A stretch of DNA of 64,000 nucleotides from contig SJRY01000206.1 in assembly GCA_011319805.1 (NCBI GenBank), positions 1-64,000 on the forward strand, given 5' to 3'. Of this stretch, positions 1 to 64,000 are shown in pieces. Source of the DNA: Macrocybe gigantea. Its lineage: Eukaryota > Basidiomycota > Agaricomycetes > Agaricales > Callistosporiaceae. The position numbers and the translations under genes were made by a program. How positions within the stretch are numbered: the first letter of the stretch is position 1; every line of letters begins with the position of its first letter. The notes beneath the pieces were generated by a model. That model was not told where the DNA came from. It did no database searches and saw only the letters and a program-made list of their open reading frames with translations.

Positions 1-26
1 CTAACCTAACCTAACCTAACCTAACC
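1..26. repeat. Telomere repeat, (CCTAA)n / (TTAGG)n
   Basis: The first 25 bases are five perfect copies of CTAAC, followed by a degenerate CTGAC. The C-rich strand reads 5' to 3' inward, as expected at a left chromosome end. The unit is five bases (TTAGG), not the TTAGGG usual in basidiomycetes. The sixth base could be missing because GGG was contracted in the consensus. Confidence 0.85.
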
Positions 27-90
27 TGACAAATTCTGACTAAGATTACCAATTTTTACGTCAGCATTCTGCCTTGTCCCCTTCTTTATA

Positions 91-470
91 GATGACTATC
101 ACTTACGGTCACTTATGGTCAATGACTGTTAATGACAGTGAATGATGGTCAATTACAGTCAGTGACGGTGAATGACGGTAAGTGACAGTAACTTACTATT
201 ATTGACTGTAAGTGACTGTAAGTAGGAGTAAATGACTGTCAATGACTGTTAATGACGGTGAATGACGGTAAGTGACAGTAACTTACCGTTATTGACTGTA
301 AGTGACCGTAAGTAGGAGTAAATGACTGTTATTGACTGTAAGTGACCGTAAGTAGGAGTAAATGACTGTCAATGACTGTTAGTGACGGTGAATGACGGTC
401 AATTACAGTCAGTGACGGTCAATGACGGTTGGTGATGGTGAATGACAGTAACTGACTATAACTATTGGTA
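91..470. repeat. Subtelomeric 10-bp tandem array
   Basis: Thirty-eight consecutive 10-mers stay in exact register from 91 to 470 with consensus near ARTGACNGTN. Higher-order units are visible: 171-239 matches 261-329 at a 90-bp offset, and 291-320 matches 331-360 exactly. The period is close to one helical turn. No coding potential is apparent. Confidence 0.9.
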
Positions 471-1076
471 ACTTGTATCCAATATCAATCCTACATTATT
501 TTCATGCTTAAATGACCATGATTCATGTGTTCACAATATTGGTACTGTGGGAAAACTTGGTCGGCAAATATCATCCTCACCCCAACTTGCAACCCAATTA
601 TCTCCACAACCACTGCACCAAAGTCTTAGATATTCTAGGCTTAGAATCTACTATATTATAGCTTTCGATTGAGTGCTTAACTTTGGGAAAATACTAAGTT
701 TTGCATCTTGTAATTTATATGATTAATCTTATAAAAGCACTGTATAATAGTAGTACCGCCAATTCCTGTTACAGGAATGGCGGTTCAGGTTGTTTGTAAC
801 ATGCATGACCACCGTTCCTGTGGTTGGAATGGCGGTTTGGTTGTTCACTGTTAGATTATATCATTAATATATGACTACTTTGCTGTTACACATTGCATGT
901 CTTATATTTTGGGCGCATCGTTTCAACTAAATATCTAACCGGACAGTGTCATTACCCCGATTTCAAATCTTTATCTCTATAGAATTCTTTCAAGAGTATG
1001 TTTTTATTTATTTACATGTTGCAAAACTTTTGCAAGAGAACTGTACATCCTACATCCCATCCACACTATACAGTTC
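471..1076. other. AT-rich subtelomeric spacer
   Basis: About 600 bp of AT-rich DNA between the tandem array and the first gene. I see no credible coding exon. The short open frame at 998-1252 on the plus strand mostly overlaps the 3' end of the kinase gene on the other strand. The stretch contains the paired hairpins at 755-836. Confidence 0.6.
755..836. repeat. Two related hairpins sharing ACCGCC/GGCGGT arms
   Basis: The first hairpin, 755-784, has arms ACCGCCAATTCCTG and CAGGAATGGCGGT, with one bulged base and a TTA loop. The second, about 807-836, has diverged arms around ACCGTTCCTG and TTGGAATGGCGGT. The two are related in sequence and about 20 bp apart. They could be the ends of a decayed small element or a structured subtelomeric motif. 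Confidence 0.55.
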
Positions 1077-3252
1077 TTAAGCAATGCAGTCCATGGACGG
1101 AAACATATACCGAAGCATTTCGAGATCATGTCCTGGCAGAATGGGCTCATTGTCTAGTGCACCGTCCGGACGGAGAATGTCTTCCCTGTTCACGTTCATC
1201 GGGTATAGGGCCTCGCCAATCTTGCCAGCCCAATCAAAGTCCACCAGCATGACCCTCGAACCAGCTGGACGGTCGTTCGAAACCATAATATTGACATCGC
1301 GCACGTCGCCGTGCACGTATCCATGCTGGTGCATCGCGACCAAGATCCCATGGAGCTCGGCATGGATCTCGACTGCACGATCGCCATCCGGCTCAGCGTC
1401 GCGTAGGTCGATGTATGTCGAATCCAGTTGAGCCATCACAACCATCCACCATCCGCCATCCAAAGCTTCGAAACCGACCAGCGCGGGCGCACAGCGAACC
1501 TCGATTGACGCGCAGTGCTCATGTGCGTCTCGCGAATAATGACGCACGAACTTGATGTATACCTTTTCCTGGGTATCGGAGAGCGTTCCGGAAAAAAGAA
1601 GCTTGCTGGGCTTCACTTGTGCTGTGTACACAAAGCGTCGTTCGACATCGCCCTGCTTGAAAGAAGTTGGGTACGGGAAGATCTTGTCCGAGGGCGGATC
1701 GGCGTCGGGGTTCTTGTAATACGGCGTTTCCTGGTAATAGCGTTGTAGGGCGTCAACAGCGTTGACGAATGCTGAAAGATGGCGTCCAGCGATCTTTCGG
1801 AGCGTAGTATCTGTGTGGTGGAAATGGAAAGGAATTGTTGTAGAGAGAACTTGGATATTCGGCCGGCCGTTCCACACTGCGCCCGCGAATGACAGAAACG
1901 GTCCTAAAATTCGATGAACTCGTATTAAAAAAGCGGAAAATGAAAGCAAAGCACGTACCGACACAGAGGATAATCAGGCAAGGAAGAACCGACTTTGAGA
2001 ACACGGTCGCCAACTCTCGCGTCTGCTCGAGGTAGTATAGTATGGCTTGACAGAACGGTTCGACGTTACCGCCTGCGAGTTCATTCTTGATTTCGCCGCA
2101 GACGACAAGAAACTTGCCTGCCGCCGTCATGCCGGCGTCGATTTCATACGAGGTTCCCGGTATCGTGAACGTCTTTAAGTCGATCCCAGCTTCTAGGAAT
2201 AATTTTATGAGCTCGTGGGATCGTCCTTTTTCGTGCGGATAGTATCTCGACATGACGTCTGAGAATCGCAAAACTAATCGGTTGATGTTTGCGTCTGGTT
2301 CAACCTTTTCACAGTCGTCTACGAATTTACCGAATACGGGATGTAACAGGGTCACCGGGATGGGGAGAGAAGCATGTGGGGGCCGATTGCATAGAATCCT
2401 CGTATCGGATGCTTGTTTATTGAAAAACGCGTGGGGTATGCTGCCACTTGAAGGCGCCTCCGGACGACGATCGCGGAGATACTGGAGTCGGCGAGCAGCC
2501 TCTGTAGTCTGCGGAACCTCCCGTGAGAGGGCAGGTGCTATTCGACATTTGGGTCAGCTAAAACGCAATGGACGAGAGTCTACTCACCGATGGATTTGGC
2601 CTTGATGAGGATGTGAACGACATCGCGCTGAGGCACTTTATCGAAGACATCCGACAGTTCATCCGACAAATTGAGTTCGTCGCCCCAAATAACGTGTTGT
2701 TGGAGAATGTCATTGATGGAAATGGAAACTTTCGAGATGGCGTAATCGTGGGGTGGTTTGTTTTTGAGTTGCATCTGGGCTAGGATCGCCAGCAGGAGAT
2801 CGGCGACTTGGTCCTCGTAGGAAACCTTGATCCAACCATGGCCTGACATGACGCCAATGACGAAGTAGTTCAGTGAGATATCTAGAGGTCCTGTATGTTC
2901 TATCTCAGTGCCACGTAATAAGACCTTCGTTGTTCAAAGCACTCACTGATGATCAAGGGAGGTCATCCTCCGACATGTCGGACGAAAAGAACGCCGATAG
3001 CTTCTTCGTCGGTCGTAAGGTGTCTTTCTTCAAATTGAAGGCGAAGTTGCGGAGTTTGTCTTCAATATCTTCGTCATCCAAAGGCATGGAAACCTTCTCT
3101 AGCTTGAGAATTGGGGTGGGCAAACTGTGGCGCTGTTGGATGGCCAAGCGCAGGTCTGCAATTTTGGAGTCACCGGAGATAGAGAGAACTTGAACTCTGC
3201 TGAGTTCTGGTTTATCCAAGATGATGTAGTTAATGCTCAGCATTTTGGACAT
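1077..3252 (-). CDS. Crinkler-like protein with two N-terminal ubiquitin-like modules and a FunK1-like kinase domain
   Basis: Exons read on the minus strand are 3252-2953 (with a problem, below), about 2890-2588, 2537-1959 and 1903-1077. The last two junctions are clean GT-AG with matching phase. The first exon matches the Crinkler N-terminal module pattern: beta-rich start, KVSMPLDD-like stretch, KLSAFF near the end. The second exon is a second copy of that pattern, ending LSDVFDKVPQ then VVHILIKA. The C-terminal part carries kinase motifs HGDVRDVNIMV (catalytic loop) and VDFDWAG (metal loop), typical of fungal FunK1 kinases. Oddity: the first exon meets TGA six bases before a good GTGAGT donor at about 2946, so module 1 is either a separate short protein or separated by a nonsense or frame error. 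Crinklers are host-translocated effectors in oomycetes and some fungi; effector activity here is inference. Confidence 0.75.
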
Positions 3253-3640
3253 GGCGAACGTGAAGTGTCAAGCCAGAATTGAGCTCGCCACATTTCCACG
3301 CGTTATAGTGGTTTGTTTGGAGGTTCACGCGATCACGAGGCACGTGCCGGGCACGGTCACAGTCACTAAGTTACAGCAATAGCTGACGGCTCCATCATGA
3401 ACTGACAGAATACGATCCGTATGCCGATTCCACGGACGTGGTGGACCAGGGTTTTGGCGATGGAAAGCGTGAACTCTTGGCGGTATGAACAAGGGATACC
3501 CTCGACCTTGATGAACGGGGTTTATAGTGAGTCTTGAATGTTTCTGCGTTGTTTCTCATATGTCAACGATATCCCATTAATTTCTTTCTCGCCTGTCAGC
3601 CTCCTCTTTATAATCCCAACCGGGTGGGTTGGCGTCCAGT

Positions 3641-4558
3641 TCCCGGCCCTACACTGAGGCTGTGACCGGCATCGTATCACCAGAGGACGAAAGGTATCGT
3701 GTGTACGATGATGGGTACCAAGGCGGGCAGGTTTCGCTTCTGTGGGGGGAGAAGGAGGGATTCCGCCGACGCGTGTCGAGAGAGATCAACAGTATGCCCA
3801 GCAGCCTCATGAACTCCTTCCCATCCACCTACGATGGGTTCAACGGCACGGGCCTCTGCCTCGCCATGGGTATCCTGGGACGGAACAAAGGCCTAGCCCC
3901 ATTCGAGCTCGTGTTCGACGTCGACGATCAGCGCAAGGAAGCCAAGGGCGTCATCCGGAGCGATCCAAAGCGCAAAATATTCGCCGAGCTCGAAGCCACC
4001 TCGGCCTGGTTCCCGCGTCCGAACAAAGTGATGCGTTCGTTTTACCGCAAAGCGATGGAGGACCAGTACTCGGGCCTGGGCGCCGAATACGTCGGCGTGG
4101 CCGTCGAGCTCGCTCTGATCCTGCTTGACTGCCCAGAGGACGTGACGTTGCGGTGGCTCTTGCACGACCTAGAACAGCAATCGATGGAACTGAATCAGCG
4201 CATGTCAGACCGCCCGTCGGGGTCGGTACGCACCCGTGCCAGCGCCGCTCAACTACAAACGCTCTACCGCGCCAGCTACATCTCGATGATCATCTCGATC
4301 AACTATTCCAACCACACCCTGCCAGATACCGCACACGCGTGCCGCCCGGATCTGACCTGCTTTGCGCTTCTGTGGCTGGCGGAACAGGGCGCCGCCGCCG
4401 CACCTGAGTGGTGGAACGAGGAATGGGTGGTAACGAGACTGAACGCGGAGGCGGCGAGTCTGAACGGGAGGTGGAAGCGGGCGGCAAGTTGGTTGCTGGG
4501 CTTGGCCGATGTTCCGGCAATACTGGATCTGAGTAGATGGCCCGAGTGGAAGTCATAG
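3641..4558 (+). CDS. Conserved-looking hypothetical protein, 5' exon unresolved
   Basis: A long open frame of about 305 codons ends at TAG 4556-4558. In-frame TAA lies upstream at about 3611 and there is no ATG at the head of the frame, so an upstream exon must join, probably at the CAG near 3638-3640. A good GTGAGT donor near 3531 and an ATG at 3421 are candidates, but I could not make the phases agree. The protein is acidic at its start, then mixed alpha-helical with no signal peptide and no motif I recognise. It converges tail to tail with the WDR48-like gene. The spacer 3253-3640 is presumably a shared upstream region with the Crinkler gene. Confidence 0.55.
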   Translation, partial: SRPYTEAVTGIVSPEDERYRVYDDGYQGGQVSLLWGEKEGFRRRVSREINSMPSSLMNSFPSTYDGFNGTGLCLAMGILGRNKGLAPFELVFDVDDQRKEAKGVIRSDPKRKIFAELEATSAWFPRPNKVMRSFYRKAMEDQYSGLGAEYVGVAVELALILLDCPEDVTLRWLLHDLEQQSMELNQRMSDRPSGSVRTRASAAQLQTLYRASYISMIISINYSNHTLPDTAHACRPDLTCFALLWLAEQGAAAAPEWWNEEWVVTRLNAEAASLNGRWKRAASWLLGLADVPAILDLSRWPEWKS

Positions 4559-4955
4559 CGAACCTAGAAAATGAAATGTACCGCATTGTCAAGCTTGCAG
4601 TGGCGGTAGAGTCACTTGGACAACGACATGCCGGTCGTGACGGCCTCGAAATACTCAAGTCTCTGCGACGCATGTCCGGAGTGTGTCTCTTCAGAATTTC
4701 GGTCTGCGTGGGCATCGGTAGCGTGCCAAAGCGCCTCAAGCTCAACTCCAAAGCTCGGATACAGTGGAAGAGGTCACAGCCATCCCAGCGAAACATCCGG
4801 TATATTCGATCAGACGCTGTGATGTCGGAGTTCAGCGCTTCGGCCTTTGTCGACAGAGGAGAAAGGCCGACGACACTCTTGACTAGAGCTGGATGAGAAC
4901 GAGTTTTCAAATTTCAAGTAGGAACACTTCGATGCAAAAATGATTCGTTTGAGAA

Positions 4956-7055
4956 CTACGGGAACAACGGTGTAGCGTTCCCTGCAAGCTCGCGTTCCTC
5001 ATATTCAGCACGGGGGGTGCGCTGCAGGGATGCAGCGTTGTCCAGTTGAGCATTGCGTGTGGCATTGACAGTGGTGTTGTTGCGGTTCAGTGCAGCTGCA
5101 GAGGGACGTGTGGTCAAGTTGCGTGGGACAGGCATGACGGAAGCAGCAGAGTAGATCGTGGCAACTTCGACATCTCTTGCAGCCGATAGCGGATGGGAAG
5201 CATAAAGCACGTTGGGTGAGGATAACCGCACGAGGCTATGAAACGGGAGTCCATTGAGCATGTCGTCGGTCTTGCTGTTGATCCCAGTTCGTGAGGGAGC
5301 ACGTTCTGAGGAAAATGAGCTTATCGAAGTCGAGAGGGAAGGCTTTGATCTGTGTCTTTGGGACAACTTGGTGTTCTCTGCTGAGAGAATATCCTCGTCA
5401 CCGAACATAAATGAAACCAGTAATGCTGTTCGTGGCCTCGTCCTGCTCTCTGCTACATCTGTGGGTGGTATTCTGACTGACCGAGTGGGAGGCACGACCC
5501 ATCGTTTGATGCTGGAGCGATTGGACGCCGTCCAAAGGAAGTGGTCGTCCATAACGGCCATCTTGTTGATGCCATCCAAAAGAGTTGAGCCTTGCTCCGT
5601 GTCGTGGCAGAGGACAATGCATTCGCCTTCGGAGAGGTCGGAACAATTCTCCACGTCAACCCTGCAAACCAGGCCGGAACGATCCCCGGAATAGAATGTT
5701 TGGAGCGAAAGGTGAGAAGAGAACAATGACCGGACGGACACCATGTGGTGAGTGAAGGTGTGGATGCAGCGCTGCGCTGAAAGCGACCAGAGTTTGACGG
5801 AAGCTGAGAGATGTCAGCAACAAAGCCGAACGCTGACCGAAATGGGAACCCACCATCTGCAGAACCCGTCAACAGCTGTGAAGTCAATCAGCGTCGGATT
5901 ATATCACAGTATTCAACACGGCTGACTGACATATCGTGAATCTTCCGAGATCAACAGCGTACGGATATTATCGGTATGGCCGACGAGTTTGCCTGCATGG
6001 CACGTACGTCAGCACGAGGACGAGCGATAAGGTATTAACGAGTCACCGATTCCTCTGCCCGTCCGGGGATCCCACAGCCGCACCACTCGTTCGGGGGAAC
6101 CGGACGCAATCGTCTTCCAAAGGGATCAGCAGCGAGAGCATAGATGGATGACTTTGGCCCAGCGGCGTCGGGAGGCGTCAATGTGACGAGTGTGTCGCGT
6201 TGGTTATCGCGGGTGAGGTCCCAGAGCCTGATCCTGCGGTCGAAAGAGCCCGATGCGACCCAGTTGCAGTGATGCCTGGAGGTAGACGTGGCGATATTAG
6301 GGAGTTAGCGTTTTTGAATGATGAACCGCAGACGTACGCACGAGCAAGACATCGAACGTAGTCTTCGTGGGTGCCAATGGTGGACGGGTCTTCCTGTGTC
6401 GTGGAATGGGGATTCCATGCTTTCACGGTGCCGTCAGATGAAGCGGAGATGACTACAATAAATCGATTCAACCAAAGTCCGAATTAGTGAAAGGATAGTG
6501 TCAGATACCTGTCTGGTTATGGTTGCAGAGCAGGATATCGTTGAGCCAGTCATCGTTGGCTTGGACGCTCTCACGGAATTTACTTTGCTGCCAAAATCTT
6601 CAATCCGACGACCATAGAGCACAGTGGGCGGGTGCTTACCGTCCCAGGCTTCTGCCCCGCAGGGTCGATCTCCCACTGATGCTCCCACCTCCCCTCGAGG
6701 TCTTGCGCCCCGTGATCCCGTCCCGGTCGAGGTCGAGCTTGCGCTTCTTCATCGGTATACCCAAGTCCCACGCAACGACCATCCCATCCGTCCAACGGTG
6801 TACAAGATCCCTTCCGGCGACGCCCGGTTGGCGAGCTGTGTCGAGGTGTCGAGCGCGAGCGCGGATACGCCCAGACGGTGGCGCAGGTTCGGAGCGCGCG
6901 GTGGTGAAGCACGGTCCTGGGGTGCAGCGAGAGTATCGGGGATGATGTTGGGCGCAATGGCGCCGACTCTGGCGGCGGCGCGGAAAGCGGAGGCGGGGAG
7001 CGGGCTGGATTGGAGGTGGGATGACATAGGAGACGCGGTGTTTGGTGTGCGGCAT
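4956..7055 (-). CDS. WDR48: WDR48/UAF1-like WD40-repeat protein, frames broken and C-terminus missing
   Basis: Orthologues of this WD40 protein activate the deubiquitinases USP1, USP12 and USP46. The start at 7055 gives the family opening (RVSYVI). Successive segments follow the family order: [94 protein letters not shown] and [14 protein letters not shown]. Introns are short with good GT-AG borders, for example at about 6300 and 5820. Frame breaks: one base is missing at 6788/6789 (before DGMVVAWDL) and one at 6116/6117 (between PFG and KTIASG). A compensating shift lies in the GC-rich stretch near 6990, and another is possible near 6690. The frame ends at TAG 4956-4958, just after the segment AEYEEREL, so the usual C-terminal half is absent. 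Either a decaying subtelomeric copy or a sequence carrying consensus indels. Confidence 0.75.
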
Positions 7056-7445
7056 GCTCTGGAGATGCTTGAGCTGCAGAACCGACGCTATGAACGGCGA
7101 CGGAGCGGCCATAAACTGGCGTAAACAAAAGTCTTGTGTCTGATGGGCCACGTTGATGAGAGGGCTTGGAATATCGTTGACAGAGGCACGAGGGAGTGGG
7201 GCAGGATCCCCCGGTCATGGTGGTCCGGATCGCAGTAGCGATGGGGACGACCGGCGGATGGGAACGCGGGTGGGCGTCATCGGTCCTACTTCGACTGTCA
7301 ACGGGTAGATAATGGGGAGGGAGGGAAATTTGAGAAAACAATAGGAGATATGCAAGAACAAGGAAGGAGTAGGTCTGAGAGTTGTGGAGAGTAGGACAGA
7401 AGTGGTCAGACGAACATCACGTGTCCCGACACAAGAAAATGCATC

Positions 7446-7885
7446 TCAAGCTCGGGCTCGCCTGGCGGCGCCGCTCGCTCGAGATCCGTCCACGCCGAAA
7501 ATGAATGCTGCACTGGCATGATTACAAGTGGTTGGCTGTGGGAAGTTGCGCCAGTGCCCGTTCGACGACCCGGCGAGCAGCGGAGCCGCGCTGGTCGTCG
7601 TGAATCCGTTCCGAGGGTCGACCAGGCCCTCGACCAGCTGCCCTTTCGTCGTCTTCAACACTTGTTTATCTTCTTCGACCGCTTGGGGAGCGGCCACCGT
7701 TCGTGCTGACGCTCGACCAACCCGAAGAGCTCGTTTCGGGTGGGATGCCTGTTCGGGGGAAGGTCAGCATGGAAGAGCGGGCCCGGGCAAGGCAACGCGT
7801 CCACTCACTTCAGCTCGTCGCGCACGTACGGCCGTTCCTGCTGTCCGACGTTCTGCGGTCGAACGGTCTGCCCGAACTGTGCCAT
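7446..7885 (-). CDS. Hypothetical protein, possible two-exon gene
   Basis: GC-rich DNA. An ATG at 7885 opens a short exon ending in a CTGAA/GTGAGT donor near 7808, and an acceptor lies near 7746. A downstream open frame to 7446 reads through VEEDKQVLKTTKGQLVEGL and ends RARA. The donor phase favours a different, earlier stop, so the exon model is unsettled. No motif recognised. Confidence 0.25.
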
Positions 7886-8985
7886 CGCGGCCATATCGTG
7901 AGGAGCGCGTCGAGTGGGTCGGCTGAGGCGATCGGAGCACGGAAGCGGACGTGTGGGGTAGCTGAGACAAGCACGCTCGACACACTCTGGTCGAGCGAGC
8001 CCACGGTGTCGAGAGGGCAGAGCGTCGAATCCGGGGCTACCCCGAGGCCCCGCGGTGGTGCTCGCTGGCGACCTCGCCGCACGATCGTCCGTACCGTAGC
8101 CTTGCCCAATGCACCCGTTCTCCGCCCTCCACCTACGTTCCGCGCGATCGGCTCGAGTGAAGGTCTGAAAGGGGTCGGCAGGGGCCCCTGCCGGGGTGAC
8201 CCTTCGATTGCGAGCAGAGGCCCGACCTGACTGTCCCGTCCTTGCCAGGCTCCCCGAGGACGCCCGCCATCGATGTTTCCGACGCCTGGGGCTCGACCGT
8301 GGGCGCTCGCTGCGCGCGACGGCTGCGATCCCGCACCAATCTCACCAATCATGAGACACCACGGGCATGTGGGCAGTGGCATACATAAGGAAATTTGACA
8401 AATTCAAAATTTCGTCAGACACGTCACGGGTCAACCCCCCTGACGAATTGATTAAAATGGGACAGTATAAGTTTACTGAAGTACGAAAAAGCAAGCCCCA
8501 GGAGAGGTCAGGAAAAGGACCGCACCTCGCAGCACACGACGGCAGGGTGGAGAACAGCCTCAGCAAACTCGATGCAACTCTGAGGCACACGAGTGATGCA
8601 ATCGAGAAGTTAGGCACCTGTGTTGGAAAGGTAGAAGTGGACTAAGAGGCTCTCGAGCGCACAGTCGCCGAATGCAGCCCACGCCGTGAACGGTATGGCC
8701 TAGTATCTGAAAGTAGTATTGGCACTCTTCGACAGCTGTTCCAACAGAATGTGAGTGTAGGAGGATCAATAAGAACCCTTTTGTCCCACATGGTCTGAAA
8801 GGTCCTTACCTAGCAAGCCTTTTGAGTTAAAGAATGGAAGACAGCTTGATTAGGACCATGCCTAGAGAACGTTGAAAAGAGCAGGATTGGCATGGAACCA
8901 GCTTACTTCTCATCAGTCTGCACCCAGCATGAGCGGTAAATGACTCACTTCGTGCTGAAATACGTAGCTCACATTATATGAAGGT
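7886..8985. other. GC-rich then mixed intergenic stretch
   Basis: From 7886 to about 8340 the DNA is GC-rich with open frames in several phases, low-complexity and arginine-rich, which I treat as compositional. A plus-strand frame at 8367-8645 contains a short helical stretch (VENSLSKLDATLRHTSDAI), but I recognise no family and see no splice context. From 8650 to 8985 I see nothing. Confidence 0.4.
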
Positions 8986-9291
8986 TTGCGCACATTTTTC
9001 AAGTCTTTCTTCAAGAAGAATGAGCCACGCAAGCTCTACGCATCGATTAAGAAGAAGATTGATAGCAAGAAACCCGGCGATCGGCTTTTTTCAAACGATG
9101 ACATCCGCATTGACCGCGGTGAAACGCTGGCCGACGGGTCAACAAACATAGTTTGGCAGAGGCAGGCTGAGACGAAAAACCCTGCACTGAAGACGATCAA
9201 GGACACCCATTCGAAGATTGTCACTCAACAAGTTGGTCAAGACAGCGATCCGGATACACTCCAAGACGACTTGTTGTCCAAGCTGAAATAA
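8986..9291 (+). pseudogene. Protein-kinase N-lobe-like fragment
   Basis: A 100-codon frame contains IRIDRGETLADGSTNIVW followed by ALKTIKDTHSKIV. This resembles the glycine-rich loop and beta-3 lysine (ALK) of a eukaryotic protein kinase. It opens on TTG rather than ATG and stops at 9291 with no catalytic loop downstream. It is probably a fragment of a kinase gene; a short unrelated protein is possible. Confidence 0.35.
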
Positions 9292-9581
9292 GCATTGCAA
9301 ACGGAGTACGTCCGCAAATATTAACCGACTAGCTGCGCTCGTACTCATCTCAGGTGGATGAATAGTTGAATGTATGGTAGCCGGAGTAAAGCGATTAGCG
9401 ACTGGTTCGGTTGGAGTTGATGCGGAGTGTGGCTAATATAAGGACAATCTTGCTTTGGCTTATGTAACTATGAGCATACTGCAGACGATGCGATCTTCCG
9501 TCTACGCAAAGCTCGCTCATATGCTTACACCGAAGACAACTAAGAACGTTGTCTATGCGGCGAGTGCGTACTCTGTGACCA

Positions 9582-11404
9582 ATGATGGAGATGCTTGATG
9601 CCAATTCCGTTGCTCTAGACCACGAATTTTTCCGTCATACCAGCCATACGTGGCTATTCAATGCCCATGCCCGTAAGTGCTACGGAAATTGAAGGTGTTC
9701 TGTAGGTACTCATAACAATCACTTGAAGAATACCAACAAAGGCATGTCATATTCGATGTGCAGGCACTGATGGCGGAGGCAGCGAAGGCTTCAGATGGAT
9801 CGGCATCTGTGGTGGGTATCCGAAAGTTAGCTGAAGGTGCGTAATCCTCCTTTCAAAAATATTCTCTCTAATCCTCTCCTTCAGGGACGTCGAATCGTAT
9901 CTTCGAGTTAGACCTTAGCAGTGGCTTACAGCTCATCGCGAAGGTTCCCTTCCCAGTTGCGGGCCCCGCGCACTTCACGACAGCTAGCGAAGTGGCAACG
10001 ATGCGCTACGCCCGCGACATACTACGGATACCGGTTCCTCGGGTTCTTGCTTGGTGTTCCAAGGCAGAGAGCACACCAGTCAAATCGGAGTACATCATTA
10101 TGGAGAAGGTTCAAGGAGTTCAACTATATGACCGCTGGGACAACCTCAACAGCGAAGCTTGGTATCACTTCATGAAAGATATCGCCCGGATGGAGCGACG
10201 CATGACCGACGCCGAGTTCAGCGTTCTCGGGAGCATCTACTTCGAGAGGGATTTGCCTTCAGAACTTCGTCGAACTTCCCTTCGGTTGATTGACAAGCAC
10301 GGTGCTGATATTAACCACGATGGTTACTGTGTTGGGCCTAGCGTCAACAGGAGGTTTTGGCGTGGTCGGCGTGCACATATGCAGATAGACAGAGGTCCTT
10401 GTAAGTCCGCAGTCATGTTAACGTCGCAATCCAGAAACTAATGACTTGTTGCAGGGAATAGCCTGACTGCGTATACGCAGGCAATCATCGACTGCGAGAT
10501 CCAATGGCTTCGTTCTTATGCGGTGCCACATTCCCCGGACAGCCCTTTGTTCCGCTCTGACAGAGAGAATAATCCCCTGACCCATATACAACTTCTCGAG
10601 AAGTATGCTCTCGTGGCAAGCTCACTTACCCCACTTGAAGACCTTTGTGCTTTCCGCCTCTGGCATCCTGACATCCACCTTTCTAACATTTTGATCTCGG
10701 AGTCAGACTTGCCCGATATTACGGGTGTGATTGACTGGCAAGAAGCTTGCGTGGATCTCCTTCTGACCGCTGGTTCCACACCGCACTTCATGATGTATTC
10801 CGGTGGCAAATATGTTCCTCAGCCGTCACCGCCTGGTCAAGCTGCTCCAGAGCCAGTGCTCCCAGATAGGTTCGAAGACTTGGACGAGGTCGAGAAGAAA
10901 AAGGCACAAGACGAATTAACAGCTGCCAAACGCTATCTCGTCTACACCATACTTACGGAAAGGTATAATCCGGTTTTACACAAACATCGTACACACGACG
11001 AGCTTCTTGCGCTTTGTACCTGGCCGCTCTACTGGGCTTCGAGGACATGGGACGAGGGGTTAGCATTCTTCGAAAAATCTCTGATTATGGTATGCGATTC
11101 CTGGAATTCGATCGATCCGGAGAAGACGTGTCCCATTTCCTTCTCAGATGAAGAACGGCGTGAAAATGAACGATTACTCTCCGTGTGGATGCGCGACCAG
11201 GAAATCGAAGGGCTGGTGTCGGAGATTGGTGTCCAACCAGATGGGGTAGTTGACCATGACAAGCTGGAGGAAGCATGTCGCCGCAATGCTGCTGCGAGAG
11301 AGCGATACATTAGTATGCTGCCCGAAAATGAGCGCAAGGCCGCACGCCGACGGTGGCCGTTCCAAGACGGTGCACTATCTTTGACGGCTGAATCTTGCCG
11401 TTGA
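9582..11404 (+). CDS. Phosphotransferase of the APH/choline-kinase-like family
   Basis: Exons 9582-9672, 9729-9836, 9885-10400 and 10455-11404 join in frame by GT-AG introns of 48-56 bp. The product has the APH fold markers: KLAEGTSNRIFEL (nucleotide loop), LIAKVPFP with its lysine, EYIIMEKVQGVQLYDRW, catalytic LWHPDIHLSNILI and metal-binding GVIDWQEAC. The catalytic Asp and Asn are present. An alternative frame upstream (ATG near 9489) encodes an arginine/lysine-rich mitochondrial-type leader. It does not join in frame with 9582, so the true N-terminus may be longer. Fungal members are often annotated as altered-inheritance-of-mitochondria or phosphotransferase-family proteins; the substrate is unknown. 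Confidence 0.8.
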
Positions 11405-11911
11405 CGGTCGAAGTGAGAATGGGGCATGGTTGTACTGTTTAAGTCGACATCAAATATCCCAGCTGGTTCTGAGTCGGGGTTCTCGGTTCATGAGAGCTTT
11501 GTGTGGGGACCGCCCCTGCGCTTGGGCCATGCAGGGCCAGTCTTACTGTGGATTGTCGGGAAATGTAAAATTTTCATTGTTTGATTTTTATAATTTTATG
11601 TACTTCGCCTGTGGTTCTCAAACTTGAGATTATGCTTAAGAACTACTTCATAAGTACTGTCAAAATTCCTGGGGACTCTACATGAGGTGTAGCGGCCATC
11701 GGGCTTTGACCGAGGCGAGGGGCCCAAAAATTCGCGATGTGCAAAATCCGGTCACACAAGGTCACATGCCAATTTCATACTCAGACTGGATGCCGTGCTG
11801 CTGGCGAAGGTCGTTGCGATGAGGGGAGAGAACAGAAGTACATTATTGAGAAGAATGTATGTAGCTGGAGGGGGGTAATGATAATATACATGACTGCTCA
11901 TCAAGGAAGGA
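11405..11911. other. Intergenic, no gene seen
   Basis: About 500 bp with small open frames only. An AT-rich patch lies around 11560-11640. I see no promoter motif or repeat that I can define. Confidence 0.5.
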
Positions 11912-12433
11912 TCAGTTGTACTTCTCTAGATGTCGTCTCTGCAATGGTGGACCATCGGAAGACATGTCAGGACCATTTTCTGGCGCTCGCCGTTTCTGAG
12001 CACGTTTGAAGAGCCCGCTGAAACAGCTGTCACGCTTGTTGACAGGATGGCCTGTCATTCCGAGATATTTGATCCAGTCAATGATGACCTCTTCCTCAGC
12101 TGGGGTAAGGAGAAGCTGGCTCTTGTGAGCTTGAGTTTTCGGAAGTGTTTCGCCCTTGGCACAACGTCTAAGAGTATGGTAGGGAACTTGGTAGTGAATT
12201 GCAGCTGCTGTAATGCTTTTGAACCTGCCGCTGTCGAGATCATGGCATGCTTGCTGTATCTGCTGCTCTTGGGCACGGCTGATGGGCTTTTTGTGATGGA
12301 CAGCGGCGCGCGGCATTGCTCTTGGTCTGGATGGCTTGAAATTCTTGACCGTGCACTGAGCTGGCTGCCGACCACCGGCATGCGGAGCTGTAACTGAGTG
12401 TGAAAGCATCACACTCCAGTCACTCCTCGACAT
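11912..12433 (-). mobile_element. Relic of a pogo/Fot1-like transposase (N-terminal DNA-binding part)
   Basis: The frame reads a psq-type helix-turn-helix (ITAAAIHYQVPYHTLRRCAKG) followed by the start of a CENP-B-type HTH (LTPAEEEVIIDWIKYLGMTG). This order is typical of pogo/Fot1 DDE transposases. The frame runs out shortly after GHPVNKRD and no DDE catalytic domain follows. It is therefore truncated and inactive on its own. I found no terminal inverted repeats. Confidence 0.7.
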
Positions 12434-12772
12434 CCATCAAGCAGTTTGGCAACATTGCACACTACATTGTGGCTCGGAGAAACTAGTAAAATAGAGTATT
12501 CAATATGTACATAAATACTGAAACAACTCCCGTTGGAATTTCTCTTCGCAATCAATTCTCCGAAGCGTTTGATGGGAGGGCAAAGATGAAATTTTCACTT
12601 ATTTTGTTTCGTATTCCAGAATCTCACAATGTTTTATTAAATCAATGTTAGAATCTGAATTAGATACATTGTAACTATCTACCTGAATTTTTGCTAAGGG
12701 AGAGAGCGAGCGGTTGAGTAGAAATATGCATTTTGCACATCGTGAATCATGATCACATCGTGATCATGGACA
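12434..12772. other. AT-rich spacer
   Basis: AT-rich DNA between the transposase relic and the copia-type element, with no coding exon. It contains the perfect palindrome at 12748-12768. Confidence 0.5.
12748..12768. repeat. Perfect hairpin CATGATCAC-ATC-GTGATCATG
   Basis: Nine-base arms with a three-base loop. A partial direct copy (CACATCGTGA) precedes it at about 12736. It sits near the outer edge of the copia 3' LTR, so it could belong to the target site or be an unrelated structured motif. Confidence 0.7.
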
Positions 12773-13160
12773 GTATAGATGAACGTGAACAGTAGCGCCG
12801 CCGACCGTGCCGTAGGTGTCAGTGAAGGCGTCCGGTGTTGGCGCAGGCAGGGTCCGAGGGGGTGCGAGGATGTCGAGAGGGTCCGGTAGGGTCCGAAGGG
12901 ACGAGCTCGGTGCGAGAAACCTGGGAGCTAGTGTAGAAATAGCCTCAGTGTGTCTGTAGGACCACTGAGTATGTATTAGAAGTACCTAGTGTAGAAATAC
13001 TACATGGTGCTTCAGTAACGAAAGAAAAGGAGTACAAAATAGAGAACTCACGCCTCAGTGTGTCTGTAGGACCACTGAGGCGGACGACCGGGGGCGGGCG
13101 AAAATTTCCAGCCCCGCTTATGCAATGCGTTGAGACGGGAGCTCAACTCGACGCTCAACA
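12773..13160 (-). repeat. 3' LTR of the copia element (outer edge not defined)
   Basis: On the minus strand the reverse-transcriptase/RNase H frame is followed by a purine tract (GAGGGGGAG, 13161-13169) and then TGTTGAGCG starting at 13160. This is the standard copia arrangement of polypurine tract followed by an LTR starting TG. The LTR contains two identical 27-base segments, 12943-12969 and 13053-13079, each able to fold (CCTCAGTG with CACTGAG). I could not fix the CA end, so 12773 is approximate. No matching 5' LTR is present in the window. Confidence 0.55.
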
Positions 13161-16100
13161 CTCCCCCTCGAGTCGGCGACCGTCCGTCAGGCACCGACGC
13201 CCATCAACGCGCGGTGTTTTTCGAATTTCGGAAGCGTGAGGGCCTTCGTCATCGCGTCCGCGATCATATCGGCCGTTGGGCAATACTTGAGGCTTGCGGC
13301 GCCCATCTCGATGGTTTGGCCGACGAAATGGAAGTGCACGTCGATGTGCTTCGTCCGTCCGTGAAATTTGGCATCCTTCGATAACGTAATCGCGCCTTGA
13401 TTGTGGCAGAAGAGTGTCGAGGGCTTTTGGAAAGGGAAAATAGAAGAAATTTCGGTAAGTAATTTTTGAACCCATATGAGTTCCTTCGACGCGTGCGTAA
13501 GCGCGACGTATTCTGACTCCGTGCTCGATGTTGTGATTATAGGCTGCTTTTTGCTGCTCCACGACACGGCGCCGTCCCCGACGAAGAAGACGTAGCCCGA
13601 AATCGAGTGGCGGTGGAGCTGGGAAGCCCAGTCGGCATCCGAGTAGCCGAAGATGGCGGAATGCTTTCCGCCTAAGGTGAGTCACATCTCCTTTGTCCCA
13701 GTAAGGTACCTGACGACGCGTTTAGCCGCTTCGAGTGCATCGTGCTCGGCGCCTCGAAATTCTGGGACAGTGTCGATATGGCGAACGCTATTTCCGGACG
13801 CGTCATGATGGCGGCGTACATCAGCGACCCAACGATTTCATGATACCGGGTCTTTTCGGTGGGCGTTAAGAGCTTCGGCGAGACGGATGGCGATCCGGGG
13901 GTGAGGTCGACGGCGGGTTCGAGCGGTGTCGCAGCGGCGCGCGCGTTCTCGAGTCCGTATTTCTCTGCCATCTCCTCGATGTAGCCCTTCTGACTCAACG
14001 AAATCGTTTTAGCCTCCAGGTTGCACTCGATTTTAACGCCAAGTAGCCAGTTAATTGGCCCGAGATCGACGATCTCGAAGCGTTCCGAGAACTGGCTCTT
14101 CAAGAGGTCAGTGGCCATGTCAGTGTCGGCGAGGATTGTGAAGTCGTCCGTCGCAGCGGCCACGATCGTATACTTCTCGCCGTCAATCTTGTAGAAGACG
14201 GCGTGGTCCGCCTCGAGCCGTTTGAGTCTGAGTTCTTCGGCGATCTGTCGAACGGTCTCGTACCACTCGTGGGCACCCTGTTTTGTCCCGTACACTGGTG
14301 CAAGGAGCTTGCAAACCACGGCATCCTCCTCGTCCTCCAGGTCTTTTGGCAAATCACGGAATTCGAGGTACAGAGGGGGAAGCTTCATGTAGATGACCAA
14401 ACACCAGGGGATAAACGGGCATTCAGGTAGACTTTTTTCGCGTCGCACTGCGTGATGATAGCGCCTTTCGAGGCCCCTAACGATAATAAAATTCGTAGGG
14501 TTTCGGCGCGAACCGTCGGTGTGAACGTATCCTTGTAATCGATCCCAAAACGCTGTCAGAACCCCTTTGCAACGAGACGGGCCTTGAATCGGATGATACG
14601 GCCTTCGTCATCACATTTTCTGCGAAACGTGTAACGGCAAGGGATGACGTTGGTGTCCTTCGGGGGAATAACGAGTTCCCAGGTCTTCAATTTCTCGGAC
14701 TGGTCAAGTTCGGCCTGGATCGCACGTCGCCAATCTTCACTCTCCTCACCGTTTAAGGCCTCGTCTAGGGTTGGCTCATCCTCGCTTGATACAAGGGCTG
14801 TCAACATGGCTTCTTCGAGCCAATCGCATGGATCGGCGCTCTCGGTTGCATGTGCCTCGGGAGGCGGCTTTCGGTTGCGTTTTCCGTGACCGTACGTGTT
14901 CTCATCAAAGCTCGGGAGGCCGTCGAGGGAGTTTCGGCGTCTTCGTGCGTGAGGTGGTGGTTCTTCGACCGGTATTTTGACTTCAACATGTTCGGGTGGC
15001 CTCGCAGTTTCAGGCGTGGTTTCGGGCGCTCGAGGTTCAGCTGGAGTTGGCTCGGGCTCTCTCGGCTCCTGCTCGGGTTCCGGCTTAGGTTTGGGTTCGG
15101 ACTCTGGCTCTCCGAGGATGTCTGGATTGAACGTGTTCCACTCCCCCTCAAGACTGACTTCCTCGGGGGTAAGAGTGTCTTCTCTGGTGAGATAAACGTC
15201 ACATTCGATGCTAATCCGGTGTTTCCTAGGCCAATAGATCCGATAGCCCTTCGATTCATCGTCGTAGCCGACAAAGCGTCCCTTGCTCGCTTGTGGTTCA
15301 AGTTTTCCGACATCAAGCTGCTTGAGCCAGACTGGAGCCCCCCAAGCCCATATGTTTGAGAGGTCTGGCTTGACCCTGGTAGCCATCTCGAGTGGCGTTT
15401 TGGCTTCAGGCAGGGCACTGGTTGGTACGCGATTCCGGATCCAAACGCTGTGGCGAACGGCTTCACCCCAGAGGTATCCGGGGAGCTTGGCATCGATCAG
15501 CATGGCTCGGGCGTCTCCAACGTGAGTCCGATTACGCCGTTCGATCGCTCCATTTGATGACGAGGAGTCGTAGACGTTTAGGTGGCGAACTGTTCCGGCT
15601 TTCTCGAGGTGGTCATTAAATTTGCCACTGGTTAGCTGCCCAGCTCGATCGCACTGGAATGTTTTGATGACCGGTACGTTTCTCTGGACTTTAACCCATG
15701 CCTCGTAACGCTTGTAGATCTCGAACACCTCAGATTTGTGGCGCATGAAGTAGACCTTCTCCTTGTGGCTCCACCGATCGATAAACAGCAGGAACCAGTA
15801 TTTCCCGCCAAGCGAGCCTACGGATGCCTTGCCCCAGGTGTCAGCTGAGATCTTCTTGCCATATCGATGGTACGTGGTTTTGCTCTCTTTCGGAAAAGAC
15901 TTCCGGACGGTCTTGGCTTGGCTGCAGATGTCGCAATGGTCCTTCGAGGTGTCGGGATCGAGTTCGATACGGGTGACCGTGCCCATTTGGACCATCTTCC
16001 ATAAGTCGGCGTGGTTGACGTGTCCCATCCTGCGGTGCAGCTCATTGATCGAAATCGGACCAGATGACACTGCTGCCGTCGGCGTGAGGGGAACATTTGG

Positions 16101-17160
16101 TTCGACAACTCGGTAAAGTCCTCGGATGAGTGGGATACGGGCGATGATCAATCGGTCGGCCTTTCGGATGATGGAGCAAATCCCGTCCTCTTGGTGGGAT
16201 GCGAAACCGCAGCGATCCATAGTCTGTACAGAGACCAGTGTGTAGGCTATGCGAGGCGCGTAATAAACATCTTTGAGAACGCTTCTCGTGGGCTTTTTGG
16301 AACCGTTCGGGAGGTTGACAATGAGATCTCCTCGTCCGAGGGCTTGGAACGTCTGACCGTTTGCGGCGCGGATCGGTTCAGGGGTGATTTCCTTGTAGTT
16401 CGAGAGCTGATCCCGATCGGGGGTGAAATGGTGGCTCACGCCGCAGTCGATGATAGTTCCGCCATAAAATCCGGTGACCATGGCCTCCTGGATCGCTTTC
16501 TCCTGGAGGTCGGAGGTGCAACTGAGCGCGATAAGCGGTTCCTCGAGGCAGGCGACCATCGCGACGTTTTTGAACGGCCTCTCGGAGACGGCCTTTGACT
16601 TGGCCTTCTCCTTGTTGCGTTTGAACCACTCGGGCGCAACGTGGGCTTTGCCTCCCCCTTCCTCGTAACAGTCCTCCTTCATATGGCCGGTCCGGCCACT
16701 TCGGGTTGGTGCACTTCTGTTCGTCCCGCTTCTTCTTCGGCTTCCGACCCTTGCCTTTCTCGGATGAAGCTGCCGCCGCCGCCGCGATCATAGCTGCGTT
16801 GGACTTGTTGATGTTGTTTTCCATCTCGAGGGACGTGGCTTCGTTGATCAGGTACGTCACGACCTCAGAGCTGGTTAACTACTTCCCGGCGGTCTGGATG
16901 GCGGTCGAGTAGGTCTGGAAAATGTTACGGAAGGTCAGTGCGAGGGATAGGGATGTACGGATATGGGAAACGAAGGATATGTCCGGGATCGGGTTGCCAG
17001 ACTCGGAAAGACGCTCCCGGAGCTCGGTCATCTTTGTGAGGTGCTCGCGCATGTTTCCACCTCTGGTAATGCGCATGTTCTGGAGCTGGGTGATCAGGTT
17101 GATCTCGTGAAGGTTGCCTTTGTTGGAATGAATAGCCAAATCTCGAGTCGCGCGCAACGA
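13155..17160 (-). mobile_element. Ty1/copia retrotransposon, 5'-truncated and degenerate
   Basis: Minus-strand order is gag, protease, integrase, RT, RNase H, the Ty1/copia order. Gag (from about 17157) has the UBN2-like stretch LHEINLITQLQNMRIT. The zinc knuckle near 16690 is broken by a frameshift. Protease keeps the Asp in IIDCGVSHHF (normally DSG). The integrase HHCC region runs LHRRMGHVNHADLW to CDICSQAK. Integrase acidic residues appear in ADTWG, QCDRAGQ and IERRNRT. RT has the frame stopped at about 14556 and the YVDD box changed to ATDDF. The RNase H tail ends ADMIADAMTKAL. Several stops, an altered catalytic box and absence of the 5' LTR make it non-autonomous. Its 5' end touches the Zn2Cys6 gene. 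Confidence 0.9.
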
Positions 17161-17609
17161 TCCTCGAGAGTTTTGTCACCGTCGCTTCCAAGGCCTGCAC
17201 GCGCTCGAGAATGCCCTCCATCTCCGCCGGCTTGTGCTCCGTCCTCCCGAAGACAGCATATGAGTGCGCGTACGCGAGAGACGTAATTGCCATGAATTCA
17301 CTCACTGCTCCAAGTTCCGGTCGACTTCCCTGCACCTGTTCTCCTCTCCCCGTAGCTGGCAAGGCGTGCAAGGTATCGAGCGGCTGCCTATGGAGCACAC
17401 AAAATGATGGCAATGAGCATCAATGGTCCAGCAGGGATGCCTGGCGTGGAGCAGAGCCTCACATTTAATCTTGCGCTTGCGGCCTGGCGTGTGAAGCGAG
17501 GGATAGATGAGAAAAGGGTTACACTGGAGCGCGAGCGAAAAGGGCTCAAACACATACACTGCAAACAGCTTTGTATCGGACGCGCCATGGTGGCGCGTGG
17601 CTCCATCAT
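17161..17609 (-). pseudogene. Zn2Cys6 transcription factor, cut off by the copia element
   Basis: Four exons join in frame: 17609-17558, 17483-17463, 17387-17306 and 17243 to about 17161. Together they encode the complete zinc binuclear cluster, with SCLQC, RKRKIKC, IPCTPCQLR and NRC carrying the six cysteines. A leucine-containing linker/coiled coil follows (MEGILERVQALEATVTKL). At this point the sequence passes directly into copia gag. No further regulator exon is found on the far side of the element down to 11.9 kb, so the regulatory domain is lost. The presence of introns placed within the cluster shows this was an ordinary gene, not a processed copy. Confidence 0.75.
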
Positions 17610-18604
17610 GATACGCTCGGTTGGCTATCGAAAAATCGATAGGAGTGGCAGCGACGTGGAGGACGCCGTGTAAGCCTAGGGCTATTATTGCAAAACCGGT
17701 GGGTAAGATACGTAAAGGCAGTACGCACCTGGCCATGGGGAACTTGTGGTCGGTGGCGATTAGCGGTCCCACACTTGCGACAAGAACAGTAGCAAGAGCA
17801 TCACATGATGGATGGCAGAGGCAAGAAGACTGAGAAGAGATGATAGGATGGTGAATGTGATTTTTCCAAAATTGGATCGATGGGTACAGTCTCATCGAAG
17901 TTTGGGATGAGATCGTGGACATCACGAATCGAGGAGGCCCAGCTGTGCCTATACGACAAAAGAACCGTATTCACGGCTCTCCAAACCAGGTTCTTGCTTG
18001 CACCTTATAGATCGAGTGAAGATCGGGTCGTGGAAAGAGATGGGCTTGGTGATGCAACGTCACGTCGAGTTAGTTGAAGCAGGAGCCACAGTGCACGAGA
18101 GGAACTGGAGTAGGTCCGTTTACTATGTAGCGGTTTATCTCGTCTACTGGTGGATCGTGAAGCACGGCACGAAAAGCCATAAATGGCACTATAAGATGAT
18201 TGGCGGTGGCGAGGAGGTCGAGAAAAGGATGTAGGATTGTCAATGTTATTTTTTCCCCAAAACGCCGAAATGTTGGCGCTTGGTTGTGGCAAGAACGAAC
18301 GAGCGGCACAAACGTGCACAAGGGTGAAGGGCGATGGGCAGGTCTGGAGGGTTGGTCTGACTCCTTGTAAATTACCGTGCGTTAGGAAAAATGCTATGAA
18401 ACAATTTCGACGAGTGGAAAAGCGACGGCCGCATTGGCCTACACTGTTGCCAGTTGGCGAACCGAAGCAAGGCGCGTCGACGTCAGAAAAGAAATTCACG
18501 TGTATATTTTCTGCATACGAACATGATCACGACCATCAAGGCCTCCTTTCATAGACAGTGAAAAGAGTCTACAAGACATGGATAGCGGAAAAAAAAGACG
18601 CTGG
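17610..18604. other. Intergenic, no convincing gene
   Basis: About 1 kb upstream of the Zn2Cys6 gene. The sequence around 17800-17870 loosely resembles that around 18190-18260 (both have agaagag/gagaaaagg-type purine tracts leading to gtgattttt or gttattttt). This suggests an old tandem duplication of upstream DNA. The open frame 18005-18499 on the minus strand has no recognisable features. Confidence 0.4.
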
Positions 18605-19650
18605 TCAGAAACGAGTCGGGAGTATAAAATTCGGGTTCCTGCGCCTTGGCACGGCGAAACGCAGGACCTCGGCCCCATTGTAGAGAAGACACCAATGCGA
18701 GCCCTCCGGAACGCCGAACTTCTCCTCCCCTTGCAAGATATCCTCTTGCGCTATACCGAATGCACTTTCAAAGGACCACAGCGCTGAAGAACCGCTCGGC
18801 AGGGTCCCACCAGGGGAGACGATTTTGTAACCTCGGGGAGTATTGATGGGCTTTCGGTTGTCAAGGTCGAAATAGTCTAGGCAGAAGCTCCCATATTTGG
18901 CCATGCCGCCGTCCCACAGACGAAGTGCGAGCTTCGGATTCCGGGTATTGGGGATGTTGTATATCTCGAATTGTTCGTTGGTCTTCTCAGGCTTGGCCTG
19001 CAAAACGTGGCTGGTGGTGAGTGGCAAGCATGCGGCACGAGTGAGGAAGAGAAGGCACACCCCCATTACACTGGCAGCTATCTGATCTCCGAAACGCCTC
19101 GCATATTCGTTCGCGTACTCGTCATGCTTTCGACGATATTCGGCGAGCTGATCTTCACTGAAGCCTCTGGAGAGATAGTGTTCTTCCGCTTCATCCTCTC
19201 GGGTCCAGTCAGTTCCAGGCTGATCAGGGTGCTTGTACTTTTGCTCCATAGCGAACATAAGCCTCTCCAAATCATTCCGGGGCCCTGACACTCTGGTGTT
19301 TGCTGTTCGTTCAACCGATGGACCAGGACGCAAAGGCTCGGTTGGAGGGGTGTGAATCTACGCATGTATGTGAACAGAATAGATTGAGAAAAGCTTGTGA
19401 ACGGTACCTGGGGACGATGCGACATTTCAAGACGCTTGAACTGTCGTACCACCGCAGGGTTTGACTCGAACCATCTAAAGTACTCACACTGAACCAAACA
19501 TATGCAATTAAATTGTTAGCCGACGACCACAGCAGGGCAAGAAAAGTTGTGACAACTTCTGTACGCTGTACGAGTCGAGGAGGTATGCGGCCAGCCAAAT
19601 CCTTACATGTTTCACTGCTATTGCTTGAGAATGCCACTATTGTACAGGTA
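18605..19650 (-). CDS. Unknown conserved-looking protein with an N-terminal hydrophobic helix
   Basis: The main exon runs from about 19370 to 18605 and is preceded by exons covering about 19497-19415 (CEYFRWFESNPAVVRQFKRL) and about 19650-19510 (helix TTFLALLWSSANNLIAYVW). A GTACCG donor and GCGTAG acceptor link the last two in frame. The middle is highly charged (WTREDEAEEHYLSRGFSEDQ). A possible extra intron of about 72 bp (GTAATG...TTGCAG, about 19083-19012) would remove a second hydrophobic stretch. The C-terminal 130 residues have a beta-rich look (LALRLWDGG, FGVPEGSHWCLLYNG). I do not recognise the family. The exact start is not determined. Confidence 0.55.
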
Positions 19651-19716
19651 GAAGAAAACACGAACTACATACGAGCTATCAGTAGAACACTGAAAACATC
19701 AAGGCGGCGAGATACC

Positions 19717-20412
19717 TCAGAACAAGGGGCTCACGATGGACCTGATCTTGTCCAGCACCACCTCATCTCTACGCCCGCCAAGCACCGCATCTTCCCTCGC
19801 CTCGAGCACAAGTCCGGCCAACTCCCACAGCGAATCGGACAGCTCGTTGCGTCCTTCCACGGGTTTCACAAGAGCGCGCTGTGTCTTGGAAAAGCCCTGC
19901 ACGCTGACTTGCTTCAGATCATCCAACGAAGGAGAGGTCTTGGGGGCCTTGGGAGCGATGAATAACCGATCGATCGGCTGGCTCGTCCTGTCGTGCGCGA
20001 TGATCCAGGTGTTGCGCCACGCACTTGTATCAGGGAGATCGCGAGTCTGTTGAGCGAGTGCGAGGATGCCATCTGCGTCGGTAGATGAGACGAGCAGGAC
20101 GCGGCCCACTGCGTCCACGGCGATGACTTTTTGCGCGTCGCTTTCTTTGAAAGAGAACAAGGCAAGGGTGATCCCTTCCGTCTCGACAGGATCATTGCGC
20201 AAGACGGCAAGAAGAAGAGAAGACAGAGTAGGCGTGAAATCGTGCGGATTTGGGTGAGGTGTCTCGAGTGCTCGGGCATGCCATGCTGCGAACGGCGAAG
20301 ACCAGCTTGTGGACGCCATTTTTGTTGAAAAATGTGATGGCGATGTAATACGAGCGTAGAGGAGGAGCGTGAATACGCCTAAAATTGCAGACAGGAGAAG
20401 ACTTCGGAGCAT
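19717..20412 (-). CDS. Unknown single-exon protein with an N-terminal membrane anchor or signal
   Basis: An uninterrupted frame of 231 codons starts MLRSLLLSAILGVFTLLLYA, a signal anchor. It continues with two alpha/beta segments (ITLALFSF, KVIAVDAVGRVLLVSSTDAD) and ends KIRSIVSPLF. No introns, unlike most neighbours. Its upstream end is next to the aspartic-peptidase fragment. Function unknown. Confidence 0.6.
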   Translation of the reverse strand: MLRSLLLSAILGVFTLLLYARITSPSHFSTKMASTSWSSPFAAWHARALETPHPNPHDFTPTLSSLLLAVLRNDPVETEGITLALFSFKESDAQKVIAVDAVGRVLLVSSTDADGILALAQQTRDLPDTSAWRNTWIIAHDRTSQPIDRLFIAPKAPKTSPSLDDLKQVSVQGFSKTQRALVKPVEGRNELSDSLWELAGLVLEAREDAVLGGRRDEVVLDKIRSIVSPLF

Positions 20413-20632
20413 CTAAACGAGAAAGCGTAGTACAGGTCACGTGAAATTCTAAAATCCCCAAATCAAACCATCTGTGCGACTCTCCAACTGAACTATATTG
20501 TGTTTCTCGTCCGGTGCCCATGTCTTTGTTGATTTTCTTCGAAGAATGCTCTCGACGATCTCCCATCCACGAACGCTCATCAGACTCAAGGCTCCGTCTC
20601 CAATTCCGTGGCTTCCTTCTGCTTAGGTTAGC

Positions 20633-21037
20633 CGATTCTGAGGATGGACGGGATGCTGTCTGACCCTGGACGAGACAGCGCAAGGGAGAGAAAGCGAGCA
20701 GAGGGCGCGGAGGATACGGGGGTGATGGAGAAGAGGTTGGAGACCCAGGCGGCGCCGTCAGGATAGTTGGACGTGACAGGAAGAACGAGCCGGGGTGATG
20801 ATGGAGTTGAGGGGAAGAGCGAGCCCGAGGCAAGAACGGACGAACACACCAAAAGCCTGGTTTTCGATAGAATAACCACCGAGTTCGACAGAATCCCAGA
20901 CGATGGGACCGCTGACATTGCCGTGGACGTCGAGCTCGCGGGTGGTAAGTATGACCGCCGGTCTGTGTGCAGACAGAAGAGGAGCACGAAGAGGATGCTA
21001 CCCAGAGGCCTGAAGAGCCAGTGTCGACCTTTATGGG
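20633..21037 (-). pseudogene. Partial duplicate of the aspartic-peptidase gene
   Basis: This segment is a diverged copy of the 24700-25205 part of the intact peptidase gene. Shared landmarks are the run GGATGGACTGGACGCTG-like near 20640/24708, the SRPGSDS codons, the VSSAPSARFLSLALS codons, and the sequence around gagccagtgtcgacc at 21017/25192. It has lost at least two internal blocks, between the FG.FVRS region and the GLALPLNS region and just before the NVSGP region. It also has frame changes and no start or end. It cannot make a functional peptidase. Confidence 0.85.
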
Positions 21038-21234
21038 ATCAGATGCCGCCTTGTGTGAGCTCTAGAACAGTCACAGCACGGTCCTGGGGCAGTCAAGGGA
21101 GCGAAACCACTCGTGAAGAAGTAAAGACGAGGGAATGCTATGAGTTATGGTTATTTTAAATATACCTTTGGCCTCGTTTACTCCCACCCAGAAGCCTGAA
21201 TTTAAGCAGACAGCTACTCCCCGAGTTGCAACGA

Positions 21235-22663
21235 ATGGCGTCTCTGCTCCGTACAGCACGCAACTTTTTACGCGGCCCATCCCCCCACGACTATTTCCTA
21301 CTACTGGTTTCGATATCATCGATAACTCTCATCAAATTCAAGAGGAGACCGGGAGTGGTACACACCCGACGAATTCTATCCAGTGCGAATTGGCCAAGTC
21401 TTCAGTCCAAGTATCAGGTTGTCGGAAAGCTGGGATACGGTGCATATTCCACAGTATGGCTATGTCGGACCTTCTGTGAGGTCTGTCGGTCTTCACTGTT
21501 CATTATTTGCGCTTAACTCGACAGAGAACATCGACATGTGGCCCTCAAGATTGGCAATCATGCGGAGCTCGCAGGCGAAGTGGCAGCCCTGAAACATTTG
21601 AAATCCATTCGAACAACCCACGACGGCTCGTTACTAGTTCGGAATTTGTTGGACGAGTTCGTCCTCACCCACCATGCCAAGAAGTACCAGGCAGTCGTCC
21701 ACCCACCACTGGCAATTACCCTACGAGAATTCCGGAAGATGTTTCCTGAAAAATCCTTACCTGTGGACCTCTTGAGATTGGTTCTCAAACATGTTCTTCT
21801 CGCTCTCGACTTCCTGCACACAGAGGCTAAGATGGTACATACCGGTGCGTCTCGTTTCCCATCGCTTTGTGCTGACTTGTGAAGTTTTCATAGATATACA
21901 GGAGAAGAATATTCTCCTAGGCTTGAACGACAGTTCTTCCGAAGATGACTTGGAAAAGTTTGAAAGGCAAGAGATGGAATCGCCCAGCCCCCGGAAGATT
22001 GATGGTGAACGAATTATCTACATGCCCCGACCTCTAGTCCCTCGTATATATGACTATGGCCGCCCCGTACTGTGCGACTTTAGCGAGGCTCGTTTTGGCG
22101 ATTACAATGGTATGGAAGATATCCAGCCCTATCAATATCGCGCACCCGAGGTCATCCTGGACATACCTTGGACTGAGAAAGTGGATATCTGGAACGTTGG
22201 AGTCCTTGTGAGTGGTACCACCGCCGCCTTTATATTGTGATTCATATGGCGGCCTAGATTTGGGATGTATTTGAAAATGGCAATCTGTTCAAATCCACGG
22301 GAGGAATCGAGAATGAACAGGACAATATTTACCACCTTGCTCATATGGTTGCGTTGCTCGGTCCTCCTCCAAAAGACTTTCTCGAGAGAAGTCAAACGGA
22401 TCGGCCTTGGCGGTGGTTTGACAAAGGCGGTACGGACGACTTGTCACAGCATATAAATTGCTTATGACTTGTCTACAGGGAATTGGAAAGGAGCTGCTGA
22501 GATTGCGAGCACGAGTTGGGTGAATGTCGAGAGGAAACTCAAAGGGGAAGATAAAACTCAATTTCTGCGGTTCGTCCAGAAGATGCTGACATGGAAGCCT
22601 GAAGAGAGAGAAAGCGCCCGGGAACTTTTGAAAGATTCGTGGCTAAACCGTGTCTCGAGCTGA
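21235..22663 (+). CDS. SRPK-like serine/threonine protein kinase
   Basis: Exons are 21235-21475, 21525-21844, 21894-22207, 22258-22429 and 22479-22663. Motifs are VGKLGYGAYSTVWL (glycine loop), HVALKIGN (beta-3 Lys), MVHTDIQEKNILL (catalytic loop; HTDI as in SRPKs), VLCDFSEARFG (DFG position reads DFS), YRAPEVILDIPW and WNVGVLIWDVFENGNLF. The last three junctions are in phase. The first is one base short when GT-AG (21476-21524) is applied, so a base may be missing near the end of exon 1. Fungal expansions of SRPK-like kinases are common; the substrate is unknown. The N-terminus has a hydrophobic stretch that may target mitochondria. Confidence 0.8.
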
Positions 22664-23130
22664 ACGTGACGTGGTGGTAGTTCTATAGTTCATGTGATGC
22701 ACTTGCTTCGATGCACTCTGGTCTTTTCGCACACCTCAAATTCATTGATGCGTGCTGGTGTCATGTCGCTCAATATTTTATCTAAATTGAACCCTGACCT
22801 GAGCAGTAATGCAAGCACATTTGTCATTAGACATAATAGTGATGGTGATGAAAATACTTGGGTTGTAACAAGTGCAATGTCACTCGGAATAAATGATGCC
22901 CTAAAAGTCCAATAAGTGAGAGAGAGAGAGGGGGGTAAGGGTGGAGGAAGAGATGACGGAAAGGTATATGTCAAGCCATAAATGTACAGCAGAAAAGAAA
23001 AACGATCGACCACCGATGATCCGCAACGCGTGGGTAACATATAGCATGAAAAGAAAAAAAAGGACGCGGAAAGCATATACGTCGAGATCATCCAAGTAAA
23101 TGGGAAAAAAAAAAAGGGAAGGAACAGGTG
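22664..23130. other. Intergenic between convergent genes
   Basis: About 470 bp between the 3' ends of the kinase (plus) and the aspartic peptidase (minus). It contains purine-rich simple sequence (GAGAGAG near 22918, A-runs near 23050 and 23106). No coding exon seen. Confidence 0.5.
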
Positions 23131-25379
23131 TCATGTCTCGGCCAAACTTGACCTGAAAGCCGGGTCGATTTTTCCACCACGCGCGGCGGTGCCGATGCCC
23201 GCCATGCTCGTCACCTGCCTCAAATTGCCAAACTCGTCGACGGCCGCGTCGTCGTCGTCTTCTTCCCCATCTTCCCCACCCTCGTCCTCGCGACCATGAT
23301 CCTGATCACGATCACGGTACGACTCGCTCAGATCAGCGGGACGTTCGAGCGGCGGGAGGAGAGGCATCGCGACGCTGTTGGTGCGCTGATGTCCTGCCAC
23401 GAAGGACGCGGCGGACGAAGCATCGCTGAGCGTGCGATGGTGGGTGGAATCGAGCTCTGTCGGGCTCAAATTGGACGACCGAGTCCTGGTCCGCGTCGCC
23501 TCGACGAGCGTATCGTCTCCCCAGTCGACAACGGCCGGCTTTGCGGGATCGTCCCACGTCTCGTCGTGCTTGGCTGCACCCGACTTGGGCTGAGCACACC
23601 AAACTCGTCGTCAACGACACGCGTCTTGACGCTGCTCATCGTCGTTTCCGACGCCTCCTCCTTCATGTACGCTTTGTAGTTTGCATATCGTGCATTGTCG
23701 TCATCTTCATCGTGACTACCCCTGGAAGTGCGCCGCGCAAGAACGTACGCGCCAAGATCGCGCTTGTTGTCGGCGAGCGCGCCAGCAGTGGCACCTGCTA
23801 CAACGGCACCTGCCGCACGGCGATACCTGCGTCTGTAGCAAAACCAGCGGATGGCAAAGAGCGTAAAGCACAGAGCAAAGAACCCAAGCAGGCCGATCAA
23901 GACGATGATGCCGACCGAGAGCTTTCTGCCATCGTCGCCAGCGGGGGGGTTGGAGTTTGACGTCCCGCCGCTCTGGCTGCCCCCGAGGGGCTGATTGAGA
24001 ACGCGCACGCGGCGAAACTCATCGAGCGCGACAGTGGGATCCGTGAGGCCCAACAAGCCAAGCCTGGGCTTGACAGGTGCGCTTTCGCCAGTGTGGGTGG
24101 GAACGTACCGTCGGCGTCGGGGACGGCGTAGGCCATGACGGTGTAGACGTTGCGCATAAAGGGCACGCCGAGGATCATGTCGCCAACCTGGGTTGTTGGG
24201 GAGGCGAGCACGCCGTCAGCAGCCTGAATGAGCCCGATGCAGTAGTCGGCCTTGTTATCTTTTGGGGGCTCGGCGGTGAGGTCGAGCGGATGCAGGGGTA
24301 TTTCGGATCGGTCGTCGAGCGTGATGGTCATGTTGAGCGGGGTCGTGCATGGGACGTAATCTGGGAGAAAGGGCGTCAGTCGCACACGCTCATAAACGAA
24401 AAAAGTTGGGCCTACATTGGCCGTCGGAGGCGGGACTGACGCCGATAGCACCGTAGATGCCGTTGGCGACTTTGGAGGTGGTGAGGATGAGGGGTACGCC
24501 CGAGTCGAGGACGGCGCTTGGAAAGACGGCGCCTGTGTTGGAGCGGCCAACCTGGACGGGACGGTTCTCACCGTTTGCGTAGACGGTGATGGCGCGAACG
24601 CCGAGCTTCCAGAAGAGCGTGCCTGAGCGCTCACTGACGAGCGTCGAGTACTGGATCTTGGACGGGTCGTGCACGAGTGCGGACGGGTGGCGACCGATTC
24701 CGAGGATGGACTGGACGCTGTCTGATCCGGGACGAGACAGTGCAAGGGAGAGAAAGCGAGCAGAGGGCGCGGAGGATACGGGGGTGATGGAGAAGAGGTT
24801 GGAGGCCCAGGCGGCGCCGTCGGGATTGTTGGACGTGACAGGAGGAATGAGCTGGGCGATGATGGAGTTGAGGGGAAGAGCAAGCCCGAGGATGCCGTTG
24901 AATGAAGACGCGAGCGGTTCGTTGGTGACCGAGTCTGCTGCAGCTGCGAGAGAGTGAGCAGGTGAAGGATCGAAGCGCGAACGAACGAACGCACCAAAAG
25001 CCTGGTTTTCGATCGAATAGCCACCGAGTTCGACAGAGTCCCAGAGGATGGGACCGCTGACGTTGCCCTGAAGGTAGTTTATGCTGAAGGACTGACCTGT
25101 GGACGTCGAGCTCGCGGGGTTGTAATTGTGACCGCCGGTCTGCGAGCAGGCAGAAGAGGAGCACGAAGAGGACGCTACCCAGAGATCTGAAGAGCCAGTG
25201 TCGACCTGGAGAGAGAGTTTTTGTGCGCTGGCGCCGAAGCGCATCTCGATGGTGTAGGCGATGTCATAGACGCCGGTGCCGACGACCTGAAGGGGTAGCA
25301 CGATACCATCCTGTGCGCCGTCGCCCTCGTCGCGGGGAACGGCGCGGGCCTTGCCCTTATAGTCGATCGTGCGGGGCAT
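23131..25379 (-). CDS. Membrane-anchored pepsin-type aspartic peptidase (A1)
   Basis: Exon 1 (25379-24416) carries the first catalytic motif VDTGSSDLWVAS and the second LDSGVPLILT. Exon 2 begins at 24360 after a clean GTAGGC...CCCAG intron. The tail has a transmembrane helix (VGIIVLIGLLGFFALCF) followed by a basic stop-transfer and a long acidic cytosolic region ending at 23131. That is the layout of fungal plasma-membrane aspartic peptidases. No classical signal peptide begins the frame, which opens MPRTIDYKGKARAV; the true start may lie upstream. Frame breaks: one base appears missing near 24065 (or a short atypical intron) and one at 23585/23586 inside the tail. Part of exon 1 is duplicated at 20633-21037. 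Confidence 0.8.
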
Positions 25380-25596
25380 GGCGGAGCCGAAAGGAAAGAA
25401 AGGAAAAAGGTTATGGAGGCGGTGAAGGAGGAAAGAGTTGCCAAGTATGTCATGTGCCTGAACGAGTCCGTTCTTGGCGGAGTCATGTCACGACCAACTC
25501 ATTGCAAGTTTTATTCCTTTCGTTCAAATTCAGAATTAATCGATTCTTTTAGTTTTAGCCATTCCACTTGTGAGTGGTCGATGAAATGAATCATCT

Positions 25597-26361
25597 ATGT
25601 CTTTTTTTTTTTTTGATTTTTTTTTTTTCAAGAACACGAATGCGTCGCTACGGTCTCGTATAGCCGCGTTTCAAGACCATCTCCTCGCTAACCAAGCCCA
25701 AATCAGGGGCATTGACCCGTCTATCGTGATCGACCCACGCCGTTTTCACCTCACGCTGGGCGTGATGGCTCTCGACGACGACGGTCCCAGGACGGTCGAC
25801 GCAGCTCTCGCCCTCCTTCGCTCGCTGCGAGCCGACATTCGAGACGTCCTTGCGACGAGCAGCCTTTCCGTCACGCTCAACAGGCTCGACGTTCTCAACC
25901 CCAGAACCATGAAATCTGAACCACCAGACGAGGCGGAACACGTCTGGGGCAGGGTGCTTTACATCGCTCCGGAAGAGACGCGGGAGCTCGTGCGCATTTC
26001 CAGTGAGGTCAAAACCGCTCATTCGATTGACAAAAGCTTATCAAGCCTAGATCTGGTGCACACGACGTTCAAACGCGCTGGTTACCTGACAGACATGCGC
26101 CCGCTCAAGTTGCACTGCACGGTGCTCAACGTGAGCAAGCGCCGTCCGGCACGTACGCGTGGCAAACCCTTTTCGTACACGGACATCCTGAACACGCCAT
26201 CTGCGCTGGCACTGCTGAACGCAGGCGACGACACAGCCTCGTCGGTGTCGATCGATTTAGGCTGTGCGGTGTCGGTGGATGAGATCGGCCTCTGGGTCAT
26301 GGGCAGCTACGGACAGGATGGTGAATACGTCAGTTGTGGCGGTGTATCGTTGGCTGTGTAA
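25597..26361 (+). CDS. AKAP7/ASCC1-like 2H phosphoesterase-domain protein
   Basis: The frame contains both 2H motifs, FHLTLGVM and KLHCTVLNV, separated by about 120 residues. It also has the family-like ending CAVSVDEIGLWVMGS. 2H proteins of this branch act on 2',3'-cyclic or oligonucleotide phosphates; the function of the fungal form is not settled. The first about 12 codons lie in a poly-T tract (FFFFDFFFF) that looks like a polypyrimidine tract before an acceptor (TTCAAG near 25634). The first exon is therefore probably upstream and the annotated start is likely not real. Stop TAA lies at 26359-26361. Confidence 0.7.
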   Translation: MSFFFFDFFFFKNTNASLRSRIAAFQDHLLANQAQIRGIDPSIVIDPRRFHLTLGVMALDDDGPRTVDAALALLRSLRADIRDVLATSSLSVTLNRLDVLNPRTMKSEPPDEAEHVWGRVLYIAPEETRELVRISSEVKTAHSIDKSLSSLDLVHTTFKRAGYLTDMRPLKLHCTVLNVSKRRPARTRGKPFSYTDILNTPSALALLNAGDDTASSVSIDLGCAVSVDEIGLWVMGSYGQDGEYVSCGGVSLAV

Positions 26362-26522
26362 TCTTTCCACGCACGGACCTTGTACATTTTTCTTTTAAAT
26401 TATTTTATAAAAGATTTACAATTGTCCTTGTTCGAAAAAAAGAATTGAACCGGCGCTTTAAAGGTTCAGTCGTACGGTTTTGGACTCGAACTGCAACAAG
26501 ACCACCCAGCAAAGCAACCCAA

Positions 26523-27277
26523 ATGTCCGAAATCAGAAGAAAGCTCGTCATCGTCGGCGACGGTGCTTGTGGAAAGGCTCGTCTTTTCTTTTTCCTCGCA
26601 TTTCTTGTATTCATCCTACTCCCAGACTTGTCTCTTGATCGTCTTTTCAAAGGGCACCTTTCCCGAGGTCCGCCTCTTACTCACCATTCCTCCGCACTCG
26701 TCCAACTCATTCCCTCCCCTTTATCAGGTTTACGTCCCCACCGTCTTTGAAAACTACGTTGCGGACGTAGAAGTCGACGGAAAGCACGTAGAGCTCGCTC
26801 TATGGGATACCGCTGGTCAGGAAGACTACGATCGCCTTCGCCCCCTCAGTTACCCCGACTCGCACGTCATCCTCATCTGCTTCGCCGTTGACTCGCCCGA
26901 TTCACTTGATAACGTCCAGGAAAAGGTGCGCCCATCCTCTCCATCTATCCGTCCCCCTCCCCGCCTCTCACACCCTCCCTCAGTGGATCTCTGAAGTCAT
27001 GCACTTTTGCGCCGGACTTCCCATCATCCTCGTCGGTTGCAAGAAAGATCTCAGGCGTGATCCCCGCGTCATCGAGGAGCTCAGGAAAACCTCACAGCGC
27101 CCCGTCACCCCGGAGGAGGGCATGGCCGTCGCACAAAAGATCGGCGCAAAACACTATCTAGAGTGCTCCGCAAAGACCGGAGAGGGCGTTCGCGAGGTCT
27201 TCCAGTACGCCACCCGTGCTGCCCTCCTCTCACGCAGTCACGGAAAGAGGAAGCATCGCTCCTGCATCGTTTTGTAA
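26523..27277 (+). CDS. RHO1: Rho-type small GTPase (Rho1)
   Basis: Exons are 26523-26576, 26626-26667, 26728-26925 and 26984-27277. They encode [13 protein letters not shown] (P-loop), [13 protein letters not shown] (switch I), [18 protein letters not shown] (switch II), [18 protein letters not shown] and the C-terminal box CIVL, whose final Leu predicts geranylgeranylation. Rho1 drives cell-wall glucan synthesis and polarised growth at the plasma membrane. The Lys-Thr junction of the P-loop requires a GC-AG intron (AAG/GCTCGT...CCCAG); the others are GT-AG. Length and motifs are complete. Confidence 0.92.
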
Positions 27278-27552
27278 TACCACCCCATACTTACAGGCCC
27301 CCTCCGTCCGCCCTACACATTTTATATACCTATCACGTTTACCCTTCGAGCACACTTCCCGTCCTCTACCCAAGCCCCTTCACGAGTCTCGCGGCCGTAC
27401 TGTCTCTCTCCTTTTTCTTGTGTCTGCCCTTCTCTTTCATGTCCTCGCAATTACTTTCTTTCATCTCTTTTGTTCGATGGAAAGTTCACCAGCCCGCACG
27501 AACACGACCCGATTTCTCATAATGTCATTATAACAAACGCCGTAAGCTAGAG

Positions 27553-28398
27553 CTACTTGCATGGCGGGTGTGCCACTTTGCTCGACGCCGTCTTGAACAG
27601 CTTCACCTCCGCGTTCCTACGCCGCGTCAGACCCGCCAGCACCTTGGCTCCCGCGTGATTGAACTTGGGCATCTCTTGCCCCGCCACCGTGTTCGGGTTC
27701 TCCCCCCCGTTCAGCCTCTTGAGCATCGTCGAAGACTTGAACGCGCCGCATCCGAGATTGAACGTGAACGACGCCAGCGCGCCAAACTGGTTGTCGTTCA
27801 GAACCACCTTGTCGCTCACCGCGTCCGCGACGCATTTCGTGAACGACTTGAGGTCCGTCTGCAGCAGAGACGCCGCGTTGGCCTCGCTCAGCGGAAACTT
27901 GAACGGCACCTCCGCGCAGTTCTTTTGCTTGCACAGATGCCCGAACCCGACCGTCGGCAGGCCTATCGGGTCCGGAGCGGGGCTCTTGACGAACCCTTCG
28001 AACGACTTTATCAGGTTCACCGTCGCCGCGTTCACGTTCGGGTTGGCGGAGCTGCTGCATTTCGCCGTGGACTTGGCTGGCGGTGCCGCTGCCTTGCTGG
28101 ATTTCGCCGGTGGCGTGCTGGCTTTGGTCGTTTTTGCGGGAGCGGTGGGCGCTTTCGTGGATGGTGTAGCCGGTGGCGCCTCGGCGGGCGTCGGCGCGGC
28201 GCGTGAATCAACCTCGCGAGCAAAAAAGTCGCCGTCCTGTCCGGCAGGAACGCGACGCAAGCAGAGTCCTGGCCTTTACGTATAAGATTTAGCATAGGGT
28301 TAGGGATGAAACGACGTACCCGACTCGTTGCATGGCTCCGCGATCGGAGCGGCCAGCGCGAGCGTGGCGGTCAGAAAGGCAATGGAGAGGAGCTTCAT
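27553..28398 (-). CDS. Secreted GH24 (T4-type) lysozyme with Thr/Pro/Ala-rich linker
   Basis: Exon 1 (28398-28320) encodes a signal peptide (MKLLSIAFLTATLALAAP). Exon 2 (28268-27553) begins after a CCAG acceptor and keeps frame. A low-complexity Thr/Pro/Ala/Lys linker (about 50 residues with TKA and PAK repeats) precedes the lysozyme domain. Catalytic spacing Glu-9-Asp-6-Thr (SFEGF, PDP, TVGFGH) is identical to that of the T4-lysozyme triad. Expected reaction: cleavage of peptidoglycan MurNAc-GlcNAc bonds outside the cell. The context suggests antibacterial or nutritional use. A paralogue lies at 29881-30443. The family is of bacterial/phage type, so ancient transfer is plausible. Confidence 0.85.
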
Positions 28399-29880
28399 GA
28401 CAAGTGAAATGAAATGGAAGGTCTCGTCAAGAGATCGATGGAATATTAAAAAAAAAAAGAAAGAGTGCGAGGCGGAGCGGGTCTGGTGAGCGATGCATGT
28501 TCCAAGCTTCGTTTTATACACGAGCCGTGACAGACGCTCTTGTGGCTCATCGTGGCCTCGAGATGGTTATTCTCGTTGTCCTCGACGCCGCACATGCCTT
28601 CGATTCGTACCAGCAGATGTCGTCTTCTCGGAACTTGTGAGCGGATCATTCACATCGCTGTCACCCCCCCTCTGCCGTATCTTCGATACCATCGTGAGTG
28701 AGGATCCTTGTCAGAGCCTACCCGTGAATTGTCTGCAGACGGCTGCACGAGCAAATGTGCCTGGGGAGGCAGATTGACGCACGCCTGCAACTTACTTGGG
28801 ACGCCGGTTTCGACTCTTTGCATGCTGCCTTGGCGATGCGACGCTCGATAGCTATCATGCCAGTTGGAGATTTTATCAGCCTTTCGATGCTTACTCTTGT
28901 CGGTGGCGCATCTGGACTCGACGTCTTGGGCAGAGAGAAAATATGCGTTTCATGCACCAATTTCAGGCTTCATGAACAAGATTGAATGAACCGTCAGCAC
29001 TTCAATCGCTACTTTCTAGGTTTTCTGCGGGTCATGGAATTCCGATGTTCATGGTATTTCTCAGATGGGGAGTCGGTCCTGTAAAGTGCCAATGGTAGAA
29101 AGAAAATCCACCAAGCGGTGCTCTTGGTGGCGGGTCATCTAGACAGCAGACAGGAGAAGCAGTGTTTAGTTTGTAGCAAGCGTGGATGAACACTTGATTG
29201 ACGTGCACAGCGCATGGATTTGTCGTGAAATCTGCAAGAGATTATGTCAGCATCTCACGATCAAACTCTTCATTACAAGGTTAACGGCATTCTACGTCTG
29301 AATGCGATTCAACACGAGAAATGCATGAAACAAGGGTGAATTCCTAGAATTATAGCGCCAGACGCTTCGTTCTTTTCACGTCGTGTGTGCAATGCCCTGC
29401 GATGCTCCACAGCAGTGCTCGACGGGATAAATGTCCACTGCCTTTTCTAGTGTCTTCCATTCGACTCTTCTAAATTTCTTTGCCTTGCAGATGGTACGTT
29501 GGCATCCATCTCGCGCTGTTGCAAGGTAGCACGGAGTGCAACTGTGTCTAGCGATGTTTGCAAAATATCCGACACGAAGCTTTCCAAACTCTAGGTCGGT
29601 CAAACCATGCACTTTATTTCTCGACCGATCGGGTGCAAGACGAGATCCGATGTGAGTATTAGAAGAATTCTAATTTCTGAATGCTATCATCAACACACCT
29701 CTTCATATCACCACTCCAATACCGTCACAACTGCTGCGGCACATAATTTCACACCTCGAACTGTCCTCGTGTGGTGCGCTTTTCTTTTGCTCTGTCACGG
29801 CATCTAAAGCATAAATATCCTCACCGCGCTCTCGCTCCAGCTTCTTCCATAACCTTACCGGACTAAACACCTCTCATAAC
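28399..29880. other. Long intergenic region between divergent GH24 genes
   Basis: About 1.5 kb between the 5' ends of the two lysozyme genes, so it holds both promoters. AT-rich tracts (poly-A near 28448) lie close to the minus-strand start. Small open frames (29376-29612 minus, 28755-28985 plus) show no family features. Nothing else is recognised. Confidence 0.5.
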
Positions 29881-30443
29881 ATGGGTAGTGCGTCGCGCTT
29901 TTTCTTGCCACTATGGTGGCCGAACGCTAAACGCCTGCTTCAGACGCAGAGTCGGCTCCGCCTCCATCTCAACCTCCTAGCGTCAACGACGCCACAATAA
30001 ACTATATCAAAGACATTGAGAAATTCGTGGCAGAGCCCAAGCCGGACCCCGTCGGATATCCAACAGTCGGCTACGGTCACAAATGCCAGCAGCCCAAGTG
30101 CGCCGAGGTTCCGTATTCCTTCCCGCTCACAAGAGAGACCGCAGAAGCGCTCCTTCATGACGATCTTCGTCGGTATGCTTCCTGCGTATCAGACTCGGTC
30201 TCTCCGTCAGTCTCCCTCAACGACAATCAACGAGGAGCTTTGACTTCGTTCACATACAATGTTGGATGTGGGGCATTGAAATCGTCCACCATGCTCAGGC
30301 GCATCAACGCGGGCGAGGATCCCAACACCGTCGCCGCTGAAGAGATGCCGAGGTTCCATTGGGCAGGCGGCAAGGTCTCGAACGGACTTACTCGTCGCCG
30401 CGCCGAGGAGGTCGAACTGTTCCAAAGCCCGTGCGATGACTGA
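29881..30443 (+). CDS. GH24 (T4-type) lysozyme, apparently without a signal peptide
   Basis: Exon 2 (29944-30443) encodes the complete lysozyme domain with the same Glu-9-Asp-6-Thr spacing (DIEKF, PDP, TVGYGH). It is clearly related to the neighbour at 27.5 kb (shared LNDNQ.GAL.SFT.N and MPRF/MPKF blocks). The nearest start is ATG at 29881 with only four coding bases before a GTAGTG donor, joining in phase to GACGCAGAG. This start gives a cytosolic form. An upstream exon with a signal peptide was not found. Expected activity: peptidoglycan hydrolysis. Confidence 0.8.
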
Positions 30444-30691
30444 GCATGTAAGATCAAGTTTTTCTATTCTCGACCGTGAATCGTGAAGTGACTTAGTTTC
30501 ATTGATTCTGGAAGTTTTACTTCCCTCTTTTCAGGTCTTCCGATGGTGCTTTCGTTGGTCTGAGAACTCTACAACCTGTATCGGCGTCGATTGTTTCTTC
30601 TAATGTCATTTCTTAACTCAATCTATCTCTGAGCATTTCTTCGTGAACTATTATATCACAAATCTCGTCGGATCCGTCAACTTGCGTCTCG
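30444..30691. terminator. Convergent 3' region
   Basis: Short AT-rich spacer between the 3' end of the GH24 gene (plus) and the 3' end of the repeat precursor (minus). Both transcripts must terminate here. No specific signal is identifiable. Confidence 0.3.
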
Positions 30692-31063
30692 TCATACCTG
30701 CCCATCCGAATAGTGACTAAAAGCCCAGGCTCATAACTAGGAGCACTTACCCAGTACGTATTAGGTCCGTTATCGTATGCTTGAGCGTCCGCATTGACCT
30801 CGCGGCTCACCTAGCACGTAGTTTGAGCCCGATATATCATAACGAGATGTTCAAAATGCCCACCTCTTCACGGACCCAATAAACGCCACCACTGCCATTG
30901 GCATAGGCGACATCATGGTTAACCTCGCCCCGGCTCTAAGGCACGACCACTAAACAGTTATTCATGTCAATGAATGCCAGTGAACTCTTACATCTACCGC
31001 AATTGGCACCGCTTTCGCAAAGATGACAAGTGCGCTGGCTACGAAAGCGATAAAGAGCTTCAT
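30692..31063 (-). CDS. Small secreted two-repeat precursor, candidate RiPP precursor peptide
   Basis: Exons are 31063-30992, 30935-30864, 30810-30751 and 30697-30692, all joined in phase 0 by GT-AG introns of 53-56 bp. They give 69 residues. Exon 1 is a signal peptide (MKLFIAFVASALVIFAKA). Exons 2 and 3 are imperfect repeats: SRGEVNHDV then AYANGSGGVYWV, and SREVNADAQ then AYDNGPNTYW. The tiny last exon adds Val and stop, so the second repeat also ends YWV. Monobasic Arg sites flank the repeats (SR before each, VREE after the first); no KR site is seen. The gene is divergent from a DUF3328/UstYa-like gene. By analogy with UstA-type precursors, the Tyr/Trp-rich parts would be the modified cores. 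The exon model is consistent but not proven. Confidence 0.6.
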
Positions 31064-31752
31064 GGAAAGACTGTAGGTGATAGGCAATGAGAGAATGATA
31101 TTTCTACGTGCTCGACCTGCACTTGCAAAGTCATGCATTTGGTATCAATCTAAGTAGTTGGTGGCTGCCTCATGACTTGCAATCTAACTATAGGGAGCTA
31201 ACACCCGGCAAAATAGGCTGATTAGAATGCACGAATCGCAACTCCTTCGACACTGTCATTCGTCTATCAGAATCATCGCCCCTAGCCATTACAGCGCTCG
31301 CTATCATACAATCAACTGACCCCGGGATGTTGCTCTCCCTGCCGAGATAGCGTCGAGCTTTGAGTAACTTCTCATTTATGAGATGCAAAGCCTTGCATGG
31401 CGCAGATGTTCGCTGTGTTCCAATTCCGCCGGTGTTCGGCGTATATGTGTCGCTCTCTCGCTAATTAATGACATATGACAGACGGGGCGTTTTAAAGCCT
31501 ATTCCGACGTCGTCGTGGGGCTCAACACATGGTTCACTGACCCCACCCTTACCCGCAACATCCAGACCTGTCGAGACGTACTCCGCGAGGGTGTCATCTG
31601 AGCGCACCTACGGCGAAGCGGCTGAAGATGCCTTATGACTGACAATTTACTACAGGGTCAGAAGGACAGCCCTTTTGCCTTTTCCGCCGCCGTTTGAAAA
31701 GCGCAACTTTGACTCAAGGGATCCTTACTTCTTCTATTGTCCTGGCGTTTAC
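31064..31752. promoter_or_regulatory. Divergent promoter of precursor and DUF3328 genes
   Basis: The 689 bp between the two ATGs must carry both promoters. Such head-to-head pairing usually gives co-expression. I see no long open frame and no motif that I can assign to a regulator. Confidence 0.45.
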
Positions 31753-32788
31753 ATGGGCATCGAATCCTCCGAACGCTTGCCACTCGTTGTAGACTCGCCC
31801 CTCATAGAGGAGCAGCCATTGCCGACCGTCAATGGCTATCGCCAGAGGAGGCCTTGGCGCGTTGTAACGAGGCGAGAGACGCTACTGATTTTGGTCATTG
31901 TTCTGCAAGCGCTTGTATTGGGGATTGTTCTGTTCCACAAGCATCAAGAGCCTGGCTCAACCTGTCATTGCCCACAAAACGACTACCCTCTCCTTTACTG
32001 TACGAGCTCTCCATCTTTCGTGACTTCCTCATGTCCAATTCCTCCTGGTAGCGCCGGCACAATCGATACTAGAGTACGAGGTGAAGTCTTTCACTGCGGG
32101 AAGAGAGCACAAGACGATGTATCAAGGTCTCTCTGAGGAAACAGATCGTGCCTGGGGAGAGCTTTACAATCGTCAGTGTTAATTTGCTTGATGAGCTTCC
32201 GCCAAGGCCTTGACGTGCGTTATTCAAGACACAATCATGAAAATCCCTAGAAACGAAGCGGCCCTTCTGCCCAACAAGACGTATCCCATCAAAGACGAAC
32301 CGGGTTATTATCTTGCCGGCCTCGATGTTTTTCACCAACTGCACTGCCTGGCACGTCTTTGATTCTACTTCATGGAATTTCTGAGCCGCCCCTTGACTGG
32401 ATCACTTGCATGAATATTCTGCAGAACAACGTCCGGCGGGCTCTTCATCGTGATCATTACGCGAACGACACAGATCTGGACGAAGAACACGTATCGCATT
32501 GTGTTGACACCATCCGACAATCCTTGATGTAAGCACTCCGGTTATGATTGTTCAGGAGAACAAACTGAGGAGAGCGTCATATAAATCAGGTGCAACGCTG
32601 ATATTTCTATCAACGTGTGGCAGTGGAGCAACGAGCTTTCTGCCGTCGTTGGGTACAGCACCCAGGCACACACCTGCCGGAACTTTGAAAAGCTGAAGGA
32701 TTGGGCCCGATCAAGACGCGTGCACAAGTGGATAGATACGCGGTTGTTTGTGGAAGATGACTTGGCGGATCCGCCGATTATCAGTTAA
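31753..32788 (+). CDS. DUF3328 / UstYa-like oxidase
   Basis: Exons are 31753-31999, 32052-32171, 32229-32350, 32425-32528 and 32590-32788, giving 263 residues. An N-terminal membrane helix (LLILVIVLQALVLGIVLF) precedes the DUF3328 region. That region has YSPAQSILEYEVKSF, ETDRAWGELY and the two hallmark copper-type motifs HQLHC and HVSHC, followed by DTIRQSLMCNADIS. UstYa proteins install oxidative macrocycles in dikaritin RiPPs (ustiloxin, phomopsin and asperipin classes) and are also found in non-RiPP pathways. The third intron is GC-AG (CTG/GCACGT...TGCAG); reading through it would hit a stop. The start at 31753 gives the usual short cytosolic N-terminus. It is paired divergently with the two-repeat secreted precursor. 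Confidence 0.88.
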
Positions 32789-33031
32789 ATGTACGACTTA
32801 CTGCCAACTATATTCTGTACGGGACAATTTGAGGGCCCAGCAGCACCAAAGGACGCCTGGATGCCAAGAAATAATATTAGAAATGAATGTGGTGATGGTG
32901 ATCGGAAAGCGATAGCCATCTCAACATTTGCTCATGTGTCACCGATTGGTGGCGAAAAAAATCAAATAAAAAGGCATTTCCACATGAATCAAGGTGTGGC
33001 ACCTTGGCTCTCCCTCTCATCTATCGGTGCC

Positions 33032-33780
33032 ATGAAATATGCATTTCCGGTCTCGTCGCTACTTCTTTCATTGATAGGTAGGCGCTCTACTGTAACGGCG
33101 TTTGCACAACATGAATTTTGCCGCCAGGATGCGTCGGAGCCGATACGACCGTCACACTTCTTGCGATAGTCCCAACTGAACAACTGGGTGTCCCAGCACC
33201 ATCCGAGACGTTCAAGGCGATAGGCGTTGGATCTGACGGCGCGACGACATATGACAATATCGAGGTTGTGAGCGAATACCTTGTCAAGCAGCTGAACCCG
33301 CCCTCGATCTTTTCGGGCGCGAGCTTGTCTTTGAGCCTGACGACGATCCCGCCTTCGACCGTAACCGAGCCGCCCATCACTCTGCATGGTGAGTGTCAGC
33401 ACCGCGTCCCAGGCCGTTAATGAGATATGTACGCGTCGTATACAGGAACCCTCGTGGCCGACGCGTCGCATTACGTTTACTCCCTGATTCCAGATCCCAC
33501 CGCGTCGCTCGGTCCGCCCGCACAGGTGATCAGCTGTGACTTGAACGGATCTGGGGGAGGGTCGTGCGTCAGACGTGTCTGGTCAACGGATTTTGAAGAT
33601 GGCATTCTGAAAACGAGTACTTCGACATACAGCGGGGTGCGGACACCTGTGTATACGCTGGTGGCACAAGACGCCAAAGGTAATGGTCTGGTCAGAAACG
33701 AAGCTCACGGTCCAGTGTTGGCAAGCCTCGTAATTGTCGCAACCGGTCTCATGCTTGGGGGGATTTTTGGCAGCTTCTGA
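33032..33780 (+). CDS. Secreted, probably GPI-anchored, protein of unknown function
   Basis: Exons 33032-33077, 33128-33388 and 33446-33780 join in frame. The product starts with a signal peptide (MKYAFPVSSLLLSLIG), has a beta-rich Thr/Ser-rich middle (SLSLSLTTIPPSTVTEPP), one short cysteine-bearing stretch, and ends in a hydrophobic tail (PVLASLVIVATGLMLGGIFG). The tail fits a GPI-attachment signal or a membrane anchor. It follows the DUF3328 gene on the same strand by about 240 bp. I do not recognise the family; cell-surface location is inferred. Confidence 0.7.
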
Positions 33781-34306
33781 TGTGGCAAAACAAAAACCAG
33801 ACGGAAATGATTTGAATACTGCTTATCTTCAACCTTATTACAACCTAGGCATTCGTCCAGCGGCGAGAGACGTGGAATCCGATTCTGCATTCGAGATGTT
33901 CTACCCCATTCACTGTCAACGGCGCAATGCGCAACCTATGCCAAAGAGCTTCAACGAGGTTAACTGAACAAAAGCGTCACCTTTAGCGTTACTATTGGTT
34001 TCAAAAATCAGAATATATCGGCGATTTCTCGAGATATGGAGGCTCGCCATCCCTCTAACGCTTCTCATACTTGCGACGTAGGTAAAAGCATACAGCAACC
34101 AGCAAGTGCCCGTTTAATAGCATTGTAGACGCCATATGTGATCTTGTAACGATGAGCTGTACACTAGTTGGCTTCGGGTTCTTCACTACACTGCTTCTTG
34201 TTGTGGATGAAAACAATCGATATTGAAGGATATGTTTGCCGTTGTTTGCATCAAGTTTAATGAAACGGTCTTTTATCTCGAAAATCGGTTCATTTCTACA
34301 CCCGCA
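33781..34306. other. Intergenic, no gene seen
   Basis: About 525 bp upstream of the glutamine-synthetase-like gene. No exon or repeat identified. Confidence 0.5.
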
Positions 34307-35809
34307 ATGGACTGCACATACGGCATTCAGTACACCCCAGCCAACGTGAAGGCCTCCCTTAGGCCCGCCCTTTCTATTTCTTCCCTAGCCGAGGACGTTG
34401 ACTATGTCCATGTCTACTGGGCAGACCTTACTAACACTAGACGTTGCCGAATCCTGCCTGTTGACTATTTTCTGCACCTTGTCAAAGCATCCAACCGTCC
34501 GGGAGTTAATATCGCGAAGTGCGGCGTAGCTCTCGTTTATCTCCATGTTCCAGATGGCTTCTCCAGTGTCGGTGAATATCTCTACCGTATCGATCTAAGC
34601 ACCCTCAGGATCCTACCCTCTGTCGGTTTCGGTAGAGTCGCTGCTGTCATGGGCGTCTTTGAGGAGAAAGACGGAAAGAACAGTGTTCAAGTCGCTTTGT
34701 GTCCCAGAACTACTCTCCGGCGAATTGTCGAGTAACGATCCCTTCATTTCTTCACTCTGCCTATGGTCCTGAACTGTCGATTTAGATTAGCTGAAACGAA
34801 ACATCGTAGTCAATTTCTCGTGGGTTTCGAGTCCGAATTTATCCTTCTCAAAGCAGGTTCAAAGCCAAGTTCTGTTGATGGCGGCGCATTCGAGCCATCA
34901 AATATTCATCCTTGGAGCGGCACTTCTGGATTCCTCGCTGGCTCCCTGGAAGCCGCGATCCTGCACGAGATCAGCCAATCCATAAGAGGAAGCGGCATTC
35001 CACTCCAGATGGTCCACCCCGAGGCTGCGCCGGGCCAATATGAAGTTGTCACGGGTCCAATGCCGCCGCTTCAGGCCGCCGATGCCCTCGTCTTCACGCG
35101 AGAGATCATCGCGAATGTCGCGAATCGACATGGCCTTCGCGCAACATTTGCGCCCCGTCCTTTCATGTACTCCGCCGGCTCCTCTTCGCATGCCCATATT
35201 TCCATTCATCCTTCTGACATGACAGCACCGCCCAAGCCAATAAATGACCTTTCTAACCTCGAATCGTTCTTCCTGGCTGGTCTCTTGGACCATCTTCCTG
35301 CTGTAACCGCTTTCACATTACCGTCTCCTGCCTCCTACAAGCGCGTTGCGGATGGCGTATGGAGTGGAGGCACTTATGTCTCTTATGGCACAGAAAACCG
35401 CGAGGCGCCCATCCGTCTGACGAATGCCTTTTCTCCTTCGTCACGCAACTTTGAGCTGCGATTCATCGATGGCACAGCCAACCCTCACTTGGCACTCGCC
35501 GCCATCATCACTGCAGGCATTCTGGGTATCTCTGAGAAGAAACCGCTCCAAATGGCTGACTGTTTGAGTAAGGCCGCAGCTGAGATGTCCGACGAAGAAC
35601 GCCAAATTGGTGGCATAACGAAGCGGCTGCCTTTAGATACGCACCAAGCGAGAAAATATCTTGTTGAAGATGAAGACCTCATACGCCTTCTTGGAAGGGG
35701 CCTTGTTGACCCTTTCCTGGCCGTGAGCAAAAAGCTGGAAGAGGTACTTGGAGACACCAATGGCGAGACGGAATTGCAGAGGGTCCAGAGGATCGTCGAA
35801 TTTTATTAA
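34307..35809 (+). CDS. Glutamine-synthetase-like protein (type I GS catalytic domain, FluG C-terminal type)
   Basis: Exons 34307-34731 and 34786-35809 join in phase 2. The first exon carries the GS beta-grasp-like N-domain (VHVYWADLTNTRRCRILPV). The second has the catalytic domain: FLVGFESEFILL (metal-binding Glu), HPEAAPGQYEVVTGP, the HIS motif SSSHAHISIHP, and ENREAPIRL plus FELRFIDGTANPHLALAA. The fungal FluG-like branch uses this type-I fold for gamma-glutamyl-type ligations or signalling rather than ammonia assimilation. A role with the neighbouring RiPP-like pair is possible but unsupported. The full domain seems intact in frame. Confidence 0.85.
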
Positions 35810-36274
35810 GTTCCTACTTTTCAAGGGGTAGCATAGCCACAGATATGGATGAACCGGCCAGTTTCACGATCTTTATCATTCCCTTTCTATTTAATGACTG
35901 TCAATACTATCGTTGCTCATGTCGGGTAAACTAATACAGTTCTAAGGCAGTGCTATCCTTGCACCTTTACTTCCTCGATGGAATCAGGCGAATTTCTGCA
36001 TCCGCCAACATATATGGTTCGTGGCAAAATTCTGCACTGACAATCTACGGATGTCGAAGTAGCATTTCAGAATATTGGTGGGGAGGTTGAATATCATGAA
36101 CTGGATCAGTTTCGACAGAGCAGCTAACTAAGCAATGGAAAGCATATACGAATTCATTCTAAACTTAGTGAAATGAATAGCACATGCGCTGTATTATGCC
36201 CTGTACACGGTCAACGAAATGTCTTGTTTTGATTCTTTTCAATGCAGTGCAATAAAAAGGTTCAAATTTGTGTA

Positions 36275-36356
36275 CGACGCCAGCAGGATTCGAACCTGCG
36301 CCCTCAAAGAGGAACAGATTTCTAATCTGTCGCCGTAACCACTTGGCTATAGCGCC
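36275..36356 (-). tRNA. tRNA-Ser(AGA): tRNA-Ser(AGA)
   Basis: 82 bases folding as a class II tRNA: acceptor GGCGCTA with TGGCGTC, anticodon arm ACAGA-TTAGAAA-TCTGT with anticodon AGA, a long variable arm and T-loop GGTTCGAATCC. No intron. It shares its body with the tRNA at 46055-46148. Confidence 0.92.
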
Positions 36357-36457
36357 TTGAAATGTATTACTGCAGTCGGATTCCCAATTTGGACTTCACC
36401 ATGAACAAGGAATCAGCGCAAATGACCGAATACATTTATTCTCCTATTCACACCTAT

Positions 36458-38968
36458 TCACAGGATGTTTGTCACGGAAATGGCACCCAACATTGCACCC
36501 ATCACAATCAATGTAGCAGGCAAGTTATCATATGGCGTCCGGGCACTACTGACGGAACCGAAACTTGTGCTTCCGAGCCTCGAACGTTCTTTGCCTGAAT
36601 GTCCGTTGGAGGTTGCCAGCACAGATGGATCGATAGTCGCGGTGTTTATGAGCTTGGTATATGCCGATGTGGTGAATACGGTCGGCGTGGCTTCCTGAGT
36701 GGCGGGACTGTCCGTCAAAAAGACTAGTGCGAAGGAAGGAGCTTTGACCGGAACCCTGCAAATGTTTGCCGCTTGGTCACAATCGATAGTCGTGACATTC
36801 AAGGTTCCTTTCGGTCTACCGTCTACCTCGAACTTGTTGCCGAACGTCTGAACAAATGCAGAGTCAGTTCAGTCCGATCACCGTTGATCTTGGTCATGCG
36901 CAACGCACCTGTCCCCCCATGTTAGGTTAGTTTTCACAGCAACCGATTCCGCTTCAAAATATCTGCAAAAAGAGTGGTCAGAAAAGGCGAAGTGAACACG
37001 CAAGTGCAGCCACGAACTTGACTTTGACCTGAGCAGGGACGCTGCCTCCTTGTATAGAAATAGTCGCCATGAAATCGCTCCCGCTCGTAGGATCGTCGTT
37101 GAAGTTCAGCAAAGCGATCCTTGAGAGTACGCTGTTATCATAGATCGCGTACGAGGGCGTGTAGATGTTTGTCGTGGTATCGACGATTTGCGAGAGATTT
37201 GACGTTCCAAATACCTCTGCCACAACAAGGACAGAGTAATAGACCGCTCCAACGGTCCACTGGTTGAACGTTGACTGATTTGTGGGTGGCGCTGACAGGT
37301 TGTTCAATCAAAGGCAAAAATATCATTGAAAGTAGAGTCATACCTGTGAATGGCTGTGAAAAGCGCCTGTCAGTCCCTGCGCGGATCGTGACGAAAGAGT
37401 GCTTACGTTGTAATAGACGTTCTGTCCTCCGACGTGGAGGAGGGCACCAGAAAAGTTGGCGGCTGCCATGGTAAGACCGTAGTCAATAGCCCACAACGCA
37501 GCGCCAAAGCTATCGGACACTCCTGGAAGACCTCCGCAAGTGGCGGTGTTGGTTTCGAACATGATGAATGGCTTCCCAGCCGCTAACGCTAATGCGCTCG
37601 AATTACGGTACGGTCGAACCATGTTCAACCCTGAATTGTGATTCAAGAAAGATCCGAACGTTTCTTGAGGGTCAACAGGACTGCCAACCCCAAATCGTGC
37701 AAAACAATTATTGGTTGGATAGCTGCCGGCAAAACGAACGTCCATGAGGATTAGAAACCATGAGAATAAGAGGTGACGTGCTGTTCAACAGTAAGAGCGC
37801 ATAGGCTATCCGCATAGGCTTGGATATATCCAGTATCCCAAACTTGTTCCGGCATCCATGGTCCCGAAGCCAGGCTGGGCCCGATAAGCATATTTTTGGT
37901 AGGGATTCTTGGGTTTTCGCCAATATTTTTGATCAAGCTACCGAATTCGTTGAAGTAATCGAAAGGGGAATAGCCGTCGGGTCGATGTCCATGTCTAGAA
38001 GGCAAAAATGCATGAGTCGTGCGACAGTGTGGCGAGAGGGCCGTTCATCTTACGGCTGGTAGTAATCCGGCTCGTTTCCGGCTTGAAGGCCGATCAGCTT
38101 ATCTCCAAGAATAGCTTGTCCATATTCTGCGACCTGTAATCTCCAATTGGTGTCGTTAAAAGGAATACCTGAGCGCAACCGAGAATGAAGGTTACGCGAA
38201 TAAATGCACCCAGACCCATAACATACCTAGATACCATCGAACATTAACGAGAGAAGATATATTGGACGCGAGGTAGAACAAGTCCATGGTGTACATGACA
38301 GATGGGGTTTGCGTCTTACGGGTGGAGGTGAGTAGATCCATACCATGCACTGAACAGCAAGAGATCTTACTGGGTTTTTTGAATCGACCTTCTCCTTTCC
38401 CAAAGCATGTCCATTATCTAGCTTGTCGACATATACCGCAAAATCCTGTGTGTTTCCTCCAAGACGAATATGTATACCCCCCGCCCGTTGTTGGATATTT
38501 GACATGAGATTAAGGAATGGGACTTGAACGAATGTCCTTGCGCCCAATGAAGTCAGTCCCTTGAGACACGGCTCAAAAAGAAGTCCGATACAGACGAGTT
38601 TTTACCAACTACGCAATCTCTCGTGAGGTTCTGCCATGGAAAGAAGCTTTTCACTTACGCAGTTGAGTTATGACCGACATTTCAATTGAGAATCCGTAGA
38701 ACGATCCATGCTGCATTATTGACAGTCCAGGGACGCTGGTATTGGTAGCTTGCAAGTTGAGCGTGAACTCCGTCGGTGACCGCTCAGCTGGAAGCGGTGG
38801 CGCTTTCAACAGGGTTTCGTCGTACGCTGGCAACTGCGTTTGCGCCGGAGCAGCCGCCGTGGTACTCGCACCAAGACCACTAGTCTGACCGAATGGAATC
38901 TGGCCATATACCGTGACTGCACCTGCAGCACGAAGGAAACAAAAGCCGCATATCAAAGCGAACAGCAT
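36458..38968 (-). CDS. Secreted GH79-type beta-glucuronidase/heparanase-like hydrolase
   Basis: A multi-exon gene. Exon 1 (from 38968) has a signal peptide (MLFALICGFCFLRAAGAV). Later exons carry IHIRLGGNTQDFAV, acid/base motif LQAGNEPDYYQP near 38070, YSPFDYFNEFGSLIK, the nucleophile motif FIMFETNTATCGG near 37550, and a C-terminal beta domain (ANICRVPVKAPSFALVFL). A Ser-rich tail and hydrophobic end (LPATLIVMGAMLGAISV) follow, suggesting a GPI anchor. GH79 enzymes release glucuronic acid from arabinogalactan or other glycans. Exon ends near 38549, 38230, 38045, 37750, 37420, 37300 and 36960 are approximate. Both catalytic Glu residues are present. Confidence 0.82.
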
Positions 38969-40102
38969 GAAAGACAGAAATTGCGCGTAAGATGTTCAAT
39001 CCTGTTGCCGCACTGCATTTCTTATATATGCCAAGAATGTCTGGGCGTGAGGCCCGGAATACGAAAAAAAAAAAACCGCGTTTAGGCTTGGTGATGGCTT
39101 GACCTGGGCGCCATTGCCATTGATTCAGAGGTTCTGCCATAATGTGCAACAAGAGGACTTCCCCGGCACTCGGTGCGTCGCAGGAAATTCGAGCTCTGAA
39201 ACGATTCAGAATGAAATCATCCATTGAGATTCTTCCTGTAGTCCATCTTTTTGTGAAGTAGGCTATCTGCAGAGAGATATAACGGGCGTCAATCAATAGA
39301 GATGGAAGGAGTTCAGGTGAGGGACTTGTTATAATTAACTGTGGATCGATGTTGGCCGCCGAGTGATGCAGATGTTTAACAGGCGTGGGAAAGCCGGCGA
39401 CAACTCGATCTTTCCCGAGCCTAAGTCGACGAAAATGCGTTCGACATGTGATGTTCTGCCTCGTTTTTTTTCCCCTACATTCTTATGCCCAGGTCTCTGT
39501 GCAAGATTCGGATCTATGCAAGCATCATTAGCATTTCACTTTCAACAGCCCCTGTCGCTCCTGTAGCGGGTCGTGAACGACTTGCCTTCCGGTTCTTGGC
39601 AACAAAAGAAGCTTGAGGTGTGTGTCTACATGCACTCTTCGCTCCAGTATCCGAGACGCTCTCGATTAATCCGCCCGCTCTCCCGTCGCAGCACCCAACA
39701 GCCTCTATTCCTTTTTAACCTCTTCTCTTCGCCAGCGAGTTCAAGGAGGTGGAATTACCAGAAACATGCTTGGGCAGCGGATCACGGCCTACCCTTGTTA
39801 GGTCTTGAACGAGATGAACTTGTGTGTCGCCAGAATGTCCTTTGGCGTCGATCCTACACCTGGTGTTTTGAAATGGCAAGGTATTGATCCATTGAATGTC
39901 CAAATCAAAAAAGCAAAAACCGTGACCGACCACCGCGACGCGTTCTTGTCGTCATACGTCACGTGACCTGATGTCGTGCAATCGCGCCATCTCAACACCA
40001 TTGCACTTGAAGGTGAAAAAGCAAAGAACATGTTAGCAATAATGGTTAGCGGAATCCAGGTCGCCTTCCACCGTCGACGTCTTAGCGACCACCGTCTACG
40101 AA
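38969..40102. other. Intergenic between divergent genes
   Basis: About 1.1 kb holding the promoters of the GH79 gene and the F-box-like gene. A poly-A run lies near 39064. Small open frames show no family features. Confidence 0.5.
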
Positions 40103-40999
40103 ATGATCAACTTCCACTCCTGCCCTTTCGAAATTCATTCTTACATATTCCAATTAGCGTGTGGGGATGGCGATTCAGCCGTCCACACGTTGCTTCCAGT
40201 ATCGAAATACTTCTACGATGTATCCAGGCCGTTCCTCTATCGATGCTTGTCCATTTCTGGCCCGGAACAAATCACCAGGTTTGCCTCCAAACTCGACAAC
40301 GAGCCTCCACATCTGCGACAGATACATCACCTCTTCATATCCGACAGGCCGTCCGACCATGGCCCGGAGAGCCTCCCACTCTGTTTAGATTCCAACGCTA
40401 TCATGCGTATCCTGTCACTGGCTGCGCCATCATTGGAGAGCTTGACATTCGTCACCAGCTCTCCGACTTCTAGCACCTCCGTCATCGCGCGGCTCTTTCG
40501 TTTATCGTTTCCTAGACTTCAAGAGCTAACCATTTCGGGATTTTACCCGTTTCCTACTTCCTGCAAGATGCCACGGCTGAAGCGTCTTCATCTTCATGGA
40601 AATCGCAATCCTTATGGCCTCCTTCAGGTCGGCCGTTTGGAGGTCGCCTTTCCCCAGCTCACGCATCTACGGATATCTGGCCTGAGCATGGCCCTGACAT
40701 TCGCCCTTGAATTACAGGAAGCTTTGGATGCTTCGAACGCAGTTCCGCCTTCCACAAAACTCCCTTCTTCCATCAGTCGCATCGTTGTCCAACCTTGCCT
40801 CCTCCTGCGTTCTTCCGCCAAATCCACCACTTACCAAGCTCGCGAGCAGCTTATGTTCGATCATCTAGCGGCAATTCAAACGCCTGAGTGCATATCGTTC
40901 ACTCTTTTGCAACCGCACGACTTTGCTGGTGTCGACAAAATGCTCAAACAACATTGGGCGGATCGTTTAGCTGGAGGTAATGGCTGTTGGCCCCAATAG
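40103..40999 (+). CDS. F-box-like / LRR-type protein
   Basis: A single-exon frame of 298 codons from ATG 40103. The start (FHSCPFEIHSYIFQLACGD, VSKYFYDVSRPFLYRCLSI) matches the basidiomycete F-box-like pattern of P-x-E-I followed by a conserved S-R-x-L/F-Y. After it comes a set of leucine-rich turns (LRQIHHLFIS, LESLTFVTS, LQELTISGF, LKRLHLHGN, LTHLRISGL). Such proteins recruit substrates to SCF ubiquitin ligases; the target is unknown. These genes are greatly expanded in agaricomycetes and evolve fast. Confidence 0.7.
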   Translation: MINFHSCPFEIHSYIFQLACGDGDSAVHTLLPVSKYFYDVSRPFLYRCLSISGPEQITRFASKLDNEPPHLRQIHHLFISDRPSDHGPESLPLCLDSNAIMRILSLAAPSLESLTFVTSSPTSSTSVIARLFRLSFPRLQELTISGFYPFPTSCKMPRLKRLHLHGNRNPYGLLQVGRLEVAFPQLTHLRISGLSMALTFALELQEALDASNAVPPSTKLPSSISRIVVQPCLLLRSSAKSTTYQAREQLMFDHLAAIQTPECISFTLLQPHDFAGVDKMLKQHWADRLAGGNGCWPQ

Positions 41000-41439
41000 C
41001 CAGGACTTTATTCTGTGTACGTCTCTCGGCAGTTTTACAGTTTTGAGATTTCCGAACAGTTGTTATCACAGATCCTACTTGCCGTTGTTTCCATCTACTC
41101 GAAGGATGGAAGGCATACAAAACAGGGACAGTGATACCTTAGAATATACCTTCCCGTCGATATGTTATGAATGTTCCACATTGAGGCATGCGTCAATGCA
41201 GGTACATATCCATATGTGCAACATGTGATGACGTCTTGTGTCATACTTTTTGTGTCTGCTCTTCCATCTCCAGACGCTTTCGCAATTGATGAAGATGCAT
41301 TTGTCGGGCGGTCACTTGAACGCACGCAGCGGCGTAGAAACAGCACTTTGTAGGGGCACGAAGAGCCGGGGTTAGTGTGATTGAAAATAGAACCAGAAAT
41401 TGGTTACGAAGATGTGCACTCACGGCTGCGAACAAAATG
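41000..41439. other. Intergenic, no gene seen
   Basis: Short open frames in several phases only. This could include a poorly conserved 3' end of the aquaporin-like fragment. Confidence 0.4.
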
Positions 41440-41940
41440 CCCTTCCACCAATGTATATCCACTGAGTGCACCTCCGATCGGTGGACCAATCAACGTGGCT
41501 ATCCAGGTGCCCAGGATAGCCCGACTATTTTCCTGCCACCAGTGCGTCGATAGGAGTTCTGAATATCCGCATTTACAGATGGCTTACCCAACATCTGCGC
41601 CGGTCGGCGCAAGGTCAACGACAACAGCTAAGTAGATCGATACCGCTTCGAAATAACGTGAGCTTGGACTGATGCTCTATGCCCGAAAATGATATCACAC
41701 ACTCGAGCCAAAGAAAAATCCTGAGCTACAAGCAAAATTCGTTCGAGCTTCAAATGTAACGAACGCGAATACACTTACAAGATCGAGAACAATACCAAAC
41801 CCGCTACATGATTGCAGCCAAACATAGCGAACATGACAGAACCTTGGGATGGGGATTGATCATCATGCCGGATATTTCAATAAGGCAACGCACCATTCAA
41901 AATGCATGACGTGATGAAGAGATCGACGGTCATAAGACCG
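41440..41940 (-). pseudogene. Possible aquaporin/MIP-like remnant
   Basis: On the minus strand one segment reads HWWQENSRAILGTWIATL then IGPPIGGALSGY, close to the last loop and sixth helix of fungal aquaporins. Upstream pieces (MTVDLFITSCILNG, VMFAMFGCNHVAGLVLF) resemble other MIP helices. They lie in different frames without clear junctions, and I do not see an intact second NPA-type box. Probably a decayed aquaporin gene; the call is tentative. Confidence 0.35.
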
Positions 41941-41946
41941 CTTGTG

Positions 41947-43356
41947 TTAGGCTGAACCCTGGGACACACTTTCTCTCCATGCCTCCATACGATGAGTCGT
42001 CCCTTCAACTTTTTTGCGATGGCGTTTCTTTGCGGCCGGTGAATTCCCCCAACAAAATAGGATCACATCGTCTTCGTCCCATGATGCTTCTGCCATTTCC
42101 CCATCTCCAGCAGTGGCCTTCCTTCCGCGACCTCCGCGACCTCCGCGACCTCCACGACCTCCACGGGACCTCTGGGGTCTGCCACGCTTCGTAATGGCGA
42201 TGTTCCTGTCATGAACCGTTTTTGAAGATCCCATCAGTGGCGGCACGGGCTTGGATGGACGAGGGGGGTTGGCGAGGTTCTTAAGGAGGTCCGTGCCATG
42301 ACCCCACCACTTGACGGCTGCGGCACCATAATTGTAATGAAGTAGCAGATCCGATGGTTTCGGCTTCCTGGAGCCTGTCTTGAAAGCGGCATCAATGTTG
42401 TTCGGAATCGTAGGGTGATGGCGGGTTCCGGATTTATCAGCCACTGCAGCGTATAACGGTCGCGACTTGGGTATCTGATAGTTGAGGGCATATTGGGTTG
42501 ATGATGTCGCGGAGGAACATCAGTGGGCTCGAGGATATGATTTGGGGTCTGATTATCGGTGGCAAATTGGAAGGATGAGACAAGGAAATGGGGTGCGGGC
42601 AAATGTGACAAACTTTAAGGATGGCGAGACTACGAGTATCAAAAGATCGATGAATCAGATCCATGGCAAGAAATCCGTTGCGGATATCATTGATATCTCT
42701 GAGCGTTGTTACGTCTTCACCATATTGTGGTCGATTTTCTACAATGAGCTGAAGCCACTGAGGTACGCCAGAGGAAAAGGGAGACCATCAGATAATGTAC
42801 AAGTAATAGATGGTAGAACGTACTTCGGAGCCCCGCCTATGAGGGATTATGTGCATCCCGGAACTAAACGACTCGGACACACCCGTCCACACACAATACG
42901 GATCACGGTCCATCAGAGTTTGGCGAAAATCATCCCGGGTCCCCGTCGTTTCAGAAGAGATGTGTGTCCTACCTCGGATGACTTCAAGGTCGACAGCACG
43001 CGCGAGATCTTCATTAGACAATTTGCACGTCACAAGTGTCCTGTGCGCATAGCGATAACGGCGTCATCAAAGAACGCACCTGCATCGTCCGGTCCAACAA
43101 AATAGTAAATCTCGTATTCACCCAAATTTCCGTCAGTGTCAATCTCATTTCCGTCGCGTTCGTATGCCAACACGCCTTCAACTCCGAGAATACACCGACC
43201 CAGAAAGAGGAGATATCTGAGAGGTTTCAAACACAAAGATTCGATGATTTCTAGAGGAATATCGAGGTGGAATGAAGAATTTTCGTCATGCAAAAGGATT
43301 AACCGAACGTGGCCCGCTTCGATACTGGGAGTGTCGGACTCAGCAGGTGAGGACAT
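41947..43356 (-). CDS. HNH-endonuclease-domain protein of fungal type
   Basis: Exon 1 (43356 to about 43033) encodes a beta-rich N-terminal region (LRYLLFLGRCILGVEGV). Exon 2 carries the HNH-like core: RDPYCVWTG and the following MHIIPHRRG, then DIRNGF-like and MDLIHRSFDTRSLAIL. The C-terminal part has the conserved block LLLHYNYGAAAVKWWGHG and an RGG-type repeat tract (about 42120-42160), ending at 41947. Many agaricomycetes carry families of such HNH proteins of unknown role. Between the RYTLQWL and IPNNIDAAF segments the frame moves by one base near 42412, consistent with one missing base. Internal introns near 42600 and 42840 are approximate. Confidence 0.65.
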
Positions 43357-43774
43357 GATTCCAGGCAGGACGCCGTAGTCGAGTTACAACAGTGTTGAGG
43401 TAGTCACATGACGTCACATACAATGCATGGGGAGCATGAACCCCTGCACAGCTGAGTCAGATAGATTTGAGGTCAATAAAAACATAGGAATGAGGATAGG
43501 ATTAGTCAAGGTTAGGAGCTCCGGATCTGAGACAGCAGAGAACAAGCTCATAACGACACGTCTCGCGAAGCGGTAGGAATTGATCGTGCTCCTCGCCTGT
43601 TCGCTGAACTTCTACAGCCAGTGTATAGGCCTATTGTGTCGCCAACAGAGTTTTCAGTTCATGTTCAGTGACGTGTTCGAATTGAATTGGCCTTCTCGCT
43701 TACGAGTTCATATCAAATGTGTAGGTCTCGGCATCAAAATTGTCAAAGCATCTTCACAATGAGTTTGTGCAGCG

Positions 43775-45998
43775 CTACGCCCGTTCATGGACGAGATCAA
43801 CGACCTTTCTCCCAACGTGGCTCACGAAGCTCTCGAATAGGGCCCGGTCGCTGCCGAACACCCATTGAAACTCCAACGAGTCGGTGGTGCTGCGGTAGCC
43901 AAGCGAGCAAACGAGGGCTAAGCGTGTGGAAGGCAGGCCCGGAGATGCGTCCTTTTGCTTCTTCATGCGGCGGGCCTTTCGAGACCACGTGTCTCGGCCG
44001 AGCAGCGCAACTACATCGTGGACCGCGCCCGCACCGGTCACACCAGGATGACGTTCATCGGATGCCTTCGCAATGTTCTGCCCTAAGACTACGCCATCAA
44101 TAGTATGTAGAGCTTCGAGAACGGCTTGCGAGATGGGATCGTCCTCACACAGGGAGGATCTGGATGGAACTTGTGATCCCCTAGCCAGGTTGCCCCGATG
44201 ATTAATATTTGTTGACATGGGGTAATGCATAGTGTTTCGAGGAGGCAGCAATGGCTGAAGTGTGGCGTTTGGGTGTTTGAGGCGTCCAACATCCTGTGAA
44301 ATCGATGATACGCTTTGAGTTCGTGGGCTTTTGCAGTGTTATGACCTCAATCACGCACGTCCGGTAATCGGTAGCCATGCAGGGACCATGCGATGGCCCA
44401 GCGCCGCGTTTGGCCTTGCACGAACTCCGTAATAGCATAATTTTCTACCTGAAGGATGATAGTTATGGCACCATCCACCCTGCAGCGTGGGTATGAGCTG
44501 ACCTTGAAGCGCTTCAAACAATCCACGATTTCTCCGACAGAGGAGAGCTTTCCAAGCATGGATGTGTACCAACGAACCCTCACATCCAGATCAGAGGAGA
44601 CGTCTAATGACAGACCAGTTGCAGTTGCGGCGGGTGGGGGTACATCGCTTTCGCTGCTGCAATTAGATGCGTCGATGCGTCTCCGTTTCAACGGTCTGTC
44701 CATGTCATGCTCCCCGATGGCGGATAATTCCAGGCTCTCTCGCACCATGTCCATGACGAACTTGACCTCCCCACCTGGTGTAATCATCTCGACAGGAGCC
44801 CCCGTGCATGCCTAGACAAGTTAAGGGGAAAAAAATCTATAAAGACCAAAATCCAGCAAAGGGCCAACACACCCCGAACGGGCTGGTCTCTTTCCCGTCT
44901 TCGGACCGAGCGACTTCTTGAGCACTGCCATAAAACGGGGGATTGCACATCGTGAATTGCATGTGTATCGTGTGACGTTGCAAAGTCCTGGATCTGATTG
45001 GGAACATGAAGACACTGGGGCGTTGGCAAAGACGGACAGGCTCTTACGTAGTGGCACCTGAACCGGAGGACACGCCCGCGGCGTTTCTTTCGTCCTCAAG
45101 TAATTGTGAAAAGCCAAACCTTGTAGTGGAATCTTGCGTTTCGCGATCGTCCACTGTTCGGCCTTGCGGCTGGACAAGCACGAGGCGTATTCGGTCACCG
45201 AACCCGTTCGTGGCAACATTCCTCTGCGCACAAGAATAAGACTTGGGATCGAGCTCTATTCGCTTTTTCGTGCAGGAATGAGCCAAACAGGATGGATTGG
45301 TAGCGAAAGAGGACGAAACATCCACCTGTGGCAACAAATTTCCAAGTGGGCTCCAACCTGCACGCGAGAAGAGGATAGATGGCAGACGCGCCGGTTCCGC
45401 TGGCGACACGAGTCAACGGAATGGGAATGCAAAAAGAACACCACTGCAACGCACATGTCGACTCCTCGAATCACGGTTTCCGTCTCTTCGGCCTTCGCCC
45501 TCAGAGTAGCCAAAACAGCGTGTTTCGTCCAATCCACAATGTCTTGCACCCAGAGAACGTAGTTCAACCTGTCCGTTTCCAAAGGTTCAATGGCGTCGTT
45601 TTCTTATATTAAAATGACGCCAACCTGTTCGGGACCTGTCAAGCATCAGGAAGAGCGACAGGAGGAAGCGGCATCCTACGCACTGGAGGGCAGAGGCGAT
45701 CAGGTGGCAGATCGATGGTGATGTTAAAGTCGCAATGAGGAGAGCGCGAGTCAGACATCTGGTCGTCCTTGGATATTGAGCATGAACGGAACAAGACATG
45801 CAATCATGACACGTACCGTTGAGCAGCGTCGTCCTCAAAGTCAATCGACCTCCCAATCAGACTAGAGATGATGTGAGAATCCATGTGCAGCTACATAGCA
45901 GTAGGCAACGAGTCGACGAACTGCTTTCGTAGCGGAGGATATGACTGTGCTAGAACTTTAAAGTCTGGTTGCCCTCGATAAGTGTTTCGTGGATGCAT
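43775..45998 (-). CDS. METTL16: METTL16-type RNA m6A methyltransferase
   Basis: The start at 45998 gives the family signature MHPRN. Downstream exons read DFNITIDLPPDRLCPP, RLNYVLWVQDIV, DIGTGASAIYPLL (SAM-binding), ELDPKSYSCAQRNV, FTMCNPPFYGS (catalytic NPPF near 44935), MITPGGEVKFV, RVRWYTSMLGKLSS and FVQGQTRRWAIAWSL. The C-terminal part (LEFQWVFGSD) ends at 43775. METTL16 methylates U6 snRNA and SAM-synthetase transcripts in animals; the fungal orthologue very likely acts on U6. One base appears missing at 45731/45732, before DFNITID. Introns are 45-75 bp. It starts just downstream (minus sense) of tRNA-Ser(CGA). Confidence 0.82.
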
Positions 45999-46054
45999 TG
46001 GCCATCAAAAAAGTTGAGTGAGACAAAAAACAAGAAGCCGCTCAAAACATTTAG

Positions 46055-46148
46055 CGACGCCAGCAGGATTTGAACCTGCGCCCTCAAAGAGGAACAGATA
46101 TTCAAATATCATTCGAATCTGTCGCCGTAACCACTTGGCTATAGCGCC
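46055..46148 (-). tRNA. tRNA-Ser(CGA): tRNA-Ser(CGA) with a 12-nt intron
   Basis: 94 bases. The body equ­als that of the tRNA at 36275 except the anticodon arm: ACAGA-TTCGAA, then an inserted TGATATTTGAAT, then A-TCTGT. Removing 12 bases after position 37 gives a normal seven-base loop with anticodon CGA. T-loop reads GGTTCAAATCC. Intron position is the canonical one for nuclear pre-tRNA. Confidence 0.9.
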
Positions 46149-46191
46149 TTACGAAGCGTTGCATCCTGTTCTACAGAATGAGCAATATCCT

Positions 46192-47720
46192 TCACCAGCT
46201 GAACTCCCTCTTTTCGTCGACAAGTACTTCGCGCTTATGAGGATATAAAGCAATGATAACTTCTCGCTCGGACCATCGTTGCTTGTCACCGTCTCTTTCC
46301 ATGGGCATCAACGAATACTGAATCGACAGCGCAGACAACACGCCACCGTATGCATGCGTTATCCCTGATGGCGCTGTTCTTATCATGGCAAACGTGACAA
46401 CACACAACGACCACTTGCCTGTATCTATGATGATGACCTTGCCATCGCATCTTGAGACGATGCGCTCGAAATTCGGCGTGTGTCCCATAATCATCCGCCG
46501 GATGCCAGTCTTCGCCATCACAGCATCAACTTCTGCGCAGACTGTCTCCTCGCTGTCTAATGCCCAGCCTCTGTACCACAGCGGACCGTCGGACGCGTAA
46601 AAATTCCTTTCGGATTGAGTAGCACCTAGAATGAGATTCGCGTCAGATCGCTTTGCATGCCACACTGTTCAAAAGGCAGTATTACTTGACGGCAGGCCGG
46701 GATAAGGGTTCGGAGGGTAGGGGGGCGGTTGCTGCCTTCGTTGCAGCTTCCACAGTAGAGAGCTAGACAACTCATTTATGCGAGTAGGAAATGGGGTAAG
46801 ATCCTTGTAAGTTGGTGAAAGTCCTCCATGAACAAAGGATATAGCTGCGTGGGAGAGAGGATCGCATGGTGCAGCGGACACTTCGTCATAGGCACCCTCT
46901 TTCTGCACGCGGATCATATTGCGCTTCAATGGAGGGTAAGGCGTGTTCGGTGGCCCAAGCAACGGATGCAAAGGCAATCTGGACGTCGCAGTGTAATTCT
47001 TTGCCCACGACTGGCCTATTCGGCCGGTCGATAGCATGGCTTGACGAGCCGAAACGTTTCCAAAGGTCTTGATCTCGCTCGGATACACGTATCTAAGTGT
47101 TCCGGCAAACTTGTCAATGCTGGTCGGCATGGGTCATTCGCGGTCATACCTCCAGTCTCCTAAAGCGAGTAAGCATCGCATTCCTGACCAGAGGAGCAGA
47201 AGAACGAACTCGCCTATAGCATTCATGAATTCATGATTTCCGAGATGGGAAAGGACCGTCCCGCCGACAGAGGCCGCTTGAGAACGCAAGCTATCCATCC
47301 AATCAAACAGGGCGATGGTATCGTCACCCCTTCGGCAATGCTACGGTAAACGCAGACGCAATGAGATAAAAAAAGAGTGGATCCCCACCTGTCAATGATA
47401 TCTCCCGTTTGCACAAAGAAATCTACGTCGCCGGTCCAGTTTCCCTCGTCATCCGCAACGCCAGCAAGTCGTAGGACGCGCCTCGCGTTCTGAAGGTCGC
47501 CGTGCAAGTCTCCCACCGCGACGATGCGACGGACGAACGGCTTGGGCGTCGGATATGAAATTCGACCGCTGGCCCACAAATGTGTCCCGAACAAAGTCAG
47601 CGATTTTGCAATGTGTGCATATGTCACGCCTATTCGGTTCCCTAGGTGTATCGTCAAGAAGACCACCGAGAACAGCAAAAAGACAACTGCGACATGCAAA
47701 TCCAGATGTTTCTTTAGCAC
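46192..47720 (-). CDS. Calcineurin-like (Shewanella-like) metallophosphoesterase with N-terminal membrane anchor
   Basis: The start at 47720 gives MLKKHLDLHVAVVFLLFSVV, a signal anchor. Catalytic motifs follow in order: VAVGDLHGD near 47520, VQTGDIIDRG split by an intron near 47390, SHLGNHEFMNA near 47235, and MIMGHTPNFER near 46480. An insert carrying FVHGGLSPTY lies near 46830. This set is the Shewanella-like protein phosphatase (SLP) pattern. Exon joins near 47395/47340, 47225/47130 and 46675/46625 are approximate. Predicted membrane-tethered protein phosphatase; substrate unknown. Confidence 0.82.
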
Positions 47721-47824
47721 AAACCGCTCAGTACTACGATGCGAGCGTACCTACGCGAAACGAAGCGGTGTGCCATCCTGAACAACTTTTTTCTGTGATG
47801 GCTCTAGCACTGTGAAGAGATTAT

Positions 47825-48639
47825 AGGGTGTTTCAAAGTAGCCATTTTGACACCATTTTGATCCCATTTTGGGCTTCCTGCTGGATCCCATGCTGAGAAA
47901 ATGAGAACGAAAATGAGTTCTAAAATGAGCAATTTAGTCAAAATGAAAGGAAAAGCTCCTTTTGCACAAAATGACCATTTTGACATTCCTGGCGAGTTTC
48001 CTGGCAGGGTTTGGCGGAGATTGATTGTTGCCATATAATCAATTGTAAACAACTGCAGAAAACCACCACCATCGCCACGCTGGCATGTCATTGAGTTCAT
48101 TCACACTACAAAACAGTAGCCCTGCAGTCATAAAAGTGTATAAATACTACTTATTCAATTCTCATGCATTTAAAACATCATTGAGAGCATTCTTTGCATC
48201 TGAGTTTGTATTATTTATGAACTTGCCACTTCAATTCCCATCAGTAATTTTTGTCTTGTAGTTTGCTCATTGCCCCCTGTCAAACACACAAATATATATG
48301 CTCAAAACATTTCTTCTCACTCAGTGCAGTATAGAAACTCCCATGAGGGCTGTCATCTGATATTGCTGTCTATTTGTGCTAGCAGTGACGATGGCAAGGT
48401 GGCGGGGCCTCAATTGAGGGGCTGCCGAGAAGCGCCGAGATGCTCCTGCTCACCGGGCACCCCATTTTGGATTTCATTTTGAGTGATTTTCGAGGAGGGG
48501 GGTTTCAAAGTAGCCCATTTTGGGCCCCTGGTGACCCCATTTTGGATTCCATTTTCAAAGATTTCGCATGAAATAAGTCAAAATGAATGTCAACAGGGAG
48601 TCCAAAATGGACCTCAAAATGGCTACTTTGAAACACCCT
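47825..48639. mobile_element. Non-autonomous DNA transposon with 26-bp terminal inverted repeats
   Basis: The left end starts AGGGTGTTTCAAAGTAGCC at 47825 and the right end is its exact reverse complement over 26 bases, ending at 48639. The flanks read TAT on both sides, a likely three-base target duplication. Inside, CCATTTTG/CAAAATGG motifs recur many times. A second, diverged copy of the left end starts near 48499 (GGTTTCAAAGTAGCCC), suggesting nesting or a terminal duplication. No transposase frame. Confidence 0.8.
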
Positions 48640-49024
48640 TATGTAAGGGCATGTGTTGAAGCACATTTTACCATTTCTTCGCGTCTTTTCTCCAGACTCC
48701 GGAAGATGCGAAAAGTTATGGTTCTGGAACCGAATAGCGCACCAAGAATTTCGACAGTGACGAAAACAATTCTGTTCCGTGTCAGGCTTTCAGTTGCAAA
48801 ATCTCAAATCCTCCTTCATATATTCAGCGAATGATGTCTCTTTCGCCAAAGTGACTATGGACAAATTCTTCCAACTCCGGCCGACACGTAACACGCTTCT
48901 GCGTTCCCGAAATGGAATAGCCTGAACGTTCGGAAGAAAGCATCCTCTTCGGTCGCGAAAGAAAGACTCGTAACCTGAGTGTATAAGAACCCTCATCCGA
49001 GGGTTTCAAACTCCTCGGTATCTC

Positions 49025-51104
49025 ATGACCACGTTGCTACCACTGTTGTTTGGAATTGGGCTGTGTGCCCTCGTTCTGACAAAGAAGGGGCACAAGGTGC
49101 GTACCACCGAACGTTTTCATTCTGCATTTACATATTTTCCTGTGTTTAGCTCCACCGAGTTCCTCACATTGGCCATAGCGGCACTTGGTCCTCGTATCTT
49201 ACAGCCTTCAAATTTGTTTTCAATAGTGATGGGTTGATAATTGAAGGGTGTCGCAAGGTAGCGTAAAGAGGATGTCCTTTATATATGTCGCTCATTTTAG
49301 GACGTGTTCAGTTTCATGGAAAGATCTTTCGAGTCCCGCAACTCGATCAATGGCTCCTGGTCACCAGTGGACAAAACCACCTTGCTACCCTTAGAGACTC
49401 GACCGAGGACACTCTTTCCTTCAAGGCCGCAGTTACCGATGTATGTAATCTACTTCCTCCGTAACCTCCCATGGATCCTCAACAGTCGTTACAGATTATT
49501 CAACCGGACTATACGTTGGGTAACGAGATCCAGCGCGGGACTTCATACAATACGGCCATAGGACGTTTCATCGCCCCTCGTAATCTCACAGAAATCATCA
49601 CGGATCTTATAGATGAATTGGTCACCTCTGTCGAATCTGAGGTCACCAATAGACTGAAGGAGGACGGTACTTATTAATTTTGCTCGCCCACGGCTCGAAT
49701 CATTGAACGAGCCGCTTCTCAGGTTGGACACCGTTGCCCGCCATTGATATTTTCCAGCGCGTGATTTGCCAGTCTATCAACAGGACCTTCGTAGGCCTTC
49801 CCCTCTGTGAGCATCTTCGCTTTGTCTGTGCCAGCTCCCTCATTCTCTCGAAGGCAGAAACAAAGATTTTCAGGACGTTGCGTTGCAGTTCACCACTAAC
49901 GTCATCGTCGGAGCCTCGTTTATTAATCTCTTCCCAAACTTCTTGAAACCGTCTGTGTCCTTCCTACGCCGTTGCGTGACATTCTGGTGGACTGACGCTC
50001 ACTAGTTTAGCTGGAAAGGTGTATACCAAGGTCTCCGGCCATACACGTCGTATCGTCAAGCATGTGGGACCTCACGTCGAAGAGCGCCTAGGGCTCATCG
50101 CGCAATATGGGTCAGATTATCCCGGGAAACCCGTTAGTTTTGCTTTGACTGGACCGTTCAAGGTTGATTCATAGACAAGCTCTGTGCCAGAACGATCTTT
50201 TGGCGTACTTCATCGATGCTGCTGTAAATGAAGAGGAACGTACTGCTGAAGTTATCGGACTAAGATTGCTAAATATCAATTTCGCGGCTTTGCATACGAC
50301 ATCCACGGTAGGACTTCGCTCTGTTTATCGTACCCCTCCAAAAGCCCCTCATGAGTCTGAACGTGATGCAGACTTTCATACACGCTCTGTATCAATTAGC
50401 TTCCATGCCCGACTGCATGAATACCTTACGCGTTGAGGTCGAGGACAAGCTCGGAAAAGATCCCTCACTTTGGACCCGCGACATGCTGGAGGACTGCTGG
50501 AAGCTCGACAGCTTTTTCAAAGAAAGTCAGAGAGTGAACTACCTAAGTTCGGGTGAGTCCTAGCATATTGTTCACTCCGCTTATAGCCGTTTGTTAAATA
50601 CCTCTATTCTCGTCAGTGTCAATGGCCAGAAAGGCAACACGCGACGTCACTTTGAGTGACGGTACGACCGTGCCAGCTGGCGTCACGATAGTGGGGTCGA
50701 TCTGGGATGCACATATGGACAAGGAAGTATACCCAGATGCTGAGACATTCAAGCCGTTCCGCTTTTCCGACATTCGGGAGAAAATTACATCAGAGAAAGG
50801 GTCAAACACCGAAGAAGACAACAGACATCGGATGACAGGCACTGGGCTTCATTTCCTCGCCTTTGGCACAGGGAAGCACATTTGGTGAGCTCGATACCGT
50901 TTATGTTGTGAGATGAATATATTGACCGTGCCAACTAGCTCTGGTCGTTTCATCGCCTCGCAAGAGATGAAAGCGTTGATGGCCTTGCTGCTTCTGCGAT
51001 ATGAGTTTACGACTGAACGTGAGGGAGTACGGCCCGCCGACTTTTGGTTTGGCATCGCTCGTATCCCGAACTCTAGCGCAAAGATCCTATTCAGAAGAAT
51101 ATAA
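49025..51104 (+). CDS. Cytochrome P450 monooxygenase
   Basis: The start at 49025 gives an N-terminal membrane anchor (MTTLLPLLFGIGLCALVL). Segments in order are LHRVPHIGHSGTWSSYL, VPQLDQWLLVTSGQNH, NEIQRGTSYNTAIGRF, an I-helix region INFAALHTTST, the meander area DAETFKPFRF, and the heme loop LAFGTGKHIC split by an intron at about 50884-50940. The residue after the heme Cys is Ser (CSGR) instead of the usual Pro. Eight or more short introns. Fungal P450s of this type hydroxylate hydrophobic substrates at the ER; the substrate is unknown. No neighbouring pathway genes are evident. Confidence 0.78.
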
Positions 51105-51621
51105 TTCAGCGTCATTTAGTTCCAATGCGAAACCATCTTTATACTAGCCTTTCCAACTCAAAACGCTATGGTCCGAACTCAAAATACTAGTGTGTAACCA
51201 GGCAATGATCAACGCAAACAAAGAAAGTTATCCAAATAATGCTCAGCACGGCGCATTATCCGAGTATAAAACGGCGTATTCAATCCTTGTGTTCGGCCGG
51301 TCTTCCGTGTTATGAGGACTTGAAGATGTGCGGGACTTTCCACCAACTTCGCCTTGAAAGCGAAGTACAAATTAGCAGGTTAGGTTAGGAAAACAACGGC
51401 AAACATAAACACTCCGATCTGCAACGCACGTCGTGGTAGAGGTCGCTTCGTATGGGTGGCCGACATTACGAGGTGAGCAACCGCCATGAAAATTTGATCC
51501 TGACGTTCAATAATAACTGCGTATTCAGCCGGTTTATGGATTCTTTCTACAAGATGACGTTTCTGCAGTCGGCATCCCAGCGGTGAAATGAACTTCGAAC
51601 TGGTCGATAGCGGCCTCCCGA

Positions 51622-52733
51622 TTGACTGTTGGAGTGTGTGATTGCCAGGTACCTCCCAGTTTTGGGCTCATAGAGAAATCTGCGGACAGATGGACGATCC
51701 TTTTCGACCAAGTGAAACGACTCAACGACAGCGCCGATCACCATACCTCCTATAAGGTTTTCCTCTTTGGCAGGCATGGCCAAGGTTATCGTAAGTCGTA
51801 CGATGTCGAATGACGGCATGAATGTTTAGCATCCCGTCCTAGATAACATCGCTGAAGCGAAATATGGAACGAAACCTTGGGACGAGTGCGCACATACTCT
51901 GTTATGAGATTCTTGAAGCCAAAAATTCATCCCACTATCATGCAGCTACTGGTCGAAATTGGACGGCGATGGAGATTTGGTTTGGGGTCGTGAGCATTTC
52001 AAACCCTCAACACTCTTATACTAGGCCGACTTCAGTTCTCAAGCCGATCCTGGTCTAACCACGCTTGGAGAAGAACAAGCTGTCGTCGCTGCAAAAGAAT
52101 GGAAAATTCAACTCGCATCCGGCATGCCCTTACCCGGAGGTTTATATTGCAGTCCGTTAACTCGTGCCATCGCCACTTGCAAGATTACCTTTGCCGACAT
52201 TCTGCCTTATGACTGTCGGCCATTCATCCTGGAGGTGGAGTGACCGATCTCCTTATGTCTTTCTCACCGGCACTCATCACTGGCTCAGAACTGCAGAGAG
52301 GAGAACGGCGTCCATACTTGTGACAAACGCCGGACAAAGTCGTACATTGAAACCACGTTTCCTATATTTGCTGTAGAGCCCGGTTTCACTGAGGAGGACG
52401 AGCTCTGGGACCCAAATGCGAGGGAACCAAAGGCACACATCGCGGAGCGCGCTCGTCAAGTGCTTGATTACGTTTTTGAACGCGATAGAAACACATGTGA
52501 GCCGTTGGTGGCGTCATAATACCCCTCTCTTACTGACTGACTTCATAGTTATATCGGTGACAGGACACGGAGGCATTATCAATGGATTTCTGACGGTTCT
52601 TGGACGTCCAATTTATCCTCTACCAACAGGAGGTTGGTATCAAACTTTCCAATTGTCACCTCATAGAGCATCGTCCGACTTCTGTTCGACAGGCGTCCTC
52701 CCAGTCGTCATCAAGTCCGTTTATACCCAATAG
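51622..52733 (+). CDS. Histidine phosphatase (phosphoglycerate-mutase-like) family protein
   Basis: Segments are VFLFGRHGQGY with the catalytic RHG near 51770, then HNIAEAKYGTKPWD from 51843, YWSKLDGDG from 51946, the stretch QADPGLTTLGEE, GLYCSPLTRAIATC near 52150, NCREENGVHTCDKR near 52290, and the second catalytic His in ISVTGHGGIINGFL near 52555. The order matches fungal cofactor-independent histidine phosphatases. Introns are short GT-AG. The join near 51989-52025 does not keep frame as I read it. The true first exon may lie upstream of 51622. Likely a broad phosphatase; substrate unknown. Confidence 0.72.
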
Positions 52734-53716
52734 GTGGCATAGACGACCAGTCTCCCTATCTTCTCTCGCACTTGATGAGATAGCATGCAATGGAATAACT
52801 GAATGTTATACTCTTTTACTCGTTTTGGAACCCTTCTGTGGACAGTCGTGCATCTCACCCGTTCTCGAACCGCCACAGGGAAAAGTGGCGCATGCACTGA
52901 TCGCCTGATCAGCAACTACACTTGTCCTTGAACAGTCTTGAGCGGACGATCGGCGTTTCCATGTAGGACGGTATGAGCGCAATTGCAAGACTACCGTCGT
53001 CGACCTGCTCTGCTCTGGTGCAAACGGCGAAGTTAGAGTCCCACTCTTCGGACTTTCCTTGCACCCTACCTTCCAAGCCATTGTCCTATACTCGTCTTCT
53101 TCATGTCGTCTGATTCGCGGACTATTCCATTCGATCTGGGCGCGAAGATGTTCGGCATTGTAATTAGCTTTCCTGGCAAAGGGGGAGCGGTATCTCGAAT
53201 GCTTGGCATCTCCGCTGATGACTTCAAGTAATGGAAGACGTATAGAGTCATGATTGAGACCGTGGGTTCCCGCCAAGCAAGACTTTCACGACCAACCGTT
53301 CATTCTTTTCCTTGAGGGAACTCACCTTTCTCGTGCACCAGCCAGTATCAATCAAGATTCGTTCTTTCCCCACACCATTTTCGCTCATGCCCAGGCTTTG
53401 AATAGCTCAGGAGTCTGCTGCCGATCGGCGCGGCCAGCGACGCGTATGGACTGCGTCCTGATACGCCTTTTGTTTACCGCAGATGACTTTCCTTTTCATC
53501 CGGCCACCAGGGCACACTTACCTTTCACCGTTCCAAACTTCCGGATGCGACATTGTACTTAAGAGAAGTATTTATTCGCATCTTTGAAGTGCGCACCTCT
53601 GGGATTTTCATTTCCCTCTTTTCCGGTCCTTGGATAATTGTTACGAACGCTTTTCTATGAGCATCATTCCGTTGACTAGAGGCGGTTGCAACAGTCTAAC
53701 AACAGCCGTCAATAGG
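52734..53716. other. Intergenic, no gene seen
   Basis: About 1 kb. The open frame 52806-53276 (minus) and that at 53254-53562 (plus) have no family features. Upstream part of the cysteine-rich gene's promoter lies here. Confidence 0.45.
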
Positions 53717-54417
53717 ATGTCACAATCAAAGGTCCTAACCTTTCTCGCCACCATATTGGTGCTAGCTGTCGGCGTCCAGTCTGCTTGCCAATACTGGGAC
53801 GGCACTGCACCCTTCTGCAAAGGCGGCTGCCCCTCGAGCTGCAGAACGCTTGCAAGGAGCAATTGCGGCAACGGCGCGTGCTGCTGGTCTGGGCACAAGG
53901 AACTCTGCGAATGCTGCCCCGGCGAGAGCGTCTGCAAGCCGACCGAGACGAAGGCCTCTTGCTATGGCGTCTTCTTGGTTTGCAAGAACCAGCAGACCGT
54001 CATTACTATCACCGGCCCCGTCACGACGACATGCTCGACCTACGTCTGTGGTATATGCTTCGGCTTTGGATCATTTCTGAACAGCCTGAGTGCAGTTCAG
54101 CATGTGCGACGGGAAGTAGGTCGATCTTTCTGTAGGTGCTTTTGTCCCTAGGATGTTCCGTAGGAACTTCACAAGATTTCGCAGCCACGTTCCAAAACGA
54201 CACTTGTTTACCAGAGCTGAACGCGACATGCGTCGATCCTATGCTAAGGGATATCTACGTGCAGGGGAACAAGACACTCAGCGAGAAAGACATTGAATGC
54301 AAGCTCGAGGAGCATTTCGGGCCCAAGTTGACTCCTCAACAAATGAAGCACATCAAGGCCGTTAAGATCAACAATCCAGACCCGTCGATTGGCGATAGGG
54401 ATAGTTGTCCGAACTGA
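53717..54417 (+). CDS. Small cysteine-rich secreted protein
   Basis: ATG at 53717 opens MSQSKVLTFLATILVLAVG, a signal peptide, followed by about 90 residues with at least 16 cysteines (for example FCKGGCPSSC, GNGACCWSG, CECCPGESVC). A hydrophobic glycine-rich stretch (CGICFGFGSF) follows. A second open segment (54150-54417; NDTCLPELNATCVDP, LTPQQMKHIK) lies just after possible GT-AG borders around 54105-54170 and may be the last exon or a different gene. High cysteine content and secretion fit effector-like or cell-surface proteins; no family recognised. Confidence 0.6.
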
Positions 54418-54807
54418 GCCATTTCTTTTCCGGACCTTTTGTATGACTTTAGAGTAGGGTAAACCTGCTCGGACATTCATCGGATGTGATCTGTACTGCT
54501 GTCTTCCTTTTCATGCGATACATCCAATTCAAGATAGTTTTTTGGCCATGGTCACTGTGGGACATACGTACAAGCGGACAGTGCACGTCTAATTCAGCGC
54601 TTGTGCATCGCGCTAATCGTGTATGCCAATTTTGTTTAGGGTACGGGTACTTCCTGAACCGCTGCTGTTATCTTCCTTCTCATGCCGTTATCCCGATTGA
54701 GATTATCAATCGCATGAATTCGAGACTTAGGTCACTAATGTACAGTACAAGGCATAAGATGAAAGACGTCACTCGAAGTCAGCTCCATGTCGAACCAGCC
54801 ATTATCC

Positions 54808-55437
54808 TCATGCTGGCACGAACTCCCAGATCTGGCCATCACCGTAATGCTGTGGATACACAGTAACCGGTGTTGAAGCATGCATGGTTCCCACGTTCGC
54901 CGGTTCCAATGCGAGCTTGGATTGGCCGTTAGCAAGACTGTGCGAGAGAACGATGCTGCGCATTCGAATATCAGAGCAGTTAGACTCCAAGTTTCGCAGG
55001 AGCGCATTTGAAACGAACTTACTAGTAGTAGTCCCGGTAATTATCCCACGTTGCTTTCTCGAGTTTCCAACTGGCTGGTATTTGTGAACCCATGGCCTTC
55101 TTTCCTACAGGACCGTGAAAGTCGCGCATGGATAGGTACTTGGTCCCATCTTGCATGCTCTGGAAGATCCAATAATAGTCTTGTTGGAAGGCTATCCACT
55201 ACGACGCACATACGATCAGGCCCTGTACCATGCCAGGGAAAGGATATTCACTGACCTTCTGATTGCGGTACCCGCCATTGTAAGGAAAGGCTAGCACTAT
55301 AAGCCCGAACATGATTCTAGCTGCGGACGGATCGGAACAGTTATCGACTTGCCTGACGTACTGTCGCCCGAAGAGAGGTCGAGATAAGAGTTGATAGCCT
55401 TGTTGATGATGAAGTAGGCTTTTCCACTTTCTATCAT
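54808..55437 (-). CDS. Ricin-B-type beta-trefoil lectin domain protein
   Basis: Start at 55437: ESGKAYFIINKAINSYLDL then SSGDSTSGKS is a typical first trefoil lobe. Further lobes read YNGGYRNQK, QQDYYWIFQSMQDGTKYLS and LANGQSKLALEPANVG then GDGQIWEFVPA, with stop at 54808. Repeats of the Q-x-W/Q-x-Y-W type support a beta-trefoil. Exon junctions near 55340, 55230 and 55090 are approximate. No signal peptide, as is common for fungal lectins of this kind that act as storage or defence proteins. Carbohydrate specificity cannot be read. Confidence 0.65.
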
Positions 55438-56640
55438 GTTGGAAGGAACGAAAAAAACTGATGAGAAACATATTGAGCCATTTTCTGTCGCTATTTATGC
55501 GCGGTAGCTCAAATCCTAGGCGCTTAGATATAGGCGCTTGGACGGCAACATGACGTGTTCGATAGGCTATCGGATGGCGGTGCGGGCGGCGTTTTAAACG
55601 ACCTAAAAGAACGACTTCAGGCGCTGACGCTGCAGGGCATTACTTGGTTTGAAATCTGGTCCCACATATGAGTCACTGTGGCTAGAGACACAAGAGATGG
55701 AAGGCCTTCGAGTCGGCATTAAGTCACTGCCGAAGCGCTTTATTCAATCAAGCGATGAAGTCATTGAAACACATTTCTCTACAGAACTTCACGCTAATAA
55801 GCTAATCTATGGTGATTTGTCAAGAAGCTGATGACGCACCCTTCGAGGTGATGAAAATGTGTCGCGATGTAAAGGCTGCGTGGAGATGACCAAAAAGATG
55901 GTGTAGGAGTCACGCGATAGATCAGCTGCTGCGAGGGACCTGGGCGGCTATGCAGAGCGCTGTGTACTTAGAGGCCTCCTCCATGGCACCGCGCTCAGGG
56001 TAATAAAGCGCTCATTCAAGACGTGTGAAATGGTTCGCTGCGCAATCAAATAGATAGAGTGGCGGTAATGACTGCTTTGCGTGCCAAAGTGAGTCATCAG
56101 CAAATCGACAGCATCGGTCTCTGTGCGGGTGTGCGACATGATCAAAACTGAGGTCTGAGGCCTGAGGCTCTGTATGTACGGTGTTCATTGTTTTTTACCG
56201 ATCGCAAGGCAATGAAGCTAGAAGAATCCCACCTCGTTTCAGAAATTATCTTCATAGCGTTGTCTAAGCTCGTAACAGGCAGCTTTGTAGTGGGTTATGT
56301 ATACCGTCTTGCCTACCCCACTCAGCCGAGAAAATCGCAGTGGCTCGGCGAATGCTTTGCATGGTCCGACGATCGTCAGGAAGCTGATAAGGGTCCACAA
56401 AAGAAGCGTCTCATATGGCCGGCCTTGTGCTCGGCTCAAAACATGTTCGTCGCTGACTTCAAAAAAAGTTTTCTCTTCCACGTCAGTTACAGAACAGGAG
56501 GATCAGAGTAAGCCAACGCAGTCATCTCATCCTCCCACGGATCTCATTTCCGTGATAGCACCTAAGCCGGTTCAACTTCCAGGAGCTTTCGCGGGACAAT
56601 AAAATGCGTACATACCTCTCTCCAACCTACAATTGTCTTT
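55438..56640. other. Intergenic, no convincing gene
   Basis: About 1.2 kb. Short open frames on the plus strand (55649-55831, 56188-56511, 56297-56602) show no recognisable domain. A GGCGCTTAGATATAGGCGCTT-like direct repeat is visible near 55520. Nothing else. Confidence 0.4.
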
Positions 56641-56871
56641 TCAGTCTTCCTCAGATTCCACACTCTCCTTGCAGCACGTCCAGCAGTGGCCTGTCTTCTC
56701 GGCGTGCCAGCCATGAGGACAGTGTCGCGGGAGCGGGGCACACGCTCGTAGGCAGGTCTTCGCTGGGTTCATTTCGGAGCTGCTGCTGCTGACTTTACTG
56801 TCAGGCGGGCCTACAGCGATGACTTGGCACGCGGAGATAGCGATGGCGAGGAGAGCTAGTAAGTATTTCAT
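56641..56871 (-). CDS. Small secreted cysteine-rich protein (76 residues)
   Basis: ATG at 56871 gives signal peptide MKYLLALLAIAISACQVIA, a serine run, and then about 40 residues with seven cysteines in pairs (KTCLRACAPLPRHCPHGW, HCWTCCKE), ending SEED. The frame is open further upstream but that part has no signal peptide. The size, secretion and cysteine spacing suit an effector-like or antimicrobial peptide. No family recognised. Confidence 0.6.
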   Translation of the reverse strand: MKYLLALLAIAISACQVIAVGPPDSKVSSSSSEMNPAKTCLRACAPLPRHCPHGWHAEKTGHCWTCCKESVESEED

Positions 56872-57252
56872 GACTGTTGGAGACCTCTTGGTTAGCATAA
56901 CGCATTTGAACTCAAGCGTGGCATCGTACTTTGGTTCACGAAGGTCAGGAAATGGAGAAGCGGTTGGGGTCGCTACTATTTTGTTGCCGAAAAGGAACTG
57001 AACGACTTCCGAATAATAAACCGATGTTGAATGACGTCCATGTTGATTCATGTCGAGCATGTCCAGGACATGCAGGAGGTTGACAAGCACAGTCCTGGCC
57101 ACTGATGCCGGTGGCAGAAGAGATCAACTTCAAAGAGACTGGCTAATCCACACTCGGGTTTAAAGCATTGTAATTAGCTTTGCATCAAATACGGATCCTA
57201 GTAGATAACCCGGTTTGGGTCAGAATACCAACGACTTCCCCAACCCAGTGAC

Positions 57253-58840
57253 TTATGCCTTCGCCAACGTAAAGCTGGGCACAGTGACAGACCCGCCAAG
57301 CGCGATCGTCGCATAATTGAAGATGGCGAACCTATAGCCCAAGAAGAACGTCCAGTTGGTGATGAACGTGAGTTGGCCGCCGAGCGGGGTAAAGTTCTGG
57401 CCGTCGAGGCTGTAAGAGAAGGTTCCCTTGCCGTTCGCACCAGGCATCACGTTCGCGGTCGCGCGGAGCCAAATCCTGCCCGCCGTCGCGATGTTGGCGC
57501 TGGCCTGGATCGAGCCCGTGCTGGACGTCGTCCACTGCGAATCGACCATGGTGATCCCTCCTACGAATACCACGCGCACGCTGCCGTTATCCTTTGCTAC
57601 GCCGACCCACGCAGAAGAGTCGCGGAAGAGCGCGAGCCCTGCGCGGTCACCGTTCGCGAGGTTCGTGTAGTCCATCACGATCGTCGCTATCGACGCGGGG
57701 CCGAGTATGCGGTGCGTCAGCGTATTGCGCGCTGCATTCAGGTCGAACGTCACCGTCGCTGTGGACAGCCTCAGACCACCGCTACCCGCGGAGAACTTGC
57801 TCATATCTGGGTTGTGGTTCCACTCCCACTCGGGGCCGATGGAGGTGAACGTGTCGGTCCGACGGGAGATTTGACGCTTCCAGCCGGGGAAATATTGGGT
57901 GCGGTATACGAGTCGCCCCAGCGCCCGTTGACGAGCTGCACGCTCGGCCAGCCGTCAGAAGACCATGTGACGGGAGCGAGAGCAGGAATGCGACCGCCCG
58001 GGTACGCGTCGATGAACGCCATATACCACCAGTCTCCTGCGGCGGTCTGGATAAGTCCGCCCTGGTGCGGCACGCCGCCGTTGACGGCTGTCGGGCTTGG
58101 GGCCTTATCGATGACAGTGCCGATCGTATACGGTCCCCATGGGCTGCTTGACTTCAGAATGAACTGCCCGTCGGCGGGGCGCGTGACGAAGATGTAATAC
58201 TGTCCGTTGCGCTTGTAGAAGCGCGATCCCTCGATCGTGAACGAGCTCGAGTAGACCTGCTGGGAACGCACGATAGAGAACCCGTCTGCAGAAAGCTGCG
58301 CGACACTGATCTGAGTATTGCCGTATGCGACGTACATGGTGTCGTTGTCGTCGATGAGCAAACCAGCGTCGTACCAGCAGGTGTTGATAGTCGAGCGCCT
58401 CGTCCACGGTCCCGTCACGGCAGGTGCAGTATAGATGTATGACGTGCTAAACTCGATGCATCCGCCCCAGTAAAAAAGCCCGTTGCTCTTCCTGTAGTCG
58501 AAAAAGGACGCCCAGATGCCCTTGACATACGCGCGCTGACCACCTGTAAGGCGTACTTGGACGAAAAGTCTAGTACCGGCACGGAGTGACCAACGAACTC
58601 CCAATTGATGAGGTCGAATGAGCGCAGGATGGGCGCGCCTGGAGAGAGATGGAAGCTGGAAGCAGTATAATAGTAGGTATTGTTGACGCGGATGATGCCA
58701 ACGTCAGGGGTATCTTCCCATAAGACGGGGTTGGCGAACGTGGCGCGGGGAACGAGTTCGTTGGGCACCGCAGCTGGGCTCGCCCAAATGACCTTGGGCA
58801 GCGCGAATGGCAAGAGAGAGAGCAGAGATGCAATGCGCAT
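57253..58840 (-). CDS. Secreted GH43 glycosidase with C-terminal beta-sandwich domain
   Basis: Start at 58840: signal peptide (MRIASLLSLLPFALP), then FANPVLWEDTPDVGIIRVNN with the catalytic Asp. Further blocks are YVKGIWASFF, CWYDAGLLIDDNDTMYVAYG, FTIEGSRFYKRNGQYY with the catalytic Glu, and GGVPHQGGLIQTAAGDWWY. The C-terminal domain (EWEWNHNPD, FSYSLDGQNFTPLGG, FFLGYRFAIFNYAT) is the concanavalin-A-like module of GH43 beta-xylosidase/arabinofuranosidase types. One base appears missing at 58550/58551 and another in the CCC run at 57864-57866. Both restore family residues. Likely acts on hemicellulose side chains. Confidence 0.8.
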
Positions 58841-59771
58841 TGAGACGTTGACTATACCTGGGAGTGCCCACTCTACTCGCCATGCTGCTTTTATGCCGGA
58901 CGTTCCAAACGATTGGGCTCCACGGTACGTCTGGTGATCAGCATTCGAATTCGGTGCGAGCCGTGTGTTTAAAAACGGAAAAAAGAGCGGAAACCATTAC
59001 CGGTCCACCACAGTCCGTTTGTTGAGGTGCAGTTCTGTGTCACTGCCGTGGCAGTCATGCGGCGGATCCATCATTGATTTACACATGAATAAACGTCTTC
59101 TGAACATGTCATGGAATTTGACGAAGGAAATAACCGGTGAAATAGCGGTGGAACGCTTCATGAGCGACAGTTTTTGTTGACATTCTCGCTACATCGAACG
59201 ACTGAAAGGCGTGCCTATCGCGTTCCCTGTCAGACATCGTTGGCAATTGCGCTGGTAATTCGCATCCAAAAGGCCAGGTCAAAGAGAGAATATCTGAGAG
59301 TTACGCCGATGCGCAAGCCGACAGAGGACCGTTTGAAGAAAAACATGGTGACATTGGAGGATGCCAAGTTTCGCCGAGTCAATTCCGAGGTGAAAGATGT
59401 CGCCGTGATCTGCATGTAAAAGACGACCGTTCCGCAGCCCGGACCCTAGGTGGCGGATCCCAGGGAAACAAGAAGGAGTTACTCTGATTTTCATGTGACT
59501 ACAGGACAGACAATTCTCACGAACTCTTCTTCCATCTCATCGTCATTTTCCAGTCATTATTGTCTATCTCTCTGGCTACTTCCATTTCTCGGGTTGGGAC
59601 GCCGATGACTATGTAAGGTTATCTTATATTCCCTGCTGACGATGCGCAGGAATGCCTCGCCACATATCAAAAAAGACTGGGTAAGTGTCAGATGCTTCAG
59701 AGGACGGCTTTGTCGTCTTCTATCGAAAAACTCAGATAAACAACAACTCTACAGTACATTGGCATCGCCTA
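58841..59771. other. Intergenic, no gene seen
   Basis: About 930 bp. Upstream of the GH43 gene and downstream of the methyltransferase gene, both minus strand. No exon or repeat identified. Confidence 0.45.
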
Positions 59772-60908
59772 TTATGCACTAGGTTTTCCGAACACCACTC
59801 CAACAGAAGCCAGACTTCCGACGTCACGATAGGCGTTTGGATTCCCCATCTCATTTCCAAAGATGTCCACGTCAATAACCTACGGATAAGCATCAGCCGC
59901 TCATCAAAACAAGTAAACTGCCATGAATCACATACGTCGTAGTCCACGATCGCGAATCCTTCCAACTTTTCAATCTCCTCGCGGAATAAATCACGACCAT
60001 CTAGCGTTATGGGCGCCGCCATGTGCAACCACGCTTCGCCTCCCGCACGCAGCATGGGATGGCTCTTGCGGAGCATGTCCAGCGTGAATTCGATGCCCAA
60101 ATATCCACCACGCGCGTACGTGCGTTCTTCGTCCGCGATGAACGGCGGATCGATCGCGATCACGTCTACCTGGCCCGCCAGCCGGTCCTGAACCGCCGCG
60201 AAGCCGTCCGAACAAAGCATCTGCAGGCGCTCCACCGGTACACGCGGACAAAGATACGCCGCGTTGACGCGCGCCAGCTTGATCGCCTTCTCATTGATAT
60301 CTAGGCCATACACCGTCGCACCAGGGAACTGTCGCGCCAGGTGGATCGCTCCAACGCCCGCGCCTGTGCACATATCAATTGCGATGTGACAACTTCCGAC
60401 GGATAGGCGTCTCGAATTCATGTATCGAGTGTATCGATACGAATCCGGCCCAAAGAACACAGAGTCGACGTCTGACGTCGGCCATGTCGCATGCGCATAG
60501 TAGTTTGGCGCCTTCCCCAAAGGATAGAGATTCGACACCCGAATCGTCGGTTTGAGTATGTCCTGACCCCCGCGACCAAGATTCCAGCTTCGATCAGCCG
60601 TGGCACAAGATTTGCAGAGTGAAGAAGACCAATGCTGCACAGGTCTGAAGGATCAATACAGAATACAGATGCCGTTTTGATCAATGAGCAACCTACGCGG
60701 AAGCCGTGACTGGCAAACTCCATGCCCATAGGTCGTTCACTGACTTTGCAGTCAAAGGATCCTTTCCATTCAACTTCGCCCTTTTCTTCATCGTAAACTC
60801 CTGCGTCTCCGGTGTGGGACACCAGTGAGAGTAATTTTTGGCCTGCAGCTCTGCGAAAAGAGCGTGAATGGTGCTGGCTACGAGATCGTCCGTGGACATA
60901 GGTGACAT
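59772..60908 (-). CDS. SAM-dependent methyltransferase (MTS/small-domain type)
   Basis: Start at 60908 (MSPMSTDDLVASTIHALF). The C-terminal domain carries IDMCTGAGVGAIHLA (SAM-binding), VYGLDINEKAI, and the catalytic-type IDPPFIADEERTYARGG near 60140. The last intron (59935-59880) is clean, giving DYDVIDVDIFGNEMG. The IDPPF tetrad class methylates nitrogen in nucleobases or amide side chains (PrmC/RlmF-like); the exact substrate is unknown. One base appears missing in the A-run at 60835-60839 and one at 60577/60578. With those the N-terminal part joins continuously (VSHTGDAGVYDEEKG, LHSANLVPRL). Confidence 0.72.
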
Positions 60909-61827
60909 GATTCCAAAAGGTGATGTTGGAACGAGGGGTAAGTTAGTCACTGGTATTTATAATTGAAAGACCAGAGCGTCAATTCCACCCGTTGAAAAAT
61001 TCATTCCGCGGATCCATCGACTTGTTCTAGCAAGTTACTAGCGTCTCGACGTATCCCCGACATGACGTGGAAATTTGTCCGAGGTCGTCGGGTTTTCGGT
61101 TTGGGTCGACGGAATCTGCGCTCGGGTTTGACGCTTTCGCCCCTTCGAGCTAGCTAATAGCAAAGTCCGTGCTCAGCCCAGATTTGATAATGAATTGACG
61201 GATCCTCGAGTGGGTCTAATGACATTTTCTTACCTCCGAGGGGGCATTTCCCTCCATCTCACAACTGTTCATCTCCGATCGGCGTATATCAATCTTTCAT
61301 CTTTCTACAATTGGGGGCTGAGAAAGTGGTGACGAGCCGTTACGATTTCGGGTCAAGGTGGAGTTAAAATTGAAATGGCATTAGAGCGGCGTGTTGCAAC
61401 ACTTTCTGACGGTGTCTGGTTTGTCGACGACTCCTGGATGAGGGTCTTTAACCACTGCCAATCGCTTCGTCTGTCACAGGCGATTTCCCGAAGCGCAGAC
61501 GCTTTCATGTCTTTTGAGGAACTTATGAATTTTGGCGCCTGATTTATTCTCGGGTAGTACGCATTGAATTCATGAGTGAAAGGTCGGGATTCCCAGCCAG
61601 ACGCTGTATCATTCATCTGGATGGCTGATCCAATGACTTGAGATTATTAACTGTGATGTTAGAATTAAAGACAGCAAACGGAAGCGCAATCCGCCAAACA
61701 CAAAATCACAAAAAGCAAAAAGATATTAATGGGAAGCGCAGCTGCACGAGGACGGCGTGGGAGACTGGTAAAACGAAAGGAGCAGAGACAACGTTGTGGT
61801 AAGTTTATTTACGGGTACCAAGGCCTT
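60909..61827. other. Intergenic; one unassigned open frame
   Basis: Between the 5' end of the methyltransferase gene and the 3' end of the tyrosinase gene. A minus-strand frame at 61353-61616 (MNDTASGWESRPFTHEFNAY) has no recognisable domain and no splice partners. Low support as a gene. Confidence 0.35.
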
Positions 61828-63479
61828 TTAGTAACGGCCGCCTCGCCTCAAGGGGTCTTGATACACATAACACGACCACCCTTGTGTCGTCCCAAAGATG
61901 TCCGCGATGGTCATGTTGGGAGCGAGTCCGCTTGTCTCGATGCGGTCCGACGCCTGCGCCGCAGGCGGCAATCCTTGCTATGAATTTTTCACCAGACTAT
62001 CAGCACGAAAAACGAGTTTAGAGAACGGCAAGAAATGTGGCGAACCGGGTATTGGTCATATAGCGAGAGGTTCTTGATGGTTCCTCCCCCTACGGCCCTC
62101 GCGTTCGCGGGATCAAAGTCCTTCCACCGTTGCCAAATTCTGTCTATGTTCTGTTTTCCATGTTTCAATAACGACAGGCGGAAACGAGAAACAAACATGG
62201 CACTTGCAGCGTGATGCAAAAAGAACATGGGATCTGTGTAAAAGGCGTTTGGTCAATCTTTCTTGGTACGACACCGGACCCCAAAGTCTTACCATTCGGA
62301 GAATACGAAGCATCGCCCATGTCCGAACCAGGCAACCCCACATTGGTATGCGGGCCAAAAATGAAATGTAACGCAGAGTGAAGGCCCTCGCACCGCTCGC
62401 CCTCGACGGCAAACTGGAAGCCGAACGCGTCACCGCGGTATCCCTCCGTCAAAGCCTTTATCGCTTGCGGTGTCACAGTCTCGTTGGCCCATTTGTCGGG
62501 ATGGGTGTAGTTGAGCGGGTAGACGCCCTGGATTTGGAACGGCTGCGGCGTGTAGCGGCGCGAGATGACGTGAGGCCTGGGTTGATGTGTGATCAAGTTG
62601 TCAGCCAAAGTGGAGTGGCGCGGCTCACGCACCATGGATACACCCGAGTCCAGTTAGCGAACGCACCGTCCGTGATCGTCCAATTGTTCGCTCTACGGGC
62701 AAAGGGTCAGCCGTGAGACCCATTCTACGAAAACCCCAGACTTACTCGGTGCCCCATGTCCCGAGGCCATACACTGGATCGGCGTCAAACACAGGGGCAT
62801 GTTCGAAATCGGCAACGTCTGCATTAATCGTCAATCATCAAGCGCCCACAAGTCCACTCTCGAGGCGGCGAGACGCGTTTTACGCACCAAGAGACCAGTC
62901 CCAGTAAGGGAGACCGCCGTTGTAGCCGCAGTGGTCGTGCAAGGCTCTCTCCAAACTCTGACATCATCAAGCGTCGCGTCATGAGCCATCTTTTTCTACG
63001 CCGCGGGGAAAAAGAAAACGCTTACGTTCAAGAACATCCGGTGCCACGGTAAGAACCCACCAACAAAATGCGTGCGGCCGTTGGTGTCCATGTGACTGAC
63101 AAGGACGCGTCCAGGATCTAATACGGCATGTGCATAAAGGAGCACAACTCACGAGTACGTAAAGTCGTCCCAGAGTCTGCGCTCATTCGCTGGCTTGACG
63201 CCGACGATGTCGCCGCCCCAGCCAAGGTTGTAAAAGTCCGGAGAACCGGGGATCCTAGTACCCAAGCACTAACTCGTAGACATGTCAGTCCCCGGAAGGT
63301 CATCCTCGCGAAGCCAAACGGACCTTTGCGGCATCGATGAAAGCCTTTCTCTCGGGCTTGTTCATGTCCCGCCACTCCTTGCGCACCACCGGTTTGCGGC
63401 ACGCGTACTGACTGATGGGAGGAAAGGCAGCGGCGGCCGCTACGCTGCAGAAAGCTACGAGGAATGCAGAGGGCTTCAT
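61828..63479 (-). CDS. Secreted tyrosinase-family copper oxidase
   Basis: Start at 63479: signal peptide MKPSAFLVAFCSVAAAAAFP, then KPVVRKEWRDMNKPERKAF. After a GTCCGT...GTTAG intron come CLGTRIPGSPDFYNLGWGGD and the copper-A histidines in FTYSHMDTNG, THFVGGF and LPWHRMFLN (about 63160-63030). The copper-B region reads EGLHSALHF, GPHTNVGLPG and DPMFFLHHA (about 62390-62210), with DRIWQRWKDFDP. The C-terminal exon ends CYVYQDPLRRGGRY, stop at 61828-61830. These enzymes oxidise phenols to quinones (melanin or cross-linking); fungal secreted short forms may be o-aminophenol oxidases. At least six introns. Confidence 0.82.
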
Positions 63480-63966
63480 TGTATGGCTGGATCTTGCCCG
63501 AAAAGCGTCTGTGGCGGTCGTTAAATATGTGCAGACAGAGAAAAAAAACAAATAGTTGATTTCCGCGGACGGATGCACCGGTTGCGTCGACAAGAGATGC
63601 TGTCATAGTGTACCGAACCCACACTGTCAATGGTTTGAAGGGGTAGCGGGGACATGGTGGATTGATTGCGGAACGTCGTATGGCTCCCATACAATGGTAC
63701 GTAATGACAGTTGGGAACGCCTCTGAGGTCGGCGCGCTCTCTGGAGCGCAGTAAGTGATGGGCGCTATGCAGGTCGGTATTGGAAGTGGAACAAGGAGGC
63801 GGTCCTAATACACAATTCAATAACATGAGACACGAATCAGTGCCATCGCGAGATCTAGGCATGTCGGATCCACAAGTGGAACTGATGCGTCCGGCTGGAA
63901 TCTTAAATATCAAGTAGAACAAAGCATGCTAGACTTACAAGCCGATTCTCTACCTTCGTCTATACA
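63480..63966. other. Divergent promoter region
   Basis: About 490 bp between the tyrosinase start (minus) and a possible plus-strand start at 63967. No exon seen. Confidence 0.4.
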
Positions 63967-64000
63967 ATGCCAGGTGCGGTCCGCCGAGTCGAAGAACACC
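63967..64000 (+). CDS. Possible start of a gene running out of the window
   Basis: An ATG at 63967 opens MPGAVRRVEEH and remains open to the window edge. Only 11 codons are visible, so the gene status is uncertain. Confidence 0.25.
   Translation, partial: MPGAVRRVEEH

What the first reader, a model, noticed from the sequence alone, without database searches (positions are those of the whole stretch)
30692..32788. Candidate dikaritin-type RiPP locus: two-repeat secreted precursor divergent from a DUF3328/UstYa-like gene
Seen: a 69-residue signal-peptide protein with two imperfect repeats ending in AYANGSGGVYWV and AYDNGPNTYWV, head to head with a 263-residue membrane-anchored protein holding HQLHC and HVSHC. 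Known: UstYa (DUF3328) enzymes cyclise repeat-derived Tyr-containing cores of secreted precursors in ustiloxin, phomopsin and asperipin biosynthesis. Inference: this pair makes a macrocyclic peptide from the Y..NG....YW cores. The core sequence is not one I know, and the lack of KR sites suggests processing at single Arg or by other proteases.
Basis: partly seen in the sequence, partly recalled or inferred. Interest (0 to 1): 0.92.

Follow-up and report, generated by a model that had tools for sequence, protein, structure and literature searches.

The report
Duplicated mushroom peptide-precursor and UstYa cassette
A mushroom genome carries, at two separate places, the same small set of genes: a secreted protein built of repeated short peptides, back to back with an oxidase of the family that rings such peptides, which suggests a mushroom-made modified peptide whose precursor lacks the usual cutting sites.

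Summary
In detail: a spliced 69-residue two-repeat secreted-type protein (31063-30692, minus) and a 263-residue UstYa protein (31753-32788, plus; PF11807, 167.6 bits; HQLHC, HVSHC). The decisive evidence is new. Searching the 41 Mb home genome with the precursor finds one other locus (contig C292, with a near-identical copy on C203), head to head with the only other UstYa gene found. That paralogue has 93 residues and three repeats, GEVNxDLP[YF]SNG[ED]GGR[YW]WVR, one per exon. A third gene downstream of UstYa (33032-33780; hydrophobic at both ends, no Pfam family) was likewise found only at these loci; no other shared gene was detected nearby, so the unit is a three-gene cassette. Coding constraint on the precursor is supported between paralogues and between C292 and C203. 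The best named UstYa relatives are Agaricales. Neither precursor has a dibasic Kex2 site, so each fails a defining feature of dikaritins and Kex2-processed repeat proteins, and the published survey rule would miss them. Best reading: a dikaritin-like modified-peptide system acting on Y..NG....[YW]W cores, released at single Arg or by other proteases. Expression, cyclisation, product and role are inferred, not shown.

The parts
30692..31063 (-). Precursor gene, 4 exons (31063-30992, 30935-30864, 30810-30751, 30697-30692), 69 aa, hydrophobic signal-like start
   Evidence: splicing; hydropathy, no dibasic site; paralogue
30864..30935 (-). Exon 2 = repeat 1, SRGEVNHDVAYANGSGGVYWVREE
30751..30810 (-). 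Exon 3 = repeat 2, VSREVNADAQAYDNGPNTYW (V and stop come from exon 4 at 30697-30692)
31064..31752 (.). 689-base divergent intergenic region between the two start codons (649 bases at C292)
31753..32788 (+). UstYa/DUF3328 gene, 5 exons, 263 aa, HQLHC (158) and HVSHC (185); intron 3 is GC-AG where the C292 copy has GT-AG
33032..33780 (+). Third cassette gene, exons 33032-33077, 33128-33388, 33446-33780, 213 aa, hydrophobic start and end, no Pfam family

Best explanation
A three-gene cassette of an Agaricales mushroom that makes a ribosomally encoded, oxidatively modified peptide. The precursor enters the secretory pathway. The membrane-anchored UstYa enzyme, a copper-type oxidase facing the lumen, acts on the repeated Y-x-N-G-(x)n-[YW]-W core, most likely joining aromatic side chains across the NG turn, with the conserved EVNxD stretch as recognition sequence. 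Mature peptides are cut out at single Arg (after YWVR, before GEVN) or by other proteases rather than at dibasic Kex2 sites. The third gene may be a surface protein that retains or handles the product. Shown: genes, repeats, exon structure, intact enzyme motifs, recurrence of the same three genes at a second locus, coding constraint on the precursor. Inferred: expression, secretion, modification, crosslink, cleavage, role of the third gene, biological role.
For: Precursor search hits only the second UstYa locus and its copy besides itself (reversed control 0 matches). Same head-to-head layout with 689 and 649 bases between starts. Paralogue with the same exon-per-repeat plan and 49% identity. 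UstYa copies 73% identical, PF11807 at 167.6 and 163.6 bits against a cut-off of 25, 20 of 20 invariant and 20 of 20 near-invariant family columns kept in both. Third gene found only at the same loci. Precursor mismatches at codon positions 1/2/3: 15/11/35 over 47 codons; C292 against C203: 1 synonymous change in 282 coding bases, 8 substitutions plus 2 indels in 162 intron bases, p=0.0017. Asperipin-2a is described as needing one UstY homologue only, AprY (PMC6514808 passages).
Against: No transcript, peptide or biochemical evidence. No homologous precursor found in the protein collection, though that search needs shared 5-residue words and short multi-exon genes are often unannotated. No dibasic Kex2 site. 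No tyrosinase, P450, transporter or S41 peptidase among the 20 window and 10 C292 ORFs scanned with Pfam (not every ORF was scanned). DUF3328 enzymes also hydroxylate and chlorinate, so a crosslink does not follow from the family (passages). The C292/C203 coding-intron contrast seen for the precursor is not seen for UstYa (5 in 807 coding, 2 in 214 intron) or gene 3 (2 in 615, 0 in 153).
Confidence: 0.78

Rival explanations
1. The precursor yields linear secreted signalling or surface-active peptides, and UstYa adds only a small change such as hydroxylation, or acts on something else.
For: Peptides from agaric repeat proteins detected so far were described as linear and minimally modified (PMC9769878 abstract). 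DUF3328 enzymes are reported to hydroxylate and halogenate as well as cyclise (PMC12435403).
Against: Precursor and UstYa occur together at both loci; aromatic Y..NG....[YW]W residues are kept or exchanged only for other aromatics in 4 of 5 repeats, the exception being the shifted window repeat 2.
Confidence: 0.17
2. The small gene is a chance splice product and not a gene.
For: It is short, has four exons, no database homologue and no transcript evidence; its two repeats alone beat 20000 shuffles only narrowly (46 against a best of 45).
Against: Paralogue with the same exon plan and 49% identity beside the second UstYa gene, third-position excess, C292/C203 constraint.
Confidence: 0.02
3. The shared layout is only the relic of a segmental duplication, with no working link between the three genes.
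For: The two UstYa copies group together (90/84) in a tree with many weak forks, so the cassette may have been copied as one piece.
Against: Synonymous sites are saturated in all three genes (pS 0.77-0.92), yet the three genes stayed together while no other gene is shared between the 64 kb window and 49 kb of C292 at the sensitivity used.
Confidence: 0.1

Closest known systems
Dikaritins (ustiloxin, phomopsin, asperipin-2a, victorin)
   Same: Secreted-type repeat precursor next to a double-HxxHC UstYa gene; Tyr in most cores; a single UstY suffices for asperipin-2a (PMC6514808 passages)
   Different: No dibasic Kex2 sites, only 2-3 repeats, one repeat per exon, cores longer and ending YW/WW-V, agaric not ascomycete host, extra unknown third gene
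Kex2-processed repeat proteins (KEPs) of Basidiomycota, including the 103 of 1680 with a DUF3328 gene among the 15 closest genes (PMC7329392 passages)
   Same: Signal-type repeat precursor; predicted pairs with DUF3328 genes in Basidiomycota are already in print, one type in Galerina, Psilocybe and Coprinellus
   Different: The survey rule asks for 3 or more repeats between KR, KK, RK or RR, which neither precursor here meets. The survey's supplementary sequences were not seen
DUF3328 dicopper enzymes (CctR, PMC12435403)
   Same: Transmembrane helix then helical domain; HxxHC pair on two neighbouring helices in the model of the Gymnopilus relative (pLDDT 83.1), as described for CctR
   Different: CctR hydroxylates a non-ribosomal cyclic peptide; no solved relative by sequence and 0 of 135 fold matches at E<=0.001

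Membership tests
UstYa family (PF11807, DUF3328) | Profile match over the curated cut-off | tested here: met
   167.6 bits against 25 over residues 30-240
UstYa family (PF11807, DUF3328) | Two HxxHC motifs | tested here: met
   HQLHC 158, HVSHC 185; 115 of the 120 listed relatives have two
UstYa family (PF11807, DUF3328) | Binuclear copper centre and dioxygen chemistry | not testable with these tools
   Described for CctR (PMC12435403)
Dikaritin RiPP | N-terminal signal peptide on the precursor | tested here: inconclusive
   Hydrophobic start in both precursors; hydropathy only, no signal-peptide predictor was run
Dikaritin RiPP | Repeated core peptides in the precursor | tested here: met
   2 repeats in the window, 3 at C292
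Dikaritin RiPP | Cores separated by dibasic Kex2 sites | tested here: not met
   0 dibasic sites in both precursors
Dikaritin RiPP | UstYa/DUF3328 gene beside the precursor gene | tested here: met
   Divergent neighbours at both loci
Dikaritin RiPP | Cyclised, modified product | not testable with these tools
   Needs mass spectrometry
Kex2-processed repeat protein (KEP) | At least 3 repeats of 8 aa or more between KR, KK, RK or RR | tested here: not met
   No dibasic site in either precursor; rule read in PMC7329392

The most novel reading that the evidence does not exclude
A new class of agaric ribosomal peptides: Kex2-site-free, one-core-per-exon precursors whose Tyr/Trp cores are crosslinked by a single dicopper UstYa enzyme and handled by a dedicated surface protein, present across Agaricales but passed over by dibasic-site searches and by gene finders.
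Probability: 0.42. Interest if true: 0.87.

Novelty: new variant of a known kind. Interest (0 to 1): 0.72.

Why it matters
The survey read found a DUF3328 gene near only 103 of 1680 basidiomycete repeat proteins (6.1%) and suggested that the motif might differ or that cyclisation might hardly occur there (PMC7329392); yet UstYa genes are numerous in mushrooms, for example 16 in Pleurotus (PMC8893723). This cassette offers a testable reason: mushroom UstYa substrates may lack dibasic sites and lie in tiny multi-exon genes. It gives a concrete signature (GEVNxD then NG then [YW]W, beside UstYa) and two natural precursor variants for finding substrates of orphan mushroom UstYa enzymes.

Tried and rejected
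Protein-collection searches with the precursor alone (no candidate) and with a two-row alignment of both precursors (71 candidates, none at E<=10) found nothing; not taken as proof of absence. Scans of viral and prokaryote contigs for UstYa relatives with context found none, as expected for a fungal family; no collection of fungal genomes was on hand, so conservation of the cassette in other mushrooms is untested. Fold search of the UstYa model gave 135 matches, none at E<=0.001. A wider shared gene cluster was looked for and not found: window ORFs with a family (aspartyl protease, AKAP7-like, Ras, two phage-type lysozymes, glutamine synthetase domain, an RNA methyltransferase fragment; 20 chosen ORFs) differ from those beside C292 (RRM, SNF2, FAD-binding, rhamnosidase; 10 chosen ORFs), and ORF comparison at E<=1e-4 matched only the three cassette genes and antisense frames over them. 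The nearby aspartyl protease (24393-25379, minus) as processing enzyme was considered; no ORF like it was found at the second locus, and it was not pursued. A nearer acceptor for precursor intron 1 (ending 30950) puts the repeat out of frame; rejected by reading the sequence. A lyciumin-like Gly-Trp crosslink was considered (recalled, no call); the Gly at that spacing is absent from window repeat 2. The literature search for 'UstYa' from 2022 (40 of 262 listed) returned mostly unrelated Russian author-name matches.

Full report
WHAT IS THERE. The precursor reads: signal-like segment (exon 1), SRGEVNHDVAYANGSGGVYWVREE (exon 2), VSREVNADAQAYDNGPNTYW (exon 3), V-stop (exon 4). The UstYa protein matches PF11807 at 167.6 bits (cut-off 25). 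Of 192 relatives at E<=0.001, 120 were listed; the first 22 of these are 50-85% identical, and all the named ones among those 22 are agarics (Gymnopilus, Phlegmacium, Cyathus, Crucibulum, Guyanagaster, Armillaria, Coprinopsis, Galerina, Flammula; their place in Agaricales is recalled). So the host is taken to be an agaric; no tool names it. A tree of 33 of the 120 listed relatives plus the two home copies puts the two copies together (90/84), next to Gymnopilus, Galerina and two environmental rows (93/94); 9 of 32 inner branches are well supported.

THE SECOND LOCUS. The precursor as query against the home genome (41.2 Mb, 333 contigs) gave 9 matches at E<=10: 3 are itself; the other 6 lie at C292:248451-248773 (minus) and C203:21401-21721 (plus). 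Both places lie beside the only other UstYa gene found there, head to head (family search). The reversed precursor gave none. C203 is a 27.6 kb contig that aligns to C292 at 97.6-98.6%, probably the other haplotype; for the window locus no second copy was found by DNA search. The paralogous precursor has 93 residues and three repeats (GEVNVDLPYSNGEGGRYWVR, GEVNADLPFSNGDGGRWWVR, GEVNVDLPYSNGEGGRYWVR), one per exon, with a GC-AG first intron. The precursors share 49% identity, the UstYa pair 73%. The 93-residue protein as query found no further locus. These searches score only the best first-look candidates, so counts are lower bounds.

THE THIRD GENE. ORF comparison of the window with 49 kb of C292 showed, besides precursor and UstYa, a gene just downstream of UstYa (33032-33780; 213 aa). 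It has no Pfam family at E<=1, is hydrophobic at both ends, and was found only at these loci. C292 has a copy with an open spliced frame (251559-252326) and an upstream fragmentary-looking one.

IS IT CODING? Between paralogues the precursor's 47 compared codons differ at positions 1/2/3 by 15/11/35. Only exon 1 plus repeat 1 was compared; window repeat 2 and C292 repeats 2 and 3 were left out because they do not align without gaps. pS is 0.92, 0.81 and 0.77 and pN 0.27, 0.15 and 0.37 for precursor, UstYa and gene 3; synonymous sites are saturated. Between C292 and C203 the precursor has 1 synonymous change in 282 coding bases against 8 substitutions and 2 indels in 162 intron bases (p=0.0017). 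The other two genes do not show that contrast: UstYa 5 in 807 coding (1 amino-acid change) against 2 in 214 intron bases; gene 3 2 in 615 (1 amino-acid change) against 0 in 153; intergenic 38 in 2567.

HOW IT MAY WORK. The relative from Gymnopilus junonius (P0002), modelled with 48 of the 120 relatives in the alignment (pLDDT 83.1, pTM 0.68), has a helix at 38-59 and its two HxxHC motifs on helices 152-166 and 180-196 (motif columns), the layout described for the dicopper enzyme CctR (PMC12435403, first of three parts read). The window protein itself was not modelled. Both home copies keep 20 of 20 invariant and 20 of 20 near-invariant columns. I infer a lumenal oxidase acting on the aromatic residues on both sides of the NG turn. 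Invariant positions across the five repeats are E, V, N, D, W and V, fitting a recognition part (EVNxD) and a reactive end (YWV or WWV). In window repeat 2 the Y and NG are shifted by one, which is against a strictly fixed ring size. Both precursors lack dibasic sites; single Arg before GEVN and after YWV are the likeliest cuts. Cleavage after single Arg was reported for some agaric repeat proteins expressed in yeast (PMC9769878 passage).

AGAINST WHAT IS KNOWN. Reviews seen in passages put characterised dikaritins in ascomycetes (PMC9233826; PMC7099791). Computed pairs of basidiomycete repeat proteins with a DUF3328 gene are already in print (103 of 1680; PMC7329392 passages), so pairing as such is not new. 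That survey required three or more repeats between dibasic sites, which neither precursor here meets. The agaric repeat-protein study (PMC9769878: abstract, outline, passages) has no UstY or DUF3328 in its main text. The listings of searches (listed 16 of 16, 20 of 1791, 20 of 59, 40 of 262, 15 of 247, 17 of 18, 12 of 624 and 8 of 8 papers) show no title or abstract that reports a UstYa-linked precursor without dibasic sites from a mushroom. The library is open-licence papers only and supplements were not open to me, so such a report may exist elsewhere.

VERDICT. Real, present twice, with the precursor under coding constraint, and probably a peptide-modifying cassette (0.78). It works like a dikaritin system but fails its dibasic-site feature; whether the product is a macrocycle is open. 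Score 0.72.

Noticed in passing
window 1-27; C4:252535-252661 (end of contig); C153 from base 4: Chromosome ends seem to carry (TTAGG)n: 183 overlapping matches (77 forward, 106 reverse) of a four-copy (CCTAA) pattern in the genome and none of four-copy (CCCTAA); at C4 the array runs to the last base of the contig. Two agaric genome papers give TTAGGG (PMC11433599, PMC10211490 passages), so a five-base telomere repeat in an agaric looks unusual. It also puts the cassette about 31 kb from a chromosome end.
   Followed up: partly
window 117-463: Degenerate subtelomeric tandem array with 10-, 30-, 40- and 90-base periods (AATGAC/AGTGAC units) beside the telomere repeat.
   Followed up: no
window 27556-28260 (-) and 30027-30440 (+): Two phage-type lysozyme (PF00959) genes within 2.5 kb, one of them the direct neighbour of the precursor gene.
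   Followed up: no
L030 (C292:250700-251300): A fragmentary-looking extra copy of the third cassette gene lies between UstYa and the copy with an open frame.
   Followed up: no
C203 (27.6 kb) against C292: Whole contig aligns to C292 at 97.6-98.6%, probably the other haplotype; no second copy of the window locus was found, so the window cassette may be collapsed in assembly or present in one nucleus only.
   Followed up: partly
window intron 32351-32424; C292 intron 248822-248771: Two GC-AG introns, one in each cassette; the UstYa one sits where the C292 copy has a GT-AG intron.
   Followed up: no
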